In this document: one piece after another, positions 1 to 48,536 of the stretch
Layout of the letters: the number at the start of each line of letters is the position of its first letter
Numbering within the stretch: position 1 is the first letter of the stretch
DNA from: an uncultured Gammaproteobacteria bacterium
GTDB taxonomy: Bacteria; Pseudomonadota; Gammaproteobacteria; Arenicellales; CALHMG01
Direction of reading: 5' to 3'
DNA length: 48,536 bases
NCBI GenBank assembly: GCA_938034705.1
Contig: CALHMG010000039.1
Location: forward strand, 1 to 48,536
Notes under the pieces: model-generated
Seen by the model: the letters and a program-made list of their open reading frames with translations, nothing else
The model's database searches: none
What the model was told of the DNA's origin: nothing
Position numbers and translations under genes: made by a program

Positions 1-788
1 AGCTCAGCGGCGCGGTCCGGATTGTCGTCGAGCCATTTGCGAATGCTCTGAAGGCTCACCTCCTTGAGCGGGATTTCGTTCATCCGCACGAGCTCACGTC
101 CGATCGACACATACGGTTGCCCGTTTTGATTCGCGTAGCCGACGCCGACGATACGGCCGTCTTCCAGGCGCACGCGTCCTGATCCCTGGACCTGCAAAAA
201 GAACGCCTCGGCCGCGCTGTCGACCCACAGCAGTTCCTCGCCCGCCAGCGGACTGGTGCCGGAATCGATCTGTTCACGCGTGAAGTAGGGAACCAGCTTG
301 TTGCCCTGCAGGCGCCCGCGAACCCGTTTGCCCTTGAGTTCGGGGAAGAGATCGGCGAGTTCAACGGTGATCAGATCTTTGGGTGAGGCGTATAGCGGGT
401 AGGGGTAGCGGGCGCTCGGCGTCAGTGAGCCCTTGAGCAGCGGCGCGTAGTAGCCGGTAATCAGTCCGGTCGGTCCGTCAGCTGCAGAAACGGGCCGGGC
501 CACGAAGTGGGCTTTGAAGAAGTCCGCAACTGTGCGATCGGTGGGATTGGTCAGGGCGGCGGCTTTGGCGCATACGGCGACGAGCGCCGGGTTGTTCAGC
601 CGCTTGCCCGCGCTGCAGCTTGCGATGAACGCAGGCCAGGCCTCGGAGTGGGAATCTTCGCTCCAGCCCGGAAGCTGCGAGAGCTCGATTGCGCCCCCAA
701 GCGGGCCATCGTGTCGCGGTGATACCGCGCAGCCTGTGACCAGCGCGAGTACACAGACTCCTGCTAGCAAGCGATACAGATGATTCAT
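1..788 (-). CDS. mltA: Membrane-bound lytic murein transglycosylase A, C-terminal part outside window
   Basis: Lytic transglycosylase that cleaves the MurNAc-GlcNAc bond of peptidoglycan with 1,6-anhydro ring formation, acting at the inner face of the outer membrane. Translating from the ATG at 788 gives a lipoprotein signal: a hydrophobic stretch followed by the lipobox VTGC near residue 20. Further on come the family motif ITGYYAP and the segments FFLQVQGSG and YANQNGQPY, typical of the MltA barrel domain. The frame stays open to base 1, so the C-terminus, including the 3D domain with its catalytic aspartate, lies outside the window. The start is one base beyond the stop of the upstream sulfotransferase gene, so the two are probably co-transcribed and translationally coupled. 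Family assignment is firm; completeness cannot be judged. Confidence 0.9.
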   Translation of the reverse strand, partial: MNHLYRLLAGVCVLALVTGCAVSPRHDGPLGGAIELSQLPGWSEDSHSEAWPAFIASCSAGKRLNNPALVAVCAKAAALTNPTDRTVADFFKAHFVARPVSAADGPTGLITGYYAPLLKGSLTPSARYPYPLYASPKDLITVELADLFPELKGKRVRGRLQGNKLVPYFTREQIDSGTSPLAGEELLWVDSAAEAFFLQVQGSGRVRLEDGRIVGVGYANQNGQPYVSIGRELVRMNEIPLKEVSLQSIRKWLDDNPDRAAE

Positions 789-789
789 G

Positions 790-1536
790 TCAGCGTTCGT
801 AACCCAGCGCATCAAAAATGTTCCCAAAGGCAAGATAGCAGGCTTCCTTTTGTTCATCGGTCATTACCTCGGTGGCAGGGCGGGCCTGTTTTTTCAGATT
901 GCGTTTTGTCACCGGAAGACTGTCTCGGAGTTTCAGATCAAATTTTGATTCAAGAGTCTGAAGGTCTTCGTCGAGGTGTTCGTAGCGAATGACAAAATCC
1001 GGCAGCAGCTGATCGTCGTCAAAGTAAAACACCTGGTTGGTCTGACGGCGATCGGTTTTGATGATCTGATCGATCGCGTGGGGCAGATTGAAGTTCGGAT
1101 TGCGCTGGTTGCGCCAGCTTGCGAGCGACATGACCTGCTCGTACGGATGGCGCGACATGGTCACGTAGGTGGCGCTGCGCAAGAGTTCGGCGCCGTCCGT
1201 CTGCGCAAGTTTCGGCGGCGTCATGTGGCTGGAATACTTTACATCTTCATCGGCGTAGAGCACCGGCGCACCGTCTTCGAGGCGTCCGAGTTTGTCGAGG
1301 GTGCGCAGGACCTTGAGCTTTTTGCGGTATTGCGCGTCGACGTCGTTGTCGACGGCCCAGTTGCAGGGCATCTGACCGCCGAGGTCGATGCGTTTAAATT
1401 CATCATCGAGGTGACCGCCAAACGGCGTGACGATGTCGGATACGCTGGCGTTGCATGACAGCGCGATCTCGACACTCGTGCCCGCCGTTTTAAACGGCTT
1501 GAGGAAGAGCAGATTGTGTTCTTTCAGGTAGATCAT
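790..1536 (-). CDS. Sulfotransferase family protein
   Basis: 248-residue protein of the PAPS-dependent sulfotransferase superfamily. Near the N-terminus (residues 11-21) FLKPFKTAGTS matches the 5'-phosphosulfate binding loop, in the KxAGTS form seen in carbohydrate-type sulfotransferases. The segment SRHPYEQVMSLASW (about residue 130) resembles the 3'-phosphate binding region with its conserved Arg and Ser. No signal peptide or membrane segment is visible, so a cytoplasmic enzyme modifying a polysaccharide, lipid or small molecule is likely; the acceptor cannot be inferred. The stop is one base before the mltA start, which suggests an envelope context, but the pairing may be coincidental. The start was chosen because the P-loop-like motif follows it directly. 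Confidence 0.75.
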   Translation of the reverse strand: MIYLKEHNLLFLKPFKTAGTSVEIALSCNASVSDIVTPFGGHLDDEFKRIDLGGQMPCNWAVDNDVDAQYRKKLKVLRTLDKLGRLEDGAPVLYADEDVKYSSHMTPPKLAQTDGAELLRSATYVTMSRHPYEQVMSLASWRNQRNPNFNLPHAIDQIIKTDRRQTNQVFYFDDDQLLPDFVIRYEHLDEDLQTLESKFDLKLRDSLPVTKRNLKKQARPATEVMTDEQKEACYLAFGNIFDALGYER

Positions 1537-1661
1537 GATGATCGTCAGGCGAATCGCGGTCCGACAACTGTCGCGCGAGTTTACGGGATCCTGCCGTTCT
1601 GTCCACCGCGCGCCGTTGAGTTATGATGCAGACAGTTGATCGCGATCTGGAGTGCTCACGA

Positions 1662-2510
1662 ATGAAAACTGTACTGTTGCCGGTGTCAGCAAAGGGACCG
1701 GTCGGGCCGGCCGCCGACTTTGCAATTGCCCTGAGTCAAAAACAGGCGGGACATATTCAGGTGGTGCACGTCAGACCGTTACCGCCCATCGTCGCTGGTG
1801 AAGGCATTACGGTGCCCGGAGACTACGTCACGCGCATGGCAGAGGAGGGGCGACAGCAGGGCGAGAGTGCGCGTCAGTCCTTTGATGCAAGAATGTCCGC
1901 AGACGGTATCGAGGTGCTTGACGACCTCGATGGAGCGAGCACCACCGTGACGGCGGCATGGGCCGAGTTCGATGGTGTTGAGAGTCAGGTCATTGGCGAA
2001 GTCGGTCGAAGTTATGACCTTATCGTGCTCGATCGCCGAGACGGCACGTCGGGCCACGACTGGAAAGCGGCCGTTGAGGCGGGACTGTTCGAGTCCGGTC
2101 GACCGGTCGTGCTCGCGGCGAGTGACGAGGCTGCCAACGCCGCAACGGATCGCGTCGTGATTGCGTGGAACGGCAGTACCGAAACCGCGCGCTGCATCGC
2201 ACTGGCAAGGCCGATTCTTGAGCGCGCCAGTTCGGTTGAGGTTGTGAGCGTTGAGGGCGGCATCGTGCCGGGACCCTCGGGCGATGACGTGGCGCGCCAT
2301 CTGCAGCGCAACGGCATTGTTGCGACGACGACGCATCTGGAAAACCGCGCCAACGTGGGAGCGGCGATTCTGGCCCACGCCAAAAGCTATGACGCCGATC
2401 TGCTGATCAAGGGTGCCTTTACCCAGAGTCGGCTAAGGCAGATGATTTTTGGCGGGGCGACCAGTCACATTCTCGACGAGGCAACGATCCCGGTCTTTCT
2501 GGCCCACTGA
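1662..2510 (+). CDS. Universal stress protein family (UspA), two-domain length
   Basis: About 282 residues from the ATG at 1662, which has GGAG nine bases upstream; an in-frame ATG at 1623 would add 13 residues but has weaker support. The N-terminus MKTVLLPVS and the C-terminal stretch with GGATSHILDEATIPVFLAH are characteristic of Usp folds. The C-terminal half carries the better-conserved Usp signature (VVIAWNGSTETARCIALA, then the glycine-rich tail), while the N-terminal half is more diverged. Two-domain Usp proteins are usually cytoplasmic and bind nucleotides or stress ligands. The tail does not match the full ATP-binding pattern G-2x-G-9x-G(S/T), so ATP binding is uncertain. The gene stands alone, followed by a GC-rich hairpin. 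Confidence 0.85.
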   Translation: MKTVLLPVSAKGPVGPAADFAIALSQKQAGHIQVVHVRPLPPIVAGEGITVPGDYVTRMAEEGRQQGESARQSFDARMSADGIEVLDDLDGASTTVTAAWAEFDGVESQVIGEVGRSYDLIVLDRRDGTSGHDWKAAVEAGLFESGRPVVLAASDEAANAATDRVVIAWNGSTETARCIALARPILERASSVEVVSVEGGIVPGPSGDDVARHLQRNGIVATTTHLENRANVGAAILAHAKSYDADLLIKGAFTQSRLRQMIFGGATSHILDEATIPVFLAH

Positions 2511-2520
2511 CAACGCAGGC

Positions 2521-2541
2521 GCGCGGGCTCGATGCCCGCGC
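2521..2541. terminator. GC-rich hairpin between convergent genes
   Basis: Perfect 8-bp stem GCGCGGGC/GCCCGCGC with a 5-base loop, ten bases after the usp stop and about 20 bases from the stop of the convergent DUF1223 gene. A second small inverted repeat (GGGTA TTT ACCC) follows. There is no T-run, so this may be a bidirectional RNA end-stabilising hairpin or a weak terminator rather than a canonical intrinsic one. Confidence 0.5.
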
Positions 2542-2561
2542 AGGGTATTTACCCGTGTGCG

Positions 2562-3365
2562 TCAGTTTTCAACCTGTGTCAGCCACCCACCTGTAGCCTG
2601 AAGTGGCTCGGGGTCCTGGCTGTAGCTGACCCAGGCCGCGAGGGCTCGTTTTTTGGACTCGGCGCGTAGCGTTGGCAAATCGAGTTCGGCGCTGTGCTTG
2701 CCGTCGGCGGAAGCTTTAAGCGCCGTCGCGTTGTCCCCGAGAACAATAAAATCGTGCTCAAGCGTGCGTCCGGCGTTTTCACCGCGGTCCACCGATGACT
2801 GCAGATCAAATCCGAGTACGGCGATGTGTACCGTGAAGCGCTTGTCTGCCTCTACGCCTTTGGGCGTGAACGTCGCCGTGACTCGTCCGTCATTAACCAC
2901 GACATCCAGCTCCCCGGGCGTTGACTCGGGAATGGTCGGGTTGGTGCGGCGCCATTTGCGCCATTCGCTGCCGGCCGCGAAAAAACCAGGTGTATAGATC
3001 GTGCCCATGCCAAGGCGCCAGGCGTGCTCGCGCTGGCGTTTGGTGTAATCGGGACTTGCGTAGGGGTCTTTCCAGCCAATGTAATCCCAGTAGTCGACGT
3101 GAAAGGCAACCGGCACTACTGACTTCCACAGCGTGCGGTCATCAAGAAAAGTCGACATGAAGCGTTCGGCGGGCGGGCAGCTGCTGCAGCCTTCCGAGGT
3201 GTAAAGCTCGACCAGAGCAACCTGTTTATCACCGGACGAAAACCTGACCTCGCCCGCGTGGGCAAGCGGCATGAGAACTGTGGCGATCAATGCGGCGACG
3301 CAGGTAACAAGGCGTGAAGATGTCCTGGCGTCTGCCTGGGCGTATTGAGCTGAAGTCGTTTTCAT
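2562..3365 (-). CDS. DUF1223 family thioredoxin-like exported protein
   Basis: 267 residues from the ATG at 3365. This start gives a clear signal peptide (about residues 15-36, ending LAHA|GEV), while a longer reading would run into the neighbouring channel gene. The segment VELYTSEGCSSCPPAE holds a CxxC motif at the start of a thioredoxin-like fold, the hallmark of DUF1223. The DYWDYIGWKDP segment is also typical of the family. The protein is predicted to be periplasmic or membrane-attached; its redox partner is unknown. The gene is downstream of the potassium channel gene on the same strand with a 67-base gap and may be transcribed with it. Confidence 0.85.
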   Translation of the reverse strand: MKTTSAQYAQADARTSSRLVTCVAALIATVLMPLAHAGEVRFSSGDKQVALVELYTSEGCSSCPPAERFMSTFLDDRTLWKSVVPVAFHVDYWDYIGWKDPYASPDYTKRQREHAWRLGMGTIYTPGFFAAGSEWRKWRRTNPTIPESTPGELDVVVNDGRVTATFTPKGVEADKRFTVHIAVLGFDLQSSVDRGENAGRTLEHDFIVLGDNATALKASADGKHSAELDLPTLRAESKKRALAAWVSYSQDPEPLQATGGWLTQVEN

Positions 3366-3432
3366 TGGGATAAGGCTCGACGTGATGTACAAATATTGGA
3401 CCATAAAAAACATCACGGGTTCATCACGGTTA

Positions 3433-5229
3433 CTAGGTGGTTCTCCCGACAAGTTTTTTCCAAAGCCAGCCACGTGCGAGTCTTTTACCTGTGGAGCAGT
3501 ACTCGAGCGTTACCGAATCGGTAAGCGTCGCACGCATTCTTGCGCGGGCTTCGTTGTTGCCGGCGATCAGAAGTTCATCACCAATCTGAAGTCGTTCGGA
3601 TAGTTCAGGCGTCATCACGCGCTCGTTGCGGCGCTTGATCATCAGCACGGTTGCGGTGAGCTGATTGTTGCGCGCCTGGGGGTTGCGCAGGAGATCACCG
3701 AGCCGAAGCTCATTGTCTTCAAGATACTGACACACAACCGGGTATTCACGACTGTGCAGCGCCAGCACCCAGGTTTCGGGCGCGGTGAGGTGATCACGCT
3801 GCTTGCCGGCATGATCGGCGCCGTGGGTCGACGTGCCCCCGGCGAGTTCATGCATCGTCTGGTACAGCGATTCAATCCAGCGAGGGGACTGCTCCGGTAG
3901 CCGACTCAGGAAGTCTTCGGTGAGCGGCGTCATGATCGCCTCGAGAATTCGACTGGAGATGATTTCCGAGCTCTGAAAAACGAGAGGCAGTTTCGCGGCT
4001 CTGAAGATTGCCGTGTTTTCCGTGCGTGACTGCCGGGCAATGGAATAAAGGTCGGGCAGCAGGTCCGTCGCCGTGAGAACGATCGAAAGATTGTTGGTGT
4101 CATCGTCCGTTGCGGCGACGAGACCGTCGGCGCGCTCGATGCCGGCTTCGCGCAGTGTTATCGCTTCTGTACCGCGTCCCTTGATAGAGCCCGCGGGCGA
4201 GTTTGTGCGTTCGGGATCAAGCTCGATAATTGTTGTCGTGCTGCCAAGTTCGGTCAGGACGCGGTTGACGGCTTTGCCAAAGCGTCCGTAGCCGCAGACC
4301 AGCCATCGACCCACGGGCGGCGATTTAGCGGCGATCACTTTTGAGCCGGGCACCGCGGTCAGCAGTCCGCGAATCTCGGCACGGGCGGGTGCCGACATGT
4401 TGGTTTTCAGCGTTTCGGCGAACGCTTCGTACGGATTGATGATGTAGTCCCGGTGGCCGGATTTCTGTCCAGTGATATCCAGGAACGAGGCCATGTTGCG
4501 CGCCGCGTCTTCGGTTTCAGCGCGGCAGATGACCATCAAGCGCGGGTTAAGAAGCTTGGCGGTGATCGCGACTTTGAGATTGACATCATCGGACAGAGTG
4601 AGCGCCAGCAGTCCCGCACAGTTGCGATGCTTGAGACCGGCATCAAGCAGCACCTGGGATTGCGATGCGTCGGCCATGGCGGCCGGCACATGTCGCACAA
4701 AATGTTCCAGCTGCAGCGAATCGACAACGTTCTGGTCTCGATCAACCGCAACCGCCCGGATACCACGATCGGTCAGCGCGCGAATCACCATGGTGCCTGT
4801 GTCGCCTGCACCGCAGACGAGATAAAAGGGCTGGGACATCCGTTTGACGCTGCGCACAAACTGGTTGTGCGTAAGCGCGCGTCTGAATACCGGGTCCTGG
4901 AGCAGCGAGATCACGGTACCGATGGCGTACAGCCAGCTGATAACCGTGGCGTAGATCGTAACGAGCGTCCAGAGTCTTTGATCGTGAGTGAAAGGGTGTG
5001 GCAGTTCACCAAATCCAATCGTCGAGCCCATGAAGCTGACAAAGTAAAACGCATGGAAAAAACTCATGCGATACGGTTCACCCTGTTCGTCCACACCGGG
5101 TATGAGTACGTAACCCAGCACAGCGACGGCGTAGACAAAAATAAGAACAAGCAGCGGAATACGCATCCGCCGCAGGATCAAAAAGATCACCGGGTGCGTG
5201 TTTGTGTCTCTGGGTTGTCGATATGCCAT
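3433..5229 (-). CDS. Potassium channel with two RCK (TrkA-N) domains
   Basis: 598-residue ion channel. An N-terminal pore module has TM1 near residues 22-43, a pore helix, and the selectivity filter TIGFG at 70-74 in place of the usual TVGYG, then TM2 near 86-110. Two Rossmann-type RCK domains follow, with nucleotide-binding loops GAGDTG (about 140) and GYGRFG (about 312), and a C-terminal region resembling TrkA-C (LRLGDLL to the end). This is the architecture of ligand-gated K+ channels with both RCK domains in one chain. The Phe in the filter is seen in other bacterial channels and still fits K+ selectivity. The next gene upstream, 28 bases away, encodes a small membrane protein, suggesting an operon. 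Confidence 0.88.
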   Translation of the reverse strand: MAYRQPRDTNTHPVIFLILRRMRIPLLVLIFVYAVAVLGYVLIPGVDEQGEPYRMSFFHAFYFVSFMGSTIGFGELPHPFTHDQRLWTLVTIYATVISWLYAIGTVISLLQDPVFRRALTHNQFVRSVKRMSQPFYLVCGAGDTGTMVIRALTDRGIRAVAVDRDQNVVDSLQLEHFVRHVPAAMADASQSQVLLDAGLKHRNCAGLLALTLSDDVNLKVAITAKLLNPRLMVICRAETEDAARNMASFLDITGQKSGHRDYIINPYEAFAETLKTNMSAPARAEIRGLLTAVPGSKVIAAKSPPVGRWLVCGYGRFGKAVNRVLTELGSTTTIIELDPERTNSPAGSIKGRGTEAITLREAGIERADGLVAATDDDTNNLSIVLTATDLLPDLYSIARQSRTENTAIFRAAKLPLVFQSSEIISSRILEAIMTPLTEDFLSRLPEQSPRWIESLYQTMHELAGGTSTHGADHAGKQRDHLTAPETWVLALHSREYPVVCQYLEDNELRLGDLLRNPQARNNQLTATVLMIKRRNERVMTPELSERLQIGDELLIAGNNEARARMRATLTDSVTLEYCSTGKRLARGWLWKKLVGRTT

Positions 5230-5257
5230 CGGGCGGGGGACGCGATAAGTTCAGACT

Positions 5258-5641
5258 TCAGCGTCGGTCGGTAACCGTCTCGATCAGCAGGATCATGGCC
5301 GAAACAATGTTGGCGATGAGGGCGCCGCCGGATAAAGAGACGATGGTCGCCATCGTCGACGGGCTCAAGGCGCCGTCCGCCATCGGCGTTGCAAACAACC
5401 AGACCAGGCTTGCCGCGATGAGCTGCACGTCGGCAACGAGACTTGCGGCAAGCAGCATGGATCCCTGCCAGCTCTTGTCACCAATTTTGAGAATGGTCGT
5501 CAGCACGCTGACAACGAGAGCGGCCCACAGTTCGTACTGGTGATGATGGCCGGGGTCAGACGGGTCGCCGTAGAAGAAACCAAAGTTGAGCGTCAGCGCC
5601 AGCAGCACAAAGAACGCGAAGACGACTCTTTCAAAATTCAT
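5258..5641 (-). CDS. Small four-helix membrane protein, DUF6394-like
   Basis: 127 residues, mostly hydrophobic, with four predicted membrane helices (about residues 6-24, 39-55, 63-85 and 97-120). The periplasm- or loop-facing segment GDPSDPGHHHQYELWAA is rich in acidic residues and histidines. The N-terminal pattern MNFERVVFAFFVLLALTLNF and the loop match what I recall of the DUF6394 family, known mainly from gammaproteobacteria. It ends 28 bases before the start of the RCK potassium channel on the same strand, so it may be a channel partner; this is an inference from position. The family name is from memory and was not checked by search. Confidence 0.7.
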   Translation of the reverse strand: MNFERVVFAFFVLLALTLNFGFFYGDPSDPGHHHQYELWAALVVSVLTTILKIGDKSWQGSMLLAASLVADVQLIAASLVWLFATPMADGALSPSTMATIVSLSGGALIANIVSAMILLIETVTDRR

Positions 5642-5737
5642 GGCGTGGGTGAAGACCTGACGTGCGGGGTTTACGAGCTCAATTATACGGCAAACTGATA
5701 TACGGCGGGCGAATGAGCACCGGCTAAAACAGCGTGG

Positions 5738-6088
5738 TTATGCGATGAGAATATTCTTTGACATTCCGGCGCGGCGATCTCGTTGGCCGGTAAATTCATG
5801 GGCCTCGAGGCTGCCGCTGCGATGCAGGCTGAGGATTGTTGCGCAGAAGTGGCGCACCCAGTGGGGCATCTGCCGCGAGAAGATATAACGGGTAAACGAC
5901 TGGTGCAGGTCCTGATCGGCCGCCTCAACCCCGAACCACTGACGATAGGCAATTCTGAATACTTCAAACTCTGAAACCGTCAGCACGTTGCTGACGATAA
6001 CGACGGTCTTCGGACTGGTGCAGGCCGAGTGTGCATCGGGGGTGTTGGTCGATTGCAGCAGTCGGGTAATGTCGTCGAAAAAAGCCAT
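5738..6088 (-). CDS. Hypothetical protein
   Basis: I do not recognise this protein. From the ATG at 6088 it has 116 residues; an ATG at 6121 would add 11. It looks soluble, with no signal peptide or membrane segment, and an N-terminal half TVVIVSNVLTVSEFEVFRIA that could form a strand followed by a helix. The aromatic- and His-rich middle (RQMPHWVRHF) suggests a folded helical domain rather than noise. It lies 96 bases upstream of the DUF6394-like gene on the same strand and could lead that operon. Coding status is supported by an open frame through a stretch where other frames are less convincing, but it remains uncertain. Confidence 0.5.
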   Translation of the reverse strand: MAFFDDITRLLQSTNTPDAHSACTSPKTVVIVSNVLTVSEFEVFRIAYRQWFGVEAADQDLHQSFTRYIFSRQMPHWVRHFCATILSLHRSGSLEAHEFTGQRDRRAGMSKNILIA

Positions 6089-6228
6089 GTCTAAAAAACG
6101 TCCAACCTCGGGTCTGTACATGGAAAAGGTAGGTTGTTAAACCCAAATGGCCAGTTCACCCGGATCTGCGGGGTTGTTTCGGCCAATGCCGGTAGACCAG
6201 CGCCTGCGCAGGCTGCACAATTCGATGG

Positions 6229-9087
6229 ATGAGCGGTCGTTTACCCCCAAGCAGAACACTCAAGCGAGGATCGCGGCTGGACGCCATTGTGGTGCTCGAG
6301 CTGCTTCACTCCGACGAGTTCAGTAACACCTACCGAGCGCGCGACGGGCGTCGCGCGGAAACGGTCATTATCCAGGAATATTTTCCGCTTCTTCGCGCCG
6401 AGCGAGCACAGGATAACGTGACCGTTGTCGCCGCCGGCGACATGACGGGTGATTCTTTTGAGACCGGTCTGGCCGGTTTTTTGCATCAGGCCCAGTCGCT
6501 GTCTGCGCTGCGTGATCCGCACATCCGACGCGTCAGTCACTACGCCGAAGCTAACGGCACCGCGTATCTGTTGATGCCCGATGAGCCCGGTGAGTCGCTT
6601 GCGGCAGTGCTTGAACGCAACGAGGAACGGGTTCTTTCCGAAAAAGTGCTGCGAGAGATGGGCCGTTCGCTGCTCAGCGCGCTTCGCACGCTCGACAGCG
6701 TTGGCATGGTGCATGGCGATATCTCGCCACAGACAATATTCGTGCGCCGCGAAGGCGAAGCGATGCTTACTGACTTCGGCATGGCGCGTCACGACTTTTT
6801 CGAAAGCTGCGGCCTCGCCCATGAGGGACTGCGTCAGGGATACGCACCGCTGGAGATGTACGGGGCGCGCCACGATCAGGGCGTGTGGACCGACATCTAT
6901 TCACTCGGCGCTACGCTGTACCGCTGCGTTGCCGGAGTCGATCCGGTGGCGTCGATGGAGCGCGCGAAAACGATCTCATCCGGCAAGCCGGATCCGATGC
7001 AGCCGGCGAGCGAAATTGCGGCAGGTCGATACAGCAAGGGCTTTCTCGGTGAGATTGACGACATGCTGGTGCTCAACCCGGAGCAGAGACCGCGGGACCC
7101 TGCGGTGCTGCTGGGACTTGATGCCCAGGTGCAGCCGGTCAATTTCAAGAGCGTTGAGCCCGAACCACAAACCGCGGCGCCCGCGGCCGCTCCTCGAGCG
7201 GGCGGTCAGTGGCGGTGGGGCATTCTTGCCGGCGCCGCTTCCGCACTTGCGGTGACGCTGCTCGCTGGACTCTGGTTTAAAAATCAGACCCCGGATGTGC
7301 CGGCGCCCCAGCCGTTGGTCGCTGAGGAGCCACAGTCAGTGGTGCAGCCCATTGTCAGTAACGAGGCGCCAGCCGAGTCCGACGAGGCTATCGATGAGGA
7401 CGGCAAGAAGCAGCCTCTGAGTAAGACAACGGATGAAGCTCGCATTGACGAGTATCGGAAGATTCGACAGCAGGAAGACGAGCGCGCGCTCGCGGCCGAA
7501 ATTGAACGCCGCGTCCAGGCCCGTCTTGATACTGAACTTGCCCGCGTCCAGGCGGAATCAGATGCCGCAATAGCTCAGCGGCAAAGTCGGGATGAGGAGC
7601 AGGTTGCCAGTCTGCTGGCCGACGCCCAGCGAGCGTTTGATGAAGGCCGCGTGGCAAGTCCGCCGGGAAACAGCGCGGTCTATTTTTATCAGGAAGCGCT
7701 TTATATTCAGCGCGACAATCCGCAAGCCCGGGCAGGGCTTGATCAGATGTTTACGAATCTCAAGGAGCGAGCCCGCGCTCTGGTGGGCGAAGGCAGAATC
7801 GATCAGGCGCGTGGGCTGATTGAAGTGGTGCGGCTGAACCGACCGGACGATAACGAGATTGACCAGCTGTTCGCGCTCGCGGACGCGCGTCGATCCGAGC
7901 GCGATGAGAGTTTACGAGCACAGCTGCTTGAGCAGACGTCGGCCGCGCAGACGGAAGAAGAAAACAAAAGAGTTTCTACCGTCGCCCAGTCGCTTGAGCG
8001 CGGGTTTCTTGCGCTCACGCGCAAGCAGTATGTCGAGCCTCTTGACGACAGCGCCGCGCAGAATTTTCGCGAGGCCCTGGCCGCGGATCCCGGCAACGTC
8101 GAGGCGTTAGAAGGGATGAATGTCGTGTTCCAGTCGCTGTCGACACTGGCGATGGATGCGCTTGATGCGGGACGGATCGATGATGCGAGGGGTCACCTGA
8201 GTTCGATCGAGTCGCTGGACAAGACCAATCCGGTTGCAATCCTGGTAAAACGAAGCATCGAAGCGCGCAAGCCGGCCCCTGTAGTAGAAGATAATCGTGA
8301 CGCGGTCATTGCCGAGCTGACGTCGCGGGCGGAAGTTGCCGAGTTGCGACTTCAGGAACTCGAGCGATCGAGACGCACCGAGGTGTCGAGCGTGTCCAGT
8401 CAGCAGGAAGAGTTTCGGGTTCGCCTGACCGAACAGGCGAGCACCATCGCTGAGCTGAACACTCGTCTTCAGACGAGTGCCGCCCGTGAACAGTCGCTGA
8501 CGGCGGAGCTGAAAAGCGCCCGTGCCGAAGCGCTTGCGGCAGCTCAGGGAACCGCCGCCGCACCGTCGGTGACGCCGTCAGCCGTACAGCCCTCGATACC
8601 GTCGATTAACGAGAGCCTGCTCGATGGCGTCGCGGCCTATTACGCGGGCGACTACACGACGGCGTTTAATGTCCTGCGGCCCATCGCGGGAACCGGTGAC
8701 TCACGGGCGCAGTTCAGAGTCGGTGTGATGTACTTTCACGGTCGCGGTGTTCAGCCCGATCCCGCCGAGGCCACTCGGTGGTTTAACGCGGCTATCGATG
8801 ACGTACGAAATCGCGCCAGACAGGGCGAGAGCTGGGCGCAGTCGGATCTGGGCACGATGTATGAGCGTGGCTGGAACGTAAACCAGAACTACGAGGTTGC
8901 GGCGAGCTGGTATGACAAGGCGGTGGCCCAGAGCTACGCGCCAGCCCAGAACAATCTGGGTGTGCTGCTTGAGCAGGGACTTGGCGTGCCGCGCGATCGC
9001 GGCGCCGCAATCAGGCTGCTGCGACTGGCCGCGGCTCAGGGCGATGCGATCGCTCGCGAGAACCTGGCGATACTCGACAGCAACTAG
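6229..9087 (+). CDS. Membrane-anchored kinase-like protein (probable pseudokinase) with Sel1 repeats
   Basis: 952 residues. Residues 15-300 form a Ser/Thr kinase-like domain, but key positions differ: the beta-3 lysine position reads VIIQEY (Gln49), the catalytic loop reads HGDISPQT (residues 162-169) instead of HRDxKPxN, while DFG (182-184) is kept. The HRD Asp is present, but the VAIK Lys, the loop Lys and the Asn that binds metal are missing, so phosphotransfer is doubtful. A single membrane helix lies at about 328-350. After it come an acidic linker, long coiled-coil and TPR-like helices, a second coiled coil near 690-770, and three to four Sel1 repeats from about 799 to the end. The kinase-like part should be cytoplasmic and the repeats periplasmic. 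Kinase plus Sel1 or TPR architecture suggests a scaffold or signalling hub. Confidence 0.85.
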   Translation: MSGRLPPSRTLKRGSRLDAIVVLELLHSDEFSNTYRARDGRRAETVIIQEYFPLLRAERAQDNVTVVAAGDMTGDSFETGLAGFLHQAQSLSALRDPHIRRVSHYAEANGTAYLLMPDEPGESLAAVLERNEERVLSEKVLREMGRSLLSALRTLDSVGMVHGDISPQTIFVRREGEAMLTDFGMARHDFFESCGLAHEGLRQGYAPLEMYGARHDQGVWTDIYSLGATLYRCVAGVDPVASMERAKTISSGKPDPMQPASEIAAGRYSKGFLGEIDDMLVLNPEQRPRDPAVLLGLDAQVQPVNFKSVEPEPQTAAPAAAPRAGGQWRWGILAGAASALAVTLLAGLWFKNQTPDVPAPQPLVAEEPQSVVQPIVSNEAPAESDEAIDEDGKKQPLSKTTDEARIDEYRKIRQQEDERALAAEIERRVQARLDTELARVQAESDAAIAQRQSRDEEQVASLLADAQRAFDEGRVASPPGNSAVYFYQEALYIQRDNPQARAGLDQMFTNLKERARALVGEGRIDQARGLIEVVRLNRPDDNEIDQLFALADARRSERDESLRAQLLEQTSAAQTEEENKRVSTVAQSLERGFLALTRKQYVEPLDDSAAQNFREALAADPGNVEALEGMNVVFQSLSTLAMDALDAGRIDDARGHLSSIESLDKTNPVAILVKRSIEARKPAPVVEDNRDAVIAELTSRAEVAELRLQELERSRRTEVSSVSSQQEEFRVRLTEQASTIAELNTRLQTSAAREQSLTAELKSARAEALAAAQGTAAAPSVTPSAVQPSIPSINESLLDGVAAYYAGDYTTAFNVLRPIAGTGDSRAQFRVGVMYFHGRGVQPDPAEATRWFNAAIDDVRNRARQGESWAQSDLGTMYERGWNVNQNYEVAASWYDKAVAQSYAPAQNNLGVLLEQGLGVPRDRGAAIRLLRLAAAQGDAIARENLAILDSN

Positions 9088-11180
9088 CTGCGCTTGTCGA
9101 GCGCCTGTTTGATTGCGTCGAATCTTGACTCAAGAGCGGGCGCCGCAGACGGCGCTACCGGTCCCGTGCTCCACCAGCGTTCGAGCAGGGCGTCGGTCTT
9201 CAGGGTCGCGATGTTGTCGGCTTCCTTTGATTTTGACTTGCCCATGGCAGCGGCGAGGCGGTCGACCTGCACCTGCATGCGTTCGGCCGCAAACTCGCCT
9301 GGCGAGTCGATTTCGGCGCGAATTTCAAGTTCAAGACAAAGGCGTTCGCGCTCTTTTTGATTCCTGGAGAAAGCACCTTCGAGCTGTTTGCCGGCGGCGC
9401 TGTCACCATCGGCTGCCTTGGCCGCAAGTTCAAAACGTTTGGTCAGGGCCTTGGCAACCTTGCTGTCGGGTGACTCGGCCTTTTCCCAGTCTGATTTCAA
9501 CGCCGCGATATCGCCAGGTCCGCCCGCAGCGATAGCTTCGGCGCTGGCGCAGATGCTGGCCATCTGGTCGAGCTGGCGTTGTTCAGCCTGCTGCTGCTGT
9601 CGCTTGACGCCGCTGACACGCTTTTCGACTTTTTTGATGGCGTCCTTGAAGCGTTTTTCAACACGGCTCATCTGCTTGCGATCGACGTAGCCGGCTTCGG
9701 CGTATTCCGAGCGAAGTTTGTTCAGCGTTGCGCTTGAGCCAAGAATCGCTTCTTCGTCTGCCTCGGCAAGCGCCTCGATTCGTTTAATAACCTCGTCTTT
9801 GGCTTCGAGGTTAGCGGCGTAGCTCGCGTCGCGCGCCTTGAATGATTCGCGACGTCGGTCGTAGATGGCGTCACAGGCTGCTTTGAATTCCGCCCAGAGC
9901 TTGCGTTCGACGCGATGGTGGGCAAGAACGGTTGGGCGCCACGCGGTCTGCGCCTCGCGCACCTGATCTACCGCCTTGCGATTGTCTTCTTCGCTGGCAA
10001 GTGCCTTAACTTTCTCGATGAGGCCCTCACGCATTTTGAGGCAGCGCTTGCGTTCGACTTCCAGCGGCTGTTTGATTCCCGCCAGCGCTTCATCAAATCG
10101 CTGGTCGATGGATTTACGCTTCTTGCGATCAACCGGCCCGGCTTTGCGCCAGTCGCCAAGTATGTTGCGAAACGCTTTGTCGATCTCGCGCCAGTCGGGA
10201 TTGTCCCAGTCTGTTTCGGCGGCAAGCTTCTCGGCTTTCGCGCAAACGGCTTCGCGGCGCTCCAGATTGCCGGCGCGCTCGGCACTCTGATTCTCAAACC
10301 AGGCTTTGCAGGGTTCGTAGGCGCGGGTGCACGCACCGTCAAATCTTTCCCAGAGTTCGCGTGGCGCGGAATCTCCGCTCTTGTCCCAGCCCTGCCAGGT
10401 TTCTCGAGCGCGTCGAATTTCGGCCGCGATCTGTGGCGGCTGCTGTTTCGAGTTGGCGAGCAGCTCAACCTCGGCGATCAGTTTTTCGCGTGCCTGGCCG
10501 GTGCTCCAGTTCCGCCAGTCGCGTAGCTCGCGAAGCCTTGGCTTGAACGAGTCGATACGGGTTCGCAGCGCCGTGGTCTTTTCAGAAGACAGATCAATCT
10601 TGACGCGCTCAAAACGCGAAATGATCTTTTGCTCAAGTGACTGCGCGTCTTTCAGGTTGCCGTCGGTGACGGCCTTGTCGAGTTCATCCAGGCTCTGCTC
10701 GATGATTTCAACAGACTTGTCGCGGTTTTCAAGCTGTTTGGTGCGACGAGCTCTTAATGTGTCGAGATGTTCGTTAAGGCCTTTGAGTTCGGCATCGTCT
10801 TCGGGCTTGCCTTCGGTGAAAGCCTCGGCTTCCTTGCGCAGCGACTTCATGTCGCTTTCGCTGATGGGCACATCGTTGGTGGCGAGCTTCATCGCGCGCT
10901 CAACCAGAGGCAGACCGGCAAAGGTTGCAGCGGTGATGACGGCAGCCTTGGCGCCTTTTTTGCCCTTCTTTTTCTTTTTGGATTTTTTGCGCGACTTGCC
11001 GGGTTTTGACGCCAGACGTTCGTAGTGCGCGAGACGATCTTCATCGGCCGACGCAGGCTTGGGTCTGGGGGCGGGCCGGGCGGCAGGCGTGCTGGTTGCC
11101 GGCGCTGCATGCGCTGATTTGCCCGCTTCACTCTCGTAGTGGGCCAGGCGTTCGGCGTCGGGGGAGTTGACTTCACTCAT
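9084..11180 (-). CDS. DUF349 repeat coiled-coil protein
   Basis: 698 residues, almost wholly charged helix, with several DUF349 repeats: W-x-x-x-G pairs such as DWRKAGPVDRKKRKSIDQRF recur between about residues 210 and 500. The N-terminal 110 residues are different: a repeated RLAHYE segment occurs at residues 11 and 48, followed by a run dense in lysine (about 56-78) and a short hydrophobic patch with ITAATFAG. The basic tract suggests nucleic acid or ribosome contact, but this is inference. DUF349 proteins have no firmly assigned biochemical activity that I can rely on. The stop codon shares a palindromic CTAG with the stop of the convergent pseudokinase gene, so the two genes overlap by four bases. 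Confidence 0.85.
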   Translation of the reverse strand: MSEVNSPDAERLAHYESEAGKSAHAAPATSTPAARPAPRPKPASADEDRLAHYERLASKPGKSRKKSKKKKKGKKGAKAAVITAATFAGLPLVERAMKLATNDVPISESDMKSLRKEAEAFTEGKPEDDAELKGLNEHLDTLRARRTKQLENRDKSVEIIEQSLDELDKAVTDGNLKDAQSLEQKIISRFERVKIDLSSEKTTALRTRIDSFKPRLRELRDWRNWSTGQAREKLIAEVELLANSKQQPPQIAAEIRRARETWQGWDKSGDSAPRELWERFDGACTRAYEPCKAWFENQSAERAGNLERREAVCAKAEKLAAETDWDNPDWREIDKAFRNILGDWRKAGPVDRKKRKSIDQRFDEALAGIKQPLEVERKRCLKMREGLIEKVKALASEEDNRKAVDQVREAQTAWRPTVLAHHRVERKLWAEFKAACDAIYDRRRESFKARDASYAANLEAKDEVIKRIEALAEADEEAILGSSATLNKLRSEYAEAGYVDRKQMSRVEKRFKDAIKKVEKRVSGVKRQQQQAEQRQLDQMASICASAEAIAAGGPGDIAALKSDWEKAESPDSKVAKALTKRFELAAKAADGDSAAGKQLEGAFSRNQKERERLCLELEIRAEIDSPGEFAAERMQVQVDRLAAAMGKSKSKEADNIATLKTDALLERWWSTGPVAPSAAPALESRFDAIKQALDKRS

Positions 11181-11280
11181 TGCGAAAAGGTTACCGGCTA
11201 CTCATGACGTTGTCGTCGCATTGTAGCCCGAGAATACCCCGTTGCGCGGCCTCTCAGAATGTCACAAACAACAAGAACCT

Positions 11281-11772
11281 TTAACTGGTGTGAGATGTCG
11301 TGCGTAACAGCGAATTTACCTGTTCATTCAAGTCCATAACGTGGCGCAGGTTTGCACCAAAGTCGGCAATGCCGAAGCCGGCCGCGGAACGGACGTTGAG
11401 CATGGAGTATCGGCCGAAGTCAGTACATTTCACGGTTACACGATCTTCGAAGCCGATCAGGCGGTTCGGTGCCGTGGCCTCGAGCGTCAGGGTTTCACCG
11501 CTTTGACGCGTGATTTCCCAACCGAGTCGTCGGCAGGCGAGGCAGCAACAGTCATACAGTGCGGCTGCGGGAATTTCGTGACGGCCGGTTCGCAGCTCTG
11601 GCAGATCGGCGTTGGGCGCAGTTTCGACGACGTTATGACCGAGATACTGACGCAATCGGGGAATTACGCCGGGAGCTTCGGTGACCGGGACGTTGTTTGC
11701 CGAGATCACGGTCAGGGCCATGATCATCACCAGGCCAATAATCGACAGCAGCGCGATCACGACCATCGTCAT
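11281..11772 (-). CDS. DUF1499 domain protein
   Basis: 163 residues with an N-terminal hydrophobic helix (about residues 3-24), then a soluble domain. The pattern DRVTVKC...YSMLNVRSAAGFGIADFGANLRHV matches the C-terminal signature of DUF1499: a strand, then an RSA motif, a glycine-rich turn, DFG-x-N and a helix. Function is unknown; the helix suggests attachment to the inner membrane. A CCCLAC cluster at about residues 74-79 is unusual and could bind a metal or form disulfides. There are no close neighbours on the same strand apart from the DUF349 gene about 100 bases downstream. Confidence 0.7.
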   Translation of the reverse strand: MTMVVIALLSIIGLVMIMALTVISANNVPVTEAPGVIPRLRQYLGHNVVETAPNADLPELRTGRHEIPAAALYDCCCLACRRLGWEITRQSGETLTLEATAPNRLIGFEDRVTVKCTDFGRYSMLNVRSAAGFGIADFGANLRHVMDLNEQVNSLLRTTSHTS

Positions 11773-12038
11773 CGTGCAGATCTCGCGAATTCTGGTGACC
11801 CGTCAGCTGGGGTAACACCGGACGCGGGGCGGGCGCGTGTTGGGAGGGCAAATCTGGCGTACATCATCCGTGAGCTGGCCAAACTGATTTGAACAAATTA
11901 ACTGCCGATTGGCCCCGGATCTCCTCTTCAAGTCCTTCAATCTGGAAGAACCCCGGTGAAGACAATTCGCGCGCCAGCCAGCAATATGGGCGATTATGGG
12001 GCCTAGTTATACCCCATCCCCGGATCAGGCGGTGTGTT

Positions 12039-12668
12039 TTGGACGAATTTGTCGATATCGCGGTAGCAGTAGGTGCCTGGAGCCTGTGGGGTCTGGGGCA
12101 TTCGGCACTGGCCAGCCGGCGTTTCAAGGCGATGGCGACAGCTCGCTACGGGCTCGCCGGGGCCGGTCTGCGCCGGCTGTATAACCTGTTTGCGCTGGTT
12201 TCGCTGATACCTGTGGTCTGGGTGACGTGGCTTGCGACGCGGTCTTCGGCCAGCGTGATCTCGTATGAGGGTGTGTTCGCGGTCCTGCCCTGGGCTGCGC
12301 TGGGCCTTGCCGTGGTGATTTTCATCGACACGCTGCGGGTCTATAACGCTCGCGAATTTGCCGGTCTGGCTGAAGAGGAGGGCGCGTCGGGTCTGGGGTT
12401 CTCGACCAGTCACCGATTTGTTCGCCACCCGTGGTATTTCGCGATTCTGCTGATTTTGTGGGTGCGCGACCTGAGTATCGCGGACGCGGCGATCAGCGCG
12501 GTGCTGACGCTGTATCTCATTATTGGCACACGGCGCGAAGAACGACGACTGGCTGCTGATCACAGCGTATGGCAAAGCTATGCACAATCGGTGCCGATGC
12601 TGGTGCCGTGGCCTCGTCGGTATTTGACGACCGACCGGCTGGCAAGATTGATTTCGCAAAGCGATTAA
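12039..12668 (+). CDS. Integral membrane protein of the NnrU/isoprenylcysteine methyltransferase-like family
   Basis: About 209 residues if translation starts at the TTG at 12039, placed just before the first membrane helix; the frame stays open upstream to another TTG at 11889 with no better support. Five or so membrane helices are visible. The C-terminal half has HRFVRHPWYFAILLILW, then LYLIIGTRREERRL and W-x-x-Y, the arrangement of the SAM-dependent ICMT/PEMT and NnrU superfamily (R-H-P-x-Y, then RREE). A membrane methyltransferase or an NnrU-type protein of nitrogen-oxide metabolism are both possible; I cannot separate them from sequence alone. It is 37 bases upstream of the mltD-like gene on the same strand. 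Confidence 0.75.
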   Translation: MDEFVDIAVAVGAWSLWGLGHSALASRRFKAMATARYGLAGAGLRRLYNLFALVSLIPVVWVTWLATRSSASVISYEGVFAVLPWAALGLAVVIFIDTLRVYNAREFAGLAEEEGASGLGFSTSHRFVRHPWYFAILLILWVRDLSIADAAISAVLTLYLIIGTRREERRLAADHSVWQSYAQSVPMLVPWPRRYLTTDRLARLISQSD

Positions 12669-12705
12669 TCGGTGCGACCCAACTGGCGCTGCTACACTTT
12701 TCGCC

Positions 12706-15123
12706 ATGGGTAACGTGCTGAAATCAAAAGTTATTGCCGGCGTAGTGTTCGCCGGCGCGGTGGCCGTCATGGCGACGACAACCGTTCGAGCGGATCACCT
12801 CGTTGAGCATCACGAGTTGCAGTGCAGCGAGACCTTTCCCTGCGCCGATGAGCTTCGTCGTCGCGTTGATTTCTGGATCAACGTTTTTCGCAAGTGGGAA
12901 TCAGACGATGTGATCCTGCATGACTCTGCGCGTCCCGAACGCGTGTATCAGGTTCTGCACGCTCCTGACGGCTGTTCGGGCAAGAAATCTTCAGGCGCCA
13001 AGGCGCGCAACAAAATTAAAAAGAAGCTGCTCGCGCTGGCCGGTCGAATCGACAAGGGCAACAAAACCTGGACCGATAAGGATCTGCATCTGGTTTCGAT
13101 GTTTCCTTCGCGCAAGGCCGCGCACCTGCGCTCTGCGGCAAAACGAATCAGATGTCAGCAGGGCAACCGCGATCGATTTGTAAAAGCGCTGCAGCGGTTT
13201 GGAAAATACAAAAAGCTGGTTGCGCCGATCCTGAAAGACGAGGGACTCCCCGACGATATCCTTTATCTTCCTTTTGTTGAGTCAGCCTACAACCCGCACG
13301 CGTATTCGCGCGTCGGTGCGGCAGGGCTGTGGCAGATCATGCCGCGAACGGGTCGCGGTCTTGGCTTGAAGTTGAACGCAACAATCGACGAACGTCTTGA
13401 CCCTGAGGCCGCGACACGGGCGGCGGCGCGATATCTCAACGACTCAAAGAAGCGTCTGACGGCGGCGGCTCGTGAAAAAGATTCGACAATCACGGCGGGT
13501 GAGCTGAATCCATTCATTATCACGTCATACAACTATGGCGTGGCCGGCATGCGAAGAGCGATCAACAAGCTCGGGCCGGACTTTGTCCTGGTGCTGAACA
13601 AGTACAAGTCGGCGAGTTTTCAGACGGCGGTGAAGAACTTCTACGCCAGCTTTCTTGCCGCTCGTCACGTTGCGAAGAATGAAACCGAGTACTTCGGCAA
13701 ACTGATTCGCAACCGGCCGTTGCGCTACGACTCCGTGCAGCTGAAGACCGCGACTTCGCTCAAGCGCATTCGTAAGGTGTTTGGCGTTGACGATGAACAG
13801 CTTAAGGCGCTGAACCCGGCGCTGACGCGGTACGTGTGGCACGAGTGGCGATTCATACCCAAGGGCTATGTTCTGCGTTTGCCGGATCGCGAGGACAACT
13901 GGAAACCACAGCGCGCTCGATTCGCAAGTCTGGCGCCGGAATCTGAAAGCTCGGTTAATCGGAACTATCGCGTCAAGAAGGGCGACACGGCGTGTGGTAT
14001 TGCCCACGCGTTCAGAATTGGCTGCCGAGATCTGATTGCAGCAAACAGTCTCGGTCGACGTGGATTGATACGCGTCGGGCAGAAGCTGTTGATACCGGGC
14101 AAACGCGGCAAAGGTGAAGCAGTGGTGGCATCGAGTCGCGTCGCGGCAGATACGTCTTCGCGAAAGGCAAAAAACTACAAGGTCAGAAAGGGCGACACGC
14201 CGTGTGGTATCGCGCGTACCTTTGGCGTTAACTGCAAGGCGTTGATGCGGGCGAACGGCATTGGCAAGCGTGGCGTCATCAAAATTGGACAGAAGATCAA
14301 AGTGCCGGGTACGGCTGCGCCAACGGTGCCCGACTTCGTCAAGGTGAAAAAAGGCGATACCGCCTGCGGTATTGCGCGACGTCTCGGTGTCGACTGCGGC
14401 GATCTCTTGCGCGCGAACGGACTCAACCGAAAGTCGACGATACGAATCGGCCAGAAGCTGTATCGACCCGGGCGCGAGCCTGAGCTGACCAATGTAACCA
14501 CTGCTGATTCGGCCGAGAATTCGCCGGCGCCCCCGACCAAGCCGTCTGACGTTGTTGTTGTGTCCGGTGAGACACCGGGTGACAAGTTCGGGGCTCCGCT
14601 CGATAGCGATATAGATCTTCGTGCGCGCTACGAAAAATTTCGCGGCAAGCTTGCGTGGGTGATTACCGTCGAGCCGGATGAAACTCTCGGGCACTTCGCC
14701 GACTGGCTCGACAGCGGTTTCGCCAAAGAGGTTCGCCGCGTTAATCGTATGAAGTCAGGGCAGTCGATTCGGGCGGGCCAGACAATCCGGCTGCCCATCA
14801 AGACCGACGCCCAGAAAGCTCAGTTTGAACAGCGGCGGTCTGAGTACCATCGCGTGCTCGCTGAAGAGTTCAAGGAACACTTTGTGGTTGTTGATGCCAG
14901 GGACTACACGGTAAAGGCCGGCGATAGCCCGTGGGCTATTGCGTCGCGAAACGAGATGCCCGTCTGGGTGTTGATGCGTTTTAACCCGGACCTGCGCCGT
15001 CGCTCCCCGTCGGTGGGTGACAAGCTTTCGCTGCCGGTCATCAAGCCCAATACTGATAGCGCTGACGGGGCCAAGGCCGGGCTGGGGCCGCTTGAAAAAG
15101 CGACGCCAAAGCCCGAGCAGTAA
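12706..15123 (+). CDS. mltD: Lytic murein transglycosylase D with multiple LysM domains
   Basis: 805 residues, exported: an N-terminal signal peptide ends near residue 29 (TVRA|DH). The SLT (family 1D) catalytic domain spans about 170-300, with catalytic Glu192 in LPFVESAYNP and the motif AAGLWQIMPRTGRG. A degenerate LysM-like segment near 345-395 is followed by three strong LysM repeats at about 420, 488 and 543 (each KKGDT or RKGDT ... IGQK or VGQK) and two diverged ones near 648 and 731. The three strong repeats each contain a Cys pair (GDTACGIA...GC, GDTPCGIA...NC, GDTACGIA...DC). The role is peptidoglycan cleavage with LysM binding to glycan. E. coli MltD is shorter, with two LysM repeats, and has a lipobox; none is seen here. 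Confidence 0.88.
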   Translation: MGNVLKSKVIAGVVFAGAVAVMATTTVRADHLVEHHELQCSETFPCADELRRRVDFWINVFRKWESDDVILHDSARPERVYQVLHAPDGCSGKKSSGAKARNKIKKKLLALAGRIDKGNKTWTDKDLHLVSMFPSRKAAHLRSAAKRIRCQQGNRDRFVKALQRFGKYKKLVAPILKDEGLPDDILYLPFVESAYNPHAYSRVGAAGLWQIMPRTGRGLGLKLNATIDERLDPEAATRAAARYLNDSKKRLTAAAREKDSTITAGELNPFIITSYNYGVAGMRRAINKLGPDFVLVLNKYKSASFQTAVKNFYASFLAARHVAKNETEYFGKLIRNRPLRYDSVQLKTATSLKRIRKVFGVDDEQLKALNPALTRYVWHEWRFIPKGYVLRLPDREDNWKPQRARFASLAPESESSVNRNYRVKKGDTACGIAHAFRIGCRDLIAANSLGRRGLIRVGQKLLIPGKRGKGEAVVASSRVAADTSSRKAKNYKVRKGDTPCGIARTFGVNCKALMRANGIGKRGVIKIGQKIKVPGTAAPTVPDFVKVKKGDTACGIARRLGVDCGDLLRANGLNRKSTIRIGQKLYRPGREPELTNVTTADSAENSPAPPTKPSDVVVVSGETPGDKFGAPLDSDIDLRARYEKFRGKLAWVITVEPDETLGHFADWLDSGFAKEVRRVNRMKSGQSIRAGQTIRLPIKTDAQKAQFEQRRSEYHRVLAEEFKEHFVVVDARDYTVKAGDSPWAIASRNEMPVWVLMRFNPDLRRRSPSVGDKLSLPVIKPNTDSADGAKAGLGPLEKATPKPEQ

Positions 15124-15143
15124 CCCGGCGCCGGCCGAGAGTC

Positions 15144-15560
15144 TCAGTCTTCTTTGAGATCCAGCGAAGCTGAATTGATGCAGTAGCGCAGTCCGGTCGG
15201 CGCAGGGCCATCGTCAAAGACGTGGCCAAGGTGAGAGTCACATCGGCTGCAGTGCACTTCGGTGCGGACCATGAAAAAGCTTCGGTCGCTTGTGGTGCCG
15301 ACATTTTCTTCCGAGACCGGCTGATAAAAGCTTGGCCACCCGGTGCCTGAATCGAACTTGGTGTCAGAATGAAAGAGTTCTTCGCCGCACCCGATGCAGA
15401 CATACATGCCTTTGGTCTTGGTGTCGTGATAGCGGCCGCTGAACGCGCGTTCTGTGCCGTGCTTGCGACAGACGTCGTACTGTTCGCTGGTTAACTGCTC
15501 GCGCCATTCCGCGTCAGACTTTTCGATTTTTGCTGAAGACTTTGGTTGGGGATCGCTCAT
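15144..15560 (-). CDS. msrB: Peptide-methionine (R)-S-oxide reductase
   Basis: 138 residues from the ATG at 15560. Repairs Met-R-sulfoxide in oxidised proteins, in the cytoplasm since no signal is seen. Zinc ligands are the two CxxC pairs at residues 55/58 (CIGC) and 104/107 (CSRC). The catalytic Cys127 is in RYCINSASL, and GTGWPSF (72-78) is the substrate-site motif. Length is normal for the stand-alone form. A longer reading would run into dinB, so the shorter start is preferred. It lies 52 bases downstream of dinB on the same strand and may be transcribed with it. Confidence 0.95.
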
Positions 15561-15612
15561 TGCCACACGTGCCTCTGGCTGTGTCGGTTTATTCCGCCAT
15601 GAGTTTAGCAGG

Positions 15613-16815
15613 CTAACGTTCGCGGGTGCTGCGTCTGCGAAGAGAGCCGGCCCGGGTGATAGAGCCCTTGCCAAAACGGTCGCTGATTTCATCACTGAGA
15701 CTGTCAATAACCGACTCTTCACCGGGCTCGGAAATTCCTGCAAAAAGATCGCCCTGGGGCGAGTCTTTGTCGCCAAAACCACTGACGCCCATACCGAGAA
15801 GGCGGATCGCAAACTTTCGGTTACCGAGGTAGGTTTCCAGCAGGTCGCGTGCGGCTTGATAAAACGCATCCGTCGACGCGTCAGGTGCGGGCAGGGTGTG
15901 CGCTCGGGTCACGGTTTTGAAATCACCATGACGAACCTTGATCTGGACCGTTCGCGCTTTCATCTCTACACGGCGCACACGTCGTGCGACGTCTTCGGTT
16001 AAGGACAGCAGCACGCCGCAGAGCGTATCGAAATCGACAACGTCTTCTGAAAACGTTGTTTCGTGGGAAATCGACTTGGCGTCGTGATCGGGTATGACAG
16101 CGCGGCTGTCTTCGCCGCGTGCGAGCTGGGAGAGATGGCGGCCGCTGCGTTCGCCAAAGAGCTCGATCATGCTTTGCTCACCGCGCGTTCTGATATCGGC
16201 AACGGTGTGGATTCCCGAGGCCTGCAGCTTCGCGCCGGAGACTTTGCCGACGCCCCAGAGGCGTCGTACCGGCAACGGATCGAGAAAGCCCTGGATGTTG
16301 TCGGGGTCGACGACAACAAGGCCGTCAGGTTTGTCGAGATCGCTTGCGAGTTTTGCGAGGAACTTGTTGCTGGCAACGCCAACCGATGCGGTGAGCTGGG
16401 TGTCGTCCTTGATTTGATCGCGGATCTCGTTGGCGATCTGGATTGCGTCTCCATGCAGTTTCAGAGAGCCGCCGATGTCGAGAAAGGCTTCGTCGAGAGA
16501 CAGGGGTTCGACCAGAGGCGTGAAGCGATGAAACACGGCGCGGATCTGGGTGGCGATTTCGGCGTAATGAGACATCCGCGACGGCAGAAATATTCCGTCG
16601 GGGCATAGACGTTTGGCGGTGACGCCGGGCATGGCGCTGTGGACGCCGTAGCGTCTTGCGATGTAGTTGCAGGTCGACACGACACCGCGCGCGTTGGCAC
16701 CGCCGACAATGACGGGCTTGCCCTTGAGGGACGGATCGTCACGTTCTTCGACCGATGCGTAGAACGCATCCATATCAACGTGCAGAATTTTCAGCTCAGG
16801 GTGTGGGGTGGTCAT
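15613..16815 (-). CDS. dinB: DNA polymerase IV
   Basis: 400-residue Y-family translesion polymerase. The first metal-binding Asp is in [14 protein letters not shown] (Asp14) and the other acidic pair is in SLDEAFLDI (Asp108, Glu109). The helix-hairpin-helix region [16 protein letters not shown] and the little-finger domain follow. Length exceeds the E. coli enzyme (351) by a C-terminal tail of about 45 residues that may carry a clamp-binding motif: GDLFAGI resembles a QLxLF-type peptide only loosely. No SOS (LexA) box was found upstream, though a half site is present at about 16972. Confidence 0.95.
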
Positions 16816-17052
16816 GGCGCTGGATTACGCGGCGCGAAATACGCACAAGTGGTTGATGTTATTGACCTTATGGATGAAAGGATGGTTTGTGCCTGGCGCC
16901 GGAGACGGCCTTAATTCGTTGTAAAGCAGGTATTTAGCATTCACATGCAAAGTAATTTCTGTATATGTTGGAGCTGACGCTTCACGAAACCGCAACAACC
17001 GCTGATGGTTTCCGGCGACCAGACTGAACCGGCAGCTTAGGTGAAAAGACAG

Positions 17053-17259
17053 ATGGCTGATCAAACTTCGCACGAATCCCGCGCCAAACCGGTAGCGCAA
17101 CTCGATGTTGTGGTGTCACGCATTCGCTCGACCCGCCAGCGACTGCGCAGGCTCACCAAGGCGAGTTCCGAGCCAACCAGCATTGCGCGTTGTCGCACCC
17201 AGCTTGAGACGGATGAGCGACTGCTCGCCGCGCTCAAATCGATGCGGCGTCACAACTAG
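17053..17259 (+). CDS. Small hypothetical basic protein
   Basis: 68 residues from the ATG at 17053, preceded by the good ribosome-binding site AGGTGA at 17039-17044; an in-frame GTG at 17041 overlaps that site and is less likely. The product is basic (many Arg and Lys) and predicted helical, with RIRSTRQRLRRL and RTQLETDERLLAALKSMRR suggesting a two-helix coiled hairpin. I do not recognise the family. Its stop codon shares a CTAG with that of the convergent rhodanese gene. The ribosome-binding site is the main support for it being real. The roughly 240 bases between dinB and this gene contain no other feature I can support. Confidence 0.5.
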   Translation: MADQTSHESRAKPVAQLDVVVSRIRSTRQRLRRLTKASSEPTSIARCRTQLETDERLLAALKSMRRHN

Positions 17260-18098
17260 GACTCGCCGACTTCGACAGGCGTGTCGGGCAGGTTGCCCCA
17301 TTCTGACCAGGATCCGTCGTATCCGCGGATATTTTTGTATCCAAGCGACTTCAGCATGACATAGCTGTGGGCCGAACGTTGATGCGTCTGGCAGTACGTG
17401 ATGATTTCGCGGTCCGGGGTGAGGCCGCGTTGTTCAAGCATTGTCCGCAACTCGTTGGCATCGCGCAGCCGCCCGGCGTTGTCGGGATCCATGGTGTCGA
17501 TCCAGTTGAGGTTGCGCGCGCCGGGTATTCGTCCACCGCGAGCTGAACGTACATCCTGACCGATATGTTCGGCCGGCGTGCGCGCGTCGAGAATGCCGAT
17601 CTGATCGTTGTCCAGGTTGTCGGTGATAAAGGCGACGTCGGCGAGCGTTGTAGAGGTGGCGTCGCTCGCGCCAAAGCGAGTCGCCGGGGCCGTGAAGCGT
17701 TCGCTGCTCATGGCGCGATTTTCGGCAGCCCATGCGGCCAGGCCGCCGTCGAGCAGTGACCAGTTGTTGAACCCGAGCACATCGAGCGTCCAGCAGAACC
17801 GCGAGGCTTTGCCGCTGCCTTCACCGTCATAGACCACGATTCGCCGGTCTGAACCGATGCCCGCCGCGCCGAGTCGAGCCACAATCTCGGGAAGGGGCGG
17901 GAGTTTGCCGGCTGCTGGCGCAATTCCGCTGACCAGCCACGCGTATTCGAAATGAATTGCCCCCGGGATATGCGCCTGGGCGTAGAGTTCACTGCTGGAC
18001 AAATCGACCAGCGTCAACGACGCATCTGCGCTCAAAAGTGAATCCAGCTCCGCCGTAGCGATCAGCACCCCAGTTTCCGTCCCGTATTCCACATCCAT
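17256..18098 (-). CDS. Tandem rhodanese sulfurtransferase (SseA-like)
   Basis: 280 residues from the ATG at 18098, with two rhodanese domains. The N-terminal domain (about 10-130) has VDLSSSELYAQAHIPGA and is inactive-type. The C-terminal domain (about 155-275) has the active-site loop TYCQTHQRS, whose Cys would carry the persulfide. A role in transferring sulfur from thiosulfate or 3-mercaptopyruvate to cyanide or thiols is inferred from the family. The loop CQTHQRS differs from the CGSGVTA of E. coli SseA and resembles thiosulfate-type loops. No signal peptide is seen, so it is cytoplasmic. It is divergent from truD with a repeat-containing gap between the two. Confidence 0.85.
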   Translation of the reverse strand: MDVEYGTETGVLIATAELDSLLSADASLTLVDLSSSELYAQAHIPGAIHFEYAWLVSGIAPAAGKLPPLPEIVARLGAAGIGSDRRIVVYDGEGSGKASRFCWTLDVLGFNNWSLLDGGLAAWAAENRAMSSERFTAPATRFGASDATSTTLADVAFITDNLDNDQIGILDARTPAEHIGQDVRSARGGRIPGARNLNWIDTMDPDNAGRLRDANELRTMLEQRGLTPDREIITYCQTHQRSAHSYVMLKSLGYKNIRGYDGSWSEWGNLPDTPVEVGES

Positions 18099-18139
18099 TC
18101 CCGGCAATCCTAAACAGACACCCAGTCTACCAAACCCCA

Positions 18140-18180
18140 AACTGGACACACACAATTGATCTCTGAACTGGACACACACT
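18140..18180. repeat. Two direct copies of AACTGGACACACAC at the truD 5' end
   Basis: AACTGGACACACACA at 18140-18154 and AACTGGACACACACT at 18166-18180, 26 bases apart. The shared core GGACACACAC is the same as in the inverted-repeat elements at 23689-23808 and in the pstS leader. No matching inverted arms were found here, so this looks like a partial copy. The second copy lies inside the longest truD reading frame and would encode ELDTH. Confidence 0.7.
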
Positions 18181-19262
18181 CATTGGAACCCTTCGGTAGA
18201 CAGGCACCGTACGCCTGGGTGAGCCCGGGTGAGCCACCTGCTGCCCGCGGCCGAATTCGCGTGGTCCCCGAGGACTTTGTGGTGATCGAAGAGCTCGGTT
18301 TTGAGCCGGATGGTGACGGGCCGCACCTGCTGGTGTGTGTCACCAAGCGCGAGAAAAACACGGTTGAAGCAGCGCACTGGTTGAGCTCGTTAACGGGTGC
18401 CGCGGTTCGCGACATCGGCTATTGCGGGCTAAAGGACAGACACGCAGTGACGACTCAGTGGTTTAGCGTGCCTGGGGACGCCGCAACAGCACAGAAACTG
18501 CAGGATCGCGAAGCAACCGGTTTTAAGGTGGATCAAGTGGCAGCGCACGGTCGCAAGCTTCGCCGCGGCGTCCATCTAAGAAACACCTTCAGGCTTCGTG
18601 TCCACGGTTTGCAGGACACACACTCAGCTGACTGTGCGCGACGGCTGGCACAGATTGCTGAGCGCGGAGTGCCCAACTATTTTGGCCCTCAGCGCTTCGG
18701 GCCGGATGGTGACAATGTTCGTGCGGCCCTCGAAATGCTGCTTTCGGGCAGGCGACCCAAACGCCGAGGGACCAGAGGCATACTGATGTCATCCCTCCGA
18801 TCTGCGTTGTTTAATCTTGTTCTGTCGCGACGAGTCTCAGATGACACGTGGGATTCGTTCATCGAGGGTGATCTGGTCGCCATGTCGGGTTCGCGAAGCC
18901 ATTTTCCGGTGGAACTGTCAGATGCAAATCTCGATGCAAGACTGAATGCGGGGGACATACACCCAACGGGTCCCATGTGGGGCGCCGGCGAGAACCTGGC
19001 GTCCGGTGTGTGTCTACAAGTGGAAGAAGATGTTCTGTCGGGTGCCGGCACGATTCGCCGCGCGCTGGAATCCGCTGGGCTTAAACAGGAAAGACGACCG
19101 TTGCGTTTGCTGCCATCCGATTTCGAATGGGTCGTGGAAGATTCTGGTGATCTGGCGATCAGTTTCGGATTGTCGCCCGGATCCTATGCAACGGCGGTGC
19201 TTCGAGAGCTGGTTATCCTCGATGGCGACGTACGGCCGTGGGGTCTGGCGGAGAGACCATAG
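18156..19262 (+). CDS. truD: tRNA pseudouridine synthase D
   Basis: About 368 residues. Converts U13 to pseudouridine in tRNAs. The conserved catalytic Asp is Asp94 in GYCGLKDRHAVT, and the N-terminal VPEDFVVIEELGFEPDG and central GVPNYFGPQRFG motifs are classical for the family. The start is uncertain: no ATG precedes the conserved region. The TTG at 18156 gives the longest product, and a TTG at 18183 would begin with EPFGRQAPYAW; neither has a clear ribosome-binding site. The two candidates flank a repeat copy, which may have altered the original 5' end. Several further GTGTGTGTC-like strings occur inside the gene (18332, 18614, 19005). Confidence 0.93.
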   Translation: MISELDTHSLEPFGRQAPYAWVSPGEPPAARGRIRVVPEDFVVIEELGFEPDGDGPHLLVCVTKREKNTVEAAHWLSSLTGAAVRDIGYCGLKDRHAVTTQWFSVPGDAATAQKLQDREATGFKVDQVAAHGRKLRRGVHLRNTFRLRVHGLQDTHSADCARRLAQIAERGVPNYFGPQRFGPDGDNVRAALEMLLSGRRPKRRGTRGILMSSLRSALFNLVLSRRVSDDTWDSFIEGDLVAMSGSRSHFPVELSDANLDARLNAGDIHPTGPMWGAGENLASGVCLQVEEDVLSGAGTIRRALESAGLKQERRPLRLLPSDFEWVVEDSGDLAISFGLSPGSYATAVLRELVILDGDVRPWGLAERP

Positions 19263-19363
19263 CAACAAGAGCGACGAAAGACGCCGCTCCGGTCCAGCTG
19301 CAATCTACTAAATTGGCCGGACGATCTGGATTTTCCGAAGAGGAAACTGATGTTGCGGACTTT

Positions 19364-20326
19364 TTAAAGTTCGGCTTTTCGATAGAGGATCGACCGTCCA
19401 CGCATGTCGCGCGATGAGAGCCTGCCGGTTTGTTCCATATACTCGCTGTAGGCGTCGCTGTTCCCGGCGGCGGATCTGAACAAGTCTAGAAAGTTTCTTG
19501 TGACCGTGCTCCAACCGCTTTTGGACAGGCCGATTCGTCGGAGCGCTTTCGAGAAACTGGCTTTCCTGGCGGAGTCCTCAATGTGTTTGTGTTCAGTCCA
19601 GTGGATGAGTGCGAAATAGGAGTCTTCAGAAATCGAAAGCTCCTGCGCGTTCTGGTCGTCTGAAAATACCGGTCCAAGTTTTTTCTTTTTGGGATTCAGA
19701 TCGTTGTCGAAATACCGACCAATGCGCCGCTTAACTGACGTGTAACGGGCAAACGATATTTGTGACGGTGCTGTTGTGCGCACCGGATTTAGATCTACGT
19801 ACGCCATGCATGCGAGAACAGCGCCTTCATCGAGCAGCGGGAGCGCCTTGAATCGACTTTCCCAGAAGTGGCCTTTGCAACCGTCCTCGGCGTTTGCCAG
19901 GCGGGCCGCAGGTTCGTTTATGGCTTTCATGAACCAGCTGAGGTCGCACAGTCGCCGCCGCCATCCATCGATGGTTTCTGGTTTGGTTCCCTTCATTGAA
20001 ATTTCAGCGGCAGGTCGTTTTCTCCACGTGAATACGCGCTGCCAACGTTCAACGATCTCGCGATCAGATAGTTTTTTGATCCGGTCCGGATCCAGATAAA
20101 TCACCAGGTGATAGTGATTGCTCATGATGGCGTACGCGTAAACATCGACGCCAAAGATCCCCGTCAGCATCTCAATGCGCTCAACCATCCAGTCGCGGCG
20201 GTGGTCAAAAGACTGCCCGGTTTCTCTGTCGAATCCACACAGATGTGCCCGACGGACGCATCTCGAGATGCAGTGGTAGAAGCCGGGTTTTCCAGGAAGA
20301 ACGGTCAGGTGACGGGGTTTGGGCAT
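19364..20326 (-). CDS. REP-associated tyrosine transposase (RAYT, Y1/HUH family)
   Basis: 320 residues. A Y1 transposase-type domain is seen from about residues 14 to 190. The HUH motif is HYH at 71-73 (MSNHYHLVIYL), and the candidate nucleophile is Tyr176 in CMAYVDLNPVRT. N-terminal FYHCISRCVRRAHLCG is a hallmark of the RAYT subgroup with a C-terminal extension. These proteins act on single-stranded DNA and are thought to spread short palindromic repeats, not complete insertion sequences. No terminal structures of an IS200/IS605 element were recognised around it, but a strong hairpin and a GTGTGTGTCC arm lie 82-128 bases upstream of its start. The frame is intact, so it may be active. Confidence 0.88.
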   Translation of the reverse strand: MPKPRHLTVLPGKPGFYHCISRCVRRAHLCGFDRETGQSFDHRRDWMVERIEMLTGIFGVDVYAYAIMSNHYHLVIYLDPDRIKKLSDREIVERWQRVFTWRKRPAAEISMKGTKPETIDGWRRRLCDLSWFMKAINEPAARLANAEDGCKGHFWESRFKALPLLDEGAVLACMAYVDLNPVRTTAPSQISFARYTSVKRRIGRYFDNDLNPKKKKLGPVFSDDQNAQELSISEDSYFALIHWTEHKHIEDSARKASFSKALRRIGLSKSGWSTVTRNFLDLFRSAAGNSDAYSEYMEQTGRLSSRDMRGRSILYRKAEL

Positions 20327-20407
20327 GTCGGTCTCCAGTGCGTAATTGAATCAACGCTTTGGAGATTCCCCGATTTGCCGGTGGGGAGAAAAGTCACGTG
20401 TGGTTTT

Positions 20408-20454
20408 AGCCACACCCGGTGTCTGTCACCGGCTGTGGCTCAGAGTGTGTGTCC
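20408..20454. repeat. REP-like hairpin plus GAGTGTGTGTCC arm upstream of the RAYT gene
   Basis: Stem of 14 positions with 13 pairs: 20408-20421 with 20427-20440, single mismatch at 20415/20433, loop TCTGT. Directly after it, GAGTGTGTGTCC (20443-20454) repeats the core of the dispersed family. A second competing hairpin GTGTGG/CCACAC uses 20398-20415. No T-run follows in either direction, which argues against a plain terminator for the nfeD operon, although an RNA-end role is possible. Confidence 0.65.
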
Positions 20455-20478
20455 TTGTTCGGTGCTGTCGCAGTGACG

Positions 20479-20922
20479 TCAGGCCGGTTCGACTTCCAGA
20501 ATGACGCCGTCGACGCGAACCACCTTCACATCTTTGCCGGCACCGATGTCCGGTCCCCGCACCTTCCACATGGAGTCATCCACCTTGATTTTGCCGACGC
20601 CGTTGATGATGGGGCTCGAAAGCGTGAACGTCCGGCCTATGTACTGCTGGCCGCGTCGATTCAACGCTGGCTGATCGGTCGACTCGACCTTGTTGCCACG
20701 CCACATCTTCCACGCGATCACGGCGAGCAGAGACAGCACGGCGAAGAGGATCATCTGGACCTCCCAACTCATGCTGGGAATGAGTAGCAGCAGTAGACCT
20801 ACCACCGCAGCCGCTGCGCCCATCCAGAGAAAAATCGCGCCTGGAGCCAATGTCTCGAGGATCAGCAACACAACCGCCGCGATCCACCAGTGCCAGAAGG
20901 TGATGAGTTCTAACATCGCCAT
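20479..20922 (-). CDS. NfeD family membrane protein, short form
   Basis: 147 residues. Three to four membrane helices in the first 70 residues (with ETLAPGAIFLWMGAAAAVVG), then a C-terminal OB-fold domain (YIGRTF...GVGKIKVDDSMWKVRG). This is the short NfeD type without the serine-protease domain (YbbK/QmcA partner). It begins 12 bases after the stop of the stomatin gene, an arrangement conserved widely between SPFH proteins and NfeD; the pair likely forms a membrane complex involved in membrane-domain organisation. Confidence 0.9.
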   Translation of the reverse strand: MAMLELITFWHWWIAAVVLLILETLAPGAIFLWMGAAAAVVGLLLLLIPSMSWEVQMILFAVLSLLAVIAWKMWRGNKVESTDQPALNRRGQQYIGRTFTLSSPIINGVGKIKVDDSMWKVRGPDIGAGKDVKVVRVDGVILEVEPA

Positions 20923-20934
20923 AGTGGTTCTCCG

Positions 20935-21867
20935 TTAACTCTTTTTGTCGCTGAAAGTTTCTTTGGCGATTTCGGCGATTCCGCCGAGAGACCCGATGAC
21001 GCTTGAAGCCTCGAGGGGCATGAAGATAACTTTCTGATTTTCGGCGCTTCCGATCTTGCCAAGAGCTTCCATGTACGACTGCGCGACAAAATAGTTGATC
21101 GCCGTCGCGTCGCCCTGTGATATCGCCTGGCTGACCATGTGGGTGGCCTTGGCTTCAGCTTCGGCTTCGCGCTCGCGGGCTTCAGCATCTCTGAACGCAG
21201 ATTCCTTGCGGCCTTCTGCATCGAGAATCGCTGATCGTTTTTCACCTTCAGCGCGCAAGATCTCACTCTGACGCTGACCTTCGGCTTCCAGGATCGACGC
21301 TCGCTTTTCTCGTTCAGCTTTCATCTGACGCGCCATTGCTTCGACGAGTTCAGGCGGTGGTGCAATGTCCTTGATTTCGATTCGGGTAACCTTGATTCCC
21401 CAGGGACTGGTCGCTTCATCTACAACATGCAACAGCGCATGGTTGATCTGATCTCGTTTTGACAAACTCTCGTCGAGATCCATCGAGCCGAGCACGGTTC
21501 TGATGTTGGTCATGGTCAGATTCAGGATTGCACGCCGAAGATCGCGGACTTCATACGCGGCTTTCGCAGCGTCCAGAACCTGGAAGAAGACAACTCCGTC
21601 AACTTTGACCATCGCGTTGTCTTTAGTGATGACTTCCTGCGAGGGTACGTCGAGGACCTGCTCCATCATGTTCATTTTCGCGCGGACGCGATCCACGAAC
21701 GGGATGATGATGCCGAGACCGGGTCGCATCGTTCGGATGTATCGACCAAATCGTTCAACCGTGAACTCATAGCCCTGAGGAACGCGCTTTACGCCTTGTG
21801 TCAGGACAAAAATCGCCAGAACGACGAGAACGAGTGCAAAGGTTGCACCGCCTGTGATCAAACCCAT
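20935..21867 (-). CDS. qmcA: SPFH/stomatin family protein, QmcA-like
   Basis: 310 residues from the ATG at 21867, which follows the strong ribosome-binding site GGGGAG seven bases upstream. An N-terminal membrane helix (about 3-23) is followed by the SPFH/Band-7 domain ([15 protein letters not shown] ... [10 protein letters not shown]-like region), then an EA-rich coiled coil (about 190-255: repeated E-A-E-G-E/R-K-R units), typical of stomatins. It assembles as oligomers on the inner membrane facing the periplasm. Downstream is nfeD, 12 bases away, the usual operon partner. A 7-bp hairpin CAGCAGC/GCTGCTG lies in the leader just upstream of the ribosome-binding site. Confidence 0.92.
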
Positions 21868-22094
21868 GTGTTTTCTCCCCTGCAGCAGCCGTCGATGTTT
21901 GCTGCTGTTTGTCAGTAGTCTCCGGTGTGTTCCTCGAGACGCCCGAAGAGGTAGCGGCAAACCGCATCGCCTGCGCTCTCGGGTACTGTATTAATGGTGT
22001 TTCTGCGGTGTTTTTCAATGTCTCACAGTCGAAAAATGGCGAGATTCGTCTGAATTCGCGAGATTCCCGCCAAACGGCGTCGTATTCTTAAGCA

Positions 22095-22111
22095 AGAGGA
22101 CCTACGCCATC
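22095..22111 (+). promoter_or_regulatory. Strong ribosome-binding site with ATC codon upstream of the annotated ppx start
   Basis: AGAGGA at 22095-22100 sits eight bases before an ATC codon (22109-22111) that is in frame with ppx. The first canonical start codon in frame is GTG at 22163, which has no clear ribosome-binding site. ATC could be a rare start, or the site may serve a leader peptide or be coincidental. The 295 bases between qmcA and ppx hold otherwise only the qmcA leader hairpin. Confidence 0.4.
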
Positions 22112-22162
22112 TCATCCATCCGTTCAACAAAGCCGCAACCGACGCTCGCTGCAACAGCGAAA

Positions 22163-23674
22163 GTGCCTGTCACCGATCAGGGTGATTCCCTGCTGGCGAC
22201 CGTTGATTTGGGGTCTAACAGCTTTCATATGGTCGTTGCTCGTGAGGAGTTTGGGCAGCTCGTGATCATTGACCGACTTAAGGAAATGGCCCGACTTTCA
22301 GGTGGCCTGGACGAAGAAGGGTGGCTGGATGAGGCATCACAGGTCCGTGCGCTTGAGTGTCTGTCCAGATTCGGGCAACGGTTGCGGGGAATTCCGCCCG
22401 AACGGATCCGGGTGCTCGGGACCAGCACATTGCGACGCGCACGGAACAGTCGAAAATTTCGCGCAAGAGCCGCTGAGTCTTTGGGGCATCCGGTAGAGGT
22501 GATATCGGGGCGCGAGGAGGCTCGGCTTATTTATCTTGGTGTTGCCGGATCGCTTGGGTTCGATGATTCGCCTCGTTTTGTTGTCGACATCGGTGGCGGC
22601 AGCACGGAAGTCATTGTTGGCAGGCAATTCAAGGCCAGGCGACGTGAAAGCCTGGAAATGGGCTGCGTCAATTTCACCAGGAAATTTTTCCCGGACGGGC
22701 GGATCACTCAAAAACGAATGAACAAGGCGGTTCTGGCCGCTCGGGTTGAAATTGAGCCGATCGCGAAGCTGATTCGCGATGAAAACTGGGTGGAAGCCAT
22801 CGGCTGTTCGGGCACGATCAGAGCAGCTGCCGCAGTCGCCGAAGCAAGCAATTTCAGTGACGACGGTTTGTCAAAGTCGGCACTCAACGATCTGGTCAAG
22901 GTTGTCGTGAAGGCAGGGTCGGTTGATGAGCTCAACTTTAAAGGGTTATCGGTCGATCGACAGCTTGTGTTTCCCGGCGGGGTGGCGATTCTCGCGGCGG
23001 TTTTTGATGAGCTCGAAATCGATCATATGTCGGTCAGCGACAAGGCGCTTCGCGAAGGCGCTCTGTTTGATCTAAAAGGGCGACTTGAGGACGATGATGT
23101 TCGCGAGACCGCGATCGCCGGGCTCTGCGCGCGCCACGGCGTTGACGTTGTTCATGCAGAAAGAGTCAAAGAAACCGCACTGATGCTGTATCGGCGTGTC
23201 TCGAGTTCGTGGGAGCTCGATGACGAGTCGTATTACGACATGCTGCGGTGGGCCGCGTGGGTTCACGAAATCGGGTTTGCGGTCTCACATCTCAAATACC
23301 ACAAGCACGGTCAGTACTTGATTGAAAACGCCGATCTGGACGGGTTTTCGGATCAGGAACGAACGATGCTGGCGACGCTCGTCCGCTCTCATCGGCGACG
23401 TCTCGATCTGCAGGTTTTCAACGAGGTCGGCAGTGAAAACCACGAGGCTGTAATTCGGTTGGCGCTGCTGCTGCGGCTTGCGGTGCTCCTCAATAGAGGT
23501 CGGATCGATACGGCGCCCAGTGATCTCGTCGTCACCGCCGGCCGCAAGCGCATCACTCTCAAGTTTCCGCAAGGCTGGCTCGACCAGCACCCGCTGACAC
23601 AGGAAGATTTACTGCAGGAACGCGATTTCGTGGCCAAGTGTGATTTCAAGATCTCGGTGAAAAGCCAGTCCTGA
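22163..23674 (+). CDS. ppx: Exopolyphosphatase, Ppx/GppA family
   Basis: 503 residues. Hydrolyses terminal phosphates of polyphosphate (or pppGpp for GppA). The ASKHA actin-like fold is clear: phosphate-1 motif VDLGSNSFHMVV at the N-terminus and phosphate-2 motif FVVDIGGGSTEVIVG at about 136-150. The acidic catalytic residue expected at E121 of the E. coli enzyme is matched by the GREEARLIYLG segment. A C-terminal HD-like region (ARHGVDVVHAERV ... AAWVHEIGFAVSHLKYHKHG) is also in place. Assignment as Ppx, not GppA, rests on length and on the neighbouring ppk. The GTG start is the first canonical start; the unusual ATC at 22109 is a possible alternative. Cytoplasmic. Confidence 0.9.
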   Translation: MPVTDQGDSLLATVDLGSNSFHMVVAREEFGQLVIIDRLKEMARLSGGLDEEGWLDEASQVRALECLSRFGQRLRGIPPERIRVLGTSTLRRARNSRKFRARAAESLGHPVEVISGREEARLIYLGVAGSLGFDDSPRFVVDIGGGSTEVIVGRQFKARRRESLEMGCVNFTRKFFPDGRITQKRMNKAVLAARVEIEPIAKLIRDENWVEAIGCSGTIRAAAAVAEASNFSDDGLSKSALNDLVKVVVKAGSVDELNFKGLSVDRQLVFPGGVAILAAVFDELEIDHMSVSDKALREGALFDLKGRLEDDDVRETAIAGLCARHGVDVVHAERVKETALMLYRRVSSSWELDDESYYDMLRWAAWVHEIGFAVSHLKYHKHGQYLIENADLDGFSDQERTMLATLVRSHRRRLDLQVFNEVGSENHEAVIRLALLLRLAVLLNRGRIDTAPSDLVVTAGRKRITLKFPQGWLDQHPLTQEDLLQERDFVAKCDFKISVKSQS

Positions 23675-23688
23675 GCCGACCCCACAAC

Positions 23689-23808
23689 ATGGACACACAC
23701 CGTTCAGGACAATGTGGACACACACTGTTCCAACCGGGTACAGGGGCTGTCATGTCGCTCGGTGTGTGTCCACTTGGTGTCTTGCGCCACTGCTGAGTGT
23801 GTGTCCAT
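23689..23808. repeat. Nested inverted repeat (REPIN-like) between ppx and ppk
   Basis: Outer arms ATGGACACACAC (23689-23700) and GTGTGTGTCCAT (23797-23808) and inner arms GTGGACACACAC (23714-23725) and GTGTGTGTCCAC (23762-23773) pair perfectly over 12 bases each. At the first position the outer pair is A-T and the inner G-C, a compensatory change that supports pairing. The element lies entirely between the ppx stop and the Pho-box promoter of ppk. It could act as a 3' end or as a boundary hairpin for ppx mRNA. Arm sequence and nested layout are shared with the pstS leader element. Confidence 0.8.
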
Positions 23809-23855
23809 CTATCGGGACGTGCCGAATTTGAGGCTCCTGAAAAGTGTGTGGCCCT

Positions 23856-23901
23856 GTGTCATCGTTTTGTCACATTAGGCCGATGGGTGGTGGCATATAA
23901 T
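23856..23901 (+). promoter_or_regulatory. Candidate Pho box and -10 hexamer for ppk
   Basis: Two 7-bp repeats four bases apart: GTGTCAT (23856-23862), spacer CGTT, TTGTCAC (23867-23873). Each half matches the PhoB consensus CTGTCAT/C at six of seven positions. A perfect TATAAT lies at 23896-23901. The gap from box to -10 is 22 bases, one helical turn longer than the usual 10-11, so activation by PhoB may be weaker or use an unseen third repeat. Confidence 0.6.
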
Positions 23902-23939
23902 GAAGCTGCGCACCTCGCAACTAACGCCTTGAGGCATTG

Positions 23940-26210
23940 ATGACCGCTAATTCTGACGACGCCCACGCTCTTGATCTCGACGCCGACGCGTCGCGTCGCG
24001 AGAGTGAATCGGCGCTCAGTCCGCACGGTCGATCACAGCACATCGACACCCGTCCGCGCACGCCGACACTGGCCGGTCCCTTTACAGCGGACACGCGCGA
24101 TCTCGACGATTCTCAGCTGTACCTGAACCGAGAGGCGACGTGGCTGTCGTTTAACTGCCGCGTGCTCAACGAATCCAAAGACCCGCGCACACCACTGCTT
24201 GAGCGCATGAAGTTCCTCGCAATCGTTGGCAACAACGTCGACGAATTCTTCATGAAGCGTATCGGCGGCTTGAAGCAACAGATTGGAGCGAACGTCAGTC
24301 GCCTCACCGTCGATGGGCGAACACCCATCGAGCAAATCGACATGTGTCGCGAAATGGTGAACGAGATTGAGAGTGATATCGAATCACTGGTCCCTCGAAT
24401 TCTCGATGAGCTCAAGACGCACAACATCTTCGTCTCCAAATTCGACGATCTCGACGGCGCCGATAAACAGTGGCTGCGCGACTACTATGTGCGCAATGTG
24501 TTTCCTCTGCTGACGCCTCAAGCCGTCGACCCGGCTCATCCGTTTCCGTTCATCTCAAACCTGTCGCTAAACCTGCTGGTGACGTTGAAACACCCGAACG
24601 ACGACGAACTGCTCGCAGCCCGCGTAAAGGTGCCCGCCGGTGACGGTATCGACCGCTTCGTGGGCGTGCGTGACACGCACAACTTCATTCACCTCGCCGA
24701 CGTCATCGCCGCAAACCTGGATTTGCTGTTTCCGGGCATGGAAATCATTTCTTGCAAACGCTTTCACCTGACGCGCAACGCGCACACGGACCAGGACAGT
24801 GACAGCTCCGGTGCCGAAGACCTGCTGGAGGTTATTGAATCCGAACTGCGCAATCGCCACTTTGCGCCAATCGTGCGGCTTGTCGTCGAGCGCTCAATGG
24901 ACGAAGAGAGCCGTTTGCGACTGGCGAACGAGCTTGCGCTCGAATCGACCGACGTCTACACCACCGATGGCGTTCTTCCGGTAAGCGACTGGATGGAGAT
25001 TGCAAACATCAACATCCCGGAGCTTCACGACCCGGTGCATCGTCCGGTAGATCATGCGAGAATTGACGAGACTCGCAACATCTTCGATCAGATCCGGGAG
25101 ACGGGTCCGTTTTTGCTGCATCACCCTTACGAATCGTTTTCGACAACGGTTGAGCGATTTTTGCGCGAGGCCAGTTGCGACCCGAAAGTACGTGCGATCA
25201 AGATGACGCTTTACCGGACTTCGAACGAGTCCAAGATCATCGAATATCTGATCGACGCCGCCGTCAACGGCAAGCAGGTTGCGGTTGTTGTTGAACTCAA
25301 AGCGCGTTTTGACGAGGCCGCGAACATTCGCTGGGCCGGTCGACTTGAAAAAGCCGGCATTCATGTGACCTACGGCATTGTTGGGCTCAAAACCCACACC
25401 AAAACAACGCTGGTTATCCGCAACGACAACGATGGCCTGAAACGCTACGCCCATATCGGCACCGGTAACTATCATTCCGGCACCGCTCGGCTCTACAGCG
25501 ATCTCGCGATCCTGACCAGCGATGCACAGACCGGCCGTGATCTGACTGAACTCTTTAATTACCTCACGACCGGTTTCTCGGTTGCTCGCCACTACCGCAA
25601 GTTGCTGGCGGCTCCCACGGCTCTTAAAAAGGCGCTCATCAAAAAAATTCAGCGCGAAGTCGAGCTCGTCAAACATGGCGAACGTGGTCTGATTCGATTC
25701 AAGCTCAACGGGCTCGAAGATCCGGACATTTCCCGTGAGCTTTATGCCGCATCTCAACAGGGTGTAAAGGTTGAACTGCTGATTCGCGATACCTGTCGTC
25801 TGCGACCCGGTATCCCTGGGCTGTCCGAAAACATAACTGTCGTCAGCATCGTTGGACGATTTCTCGAGCATTCGCGAGTCTACTATTTTCGCAATGGCGG
25901 TAACGACGAGTACTACATCGGCTCGGCGGACGCGATGACTCGCAATCTTGAACATCGTGTCGAAGTCGTTACTCCGGTTGAGTCAGAACAAAATCGCCAT
26001 GAGCTTGCGATCATGCTCGACCTCCAGTTTGCGGACCGACGTTGCGGCTGGGAGATGGCGTCCGATGGCAGCTATGTCCAGCGACGAAGCGTAGACGCCA
26101 ACATCACGGGCAGTCAGCAGCAGCTGATTGAACTCGCCGAAGCACGCGCGCGCACCGCAGAGCGCCAGCGACGACGCACGGTGTGGCCGACCCCCGACCG
26201 ACTCTCCTGA
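23940..26210 (+). CDS. ppk: Polyphosphate kinase 1
   Basis: 756 residues from the ATG at 23940 (GAGG upstream); a TTG one codon earlier is possible. Makes polyphosphate from ATP reversibly. The four-domain PPK1 fold is recognisable: N-terminal YLNREATWLSFNCRVLNES (about 61-79), head domain, and the two phospholipase-D-like C-terminal domains. The phosphorylated histidine is His486 in GLKTHTK, followed by HIGTGNYH (505-512). The second active-site His is His644 in FLEHSRVYYF. A diverged, charged extension of about 55 residues precedes the conserved part. Membrane-associated or cytoplasmic homotetramer in related bacteria. A Pho box is seen upstream and ppx precedes it on the same strand. Confidence 0.95.
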   Translation: MTANSDDAHALDLDADASRRESESALSPHGRSQHIDTRPRTPTLAGPFTADTRDLDDSQLYLNREATWLSFNCRVLNESKDPRTPLLERMKFLAIVGNNVDEFFMKRIGGLKQQIGANVSRLTVDGRTPIEQIDMCREMVNEIESDIESLVPRILDELKTHNIFVSKFDDLDGADKQWLRDYYVRNVFPLLTPQAVDPAHPFPFISNLSLNLLVTLKHPNDDELLAARVKVPAGDGIDRFVGVRDTHNFIHLADVIAANLDLLFPGMEIISCKRFHLTRNAHTDQDSDSSGAEDLLEVIESELRNRHFAPIVRLVVERSMDEESRLRLANELALESTDVYTTDGVLPVSDWMEIANINIPELHDPVHRPVDHARIDETRNIFDQIRETGPFLLHHPYESFSTTVERFLREASCDPKVRAIKMTLYRTSNESKIIEYLIDAAVNGKQVAVVVELKARFDEAANIRWAGRLEKAGIHVTYGIVGLKTHTKTTLVIRNDNDGLKRYAHIGTGNYHSGTARLYSDLAILTSDAQTGRDLTELFNYLTTGFSVARHYRKLLAAPTALKKALIKKIQREVELVKHGERGLIRFKLNGLEDPDISRELYAASQQGVKVELLIRDTCRLRPGIPGLSENITVVSIVGRFLEHSRVYYFRNGGNDEYYIGSADAMTRNLEHRVEVVTPVESEQNRHELAIMLDLQFADRRCGWEMASDGSYVQRRSVDANITGSQQQLIELAEARARTAERQRRRTVWPTPDRLS

Positions 26211-26266
26211 TACCCAGTTCGGGTAACCGAAACCGACCAGTCCTTGTTTGTCAGCAATCGATGTTG

Positions 26267-26300
26267 CTGTAACATTTCTGTCATGCCCAAGAGTTGTAAT
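26267..26300 (+). promoter_or_regulatory. Pho box and -10 hexamer for phoB
   Basis: CTGTAAC (26267-26273), spacer ATTT, CTGTCAT (26278-26284) matches the PhoB consensus closely. Exactly ten bases after it lies TGTAAT (26295-26300), one mismatch from TATAAT. This layout fits a PhoB-activated promoter without a -35 hexamer and predicts a transcript starting near 26307. It favours the ATG at 26328 for phoB over one at 26283 that overlaps the box. Confidence 0.75.
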
Positions 26301-26327
26301 ACCGGTGACGCAACTTCGATCAAGTCG

Positions 26328-27020
26328 ATGCAAACCCGGATTCTAATCGTCGAGGACGAAACAGCCATTCGCGAGATGGTCGTCATGTCTTTGCACCGCG
26401 AAGGCTTTGAGGTTCAGGAAGCCACCGATGCCGCGAGCGCCGGCATCGCGATCGCCGACAAAATTCCAGACCTGGTGTTGCTCGACTGGATGCTGCCCGG
26501 TATGAGCGGCGTGGAGTTCGCCAAGCGCCTGCGGGGCGACGAGATGACTCGCGAACTACCCATCATCATGCTCACCGCCCGTGGCCAGGAGGCGGACAAG
26601 CTCAGTGGATTTGATGCCGGCGTCGATGACTATGTTCCCAAGCCGTTCTCGGTCAAGGAGCTGATCGCGCGAATTCACGCCGTTCTCAAGCGGGCCCGTG
26701 GATTTGGCCCCGATGAAATACTCACCGTCGAACGGCTTACTCTCGATCCCGTCAGCCACCGGGTAACAATTGGCGACGATCAGATCAAAATCGGCCCTAC
26801 AGAGTTTCGTCTGCTACAGTTTTTCATGACCCACCCTGAGCGCGTATATACTCGCGGCCAGCTGCTGGATCGGGTCTGGGGAAGTAATGTCTATGTGGAA
26901 GAACGAACGGTCGATGTGCACATCAGGAGGCTGCGCAAGCTTCTTGAGGCTGCGCAATATGACAAGTTTGTGCAGACGGTCCATGGCACCGGGTATCGAT
27001 TCTCCGTCAAACAATCCTGA
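26328..27020 (+). CDS. phoB: Phosphate regulon response regulator PhoB
   Basis: 230 residues from the ATG at 26328. OmpR/PhoB-type response regulator: receiver domain (about 3-115) with acidic pair near Glu9-Asp10, phospho-acceptor Asp53 in LVLLDWMLPG, Thr83 and Lys105 in VPKPF; winged-helix DNA-binding domain (about 130-228) with LTPTEFRLLQ-like core (IGPTEFRLLQ) and the recognition region VEERTVDVHIRRLRKLL. Activates pst and other phosphate-starvation genes. The Pho box in front predicts autoregulation. phoR follows 18 bases downstream, so they form a phoBR operon. Confidence 0.95.
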   Translation: MQTRILIVEDETAIREMVVMSLHREGFEVQEATDAASAGIAIADKIPDLVLLDWMLPGMSGVEFAKRLRGDEMTRELPIIMLTARGQEADKLSGFDAGVDDYVPKPFSVKELIARIHAVLKRARGFGPDEILTVERLTLDPVSHRVTIGDDQIKIGPTEFRLLQFFMTHPERVYTRGQLLDRVWGSNVYVEERTVDVHIRRLRKLLEAAQYDKFVQTVHGTGYRFSVKQS

Positions 27021-27038
27021 GACCCGGGGCGCGCCTGC

Positions 27039-28406
27039 ATGATGCAGCATCTGTCAGTCGAGCTGCGGCGTGCGGTCTTGTTGCTGCTGCTGGCGCTCGT
27101 CTGCGGCCTGGCAACGGGCGGCCTTGCCTGGTGGCTGGTTGGTGCATTGGCGGTGTTTGTAATACCTCATCTGTACAATCTCGCGCGCCTGAACCAGTGG
27201 CTCACGGCCGGACGCAAAGAAGAACTTCCGGACGCGGAAGGTCTTTGGGGAGATGTGTTTACGCGCTTGCACCACCGCGAACGACGCGTCAACGAACGTC
27301 GTAGACGTCTTTCGCGTCTGCTTGAGCAATTTCAAAAAGCAACTCAGGCGCACCCTGATGGCGTGGTCATCCTCGGTGCTGCCGGCGAAATCGAAGCATT
27401 CAACAATGCGGGCCGGGATCTGCTCGGGCTTCGACGACCGGAAGACCATGGTCGCCCGGTGACCAATTTTCTGCGCATGCCCGAGGTGGGCGCGTTTCTG
27501 GAGTCTTCCGATCCCGAAGAAACCTTGCTGATCGACTCGCCGGTGCGACAGAACCGATCGTTGCTGCTGCAGATCGTGCCGTACGCGAGAGACGGCCAGC
27601 GTCTTTTGATTACGCGCGACGTTACTCGACTCGAGCGTCTTGAAAGAATTCGCCAGGACTTCGTGGCGAACGTCAGTCACGAGCTGAGGTCGCCTTTGAC
27701 GGTTATTAAGGGCTACGCCGAGAACCTCGATGAGCTGGAAAGAGCCGGCAACTTCGCCGACGCCGACGACAGCAGTCGCGCGATGCTCTCGCGATCAATC
27801 GACCAGATTCAGAAAGAATCCGAACGCATGCGGCTGCTCGTCGAAGATCTGCTTGAACTCTCGCGTCTGGAGGCTACGGATGACGACGCTGACAATCAGG
27901 TTGTAAACGTCGACTCCATGATCAAACTGATTGTCGACGAGGCACTCGCACTGGGTGAAGGTCGTCACAGGATCGAGCTTGATGTCGACAACACGCTGGG
28001 CGTTGAGGGCAACGAGCGTGAAATCTATACGGCGTTTTCCAATGTGGTGTTCAACGCTATCAGGTACATGTCGGAGCCTGGTGTTGTTCGTATTTCATGG
28101 CAGCTGCATAACGAACGTCCGCGGCTGGTGGTTTCGGACGAGGGCCCGGGAATTCCTGCTGACGCTATACCGAGGCTGACCGAGCGCTTTTATCGTGTTG
28201 ACGACGGACGTGCGCGGGACGATGGCGGAACGGGCCTAGGTCTGGCGATTGCCAAGCACGTGATGCTGCGGCATGAAGGCAAGATCGAAATCGAATCCAC
28301 CATCGACGTTGGCACTACCGTAAAACTGACGTTTGCACGCACGCTGACCCGCCGCGTCGGCGAATCAGTCGTCAACCTGCCACGCGCTAGCCAAAACGAC
28401 CGGTGA
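27039..28406 (+). CDS. phoR: Phosphate regulon sensor kinase PhoR
   Basis: 455 residues. Two N-terminal membrane helices (about 10-45), a short cytoplasmic helical region, a PAS domain (about 95-190), then DHp with phospho-His214 in [12 protein letters not shown]. The ATPase domain carries the N box [11 protein letters not shown]1 VSDEGPGIP and G2 [12 protein letters not shown]. Autophosphorylates under low phosphate and phosphorylates PhoB; PhoU and Pst hold it in check. The family lacks a large periplasmic sensor, as here. The 3' end overlaps the 3' end of pstB on the other strand by 20 bases. Confidence 0.95.
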
Positions 28407-29268
28407 TGTAGTCTTCCGTGAGCTTGGCGCTCGGGTTGGTAAAGATGTCGTTGGTCGGGCCAACCTCGATCAGCTTGCCCAGGTGAAAATAGGCGGTACG
28501 CTGGGAAACGCGCGCTGCCTGCTGCATTGAGTGAGTCACGATGCAAATCGTGTACTGTTCCCGCAACTCGTCGATGAGTTCTTCAATTCGAGCCGTTGCA
28601 ATCGGGTCAAGCGCCGAGCAGGGCTCGTCCATGAGGATGACTTCCGGCGCGACCGCGATTGCACGCGCGATGCAGAGTCGCTGTTGCTGTCCACCCGACA
28701 ATCCGGTTCCCGGTTGATCCAGGCGATCTTTGACTTCCTCAAACAGACCCGCTTTTTCAAGACTCTGAAAAACCACCTCGTCAGTTTCGGCCTTGGTGCG
28801 CACGAGGCCATGCAGTCGCGGGCCGTACGCCACATTGTCGTAGATCGTTTTCGGAAACGGATTCGGTTTCTGAAAGACCATGCCAACGCGAGCGCGAAGT
28901 TCGACAACGTCAAGGTCGCGCGCATAAATGTCTTTATCGTCGAGTTTTATGGACCCGGTGATACGACAGATATCAATCGTGTCGTTCATGCGGTTGAGGC
29001 AGCGAAGGAACGTTGACTTGCCGCAACCTGATGGTCCGATCATGGCGATAACTTCGTTGCTGCCGATATCAAGGCTGACGTCGATGATCGCGTGGTTGTC
29101 GGCGTAGAAGACGTCGACATCCCGCGCCGTCATCCGTGGATTGTCCACGGTGATGTCGCCTACGGTTTCGTAGCTTTTGAGTTCTTCTTTGGTTTCCGCT
29201 GTGGTGGCCACGCCGTGTTCCGCCTCAAGTTTTCCGGGGCTGAGTATAAACGGATTCAGCGAGTCCAT
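28387..29268 (-). CDS. pstB: Phosphate ABC transporter ATP-binding protein PstB
   Basis: 293 residues. Walker [10 protein letters not shown] (about 77-85), Q-loop near VFQKPNPFP, signature LSGGQQQR, Walker B VILMDEP, D-loop SALDP, and a switch His in [12 protein letters not shown]. Energises phosphate import by PstSCA at the inner membrane. An N-terminal extension of about 40 residues before [16 protein letters not shown] is present, which is common in this lineage. Last gene of the pst operon here; phoU, which usually follows pstB, is absent at this spot and lies beyond pstS instead. pstB lies 106 bases downstream of pstA. Confidence 0.96.
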
Positions 29269-29374
29269 AAGCCCCGGCGGGAATCGCTGTCGCGTTTAGT
29301 GATGATTTCATGTGAGTGTGCTGATCGTACGTTGCAGCGCTATGTGAGTGCTGATTTTCCAAGCAGTGGCTGGC

Positions 29375-30670
29375 CTACCAGCGTCGCTCAAAGCGGCTGC
29401 GCAGCCAGACGGCGAGTCCGTTCATCACCATCAAAAACAGCAGCAGGACAATAATGGCGGCCGAGATTCGCTCGATAAACGCGCGCTCCGGGCTATCCGC
29501 CCACAGATAGATCTGCACCGGCAGGGCGGTGGACGGATCGACGGGCGACTGCGGCACGTCGGCGATAAAGGCCACCATGCCAATCATCAGCAAGGGCGCG
29601 GTTTCGCCGAGCGCTCGCGCCATGCCGATGATCGTGCCGGTAAGCATGCCCGGCATCGCAAGCGGAAGCACGTGGTCTGTCACGGTCTGCATCGCTGACG
29701 CGCCCATGCCCTGGGCCGCTTCGCGGATGGACGGCGGAACCGATTTAAGCGCAGCGCGGCTCGCAATGATGACCGTTGGCAACGTCATCAGGGACAGCAC
29801 CAGGCCGCCAACCAGAGGTGCGGACCGTGGCAGCCCCGCCCAGTTGATGAATATTGCGAGACCGAGCAATCCAAAGACAATCGACGGCACCGCAGCGAGG
29901 TTGTTGATGTTGACCTCGATCAAATCAGTCCATCGATTCTTCGGCGCAAACTCCTCGAGATAACACGCGGCCGAAACCCCGATCGGAAACGACAGCACCA
30001 ACGTCACCAGAAGCGTGTAGATCGAGCCGACCACGGCGCCCCAGATACCCGCGAGCTCCGGCTCGCGCGAGTCGCCGTTGGTAAAGAACGCCTTGTTAAA
30101 CCGTTTTTCAATGCGTCCCTGTTCGTCGAATCGGTCAATCCAAGCGAGCTGGATGTCTTTAACCCTTCGATCGCCTTCGGGTACGTCGCGATCGATATAG
30201 CCTTTAACGAGCATGTCGACGTCGTCATCCGCCGGTACCCAGAACGTTTGCGTCGTTCCGATGATGCCGGGATCCGCAAGCACTGCGTTGCGGATCGTCT
30301 CAGCGGCGCCTGAGCTGACAAGCTGATAGAGCGCCTTTTTCTGCTTGCGCTTCTTTACGTCTGGAAACTCTTTACGCAGGGCCGTCTTTACCATGCCGCC
30401 GTAGTCGGCCGCCCGCAGTATTTTGGGGTCGAGGGTCTGCTTCGGGTCGATTTTGTCCGCGGCGAGATCAACTTCAATCTGCATCATCGTCTGGGACAGG
30501 GCGGTGTAGCCGTTACCGATGATGCTGGCGAACAGCAGAACCAGAAATACAAGGCCGATGCTGATCGCGACCAGGCCGTAAAGCTTGAAACGCTTTTCCG
30601 AACGATGGCGGCGTCTGAGAGACTGCTTCACCAGGCTGGCGGAATCGTTTGACACATTTGAATCAGTCAT
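29375..30670 (-). CDS. pstA: Phosphate ABC transporter permease PstA, long form
   Basis: 431 residues, against about 295 in E. coli. After a cytoplasmic basic N-terminus and TM1 (about 32-55) comes a soluble insert of about 150 residues, probably periplasmic. Five more membrane helices of the permease core follow (about 210-425), including the ABC-binding loop EAAQGMGASAMQTV...LPLAMPG. Long forms with such inserts are known from other gammaproteobacteria. The start overlaps the 3' end of pstC by eight bases, so translation is probably coupled. Confidence 0.93.
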   Translation of the reverse strand: MTDSNVSNDSASLVKQSLRRRHRSEKRFKLYGLVAISIGLVFLVLLFASIIGNGYTALSQTMMQIEVDLAADKIDPKQTLDPKILRAADYGGMVKTALRKEFPDVKKRKQKKALYQLVSSGAAETIRNAVLADPGIIGTTQTFWVPADDDVDMLVKGYIDRDVPEGDRRVKDIQLAWIDRFDEQGRIEKRFNKAFFTNGDSREPELAGIWGAVVGSIYTLLVTLVLSFPIGVSAACYLEEFAPKNRWTDLIEVNINNLAAVPSIVFGLLGLAIFINWAGLPRSAPLVGGLVLSLMTLPTVIIASRAALKSVPPSIREAAQGMGASAMQTVTDHVLPLAMPGMLTGTIIGMARALGETAPLLMIGMVAFIADVPQSPVDPSTALPVQIYLWADSPERAFIERISAAIIVLLLFLMVMNGLAVWLRSRFERRW

Positions 30671-32054
30671 ACTGTTCTCGATATTTCTTTACGACCTGAA
30701 GGGCGATGATATTCAGGATCAATGTGGCGACGAACAGGAGCAGGCCAAGCGCGAACGCGGCCAGGGTTTTGGGGCTGTCGAATTCCTGGTCGCCGACGAG
30801 CAGCGTTACGATCTGCACCGTGACGGTGGTTACCGCCTCGAGCGGGTTGATCGTCATCTTTGCGGCCAGACCTGCCGCCATCACCACGATCATCGTTTCA
30901 CCAATAGCCCTTGAGATCGCGAGAAGCACACCGCCAATGATTCCAGGCAGGGCGGCCGGGATGACGACACGACGGATCGTTTCGGAGTGGGTCGCGCCAA
31001 GCGCCAGCGATCCGTCCCGAAGCGTCTGTGGGACTGCGTTGATCACATCATCCGACAGGGACGACACAAACGGGATAATCATGATGCCCATGACGAGACC
31101 CGCGGCGAGCGCGCTTTCGGACGCAATTTCAATGCCCATGCTGTCGCCCAGACCGCGCAACCAGGGCGCGACCACCAGCGCGGCAAAGAATCCATAAACA
31201 ACGGTCGGGATGCCTGCGAGAAGCTCGAGCGCAGGCTTTGCAAAAGCGCGCAATCGGCGACTGGCGTATTCAGAAAGATAGATGGCCGACATCAGGCCGA
31301 TGGGTACCGCGACCAGCATGGCTATAAACGAAATCAACAGCGTGCCGACAAAAAGCGGCACGGCACCAAACGTTCCGGAGGATCCCACCTGGTCGGCGCG
31401 GATCGCCGTTTGCGGGCTCCACTTCAGGCCGAACAGAAATTCGGCAGGGCTGACTTTGCCGAAGAATCGAACCGACTCGAACAAGACGGACAGAACAATA
31501 CCGATAGTTGTCAGGATCGCGATGGTCGAGCTCGCGATCAACAGAATCATTACCAGTCTTTCGACAAAGTTTCGTGCGCGAAAGCGTGGCGCGACCATGC
31601 GCCAACCGATGAATAGACCAGCACTTCCCAGACCGAGTACCGCAACCGCACGTGCGATGTTTGATAGCGAAACAAGATGTTCGTAGTTCGCTGCCGCGGC
31701 TTTGATTTCCGGTGTCGGGTCGCTGGAAACGATGTTGCCGCTGACGAGGTTCTTGATGTCGTTCATGACGAGACCAAGCCGACTGGGCTCAAGGCTCTGC
31801 AATGCTTCTGGCATTCCGGCGATCACCATGGAGGTGATCACGCGATCCTGCAGCACGATCCAGATGCCGAGTAATAAAAGTGCCGGCACGATGCAGAGCA
31901 ACGCAGTCGTCCAGCCGTGGTAGCGCGGCAGCGAATGCAGCTCGCGAGTGCCTCCGGTGAGGCCCCGGGCCAGATTCAGGCACCGCATTTTCCCGACGTA
32001 GTAGGCCAGTGACGTCAGCAGCAGCAGGGCTATCAGCGTGGTGGTTGGGGTCAC
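30663..32054 (-). CDS. pstC: Phosphate ABC transporter permease PstC, long form
   Basis: 463 residues, against about 319 in E. coli. Two N-terminal membrane segments (about 5-22 and 50-68) with a soluble stretch to about residue 125 precede the permease core, which carries the ABC-binding loop LALGATHSETIRRVVIPAALPG and then ISRAIGETM. Forms the inner-membrane channel with PstA. Preceded by pstS with a 192-base gap containing a terminator-like hairpin, as expected if pstS is made in excess. Confidence 0.93.
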   Translation of the reverse strand: MTPTTTLIALLLLTSLAYYVGKMRCLNLARGLTGGTRELHSLPRYHGWTTALLCIVPALLLLGIWIVLQDRVITSMVIAGMPEALQSLEPSRLGLVMNDIKNLVSGNIVSSDPTPEIKAAAANYEHLVSLSNIARAVAVLGLGSAGLFIGWRMVAPRFRARNFVERLVMILLIASSTIAILTTIGIVLSVLFESVRFFGKVSPAEFLFGLKWSPQTAIRADQVGSSGTFGAVPLFVGTLLISFIAMLVAVPIGLMSAIYLSEYASRRLRAFAKPALELLAGIPTVVYGFFAALVVAPWLRGLGDSMGIEIASESALAAGLVMGIMIIPFVSSLSDDVINAVPQTLRDGSLALGATHSETIRRVVIPAALPGIIGGVLLAISRAIGETMIVVMAAGLAAKMTINPLEAVTTVTVQIVTLLVGDQEFDSPKTLAAFALGLLLFVATLILNIIALQVVKKYREQYD

Positions 32055-32170
32055 GGTATCTGCTCGATAGGGGTTACGGGTGCGGTGGCCGGGAGCTTAC
32101 CGGACCGAACGATTTGGGCAAAGAAGTAACTCTGCGGATTCAGTGGTACCAGTGATAACAACTTCGCCAC

Positions 32171-32197
32171 AAAAAAGACGAGCCACGACGGCTCGCC
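32171..32197 (-). terminator. Intrinsic terminator between pstS and pstC
   Basis: Read on the minus strand, a 6-bp stem CGAGCC (32195-32190) and GGCTCG (32184-32179) with a 5-base loop GTCGT is followed by C and a run of six T (32176-32171). It lies about 50 bases after the pstS stop and some 115 bases before pstC, so it probably attenuates read-through and leaves pstS expressed above the permease genes. It is the best intrinsic terminator in the window. Confidence 0.75.
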
Positions 32198-32245
32198 TGA
32201 TTTTGTTGCGTCTATTATTGCGTCACTCACTGACAGATGGTCGAC

Positions 32246-33295
32246 CTACATCGCCAACGCGTTGAGATTGGCTACGTCCGTGGCAAACTTCTCGCGTTCT
32301 TCGTCCGGCATCGGGATCATGCCCTTGTCGACGAGGTATCCGTCTTCGCCCCAGGCCTTATCGCTTGCGAATTCGGCAAGAAATTCCTTGATGCCCGGGA
32401 TGACGCCTACGTGGGCACTCTTGACGTAGAAGTACAGCGGGCGCGACACAGGGTAGTTGCCTTCTGCGATGTTTTCGAATGAAGGCTCGATGCCGTCGAC
32501 AAAAGATCCGTGAATGGTGTCTTCGTTCTGCTCAAGAAAGCTGTAGCCGAAGATGCCAAGCGCGTCCGGGTTGGCGCCAAGCTTCTGCACGATGAGGTTG
32601 TCGTTTTCGCCGGCCTCAACGTATGCGCCATCTTCTCTGATTGTGTGACACAGGGCTTTGTAGGTGTTCTTGTCAGACTTTTTCATGGCCTTGATGAAGT
32701 CAAACTGATTGCAGCCGCCTTCCATGCCAAGTTCTACGAACGCGTCACGGGTCCCTGAAGTTGGAGGAGGGCCCAGAACCTCGATCTTGATCGCCGGCAG
32801 CGAGGCGTTGACTTCTTTCCAGGTCCTGTAAGGGTTCGCGATCATCTTGTCGCCACCTGCCGGGTCCGGCACATCTTTTGCCAGCGCGAGAAAGATGTCT
32901 TTGCGTGAAAGCTCAAGCTGCTTGGCGTCCTTGGAATTTGCGATGACGATGCCGTCGTATCCCACTTTGACTTCTATGATTTCCTTCACGCCATTGGCCT
33001 GGCACTTGTCGAATTCTGATTTCTTGATGCGGCGCGACGAGTTGGTGATGTCAGGATGCTCAACCCCGACGCCGGTGCAGAAAAGTTTCATGCCGCCGCC
33101 TGAACCCGTGGCTTCGATTTTTGGCGTCTTGTAGCCGGAGGCCTTGCCAAATGTCTCGGCGACAACCGTGGCAAAGGGATAGACCGTCGAGGAGCCGACG
33201 ATGCTGATGAAATCACGGCTCGCGGAACTGGTCTGACTGGTTGTGAGGGCAGTAGCGACCACCGCTGTGGCCAGAATTACACGCTTGTTGATCAC
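32246..33295 (-). CDS. pstS: Phosphate-binding protein PstS
   Basis: 349 residues from the GTG at 33295, which follows AGGAGA at a good distance; upstream in-frame codons would add about 40 residues with no sense as a signal. Signal peptide about residues 1-26 (ALTTSQTSSASR). The phosphate-binding loop IVGSSTVYPFA and a downstream ATGSGGGMKLFC are typical of the PBP-like domain of this lineage; PPTSGTRDAFVELG completes the phosphate-binding site. Periplasmic substrate-binding protein for PstCAB. Expression is predicted from a Pho box at 33484-33501, with the whole leader occupied by a nested inverted repeat. Confidence 0.95.
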   Translation of the reverse strand: MINKRVILATAVVATALTTSQTSSASRDFISIVGSSTVYPFATVVAETFGKASGYKTPKIEATGSGGGMKLFCTGVGVEHPDITNSSRRIKKSEFDKCQANGVKEIIEVKVGYDGIVIANSKDAKQLELSRKDIFLALAKDVPDPAGGDKMIANPYRTWKEVNASLPAIKIEVLGPPPTSGTRDAFVELGMEGGCNQFDFIKAMKKSDKNTYKALCHTIREDGAYVEAGENDNLIVQKLGANPDALGIFGYSFLEQNEDTIHGSFVDGIEPSFENIAEGNYPVSRPLYFYVKSAHVGVIPGIKEFLAEFASDKAWGEDGYLVDKGMIPMPDEEREKFATDVANLNALAM

Positions 33296-33323
33296 GCTCG
33301 ATCTCCTGAATTTTGAGGTCTGT

Positions 33324-33466
33324 CCATAAGGGGGACAGGCACATTTGCGTTGCGGTAAATAAACCTTTTCGGGCTCGTGGACAGACACTTTCCGACGGAA
33401 TGAGTGTGTGTCCACTTCAGTTGTTCCCTTCGGGGCGGCGTGGTGAGTGCCTGTCCCCTTAAGTGG
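33324..33466. repeat. Nested inverted repeat (REPIN-like) in the pstS leader
   Basis: Outer arms GGGGACAGGCAC (33331-33342) and GTGCCTGTCCCC (33447-33458), perfectly complementary over 12 bases and flanked by diverged CCATAAG and TTAAGTGG. Inner arms GTGGACAGACACT (33377-33389) and AGTGTGTGTCCAC (33403-33415) with one mismatch, closed by TTCCG/CGGAA around one A. The predicted transcript from the PhoB promoter begins at about 33461, so the element makes up most of the pstS mRNA leader, ending about 25 bases before the ribosome-binding site. The 310 bases between pstS and phoU contain otherwise only the promoter below. Confidence 0.8.
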
Positions 33467-33467
33467 C

Positions 33468-33501
33468 TTTATAGGGGGCGGTTGTTACAGGGATATGACG
33501 G
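33468..33501 (-). promoter_or_regulatory. Pho box and -10 hexamer for pstS
   Basis: On the minus strand CCGTCAT (33501-33495), spacer ATCC, CTGTAAC (33490-33484), then ten bases, then TATAAA (33473-33468). Each half box matches the PhoB consensus at six of seven positions and the spacing to the -10 is ideal. Predicts PhoB-dependent transcription of pstSCAB starting near 33461. A weaker box-like pair for phoU on the other strand (33522-33539) matches poorly. Confidence 0.8.
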
Positions 33502-33604
33502 GCTGCCGGTGTGGGCGGTTTTTGTCGCATTTTTGCAATATCTCCCGTTTACCTTTATGTTAATTGGGCCTGACTCCTAACCATTTACCTTAAGAAACAA
33601 CGCT

Positions 33605-34345
33605 ATGTCTCAATCTGACAATGCTGGCGACAGCGCCAACCCGATGCACATCGACCAGCACATTTCCCGGCGCTACAACACCGAGCTTGAGGAGATTCGT
33701 TCACGCGTGTTGTCCATGGGCGGTCTGGTCGAGCGCCAGCTGGAAGACGCCATTACCGCGATTGTGACCGGGGACACCGCGCTGGCCGAGCAGGTCATAG
33801 CAAACGATTTCGAGGTCAACGCCATGGAAGTGGCGCTCGACGAGGAGTGCACGGGCATTCTTGCCCGCCGCCAGCCAGCGGCCAGCGACCTGCGCCTCGT
33901 GCTGTCGATCATCAAGACCATTACCGACCTCGAGCGCATGGGCGATGAAAGCCAGCGCATCGGGCGCATGGCGAAAAAGCTCGCGGAGCGTGAACGCCCG
34001 GGCGACGCCTACAACGAAATTCGTCACCTTGGAAATCATGTACGCCAGATGCTGCATGACGCGCTTGACGCTTTTGCGCGAACCGATATTGAACTCGCGG
34101 TCCAGGTTTTGCGTGAAGACCGAAAAGTCGATCGCGAATACGAAGCGATCATGAGACAGGTGATTACCTACATGATGGAGGAGCCTCGAACTATTCCTCG
34201 AGGGCTGGAGCTCATGTGGTCAGCGCGAGCGATTGAACGAATCGGTGATCGTGCCTGTAACATCTGCGAATACGTGATTTACTTCGTCAAGGGTCGTGAC
34301 GTCCGGCACACCGAATTCGACGCCGACGCGCTCCTGAGCGAATAG
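33605..34345 (+). CDS. phoU: Phosphate signalling regulator PhoU
   Basis: 246 residues, all helical, with two PhoU repeats of three-helix bundles. Motifs ERMGDESQRIGRMAKKL (about 100-116) and IERIGDRACNICEYVIYF (about 203-220) are the metal-binding E(D)xxxD repeats. PhoU mediates repression of PhoR by the phosphate-saturated Pst transporter and limits phosphate uptake. Here it is divergent from pstS instead of following pstB, so it has its own promoter. relA follows 124 bases downstream on the same strand. Confidence 0.95.
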   Translation: MSQSDNAGDSANPMHIDQHISRRYNTELEEIRSRVLSMGGLVERQLEDAITAIVTGDTALAEQVIANDFEVNAMEVALDEECTGILARRQPAASDLRLVLSIIKTITDLERMGDESQRIGRMAKKLAERERPGDAYNEIRHLGNHVRQMLHDALDAFARTDIELAVQVLREDRKVDREYEAIMRQVITYMMEEPRTIPRGLELMWSARAIERIGDRACNICEYVIYFVKGRDVRHTEFDADALLSE

Positions 34346-34469
34346 TTGCGCGCTGGACGCGGCGCCCCTTCATCAGATGTGATCAAAACGCAACCGGATG
34401 CTGCGTTGAGTTCCTTCGTGGAATGATAGTTGTCGCATCAGCATAGTTACAAAGCTCGAACACTCAATC

Positions 34470-36677
34470 ATGGCTGCCAATGTTGAAAAAAACGTTGCCA
34501 CCGAAGCTCGTCGGGAACGATTCGCCGAGCTGGTGCCAGGTATTGGCCGCTTTCTTGAGTTCGACCGCTCGCAGCACGGCGCATCGACGGCCGAACACGA
34601 ACGTCTGACAAGCGCCTGGCCACAGTACGTCGACGACGCTCACGCGCGGGCTTTACTGCTTGAAGTCACAGAACTTGGCCTCGACGATGCGGCGTGCGCT
34701 GCCGCCTTTGTCTACGGCGCGCTCGGTGCCGACGTTTCTGAAGTCGAAGTGCTTCATGACGACCCTGCAACAGCCGAGGTCCTGAATCTCGTCAGAAATA
34801 TTGGCCGGATGGATGTCATCTCGCGCATTCGCCATGACGGTTCGGTAAAGGCGAACCGCCAGGACAGCGAGTCGCGCACTGAATCCGTTCGCCGGATGCT
34901 CATCGGCATGGTCGATGACGTGCGGGTAGTTCTGATTCGGCTTGCGGCCCGTCTCGTGTTGCTGCGGACCCTGAAGAACGAGCCCGGCGATTACCGCGAT
35001 GCCGTGGCCACGGAAACGCTGGAAATCTTTGCACCGCTGGCCAATCGCCTGGGGATCTGGCAGCTGAAGTGGGAACTCGAAGACATGGCCTTTCGCTATC
35101 TCGAGCCCGACATGTACCACAGCATTGCAGCCCAGCTGGCTGAGCGCCGCGACGACCGGAAAAATTACATCGAGAGTTTTGTCAGTGAACTCGACGAAGC
35201 GCTTCAGAGCGTAAACGTCAAAGGTGAAATCTCCGGGCGCCCGAAACACATCTACAGCATCTGGCGCAAAATGAATCGCAAGAACCTCGACTTCGACCAC
35301 GTGCTCGATATCAGGGCGGTGCGTGTGCTCGTTGACGAAATCGCCGACTGCTACACGGCGCTCGGTGCCGTGCACCAGCGCTGGTCCCACGTCTCCGGCG
35401 AGTTTGATGACTACATCGCGACGCCAAAAGAAAACAACTACCAGTCGATCCACACCGCCGTCGTCGGGCCCGAAGGTCGTATCGTCGAAGTTCAGTTTCG
35501 CACCTTCGACATGCACAACGAGAACGAGCTTGGCGTCGCCGCTCACTGGCGATACAAAGAGGGCGCCGTCGCCAGCGAATCCGTTGACAACAAGGTGCTG
35601 TGGCTGCGGCAGCTGCTCGAGTGGAAAGAAGAAATTTCCAGCGCAAGCGAAATGATCGACAACCTCAAGCAGGCCGTTGTTGATGAGCGTGTTTATGTTT
35701 TTACACCCGCAGGCGGTGTCGTCGATCTGCCAACGGGCGCTACGCCTGTAGATTTTGCCTACGCCGTACACACCGAGGTCGGGCATCGCTGTCGCGGTGC
35801 GCGAGTTGGCGGGCGAATCGTGCCTCTCGATCACGCGCTTTCGTCAGGTGACCAGGTTGAAATCATCACCGGCAAGACAAGCAGTCCAAGCCGGGACTGG
35901 TTGAGCGCGACGTTAGGCTACGTTCACACGTCGAGAGCGCGTGCCCGGATCCAGCGCTGGTTCAAGGAACAGAATTTTGACGACAACGTAGCTGCCGGTC
36001 GCGCGGCGCTGGATCGCGAGATCGATCGCCTTGGTCTGCGTGACGTTGGCTTTGAGCCGTTGGCCACCGAACGTGGATATCGCCGGGTTGAAGATTTTCT
36101 TGCGGCTATCGGCGGTGGCGATCTGCGCGCGAGCCAGGCCGTATCGTCGTTGCGCAGCCAGCTTGCGCGCGAAGAGGAGCCAGACCTCTCGGAACTCAAA
36201 GCGCGGCCCCGCGTGCGTCGCTCGCCCAAAGGCATGCAGGTGCAGGGCGTCGGCAACCTGATGACGGTGATGGCCAGCTGCTGTTCACCCGTGCCCGGCG
36301 ATCGAATCGTCGGCTACATTACCCGCAGCCGCGGCGTCAGTATTCATCGACACGACTGCCACAACGCCCTTGAGCTGTCCGATCGCGAACCCGAACGACT
36401 GTTGCTCGTTAACTGGGGTGATGCAGACGACCAGACCTTTCCGGTAGACGTTGCGCTTAAGGCTTTTGATCGCCAGGGTCTGCTGCGCGATGTGTCAGCG
36501 GCGTTTGCCGATGCCGGCGTCAACGTCCTCGGTATTCAATCCCAGACCGATGCGGCGTCCCTGCAGGTTCGCATGACGATCACCATCGAGATCGCCGATA
36601 TCCAGAATCTGTCCCGGGTGCTCTCCCAGGTGGTGCGAGTCCCCAATGTCACCGACGCACGTCGCGTCTCGCACTAG
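34470..36677 (+). CDS. relA: (p)ppGpp synthetase RelA
   Basis: 735 residues. Makes (p)ppGpp from ATP and GTP/GDP on uncharged-tRNA-bound ribosomes. The HD hydrolase domain (about 50-190) lacks the HD motif (FVYGALGADV), so it is RelA-type and probably synthetase only. The synthetase domain (about 235-360) has GRPKHIYSIWRKM, the FDHVLDIRAVRV strand, and YIATPKENNYQSIHTAV with VEVQFRT. TGS (about 410-470, VYVFTPAGGVVDLP), a zinc-finger/CC region with CCSPVPGD, and a C-terminal ACT domain follow. Start chosen at the ATG at 34470. Downstream a DUF924 gene follows after 19 bases. Confidence 0.95.
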   Translation: MAANVEKNVATEARRERFAELVPGIGRFLEFDRSQHGASTAEHERLTSAWPQYVDDAHARALLLEVTELGLDDAACAAAFVYGALGADVSEVEVLHDDPATAEVLNLVRNIGRMDVISRIRHDGSVKANRQDSESRTESVRRMLIGMVDDVRVVLIRLAARLVLLRTLKNEPGDYRDAVATETLEIFAPLANRLGIWQLKWELEDMAFRYLEPDMYHSIAAQLAERRDDRKNYIESFVSELDEALQSVNVKGEISGRPKHIYSIWRKMNRKNLDFDHVLDIRAVRVLVDEIADCYTALGAVHQRWSHVSGEFDDYIATPKENNYQSIHTAVVGPEGRIVEVQFRTFDMHNENELGVAAHWRYKEGAVASESVDNKVLWLRQLLEWKEEISSASEMIDNLKQAVVDERVYVFTPAGGVVDLPTGATPVDFAYAVHTEVGHRCRGARVGGRIVPLDHALSSGDQVEIITGKTSSPSRDWLSATLGYVHTSRARARIQRWFKEQNFDDNVAAGRAALDREIDRLGLRDVGFEPLATERGYRRVEDFLAAIGGGDLRASQAVSSLRSQLAREEEPDLSELKARPRVRRSPKGMQVQGVGNLMTVMASCCSPVPGDRIVGYITRSRGVSIHRHDCHNALELSDREPERLLLVNWGDADDQTFPVDVALKAFDRQGLLRDVSAAFADAGVNVLGIQSQTDAASLQVRMTITIEIADIQNLSRVLSQVVRVPNVTDARRVSH

Positions 36678-36696
36678 TTTCGACTCAGGAATTCCA

Positions 36697-37320
36697 ATGT
36701 CTGAACCCGATCCCAAAATTGACGCCATCTTGAAATTCTGGATTTCAGATGACCCGGACAGTGCCGAGGCCATCAAAGAGAAGTCGAAGATGTGGTTCCA
36801 GGCGACTCCTGAAGACGATCAGCTCATTCGTGAGACTCACGGCGCCGATATCGAGCGCGCGGCGGCCGGTGAGTATCAGCACTTTGAAGAAACGTCGCGC
36901 GGACGCGTCGCTTTGATCATTTTGTTCGATCAAATGACGCGCAATATCTATCGTGGCACCGCGAAGGCGTTCGCGACGGACCATCTGTCCCTTGCGCAAT
37001 CGCGACACCTGGTAGATTCCGGCGAGCATCTCGATCTGCATCCCATTGAGCGAACGTTTGCCTACATGCCGCTCGAGCATGCCGAAGACCGGATGCTGCA
37101 GGCGCTGTGCGTGGAGTGCTTCACAAGACTCGCGGCTGATGCACCCGAGGCGCATCAGGCAATGTTCAACGATTACATCAGGTTCGCGGAGCACCACCGC
37201 GAGATTGTCGATCAATTCGGCCGTTTCCCGCATCGAAACAAGATACTGGGACGCGCTTCAACGGCAGCAGAAATCGCGTTTCTGGCAGACGGCGGGTCCA
37301 ATTTCGGACAGGGGTCCTGA
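36697..37320 (+). CDS. DUF924 family protein
   Basis: 207 residues from the ATG at 36697, with CAGGA upstream. Family signs: N-terminal ILKFWISDD, then LIILFDQMTRNIYRG and AYMPLEHAEDRMLQ, FAEHHREIVDQFGRFPHRNKILGR. These give a helical bundle fold related to TPR proteins. The biochemical role is unknown; the conserved Asp, His and Arg residues could bind a ligand or metal. It is 19 bases downstream of relA and may be co-transcribed, but DUF924 genes occur in many contexts. Confidence 0.85.
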   Translation: MSEPDPKIDAILKFWISDDPDSAEAIKEKSKMWFQATPEDDQLIRETHGADIERAAAGEYQHFEETSRGRVALIILFDQMTRNIYRGTAKAFATDHLSLAQSRHLVDSGEHLDLHPIERTFAYMPLEHAEDRMLQALCVECFTRLAADAPEAHQAMFNDYIRFAEHHREIVDQFGRFPHRNKILGRASTAAEIAFLADGGSNFGQGS

Positions 37321-37404
37321 GCGCAACAATTCACTCGTCGAAAACGGTGTAGAATCGCGCGCAATCAGACCTACAAAAACAATCGTATTGCGGAGACCCC
37401 GACT

Positions 37405-38382
37405 ATGAAACCACCGGTTCGCGTTGCCGTCACTGGCGCAGCAGGCCAGATCAGTTACAGCCTGCTTTTCAGAATTGCCGCCGGCAACATGCTCGGCCCA
37501 GACCAGCCGATCATTCTCCAGTGTCTGGAGATTCCACCAGCGATGGACGCTCTTCGCGGCGTGAAGATGGAACTCGATGACTGTGCCTTCGACCTGCTCG
37601 ATGACGTTGTCGCAACCTCTGACCCCAACGTCGCGTTTGCTGATGCGGACTACGCGTTGCTGGTCGGTGCGATGCCACGCAAAAAAGGCATGGAGCGCAA
37701 AGACCTGCTGTCGGCGAACGCCAAGATTTTCTCCGAGCAGGGCAAGGCGATCAACGAGAACGCGAACAAGGATCTGCGCCTGCTGGTTGTCGGTAACCCG
37801 GCAAACACCAACGCGCTGATCACAATGGCGAACGCTCCAAACATCAAGCACGGCAACATCACCGCGATGACGCGTCTTGACCACAATCGCGCGGTCAGTC
37901 AGCTTGCTGAAAAAACCGGTAAGGCATCGAACGACATCACGCGCATGACGATCTGGGGTAACCACTCGGCTACCCAGTACCCTGACATCAGCCAGGCGAT
38001 GGTTGACGGCAAGCCGGCGGCTCCGCTGGTGGATCAGGGCTGGTACCGCGACACCTTTATCCCGACAGTCCAGCAGCGTGGCGCTGCCATTATCGAAGCT
38101 CGTGGCCTGTCCAGTGCAGCGTCGGCGGCGAACGCTGCGATCGACCACATGCGCACGTGGGCCATGGGCACGGACGACGGCGACTGGGTCAGCATGGCGA
38201 TTCCAAGCGACGGCAGCTACGGCATCCCCGAAGGTTTGATCTACTCGTTCCCGGTCACGGTTGCCGGTGGTGAATACTCCATCGTGCAGGGCCTGGACGT
38301 AGATGAATTCAGTCGCGAAATGATGGACGCCACCGCCAAGGAACTTTCCGAAGAGCGTGACGACGTCAAGGATCTGCTCTGA
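37405..38382 (+). CDS. mdh: Malate dehydrogenase
   Basis: 325 residues. NAD-dependent oxidation of malate to oxaloacetate in the TCA cycle. Rossmann start [16 protein letters not shown] (about 6-21). Substrate residues lie in [15 protein letters not shown] with its Arg residues, and the catalytic pair lies in RLDHNRA and [12 protein letters not shown] (His near 190). This is the cytosolic-type form with the 325-residue length. GGAG about eight bases upstream of the ATG supports the start. A monocistronic gene followed by a glycosyltransferase. Confidence 0.95.
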
Positions 38383-38400
38383 TCCCGAGTTGCTGAAAGA

Positions 38401-38415
38401 CACCGACATTCGGTG
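38401..38415 (+). promoter_or_regulatory. Small perfect hairpin covering the glycosyltransferase start codon
   Basis: CACCGA (38401-38406), loop CAT, TCGGTG (38410-38415). The last three bases are the GTG start of the next gene, and no good ribosome-binding site is seen. If it forms in mRNA it would reduce initiation; alternatively it could be part of the mdh 3' end. Confidence 0.4.
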
Positions 38416-39252
38416 AGTACCACCGTCAGTGTCATTATCCCCGTATTCGAGCGTCCGGAACTTATCCGCCGGGCGCTCGACAGCGTTCTGCTGCAGACCA
38501 CTGCCGCTACCGAAGTCATAGTCGTCGATGACGCATCGGGCGACGACACCACCGCCGTCATTGAGCAAAGTTATCCAGGCGTTACGCTGATTCGCAACGA
38601 CGTCAACCGGGGCGTCAGTTTTTCACGCAACCGTGGCATCGATATCGCTACCGGCGACTGGATCGCGTTTCTCGATTCAGATGATGCGTGGGCACCTACC
38701 AAGCTTGAGCGCCAGCTCGCGATTGCGTCTGATGAGCCCGCCGCGAATCTTATCCATACCAACGAGATCTGGATTCGTAACGGCAAGCGCGTCAATCAGG
38801 GTGATCGACACGAAAAGACCGGGGGCTGGATCTATCAGCGCTGCCTGCCCCTGTGTGCGATCTCGCCGTCTTCAGTCATGATTCACCAGCGCGTTTTCGC
38901 AGACGTCGGCCGTTTTGATGAGTCCCTGCCAGCGTGCGAAGACTATGATCTGTGGCTGCGCATTACGGCGCGTTTTGAAACGCACTTTATCGATGAACCC
39001 CTGGTCATCAAGCATGGCGGGCACGACGATCAGCTCTCGCGCCGTTATCCCGGGATGGACCGATTCAGAGTCAAGGCGTTAAACAAAATGCTTGAATCCG
39101 AAACTCTGGGTGCGCAAGACCGCGCGCGAACGATTGAGACTTTGATCAGCAAGGCGAACGTTTACCTTGGCGGTGTCAAAAAACGCGGCAGACATGACGA
39201 GGCCGCGCAGATCGAGGCTCTCATCGAGCGATGGGGTACCATCGAACGATGA
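38413..39252 (+). CDS. Family 2 glycosyltransferase
   Basis: 279 residues. GT-A fold: VSVIIPVFERPELIRRALDSV, then VIVVDDASGDDT (Asp for nucleotide sugar), and the metal-binding FLDSDDAW (about 89-96). A candidate catalytic region lies at ACEDYDLWLRI (about 177-187). Transfers a sugar from a nucleotide donor to a surface polysaccharide, lipid or protein; specificity unknown. No membrane helices are seen. Starts with GTG inside a small hairpin. Its stop overlaps the next start (ATGA). Confidence 0.88.
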   Translation: MSTTVSVIIPVFERPELIRRALDSVLLQTTAATEVIVVDDASGDDTTAVIEQSYPGVTLIRNDVNRGVSFSRNRGIDIATGDWIAFLDSDDAWAPTKLERQLAIASDEPAANLIHTNEIWIRNGKRVNQGDRHEKTGGWIYQRCLPLCAISPSSVMIHQRVFADVGRFDESLPACEDYDLWLRITARFETHFIDEPLVIKHGGHDDQLSRRYPGMDRFRVKALNKMLESETLGAQDRARTIETLISKANVYLGGVKKRGRHDEAAQIEALIERWGTIER

Positions 39253-40088
39253 TTCCCGGTCCCAACATCAACCTTGTCACGGCGCTTTCCAGTGAAGCCA
39301 AGCCGCTAATTGATGCGTTCAGACTCGATCGGGTGCTGGACGCCCGCGGCTTTATCCTCTACGCCAAAGATGATGTATCGCTGGTTGTCACCGGCATCGG
39401 CCGCATGCGCGCCGCGGCGGCGACCGGCTGGCTTGCGGCAAGGCAGGGCGAGAGTCGATCGAGTGCCTGGCTTAACGTGGGCATTGCCGGCCACGGTTCC
39501 CGGCCAGCGGGTTCAATGATGCTGGCGGGCAAGTTGCGAGACGCGGCAACGGGAAGACATGTCTTTCCGCCGGCGCTGGTTGGGCGGGGTCTGGACCGTG
39601 ATCTCGTCATTACGGTTGACCGGGCGGAGACGGGTTACTCCGAGGACGCCGCGTACGAAATGGAAGCGTTTGCCATCTGGGATACGGCCACCCGGTTTGT
39701 CACCGGTGAACTGGTGTCGTTCATGAAGATCGTGTCTGACGGGCCCGAGGCCGGCGAGATCGAGACGATTGACCGCGCTGGCGTCATCAGTCTTGTGGGT
39801 GCCCACGTCGAAGCCGTTTCTGGCGTTGTGGATGAGTTGCGCGAGCTCGCCGGAATCGAGGCCGCACGAACCGCCGCACCGGCCGGGATAGATGCCTATC
39901 TTGAGCACTGGCATTTCACCGTCAGCGCCCGCCACGAGCTGACCGGCTTGCTGCGCGGTCTGCACGCGCGCGATCCGGATGCAGAATTGATCGACGCGAC
40001 CACACGATCGTGCAAAAACGCCCGCGCGGCACTCGACGCGCTTGCCGCTCGGGTTAACGCGGCGGATACGGGGGTTGCTGTTGATTAG
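39249..40088 (+). CDS. Nucleoside phosphorylase/nucleosidase family protein
   Basis: 279 residues from the ATG at 39249, overlapping the previous stop by four bases. PNP/MTAN-like fold: GIGRMRAAAATGWL corresponds to the G-I-G phosphate/purine region, LNVGIAGHGS to the conserved GxAG strand, YEMEAFAIWD to the ribose-binding Met-Glu pair, and KIVSDGPEAG to the purine-binding Ser-Asp. Such proteins cleave glycosidic bonds of purine nucleosides or of modified adducts, for example in hopanoid biosynthesis (HpnG). Diverged C-terminus (after about 200) with extra helices. Coupled to a radical SAM gene, which might hint at a joint function. Substrate unknown. Confidence 0.78.
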   Translation: MIPGPNINLVTALSSEAKPLIDAFRLDRVLDARGFILYAKDDVSLVVTGIGRMRAAAATGWLAARQGESRSSAWLNVGIAGHGSRPAGSMMLAGKLRDAATGRHVFPPALVGRGLDRDLVITVDRAETGYSEDAAYEMEAFAIWDTATRFVTGELVSFMKIVSDGPEAGEIETIDRAGVISLVGAHVEAVSGVVDELRELAGIEAARTAAPAGIDAYLEHWHFTVSARHELTGLLRGLHARDPDAELIDATTRSCKNARAALDALAARVNAADTGVAVD

Positions 40089-41085
40089 CGCGCTGTACAT
40101 CGAGAACGACGTTGCGACCCACCCGAGAGTGGCGGCGCTTAAACAGCGATACGCTAACGTGCCGCACATTTCGTGCGACCGATATGGTGAAGTGTTCAAC
40201 CCCAAGTCCCAGAACTTCAGACTTCAGAAGCGAGCGCCGGCGCTGATCGTGGCCCGCAAACACAGCGGTCGTGTGTTGGCCGCTCCTGACGGTTACGGCG
40301 CAGGTGAGGGTGAGGCCTACTATTTTTCTCACATGCTCAACTGTCTTTATGACTGTCGATACTGCTTTCTTCAGGGAATGTACGCGTCGGCGAACTATGT
40401 TTTGTTTGTGAATTTCGAGGACTTTGGCGATGACATTGATCGCGTACTCGAGGAGAGCCCGAATCAGGAGCAGGTGTGGTTTAACTCGGGCTATGACGGT
40501 GATTCGCTCGCACTCGAGCCGTTGAGTGGCTTCGTCGAACATTTCGTACCTTTTTTTCAATCGCGCCCTCGTGCCATGCTGGAACTTCGAACCAAGAGCA
40601 CGCAGATCCGATGTCTGACGGCGCTTGAACCGGTAGACAATGTTGTGTGTGCTTTCAGTTTCACGCCGGCCAGTGTCGCGCGCGGTCTCGAGCACAAGGT
40701 CCCGGATATTGAGCGTCGGATAGCGGCGATGGTGGAACTGCAGCAAAAAGGGTGGCGTGTCGGTGTGCGATTCGAGCCGCTGATCTGGTGCGAAGACTTC
40801 AGGTCGCGTTATCGAGAACTCTTCGCCCAGGTGCTCGAACCATTGAACGCGGACAAAATCGATTCGGTGAGCATTGGCAGCTTCAGGATGCCCGATGGTT
40901 TTTTCAAAAAGAGTCGAGAGCTTTATCCCGATGAGCCCCTGTTTGCGGGACCTCTTAGCTCAACTCGTGGTGTTGTTGGCTACACCGATGAACTCAATTT
41001 CGAGATGACGCAGTTCTGTACCGACGAGATACTGTCGAGAGTTCCGGCCGACCGGTTTTATCACTGCAAAGAGGCGCTGGCATGA
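40081..41085 (+). CDS. Radical SAM protein of the spore photoproduct lyase type
   Basis: 334 residues from the TTG at 40081 (GGGGG upstream), overlapping the previous gene by eight bases. The CxxxCxxC cluster motif is CLYDCRYCFLQG (about residues 85-96), typical of SPL-like enzymes. SAM-binding features such as VWFNSGYDGDSLALEP follow in a TIM barrel. SPL repairs thymine dimers in spores, but relatives without the C-terminal Cys of SPL occur in non-spore-formers with unknown roles. The organism is not expected to form spores. The coupling with a nucleosidase-like gene and an SDR is the best clue to its role. Confidence 0.8.
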   Translation: MISALYIENDVATHPRVAALKQRYANVPHISCDRYGEVFNPKSQNFRLQKRAPALIVARKHSGRVLAAPDGYGAGEGEAYYFSHMLNCLYDCRYCFLQGMYASANYVLFVNFEDFGDDIDRVLEESPNQEQVWFNSGYDGDSLALEPLSGFVEHFVPFFQSRPRAMLELRTKSTQIRCLTALEPVDNVVCAFSFTPASVARGLEHKVPDIERRIAAMVELQQKGWRVGVRFEPLIWCEDFRSRYRELFAQVLEPLNADKIDSVSIGSFRMPDGFFKKSRELYPDEPLFAGPLSSTRGVVGYTDELNFEMTQFCTDEILSRVPADRFYHCKEALA

Positions 41086-41777
41086 GAAACGCTATCGTAA
41101 CCGGCGCAAGCTCGGGGATCGGTCACGCAATCGCGACCATGCTGATCGCCGACGGCCACAACGTTGTCGGCATAGCGCGACAGACGGATTCGATGCCTGA
41201 GGGGGTCGAGGGCATTGCGATGGATCTCGCTGATCTCGAGCACGCGTCCGATCGTCTTGGAGAGCTGGCTAAAAAACATTCACAGACCGACACATTGATA
41301 CTCTGTGCGGGAGCCGGCCGGTTTGGGGCGCTGGAGCAGTTTTCGCCAGCCCAGATACGTGGGCTCATCGATCTGAATATCACGAGCCAGCTCCTGCTGT
41401 TACGTTGTTTTATCCCGCGGATGAAGTCTCACGCGAGTGGCAATGTCATACTAATGGGGTCGGAAGCGGCGCTGAAAGGCCATCGCAACGGTGCCGTGTA
41501 CTGTGCGACCAAGTTCGCCGTTCGTGGTCTGGCCCAGGCGCTGCGCGAAGAGTGCGCGCCGGCGCGTGTCCATGTGACGGTGGTCAATCCCGGTATGGTG
41601 GATACGCCGTTCTTCGAGTCGCTGGATTTTGCGCCGGGCGAGTCGCCGGAAAACGCGATCGAGGCCACCGACGTGGCCGCCGCGGTACGCACGGTGCTGG
41701 AAATGCGGCCCGGTACCGTCGTTGATGAGATTAATCTGTCACCACTCAAGCATGTGGTGCGAGCAACCAGGAGCTAG
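41082..41777 (+). CDS. Short-chain dehydrogenase/reductase
   Basis: 231 residues; ATG overlaps the radical SAM stop by four bases. Classical SDR: TGASSGIG (7-14) for cofactor binding, LILCAGAGRFG (NNAG-like) and the active-site Tyr-Lys in VYCATKFAVRG, with Ser in MGSEAAL before it. NAD(P)-dependent oxidoreductase of unknown substrate, cytoplasmic. Part of the coupled GT, nucleosidase, radical SAM and SDR run; DUF962 follows after seven bases. Confidence 0.88.
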   Translation: MRNAIVTGASSGIGHAIATMLIADGHNVVGIARQTDSMPEGVEGIAMDLADLEHASDRLGELAKKHSQTDTLILCAGAGRFGALEQFSPAQIRGLIDLNITSQLLLLRCFIPRMKSHASGNVILMGSEAALKGHRNGAVYCATKFAVRGLAQALREECAPARVHVTVVNPGMVDTPFFESLDFAPGESPENAIEATDVAAAVRTVLEMRPGTVVDEINLSPLKHVVRATRS

Positions 41778-41784
41778 GATCACT

Positions 41785-42117
41785 ATGGCCCAGTCAAACA
41801 CCAACACTACAGAGCGTGAATTTCAGAAGTTCGATGAGTTTTACGAGAACTTTCTCAACGAGCACCGGGACCCACGCAATCGCAAACTGCACTTTATCGG
41901 AACCGGTATCGGCGTCTGTCTGTTTGTACACATGCTGTGCACCATGAACTGGTGGCTGGCGCCGCTGATTCCCGCGGCAGGATTCGGTTTTTCCTGGTAC
42001 GGACATAAAAAGCTCGAGAAGAACAAGCCGGATACATGGAGCAAGCCGATGTACAGTCTGTTCGCTCACTATCGTATGTTTATCGATATCATCGCCCACA
42101 AAATCTACATCGATTAA
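41785..42117 (+). CDS. DUF962/Mpo1-like membrane protein
   Basis: 110 residues from the ATG at 41785. Two membrane helices (about 40-57 and 60-76) between polar ends; conserved HRDPRNRKLHFIGT and SWYGHKKLEKN motifs are the hallmark of the DUF962/YGL010w (Mpo1-like) family, in which His residues coordinate iron in the fungal dioxygenase that shortens 2-hydroxy fatty acids. Bacterial members are uncharacterised. Family assigned by motif memory. Confidence 0.75.
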   Translation: MAQSNTNTTEREFQKFDEFYENFLNEHRDPRNRKLHFIGTGIGVCLFVHMLCTMNWWLAPLIPAAGFGFSWYGHKKLEKNKPDTWSKPMYSLFAHYRMFIDIIAHKIYID

Positions 42118-42126
42118 GAAGACGTC

Positions 42127-43203
42127 ATGAACTACTTTCGCTCTGTTGCAGGATCCCGCATATCCCAAGGTTTGGTTGCCGGCGGCATCGCCCTCGTCAT
42201 GCTGTCCGGATGTGGTAACGATAGCGCTGATGCTGTGACCGATGCGTCGGTGGAGTCGATGCAAAAGGCGGCGGAAAAAGTTACCGATACCGTCAGCGAC
42301 AGCGCAACCAAACTGTCGGAGTCGTTGAGCGAAGGCGCAAAGCAGGTTGCCGAGAAAGCGGGTGAGACCGCTCAGGCAGTTGCGACGACGACCGGGGAAG
42401 CCGCGCAAAGCGCGGCGCAGGCGGTAACCGATACCGCTGCCAAGGTGGTTGAGACTGAAGCGGATACCGAAACCGAGGCTAAGACCGCGGCGCCCGTTGC
42501 TGCCGCACCGGAGAGTCCGGCGAAGGTCGAGCCGACGCCGGAACCCTCGGCACCTGAACCGGCGGAACCGGAGTCGAAGCCGGCCCCGGTCAAGCGCACC
42601 GGCGCTCACGGCGCGACCGTCGACTTTTTCACTGCGCTGCTCAACGGCGATGCCGAAGCGGCGATTGCGGTTGTCGAAGGCAGCGACAAGGAAAAGAAAG
42701 CCCTCACCGCACGCGCTAACTATCAGCGAGCAAGCGTGCAGTTCAAAACCGCGTTCGTGAATAAATTCGGGGACGGCGCGTGGGCAAAATTCAACAGCCC
42801 CGAGCATCTGCCGGAGCCTGCGACCAGTCAGCGTCCGCCGTTTAACGCACGCCTGAGTGTTTTCGAGCAGGTCGATCTCGATCAGATGCTGCTTTACAAG
42901 CCGCAGGAAAATGGTGACGAGGCGTCCTACCCGGCCGAACAGGGTGATCTCAAGGTTGTGAAGAAAAATGGCGTCTGGAAGCTGGTAGCGGCTTCGCTTT
43001 TGCCACCCGGACTGGATGGCGCGGACAAGGCGACACAGATTCTGACCGCGAGCACCAGCCACATCGCCAGATTTACCAAGGCCATCGGTAAAGACGGTGT
43101 TTCTGCCGACGATATTGATGTTGAGCTTGGTCGTGCCATTGTCGAAACGCTCTACGGATTCTCCAGTCAGGAGTCGCACCGATTCGATGTAGGATCACTC
43201 TGA
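42127..43203 (+). CDS. Lipoprotein with helical Ala/Thr-rich repeats and a globular C-terminus
   Basis: 358 residues. Lipobox LSGC near residue 29 marks an outer- or inner-membrane lipoprotein. Residues 40-115 form amphipathic 11-residue-type repeats rich in Ala, Lys, Glu, Thr (AEKVTDTVSDSATKL, EGAKQVAEKAGETAQAV), similar to LEA or apolipoprotein helices. A Pro/Glu/Ala-rich linker (about 115-160) is followed by a folded domain with DFFTALLNGDAEAAIAVV and a strand-rich region including KVVKKNGVWKLV. No family recognised. The start nine bases after DUF962 suggests the same transcript. Confidence 0.7.
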   Translation: MNYFRSVAGSRISQGLVAGGIALVMLSGCGNDSADAVTDASVESMQKAAEKVTDTVSDSATKLSESLSEGAKQVAEKAGETAQAVATTTGEAAQSAAQAVTDTAAKVVETEADTETEAKTAAPVAAAPESPAKVEPTPEPSAPEPAEPESKPAPVKRTGAHGATVDFFTALLNGDAEAAIAVVEGSDKEKKALTARANYQRASVQFKTAFVNKFGDGAWAKFNSPEHLPEPATSQRPPFNARLSVFEQVDLDQMLLYKPQENGDEASYPAEQGDLKVVKKNGVWKLVAASLLPPGLDGADKATQILTASTSHIARFTKAIGKDGVSADDIDVELGRAIVETLYGFSSQESHRFDVGSL

Positions 43204-43230
43204 CGATCCCATCAAAAAGGTGCAGTACCC

Positions 43231-44010
43231 GTGTCCGACAACACTACCCGTGTCACGCACACCAAAAAGAGCGACGGTACCCATGTGGCTACCGTCACGC
43301 TCGACAATCAACACAAACTCAACACGCTTAATCCGCAACTGATCGCCAGCGCGACGGCGAAGCTGCGCGCGCTTGCCATGGACGACACGCTTCGTGCGGT
43401 GGTCCTCACCGGGGCCGGCGATCGTGCGTTTATCGGCGGCGCCGATGTCAATTTCATGGGCACCGCCGACAAGGCAGGCGCGCGTGAATTCATTACGTCC
43501 CTGCACACGCTCTGCCAGGCGGTGCTCGAAATCCCGGTGCCCGTCATCGCCCGAGTCAATGGATACACGCTCGGTGCCGGACTCGAGGTAGCCGCGTGCT
43601 GTGACTGGCGTATCGCGGCCGATACGGCGCAGTTCGGCATGCCGGAAGTCCAGATCGGGAGTCCTTCTGTAATCGAAGCCGTGCGCATGCCGTTGCTCAT
43701 TGGGTGGGGCAACACCCGTGAGCTTTTGTTGACCGGGCGCTGGATCGACGCTGCCGAGGCCAGCTCCATGGGATTTCTTGAAAAGGTCGTGCCTGCCGCT
43801 GATCTTGATGAGGCCGTCGCGGAGTCCGTAAAACACGTGACCGATGCAGGGCCGTTGGCGATTCGCAACCAAAAGGCGCTGATCAACTCGTGGGAGAAAA
43901 CGAGTCTTGAGCAGGCGTCGAAAGCCAGTATTGAGAGTTTTGCCAGCGCCTACGATACTGACGAGCCGACACGATTGATGGCGGGCTTCATAAACCGAAA
44001 GAAGGGATAG
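43231..44010 (+). CDS. Enoyl-CoA hydratase/isomerase family protein
   Basis: 259 residues from the GTG at 43231 with AAAGG upstream. Crotonase fold: oxyanion-hole loop AFIGGADV (about 66-73), first Glu in NGYTLGAGLEVAAC, second in FGMPEVQIG, both as in hydratases. Hydrates trans-2-enoyl-CoA in fatty acid oxidation or related acyl-CoA metabolism. Substrate chain length is unknown. Clustered with a GFA-type gene two bases downstream. Confidence 0.9.
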   Translation: MSDNTTRVTHTKKSDGTHVATVTLDNQHKLNTLNPQLIASATAKLRALAMDDTLRAVVLTGAGDRAFIGGADVNFMGTADKAGAREFITSLHTLCQAVLEIPVPVIARVNGYTLGAGLEVAACCDWRIAADTAQFGMPEVQIGSPSVIEAVRMPLLIGWGNTRELLLTGRWIDAAEASSMGFLEKVVPAADLDEAVAESVKHVTDAGPLAIRNQKALINSWEKTSLEQASKASIESFASAYDTDEPTRLMAGFINRKKG

Positions 44011-44012
44011 AC

Positions 44013-44408
44013 ATGATCAAGGGAAGTTGTCTGTGCGAGGGTGTCGCCTATGAGATTACCCGTTTTGCAAAACCGCCTACGCACTGTCACTGCAAAATGT
44101 GTCAGAAAATTTCCGGATCCGCCTTCGGCACCTACGGTACCCCGGAAAAGGGCGGCTTCAAGTTCACGCGTGGCGATGATCTCGTTCGGTCCTATGCAGC
44201 AACAGAAGAATTTGTGCGATCGTTCTGCAGCGTTTGTGGTTCCACTTTGCTGTTTGCGCCCAAAAACGGCGATCACGTAGCCGTGGCGCTCGGCACACTC
44301 GATGATGAAGCCGGCATCGCGCCATCGAAGCACATCTTCATCGAGTCAAAAGCCGACTGGTTCGATGTTGTCGATGATCTTCCCAAGGTCGAAGGATATG
44401 GCGACTAG
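44013..44408 (+). CDS. GFA family zinc protein
   Basis: 131 residues. Zinc-binding cysteines typical of the GFA/CENP-V fold: CLCEGVAY (6-8), CHCKMCQKISGS (about 25-30) and CSVCGS (about 71-74). Family members include a glutathione-dependent formaldehyde-activating protein, but most are of unknown function; this one is not assigned a reaction. The 3' end overlaps the next gene's start by 11 bases, so they are coupled. Confidence 0.85.
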   Translation: MIKGSCLCEGVAYEITRFAKPPTHCHCKMCQKISGSAFGTYGTPEKGGFKFTRGDDLVRSYAATEEFVRSFCSVCGSTLLFAPKNGDHVAVALGTLDDEAGIAPSKHIFIESKADWFDVVDDLPKVEGYGD

Positions 44409-45549
44409 ACCCGGCGCGTTGTTAACGCGAGTCGCTTGTCTGTGCGTGGTGCTGGCGCTGGCCGGTTGCGCTGGCGGCGGCAATTTTTCCGAGCGTGACG
44501 GCTTTAAACAGTGGTTTGCGCAAAATCCGCCGTCCAAACTTCCTGCGACCAAGGACGAAGTTCTGCTTCTTGAAAAATTTCGACCGCGGCTGTGGGTCGG
44601 CCCGGACAGCGAAGGTCCGATCAGCTTTTATCGCGACTACATCTCGGCAGGTACGCTCGTCGACGGGCAGGGTAAACATGTGTCATCGGCCGTGACTGCT
44701 GAAATACTGAATCAGTACCGCGAAGACTCCAGAGCGGTGTTTACCCATGAAGCGTCCGCTCAGGAAATTCACCCCGAAGCGCTCGGGCGAGTTCAAACCG
44801 CGACGGTCGAGTCGCTGGGCACGCTCAAGTTTCTGTCCTGGCATTTTGTGTTCAGAACTTCCGGGCTGCCCTACGGGCTGAGTGGCTTTAAGAAATGGGC
44901 GTCAGGTCTTGCTGGTGATCTGGATGACTGGCATCAGCTCGATCACTACACGGCCGTGGTTCTGGTGCTGACCGCCGACGCGGCCCCCGTCGCGATGCTG
45001 CTGCAACAGCACAACTATCGCAGAAGCTTTATTTTTGGTTGTGATTTGCCCTGGCCCGACGATGACCGGGTTCGGGTGATCGCGGCACGAGGATCCAATG
45101 AGCTATATCCGTATTCGCCCAAGGTGACATCCTGGCGTTCGGTGCCGTTTATGGATGAAGCCGGCCTGAAGTGGCTGTTCGAGGGTGAGGATCAACCGAC
45201 CATGAGCGGCGATGACGTGGCGGACCCGGCACGCGAAGTCGAATACGAAATGCAGTATGTTGCCGGCGATGATGCGTTTTATTCGTTCCAGGGGTTTCTG
45301 GGTGACAGGCGTCTACTGCCCGGTCGCAGCGGCCCTCCAGGGGCCGACTACGATACGCTGCCGGCGATGAAAGACCTTGGCGTGAAGCTGACCGCGTTTA
45401 ACTGGACAGAAGGCGATGCCGAATTCATGGAGCGACTGGGCAAACTGATGAACAGCGCCTGGTCCACGGGTCAGCGTGATGAAGTCGAAACGCGCTGGAT
45501 GCGCGAACGATTCAAGCGTCGGCTTTTGAGCTGCGGGTTGTCTGGCTGA
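44398..45549 (+). CDS. Hypothetical lipoprotein
   Basis: 383 residues from the ATG at 44398 (GAAGGAT upstream), overlapping the GFA gene. Signal plus lipobox LALAGC near residue 18-23 places it in the envelope. The rest is a soluble domain with aromatic, charged motifs: FRPRLWVGPDSEGPISFYRDY (about 62-82), then DWHQLDHYTAVVLVL and NYRRSFIFGCDLPWPDDDRV. I do not recognise a family. The 3' end overlaps a convergent hypothetical gene by 38 bases. Confidence 0.7.
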   Translation: MATRPGALLTRVACLCVVLALAGCAGGGNFSERDGFKQWFAQNPPSKLPATKDEVLLLEKFRPRLWVGPDSEGPISFYRDYISAGTLVDGQGKHVSSAVTAEILNQYREDSRAVFTHEASAQEIHPEALGRVQTATVESLGTLKFLSWHFVFRTSGLPYGLSGFKKWASGLAGDLDDWHQLDHYTAVVLVLTADAAPVAMLLQQHNYRRSFIFGCDLPWPDDDRVRVIAARGSNELYPYSPKVTSWRSVPFMDEAGLKWLFEGEDQPTMSGDDVADPAREVEYEMQYVAGDDAFYSFQGFLGDRRLLPGRSGPPGADYDTLPAMKDLGVKLTAFNWTEGDAEFMERLGKLMNSAWSTGQRDEVETRWMRERFKRRLLSCGLSG

Positions 45550-46012
45550 GCAACGCGTGTGCGTCGGTTTTACCGTTCCAGTAGAGCGCCAGCTCGCTGC
45601 TGATGCTGGGCCAGTCGGTGCCTTTTCGCAGTGCCCTGACCACAAACAGCAGCGTCGTGTATTCAGAGAATGTTGCGAGCGCCGCGTTGCGGCCCTTGAT
45701 CCATCGGTTCAGGCCCGATGACGCAAGCATGCGGAACATCTTGATCATCGTATCTTCGGACAGCTTGCGCTTGGTCACCAGATTCTCGATCTGAGGATCT
45801 TCGCGGCAGATGGCGATGTACTCTTTGAACTCGTCAGACGAGTCGGTGCCGTTGGCGAGTCCATTGATGAGTTCAATGGTGGCGGACTGGATGATCTGCT
45901 CCTCGCTGTCGTCGTCCATACCTTCGGACACCGGCTTGGGCGAAATCTTTCGCTCAAGATCGACGAGTTTGCGAGCCCTTCCGCCCGGAATGAGTTGTTT
46001 TACGCCCAGCAT
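45512..46012 (-). CDS. Hypothetical helical protein
   Basis: 166 residues, mostly helical and soluble (LINGLANGTDSSDEFKEYI, EDTMIKMFRMLASSG). No family recognised. The 3' end overlaps the convergent lipoprotein gene. Coding seems real from the even composition and the standard ATG at 46012, though support is limited. Confidence 0.55.
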   Translation of the reverse strand: MLGVKQLIPGGRARKLVDLERKISPKPVSEGMDDDSEEQIIQSATIELINGLANGTDSSDEFKEYIAICREDPQIENLVTKRKLSEDTMIKMFRMLASSGLNRWIKGRNAALATFSEYTTLLFVVRALRKGTDWPSISSELALYWNGKTDAHALLSQTTRSSKADA

Positions 46013-46138
46013 TGTATGATCTGACCTGTGCCCCTGATCCCTGTACTCCGATCAGTTTCGACGCACCGTCAACCTTCCGCCACCCGACCACTATGGTTTA
46101 GGAAGGACTCCCAGTGCCGGCCCCAATTTTTCGGCGTT

Positions 46139-47065
46139 TCACGACAGTCCGAGTCGTTTCTCTTTGGCCTTAATTAACGCCACAACTGTGTCATTTATCG
46201 GTGTTGCAATACCCGTGCCCTCGGCCTCGCGAGGGATTGCGCCGTTGATCACTTCGATTTCGCAGGCGCGTCCGTTGATATGGTCGAGCAGCATCGAGGG
46301 GCGGGACTTGGGAATTTTCTGGCCAAAGTCGTAGACGTACTGAACCGGATCTTCGATATCAATGTTGATCCCTTTGGCTTTGGCGACTTTGAATGCTTCG
46401 GTTGCACAGCCACTCGCGACCGCCCACGCGTTTTCGTCGTTCTGTACTTCCTCCAGCGTCCATTCCGTCAGGGCACAGGGTCCGCTGTAGCAAACGTTGC
46501 AGATCAGTTTTTCCCAGATCATTTTGTGAATGTCGTCAAAAGTACGAACGTTAAACCCGGCGCCTTCCCAGACCGCGGCTACGTCCTTTAAGCGATCGGT
46601 CGCGGGGCCGTCAAATTCGCCGAGCCGAACCAGCTCCCATCCGTTGTGGTGTGCGTGCCCGGGGCCCTTGACCGAAGCGCCGAAGCCGCCAACAACACCG
46701 ATCGAAAGATTGATATCGCCCATGATGTTGCGCACACGATCGGCGGAGCCGAGTCCGTTCTGAATCGTCAGAACCGTGGTGTCGTCTTTAACCAGAGGAA
46801 TCGCGGACTTTGCGGCCGCCTCAACGTGGGCCGCCTTGGTCGCGATGATCACAAGGTCGCACTCACCGGCGTCGGCAGCAACCGTCGACGCGTTGATCTT
46901 GACCGTGCGCTCGCCGCTCGCGCCTTCGAGTCTCAGGCCCTGGGACTTGATGGTGTTGATGTGCTCGTCCCAGGCATCGATAGCCCACACCTCGTTGCCG
47001 GAATCGCCCATCAGTGCTGCATAAACTGAACCCATGGCTCCGGTGCCAATCACTGCTACTTTCAT
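46139..47065 (-). CDS. Ketopantoate reductase family protein (PanE/ApbA-like)
   Basis: 308 residues. N-terminal NADP-binding MKVAVIGTGAMGSVYAALM and IIATKAAHVEAA, QNGLGSADRV, then C-terminal helical domain with IWEKLICNVCYSG (Lys in the catalytic position) and SMLLDHINGRACEIEVINGAI. These match 2-dehydropantoate 2-reductase relatives, which reduce 2-keto acids. The sequence departs from E. coli PanE and the true substrate could be another keto acid. It starts two bases after the dioxygenase stop, so they are an operon. Confidence 0.85.
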   Translation of the reverse strand: MKVAVIGTGAMGSVYAALMGDSGNEVWAIDAWDEHINTIKSQGLRLEGASGERTVKINASTVAADAGECDLVIIATKAAHVEAAAKSAIPLVKDDTTVLTIQNGLGSADRVRNIMGDINLSIGVVGGFGASVKGPGHAHHNGWELVRLGEFDGPATDRLKDVAAVWEGAGFNVRTFDDIHKMIWEKLICNVCYSGPCALTEWTLEEVQNDENAWAVASGCATEAFKVAKAKGINIDIEDPVQYVYDFGQKIPKSRPSMLLDHINGRACEIEVINGAIPREAEGTGIATPINDTVVALIKAKEKRLGLS

Positions 47066-47067
47066 TG

Positions 47068-48096
47068 CTATGTTCCTGGTTGTTCGCGGTGTGTATCGAA
47101 ATGGTCCGCGCCGCGACGCTGCGCTTCGGCCGGTGCGTACAGGTCCAGAAGCGTTGGACCCGTCCGTCGACTTTCTGGTGTTTCCAGCCAGATGCGCAAC
47201 AGATGACGTCGCTTGTGCTCGCTGTCCTGGTATTCGGTGCGGGAATGAAAAATCACAAAGTTGTTAATGAACTGCATGTCGCCTGCGCGCATGTCCATGT
47301 GCAGCTGCATCTGCGGGCGCGCCATTATGGCGTCGAGGGTGTCCAGGGCCGCGACTTCGTCCTTTGACAGGTTGACGCCCTCGTGTTCCACCCACTCGAT
47401 TGGGTTTCGGTTGTACATCACGTGCAGAAGATCAGAGAAAAAGCTGAACACCGGAATGCGTTCGTTTGACAGTGGCGATTCACCCTCGGGCTGCTCGCCG
47501 CGCCGATGGTGGTAGAACCCGCGTTCCAGAATCGCCAGGGCGTCTGGATGCTCGGCAACCAGCACGTTGTAGACGGCGCTTGCGCTGACGATGATCGACC
47601 TGCCTCCCGTCTCGGCTTCGCCCAGACACAGCAGTCCGGCGGTGTGCGCTCCGTCGGTGTGAAAGGGCAGCAGGGCGTTAGAGCTGTAGCCGCGAGACTC
47701 GTGGGAATACGGTTTGTCGAGATCGACAACGTCGATGATCCGGTCACCCTTGTGCGTCTGGGCCTTGATCCTGCCGATGTGGGCACTGATACCGCACCAG
47801 ATGGTTCGGTTGTCGTCGCGTGTGTAACGGTCCACGGGCAATCCGGCCGCGACCGCAAACCCGGGCCCCGATTCGAGATCATTCGCCATCTGCGCGAGCA
47901 GGCGTGAAGCTGTTGGCAACACAAAGTCCTGGTGCGTAATGGCATGCCACGGGATGCTGGCGGCTTTGACGCTCGCCAGCGCGGCATCGATCTCGGCAAT
48001 CATGTCATCGTCCAGATCCCGCACCCACGAGCGGGCCTGGGGGAAATCCGCCGCGGTCCAGACGCTGGGGTCGTTGATTGTTGTCACTTCGTTCAT
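47068..48096 (-). CDS. TauD/TfdA family Fe(II)/2-oxoglutarate dioxygenase
   Basis: 342 residues. Metal triad: His146 and Asp148 in LPFHTDGAH and His284 in NNFVIFHSRTEYQD; Arg301 in RRHLLRIWL would bind 2-oxoglutarate. Hydroxylates small carboxylates or amines; long N-terminal region (about 1-100) is typical of the TauD-like group. Located upstream of the ketopantoate-reductase-like gene with a two-base gap. The substrate is unknown. Confidence 0.85.
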   Translation of the reverse strand: MNEVTTINDPSVWTAADFPQARSWVRDLDDDMIAEIDAALASVKAASIPWHAITHQDFVLPTASRLLAQMANDLESGPGFAVAAGLPVDRYTRDDNRTIWCGISAHIGRIKAQTHKGDRIIDVVDLDKPYSHESRGYSSNALLPFHTDGAHTAGLLCLGEAETGGRSIIVSASAVYNVLVAEHPDALAILERGFYHHRRGEQPEGESPLSNERIPVFSFFSDLLHVMYNRNPIEWVEHEGVNLSKDEVAALDTLDAIMARPQMQLHMDMRAGDMQFINNFVIFHSRTEYQDSEHKRRHLLRIWLETPESRRTGPTLLDLYAPAEAQRRGADHFDTHREQPGT

Positions 48097-48239
48097 AGGT
48101 GTTGACCGTACCGCAAGCGCTCGTTGGGCCCAAAGCAGACGTCCGGGGGATTCCGCGTCGCGGAGGTCGATATAAGTTTGCGAAAGCAGTTTGCGCCGGT
48201 TAATGTTCTTTCACAGCCGCCAACCAATGCCAACAAGCC

Positions 48240-48536
48240 ATGACCAGAATTTGTGTCGCCGGCGCCGCGGGGCGCATGGGCAGAACGATTATCGAAGCGA
48301 TCCAGAATACCGATGGGGTGACGCTGACCAGTGCGTGTGAGCACCCGGGGAGTTCACTGATCGGCGCGGATGCGGGTGAAGTCGCCGGTGTCGGGAAGCT
48401 GGATGTGGCGATCGCGACGGCGCCTAATACCGACGACTTTGATGTGCTGATTGAATTTACCCGTCCCGATTCGACGCTCGAACATCTGGAACTGCTGCGG
48501 GCTGCGGGCAAGCGAATGGTCATCGGCACGACGGGG
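48240..48536 (+). CDS. dapB: 4-hydroxy-tetrahydrodipicolinate reductase, truncated by window end
   Basis: First 99 residues only, from the ATG at 48240. MTRICVAGAAGRMGRTII is the NAD(P)-binding GxxGxxG of DapB and FDVLIEFTRPDSTLEHL with IGTTG at the edge are family motifs. Catalyses the second step of the lysine/diaminopimelate pathway. Divergent from the dioxygenase gene, with 143 bases between; no promoter could be assigned there with confidence. Confidence 0.92.
   Translation, partial: MTRICVAGAAGRMGRTIIEAIQNTDGVTLTSACEHPGSSLIGADAGEVAGVGKLDVAIATAPNTDDFDVLIEFTRPDSTLEHLELLRAAGKRMVIGTTG

Follow-up and report, generated by a model that had tools for sequence, protein, structure and literature searches.

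A transposase-linked dispersed repeat that probably came to form the pstS mRNA leader in an uncultured gammaproteobacterium

The window, by which is meant the whole stretch of 48,536 nucleotides analysed here, comes from a draft genome of 5.03 Mb (380 contigs, 85% complete). It includes the genes ppx, ppk, phoB, phoR, pstB, pstA, pstC, pstS and phoU, with pstS adjoining pstC/pstA/pstB and phoU. The start codon of pstS is a GTG at 33295, and the following features were assigned to the gene and to the region ahead of it:

32246 to 33295, minus strand: pstS, phosphate-binding protein (Pfam PBP_like_2, E = 2.3e-50; homologues; gene context)
33296 to 33460, minus strand: predicted pstS mRNA leader, about 165 nt, with the transcription start placed by promoter geometry
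33302 to 33307, minus strand: ribosome-binding site (RBS) AGGAGA, from the sequence
33318 to 33326, minus strand: degenerate fifth repeat copy, TGGACAGAC, downstream of the element
33331 to 33342, plus strand: outer repeat A′, inverted, GGGGACAGGCAC on the plus strand
33377 to 33389, plus strand: inner repeat B′, inverted, GTGGACAGACACT on the plus strand
33403 to 33415, minus strand: inner repeat B, forward in the pstS sense, GTGGACACACACT
33447 to 33458, minus strand: outer repeat A, an exact match to GGGGACAGGCAC in the pstS sense (plus-strand letters GTGCCTGTCCCC)
33468 to 33501, minus strand: pstS promoter, Pho box CCGTCATATCCCTGTAACA and −10 box TATAAA (33473 to 33468), from the sequence, with spacing as in relatives

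A preliminary description of this DNA had claimed a nested inverted repeat upstream of pstS, and the arms and distances match that account. The outer arms are 12 nt long and 100% complementary, and the inner arms pair at 12 of 13 positions (92%) with a single C-C mismatch. Together, B and B′ make up a 41-bp hairpin unit, which recurs with 88% identity elsewhere in the genome (G000:C356:11112-11152). The degenerate copy sits between the element and the RBS, the latter lying about 25 bases past the outer left arm, where it had been placed before. For the minus strand of 33300-33466, the predicted folding energy is −57.2 kcal/mol, compared with −41.3 ± 3.8 for shuffled sequences (z = −4.2), and the stretch 33324-33466 alone has a z of about −5.4. 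The predicted fold thus bears out the earlier claim that nearly the whole leader could close into one structure. No Rfam family matched the leader. The pstS reading frame is open upstream across the inner hairpin as far as a GTG at 33415 (33295-33415); the signal peptide argues for a start at 33295 instead.

Transcription of the element is predicted from the architecture of the promoter. Seven nucleotides separate the Pho-box AACAAC from the −10 box, as they do in two relatives of the same order whose −10 box is clear, and all three share a block of the form GTCAYAT....TRACAAC, 7 nt, TATAAN. Given this match, the geometry supports well a predicted start near 33460 (33460-33464), 0-4 nt outside the outer arm, in agreement with the PhoB promoter at 33468-33501 and the start near 33461 that had been suggested earlier. 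If transcription begins at 33460, the outer stem would open at nucleotide 3, and the placement of the repeat cluster within the predicted pstS transcript is likewise supported. A simple sigma-70 scan found no promoter, which is no surprise where a PhoB-type promoter lacks a −35 box. A strong hairpin between a promoter and its gene could also act as a transcription attenuator or terminator. However, the scanned region contains no terminator-like site on the pstS strand, and no U-run follows the outer stem, making this explanation extremely unlikely.

The arms had also been assigned to a dispersed repeat family, and genome-wide counts confirm their membership: the family core GGACA[CG][AG]CAC (GGACASRCAC) occurs 130 times, versus 38 for the reversed control. 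The 12-mer GGGGACAGGCAC has 17 copies, versus 0 for its reversed pattern, and at most 3 copies in each of 108 same-order genomes. Base frequencies tabulated over 117 exact copies reveal the 10-nt core, weak preferences at 1-5 bases on each side, and nothing farther out. Among the papers listed by a literature text search for the repeat sequence, the matches were all unrelated. The window, whose 48.5 kb are about 1% of the genome, has 14 of the 130 copies (18143-33458); local spread around a transposase gene, described below, is possible. A further family-like repeat, GGACACACACTCA, lies inside the truD coding region at 18613-18623 and may represent chance or an in-frame insertion.

The arrangement of the repeats was studied in stretches around pattern matches and in a sample of other stretches. 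Adjacent copies mostly point in the same direction, with a favoured step of 25-27 bp, and long arrays reach 6-9 copies; steps of 24-28 bp account for 18 of 67 direct pairs and 6 of 19 inward pairs. Where direction changes, it does so inward 19 times and outward 7 times, and about a dozen clusters consist of a block of plus copies followed by a block of minus copies. One of these is the second cluster of the window:

23684 to 23808, no strand assigned: ++−− repeat cluster between ppx and ppk

Others include +++++−−−− on contig C160 and +++−−−− on contig C31. Most of the other inward clusters fold with z values of about −2 to −9, a few being weaker, while the two direct-only arrays are unexceptional in this respect. 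Strong folding in most other clusters indicates that the hairpin is a property of the family. The pstS leader is one of the dozen or so inward clusters and among the better-folding ones, which leaves room for selection. Spacers in compact hairpins were mostly no more self-complementary than shuffled sequences, the exception being C266:44409 (p = 0.014). Helix covariation was considered and dropped, since the spacers mostly resemble shuffled ones and the single compensatory pair seen on comparing pstS with C356 is insufficient. Two further arrangements were observed. At G000:C17:1-4000 (1009-1155), six direct repeats with a 27-bp period lie inside a long open frame, a period of nine codons that may reflect spread of the repeat within coding sequence. 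At two contig ends, G000:C289:1-3500 (128-515) and G000:C374:1-2500 (69-288), a common repeat block occurs in opposite order, a sign of assembly breakage by repeats or of a duplicated block.

Repeats that are palindromic in pairs and often lie upstream of genes could be operators, that is, sites for a regulatory protein common to pstS and other genes, and the cluster between ppx and ppk is in keeping with this idea. However, the genes beside clusters are functionally mixed (away from the main loci, genes were called by a simple codon score, and their start codons are approximate), and arrays of 6-9 copies associated with a transposase fit mobile repeats better. Moreover, an apparent preference for divergent promoters (p = 0.0008) disappeared against gaps of at least 150 bp (9/14 versus 32/65, p = 0.38). 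A shared operator is therefore very unlikely.

The repeats were probably moved by the product of a transposase gene that lies 13 kb from the pstS leader repeat. It was found with a profile built from RAYT-like proteins of relatives; a Pfam Y1_Tnp search of this genome gave nothing above threshold and missed the open reading frame. The gene and the nearby repeats are as follows:

18143 to 18180, plus strand: two direct family repeats, 26 bp apart, beyond truD on the 3′ side, pointing at the transposase region
19364 to 20326, minus strand: HuH/Y1 transposase gene, TnpA-REP-like, best fit to subclass 2.3, the proposed mover of the repeats
20419 to 20454, minus strand: two family repeats, one exact and one degenerate, immediately upstream of the transposase gene and directed at it

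Matches of the product to NCBIfam REP_Tyr_transpos (E = 5.8e-8) and to Pfam Y1_Tnp (E = 5e-4) fall short of the curated cut-offs. All 21 aligned sequences match NF047646 REP_Tyr_transpos, again below its cut-off, and 13 of the 21 match Y1_Tnp; the HuH and Y---NP motifs are invariant across the aligned homologues, and hhalign against RAYT proteins gave E = 7.9e-21. The window protein is 320 aa long, with HYH at 71 and Y176 in YVDLNP, 105 aa apart, and most homologues are 313-350 aa long with a HuH-Y distance of 105-114. Of 274 genomes sampled from the class, 40 had homologues, and this genome has a second copy, 49% identical, at C72:5178-6110. Solved structures yielded no sequence match to the transposase, and a single-sequence structure model (pLDDT 34) was unusable. 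Quentin et al. (2018) described TnpA-Y1 subclass 2.3 as gammaproteobacterial proteins of about 325 aa with some 110 aa from HuH to Y and a Y---NP signature (PMC6006769). The window transposase resembles this subclass in length (320 aa), motif distance (105), signature and gammaproteobacterial spread, and subclass 2.3 is its best fit.

In this genome the downstream repeats lie more than 1 kb from the transposase gene with truD in between, so the locus is not a tidy flanked unit. Around 31 homologues, occurrences of GGACA[CG]NCA were counted over 400 nt on the upstream side of the gene and 600 nt on the downstream side. Upstream, 31 occurrences point towards the gene and 0 away from it; downstream, 23 point towards it and 1 away; and 24 of the 31 loci have the motif on at least one side. 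The N form of the motif was settled after inspection of the first homologue set. Because the pattern was thus partly shaped on the 31 loci, eight plasmid loci (from Pseudoalteromonas, Aeromonas, Vibrio, Catenovulum, Shewanella, Photobacterium and Saccharobesus) served as the only, and small, held-out set, where the ratio of towards to away was 7:0 upstream and 4:1 downstream. Two Pseudoalteromonas plasmid loci have TGACACCCA variants in place of GGACA[CG]NCA. By comparison, ten RAYT-type loci gave 0 occurrences upstream and 1 downstream, and several of these have the published GGGGWSAS repeats. RAYT genes of another type in same-order relatives (L084, L085, L090 and L091) are flanked by GGGGTCAG or GGGGACAG repeats, which match GGGGWSAS and have tails that vary by genome.

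There are parallels with the TIR repeats and TIRYT transposases, for which Di Nocera et al. (2013) published the motif GGGGWSAS (PMC3733652). In both cases inverted repeats flank RAYT-like HuH/Y1 genes, here at homologues in other genomes, and copies are dispersed as singles, dimers and clusters; the TIR motif itself fits GGGGACAG and GGGGACAC found here. The present family differs in its constant core, GGACA[CG]NCA with variable bases before it, and in its link to a transposase of the subclass 2.3 type; 0 of 26 listed TIRYTs were assigned to that subclass (PMC6006769). The survey of subclass 2.3 reported no identifiable REP-like secondary structures flanking the genes (PMC6006769), whereas most homologues examined here have inward-pointing repeats. 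The family also resembles the REP, BIME and REPIN elements of GTAG-type RAYTs in being short, dispersed and intergenic, in forming hairpins from inverted pairs, and in its HuH/Y1 link. However, the GT[AG]G foot is absent, the 117-copy base table showing the GGACA core only, and a single unit is not itself a palindrome; moreover, GTAG REPs prefer 3′ and convergent sites, while clusters here are largely in long divergent gaps.

The preliminary description had further suggested that the repeat was co-opted at pstS as a 5′ stabiliser or a translational switch. The presence of the repeat in the leader stands. For a switch, the leader would alternate between two folds that open and close the RBS, and the degenerate copy at 33318-33326 can indeed form an alternative 9-bp pairing with the inner left arm (33378-33386). 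However, forcing this alternative fold costs 7.3 kcal/mol, and neither exposure nor masking of the RBS by it was observed. Removing the element leaves the predicted accessibility of the RBS unchanged (mean unpaired 0.24 either way), and the leader matched no Rfam family. The unchanged accessibility leaves the switch unsupported, and there is at best a very slim chance that it exists.

A stabilising role would draw on the known stability of mRNAs with a structured 5′ end, RppH and RNase E requiring single-stranded 5′ ends (PMC3997798). According to this model, the stem blocks both enzymes, makes pstS mRNA last longer during phosphate starvation and owes its retention to selection for that effect. 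The predicted start lies 2-4 nt ahead of the outer stem, and an outer stem opening at nucleotide 3, if the start is at 33460, is the geometry that protects E. coli 5′ ends from RppH and RNase E (PMC3997798). As in the ompA and papA 5′ stem-loop stabilisers, the stem would be at or near the 5′ end and the RBS is not paired with it; the likeness is one of predicted geometry, and the stem here, unlike theirs, derives from a dispersed repeat. Among the clusters, the pstS leader is also the one in which like arms nest best with like (A B B′ A′). Against selection, family clusters beside unrelated genes fold comparably, which leaves co-option unproven, and the start site from which the geometry is read was itself placed by promoter geometry. 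In addition, the family motif is absent from the other pstS upstream regions examined (29 same-order and 14 others, some of them short), relatives having shorter pstS leaders without the element, which as far as seen is specific to this lineage. A 5′-terminal stabilising effect on pstS mRNA is possible, while a stabiliser co-opted under selection is unlikely. The stronger proposal, in which the 5′ end of pstS mRNA is a domesticated cognate inward repeat of subclass 2.3, a kind not recognised before, and prolongs the lifetime of the message upon PhoB induction, is doubtful and distinctly improbable.

Probably, the pstS leader is a transposase-linked miniature repeat that landed in the leader and is passively transcribed. 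Clusters of like architecture recur beside unrelated genes, which makes passive carriage the default. The leader cluster is a non-autonomous, inward-facing member of the GGACA[CG][AG]CAC family, and the repeats would be present or past substrates of the window's HuH/Y1 transposase of the subclass 2.3 type, an enzyme expected to act on single-stranded hairpin DNA. One cluster would have landed or grown between the pstS −10 box and the RBS, leaving both intact, such that the pstS mRNA would open with a repeat-derived hairpin as tolerated cargo. Any side effect may be modest protection of the 5′ end from decay, of the kind provided by the ompA or papA stem, with ribosome binding not under its control.

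Taken alone, the pstS locus would be an ordinary example of a leader that has taken in a mobile repeat. Of greater consequence is the wider finding that a REP-type transposase subclass reported to lack flanking repeats has them in most sampled members. Inward repeats with a common core are the predicted DNA substrate for subclass 2.3 enzymes, and the link to the transposase would explain a dispersed repeat family that otherwise resembles many separate regulatory palindromes. The pstS leader may then serve as a natural test of the effect of such a repeat on mRNA lifetime.
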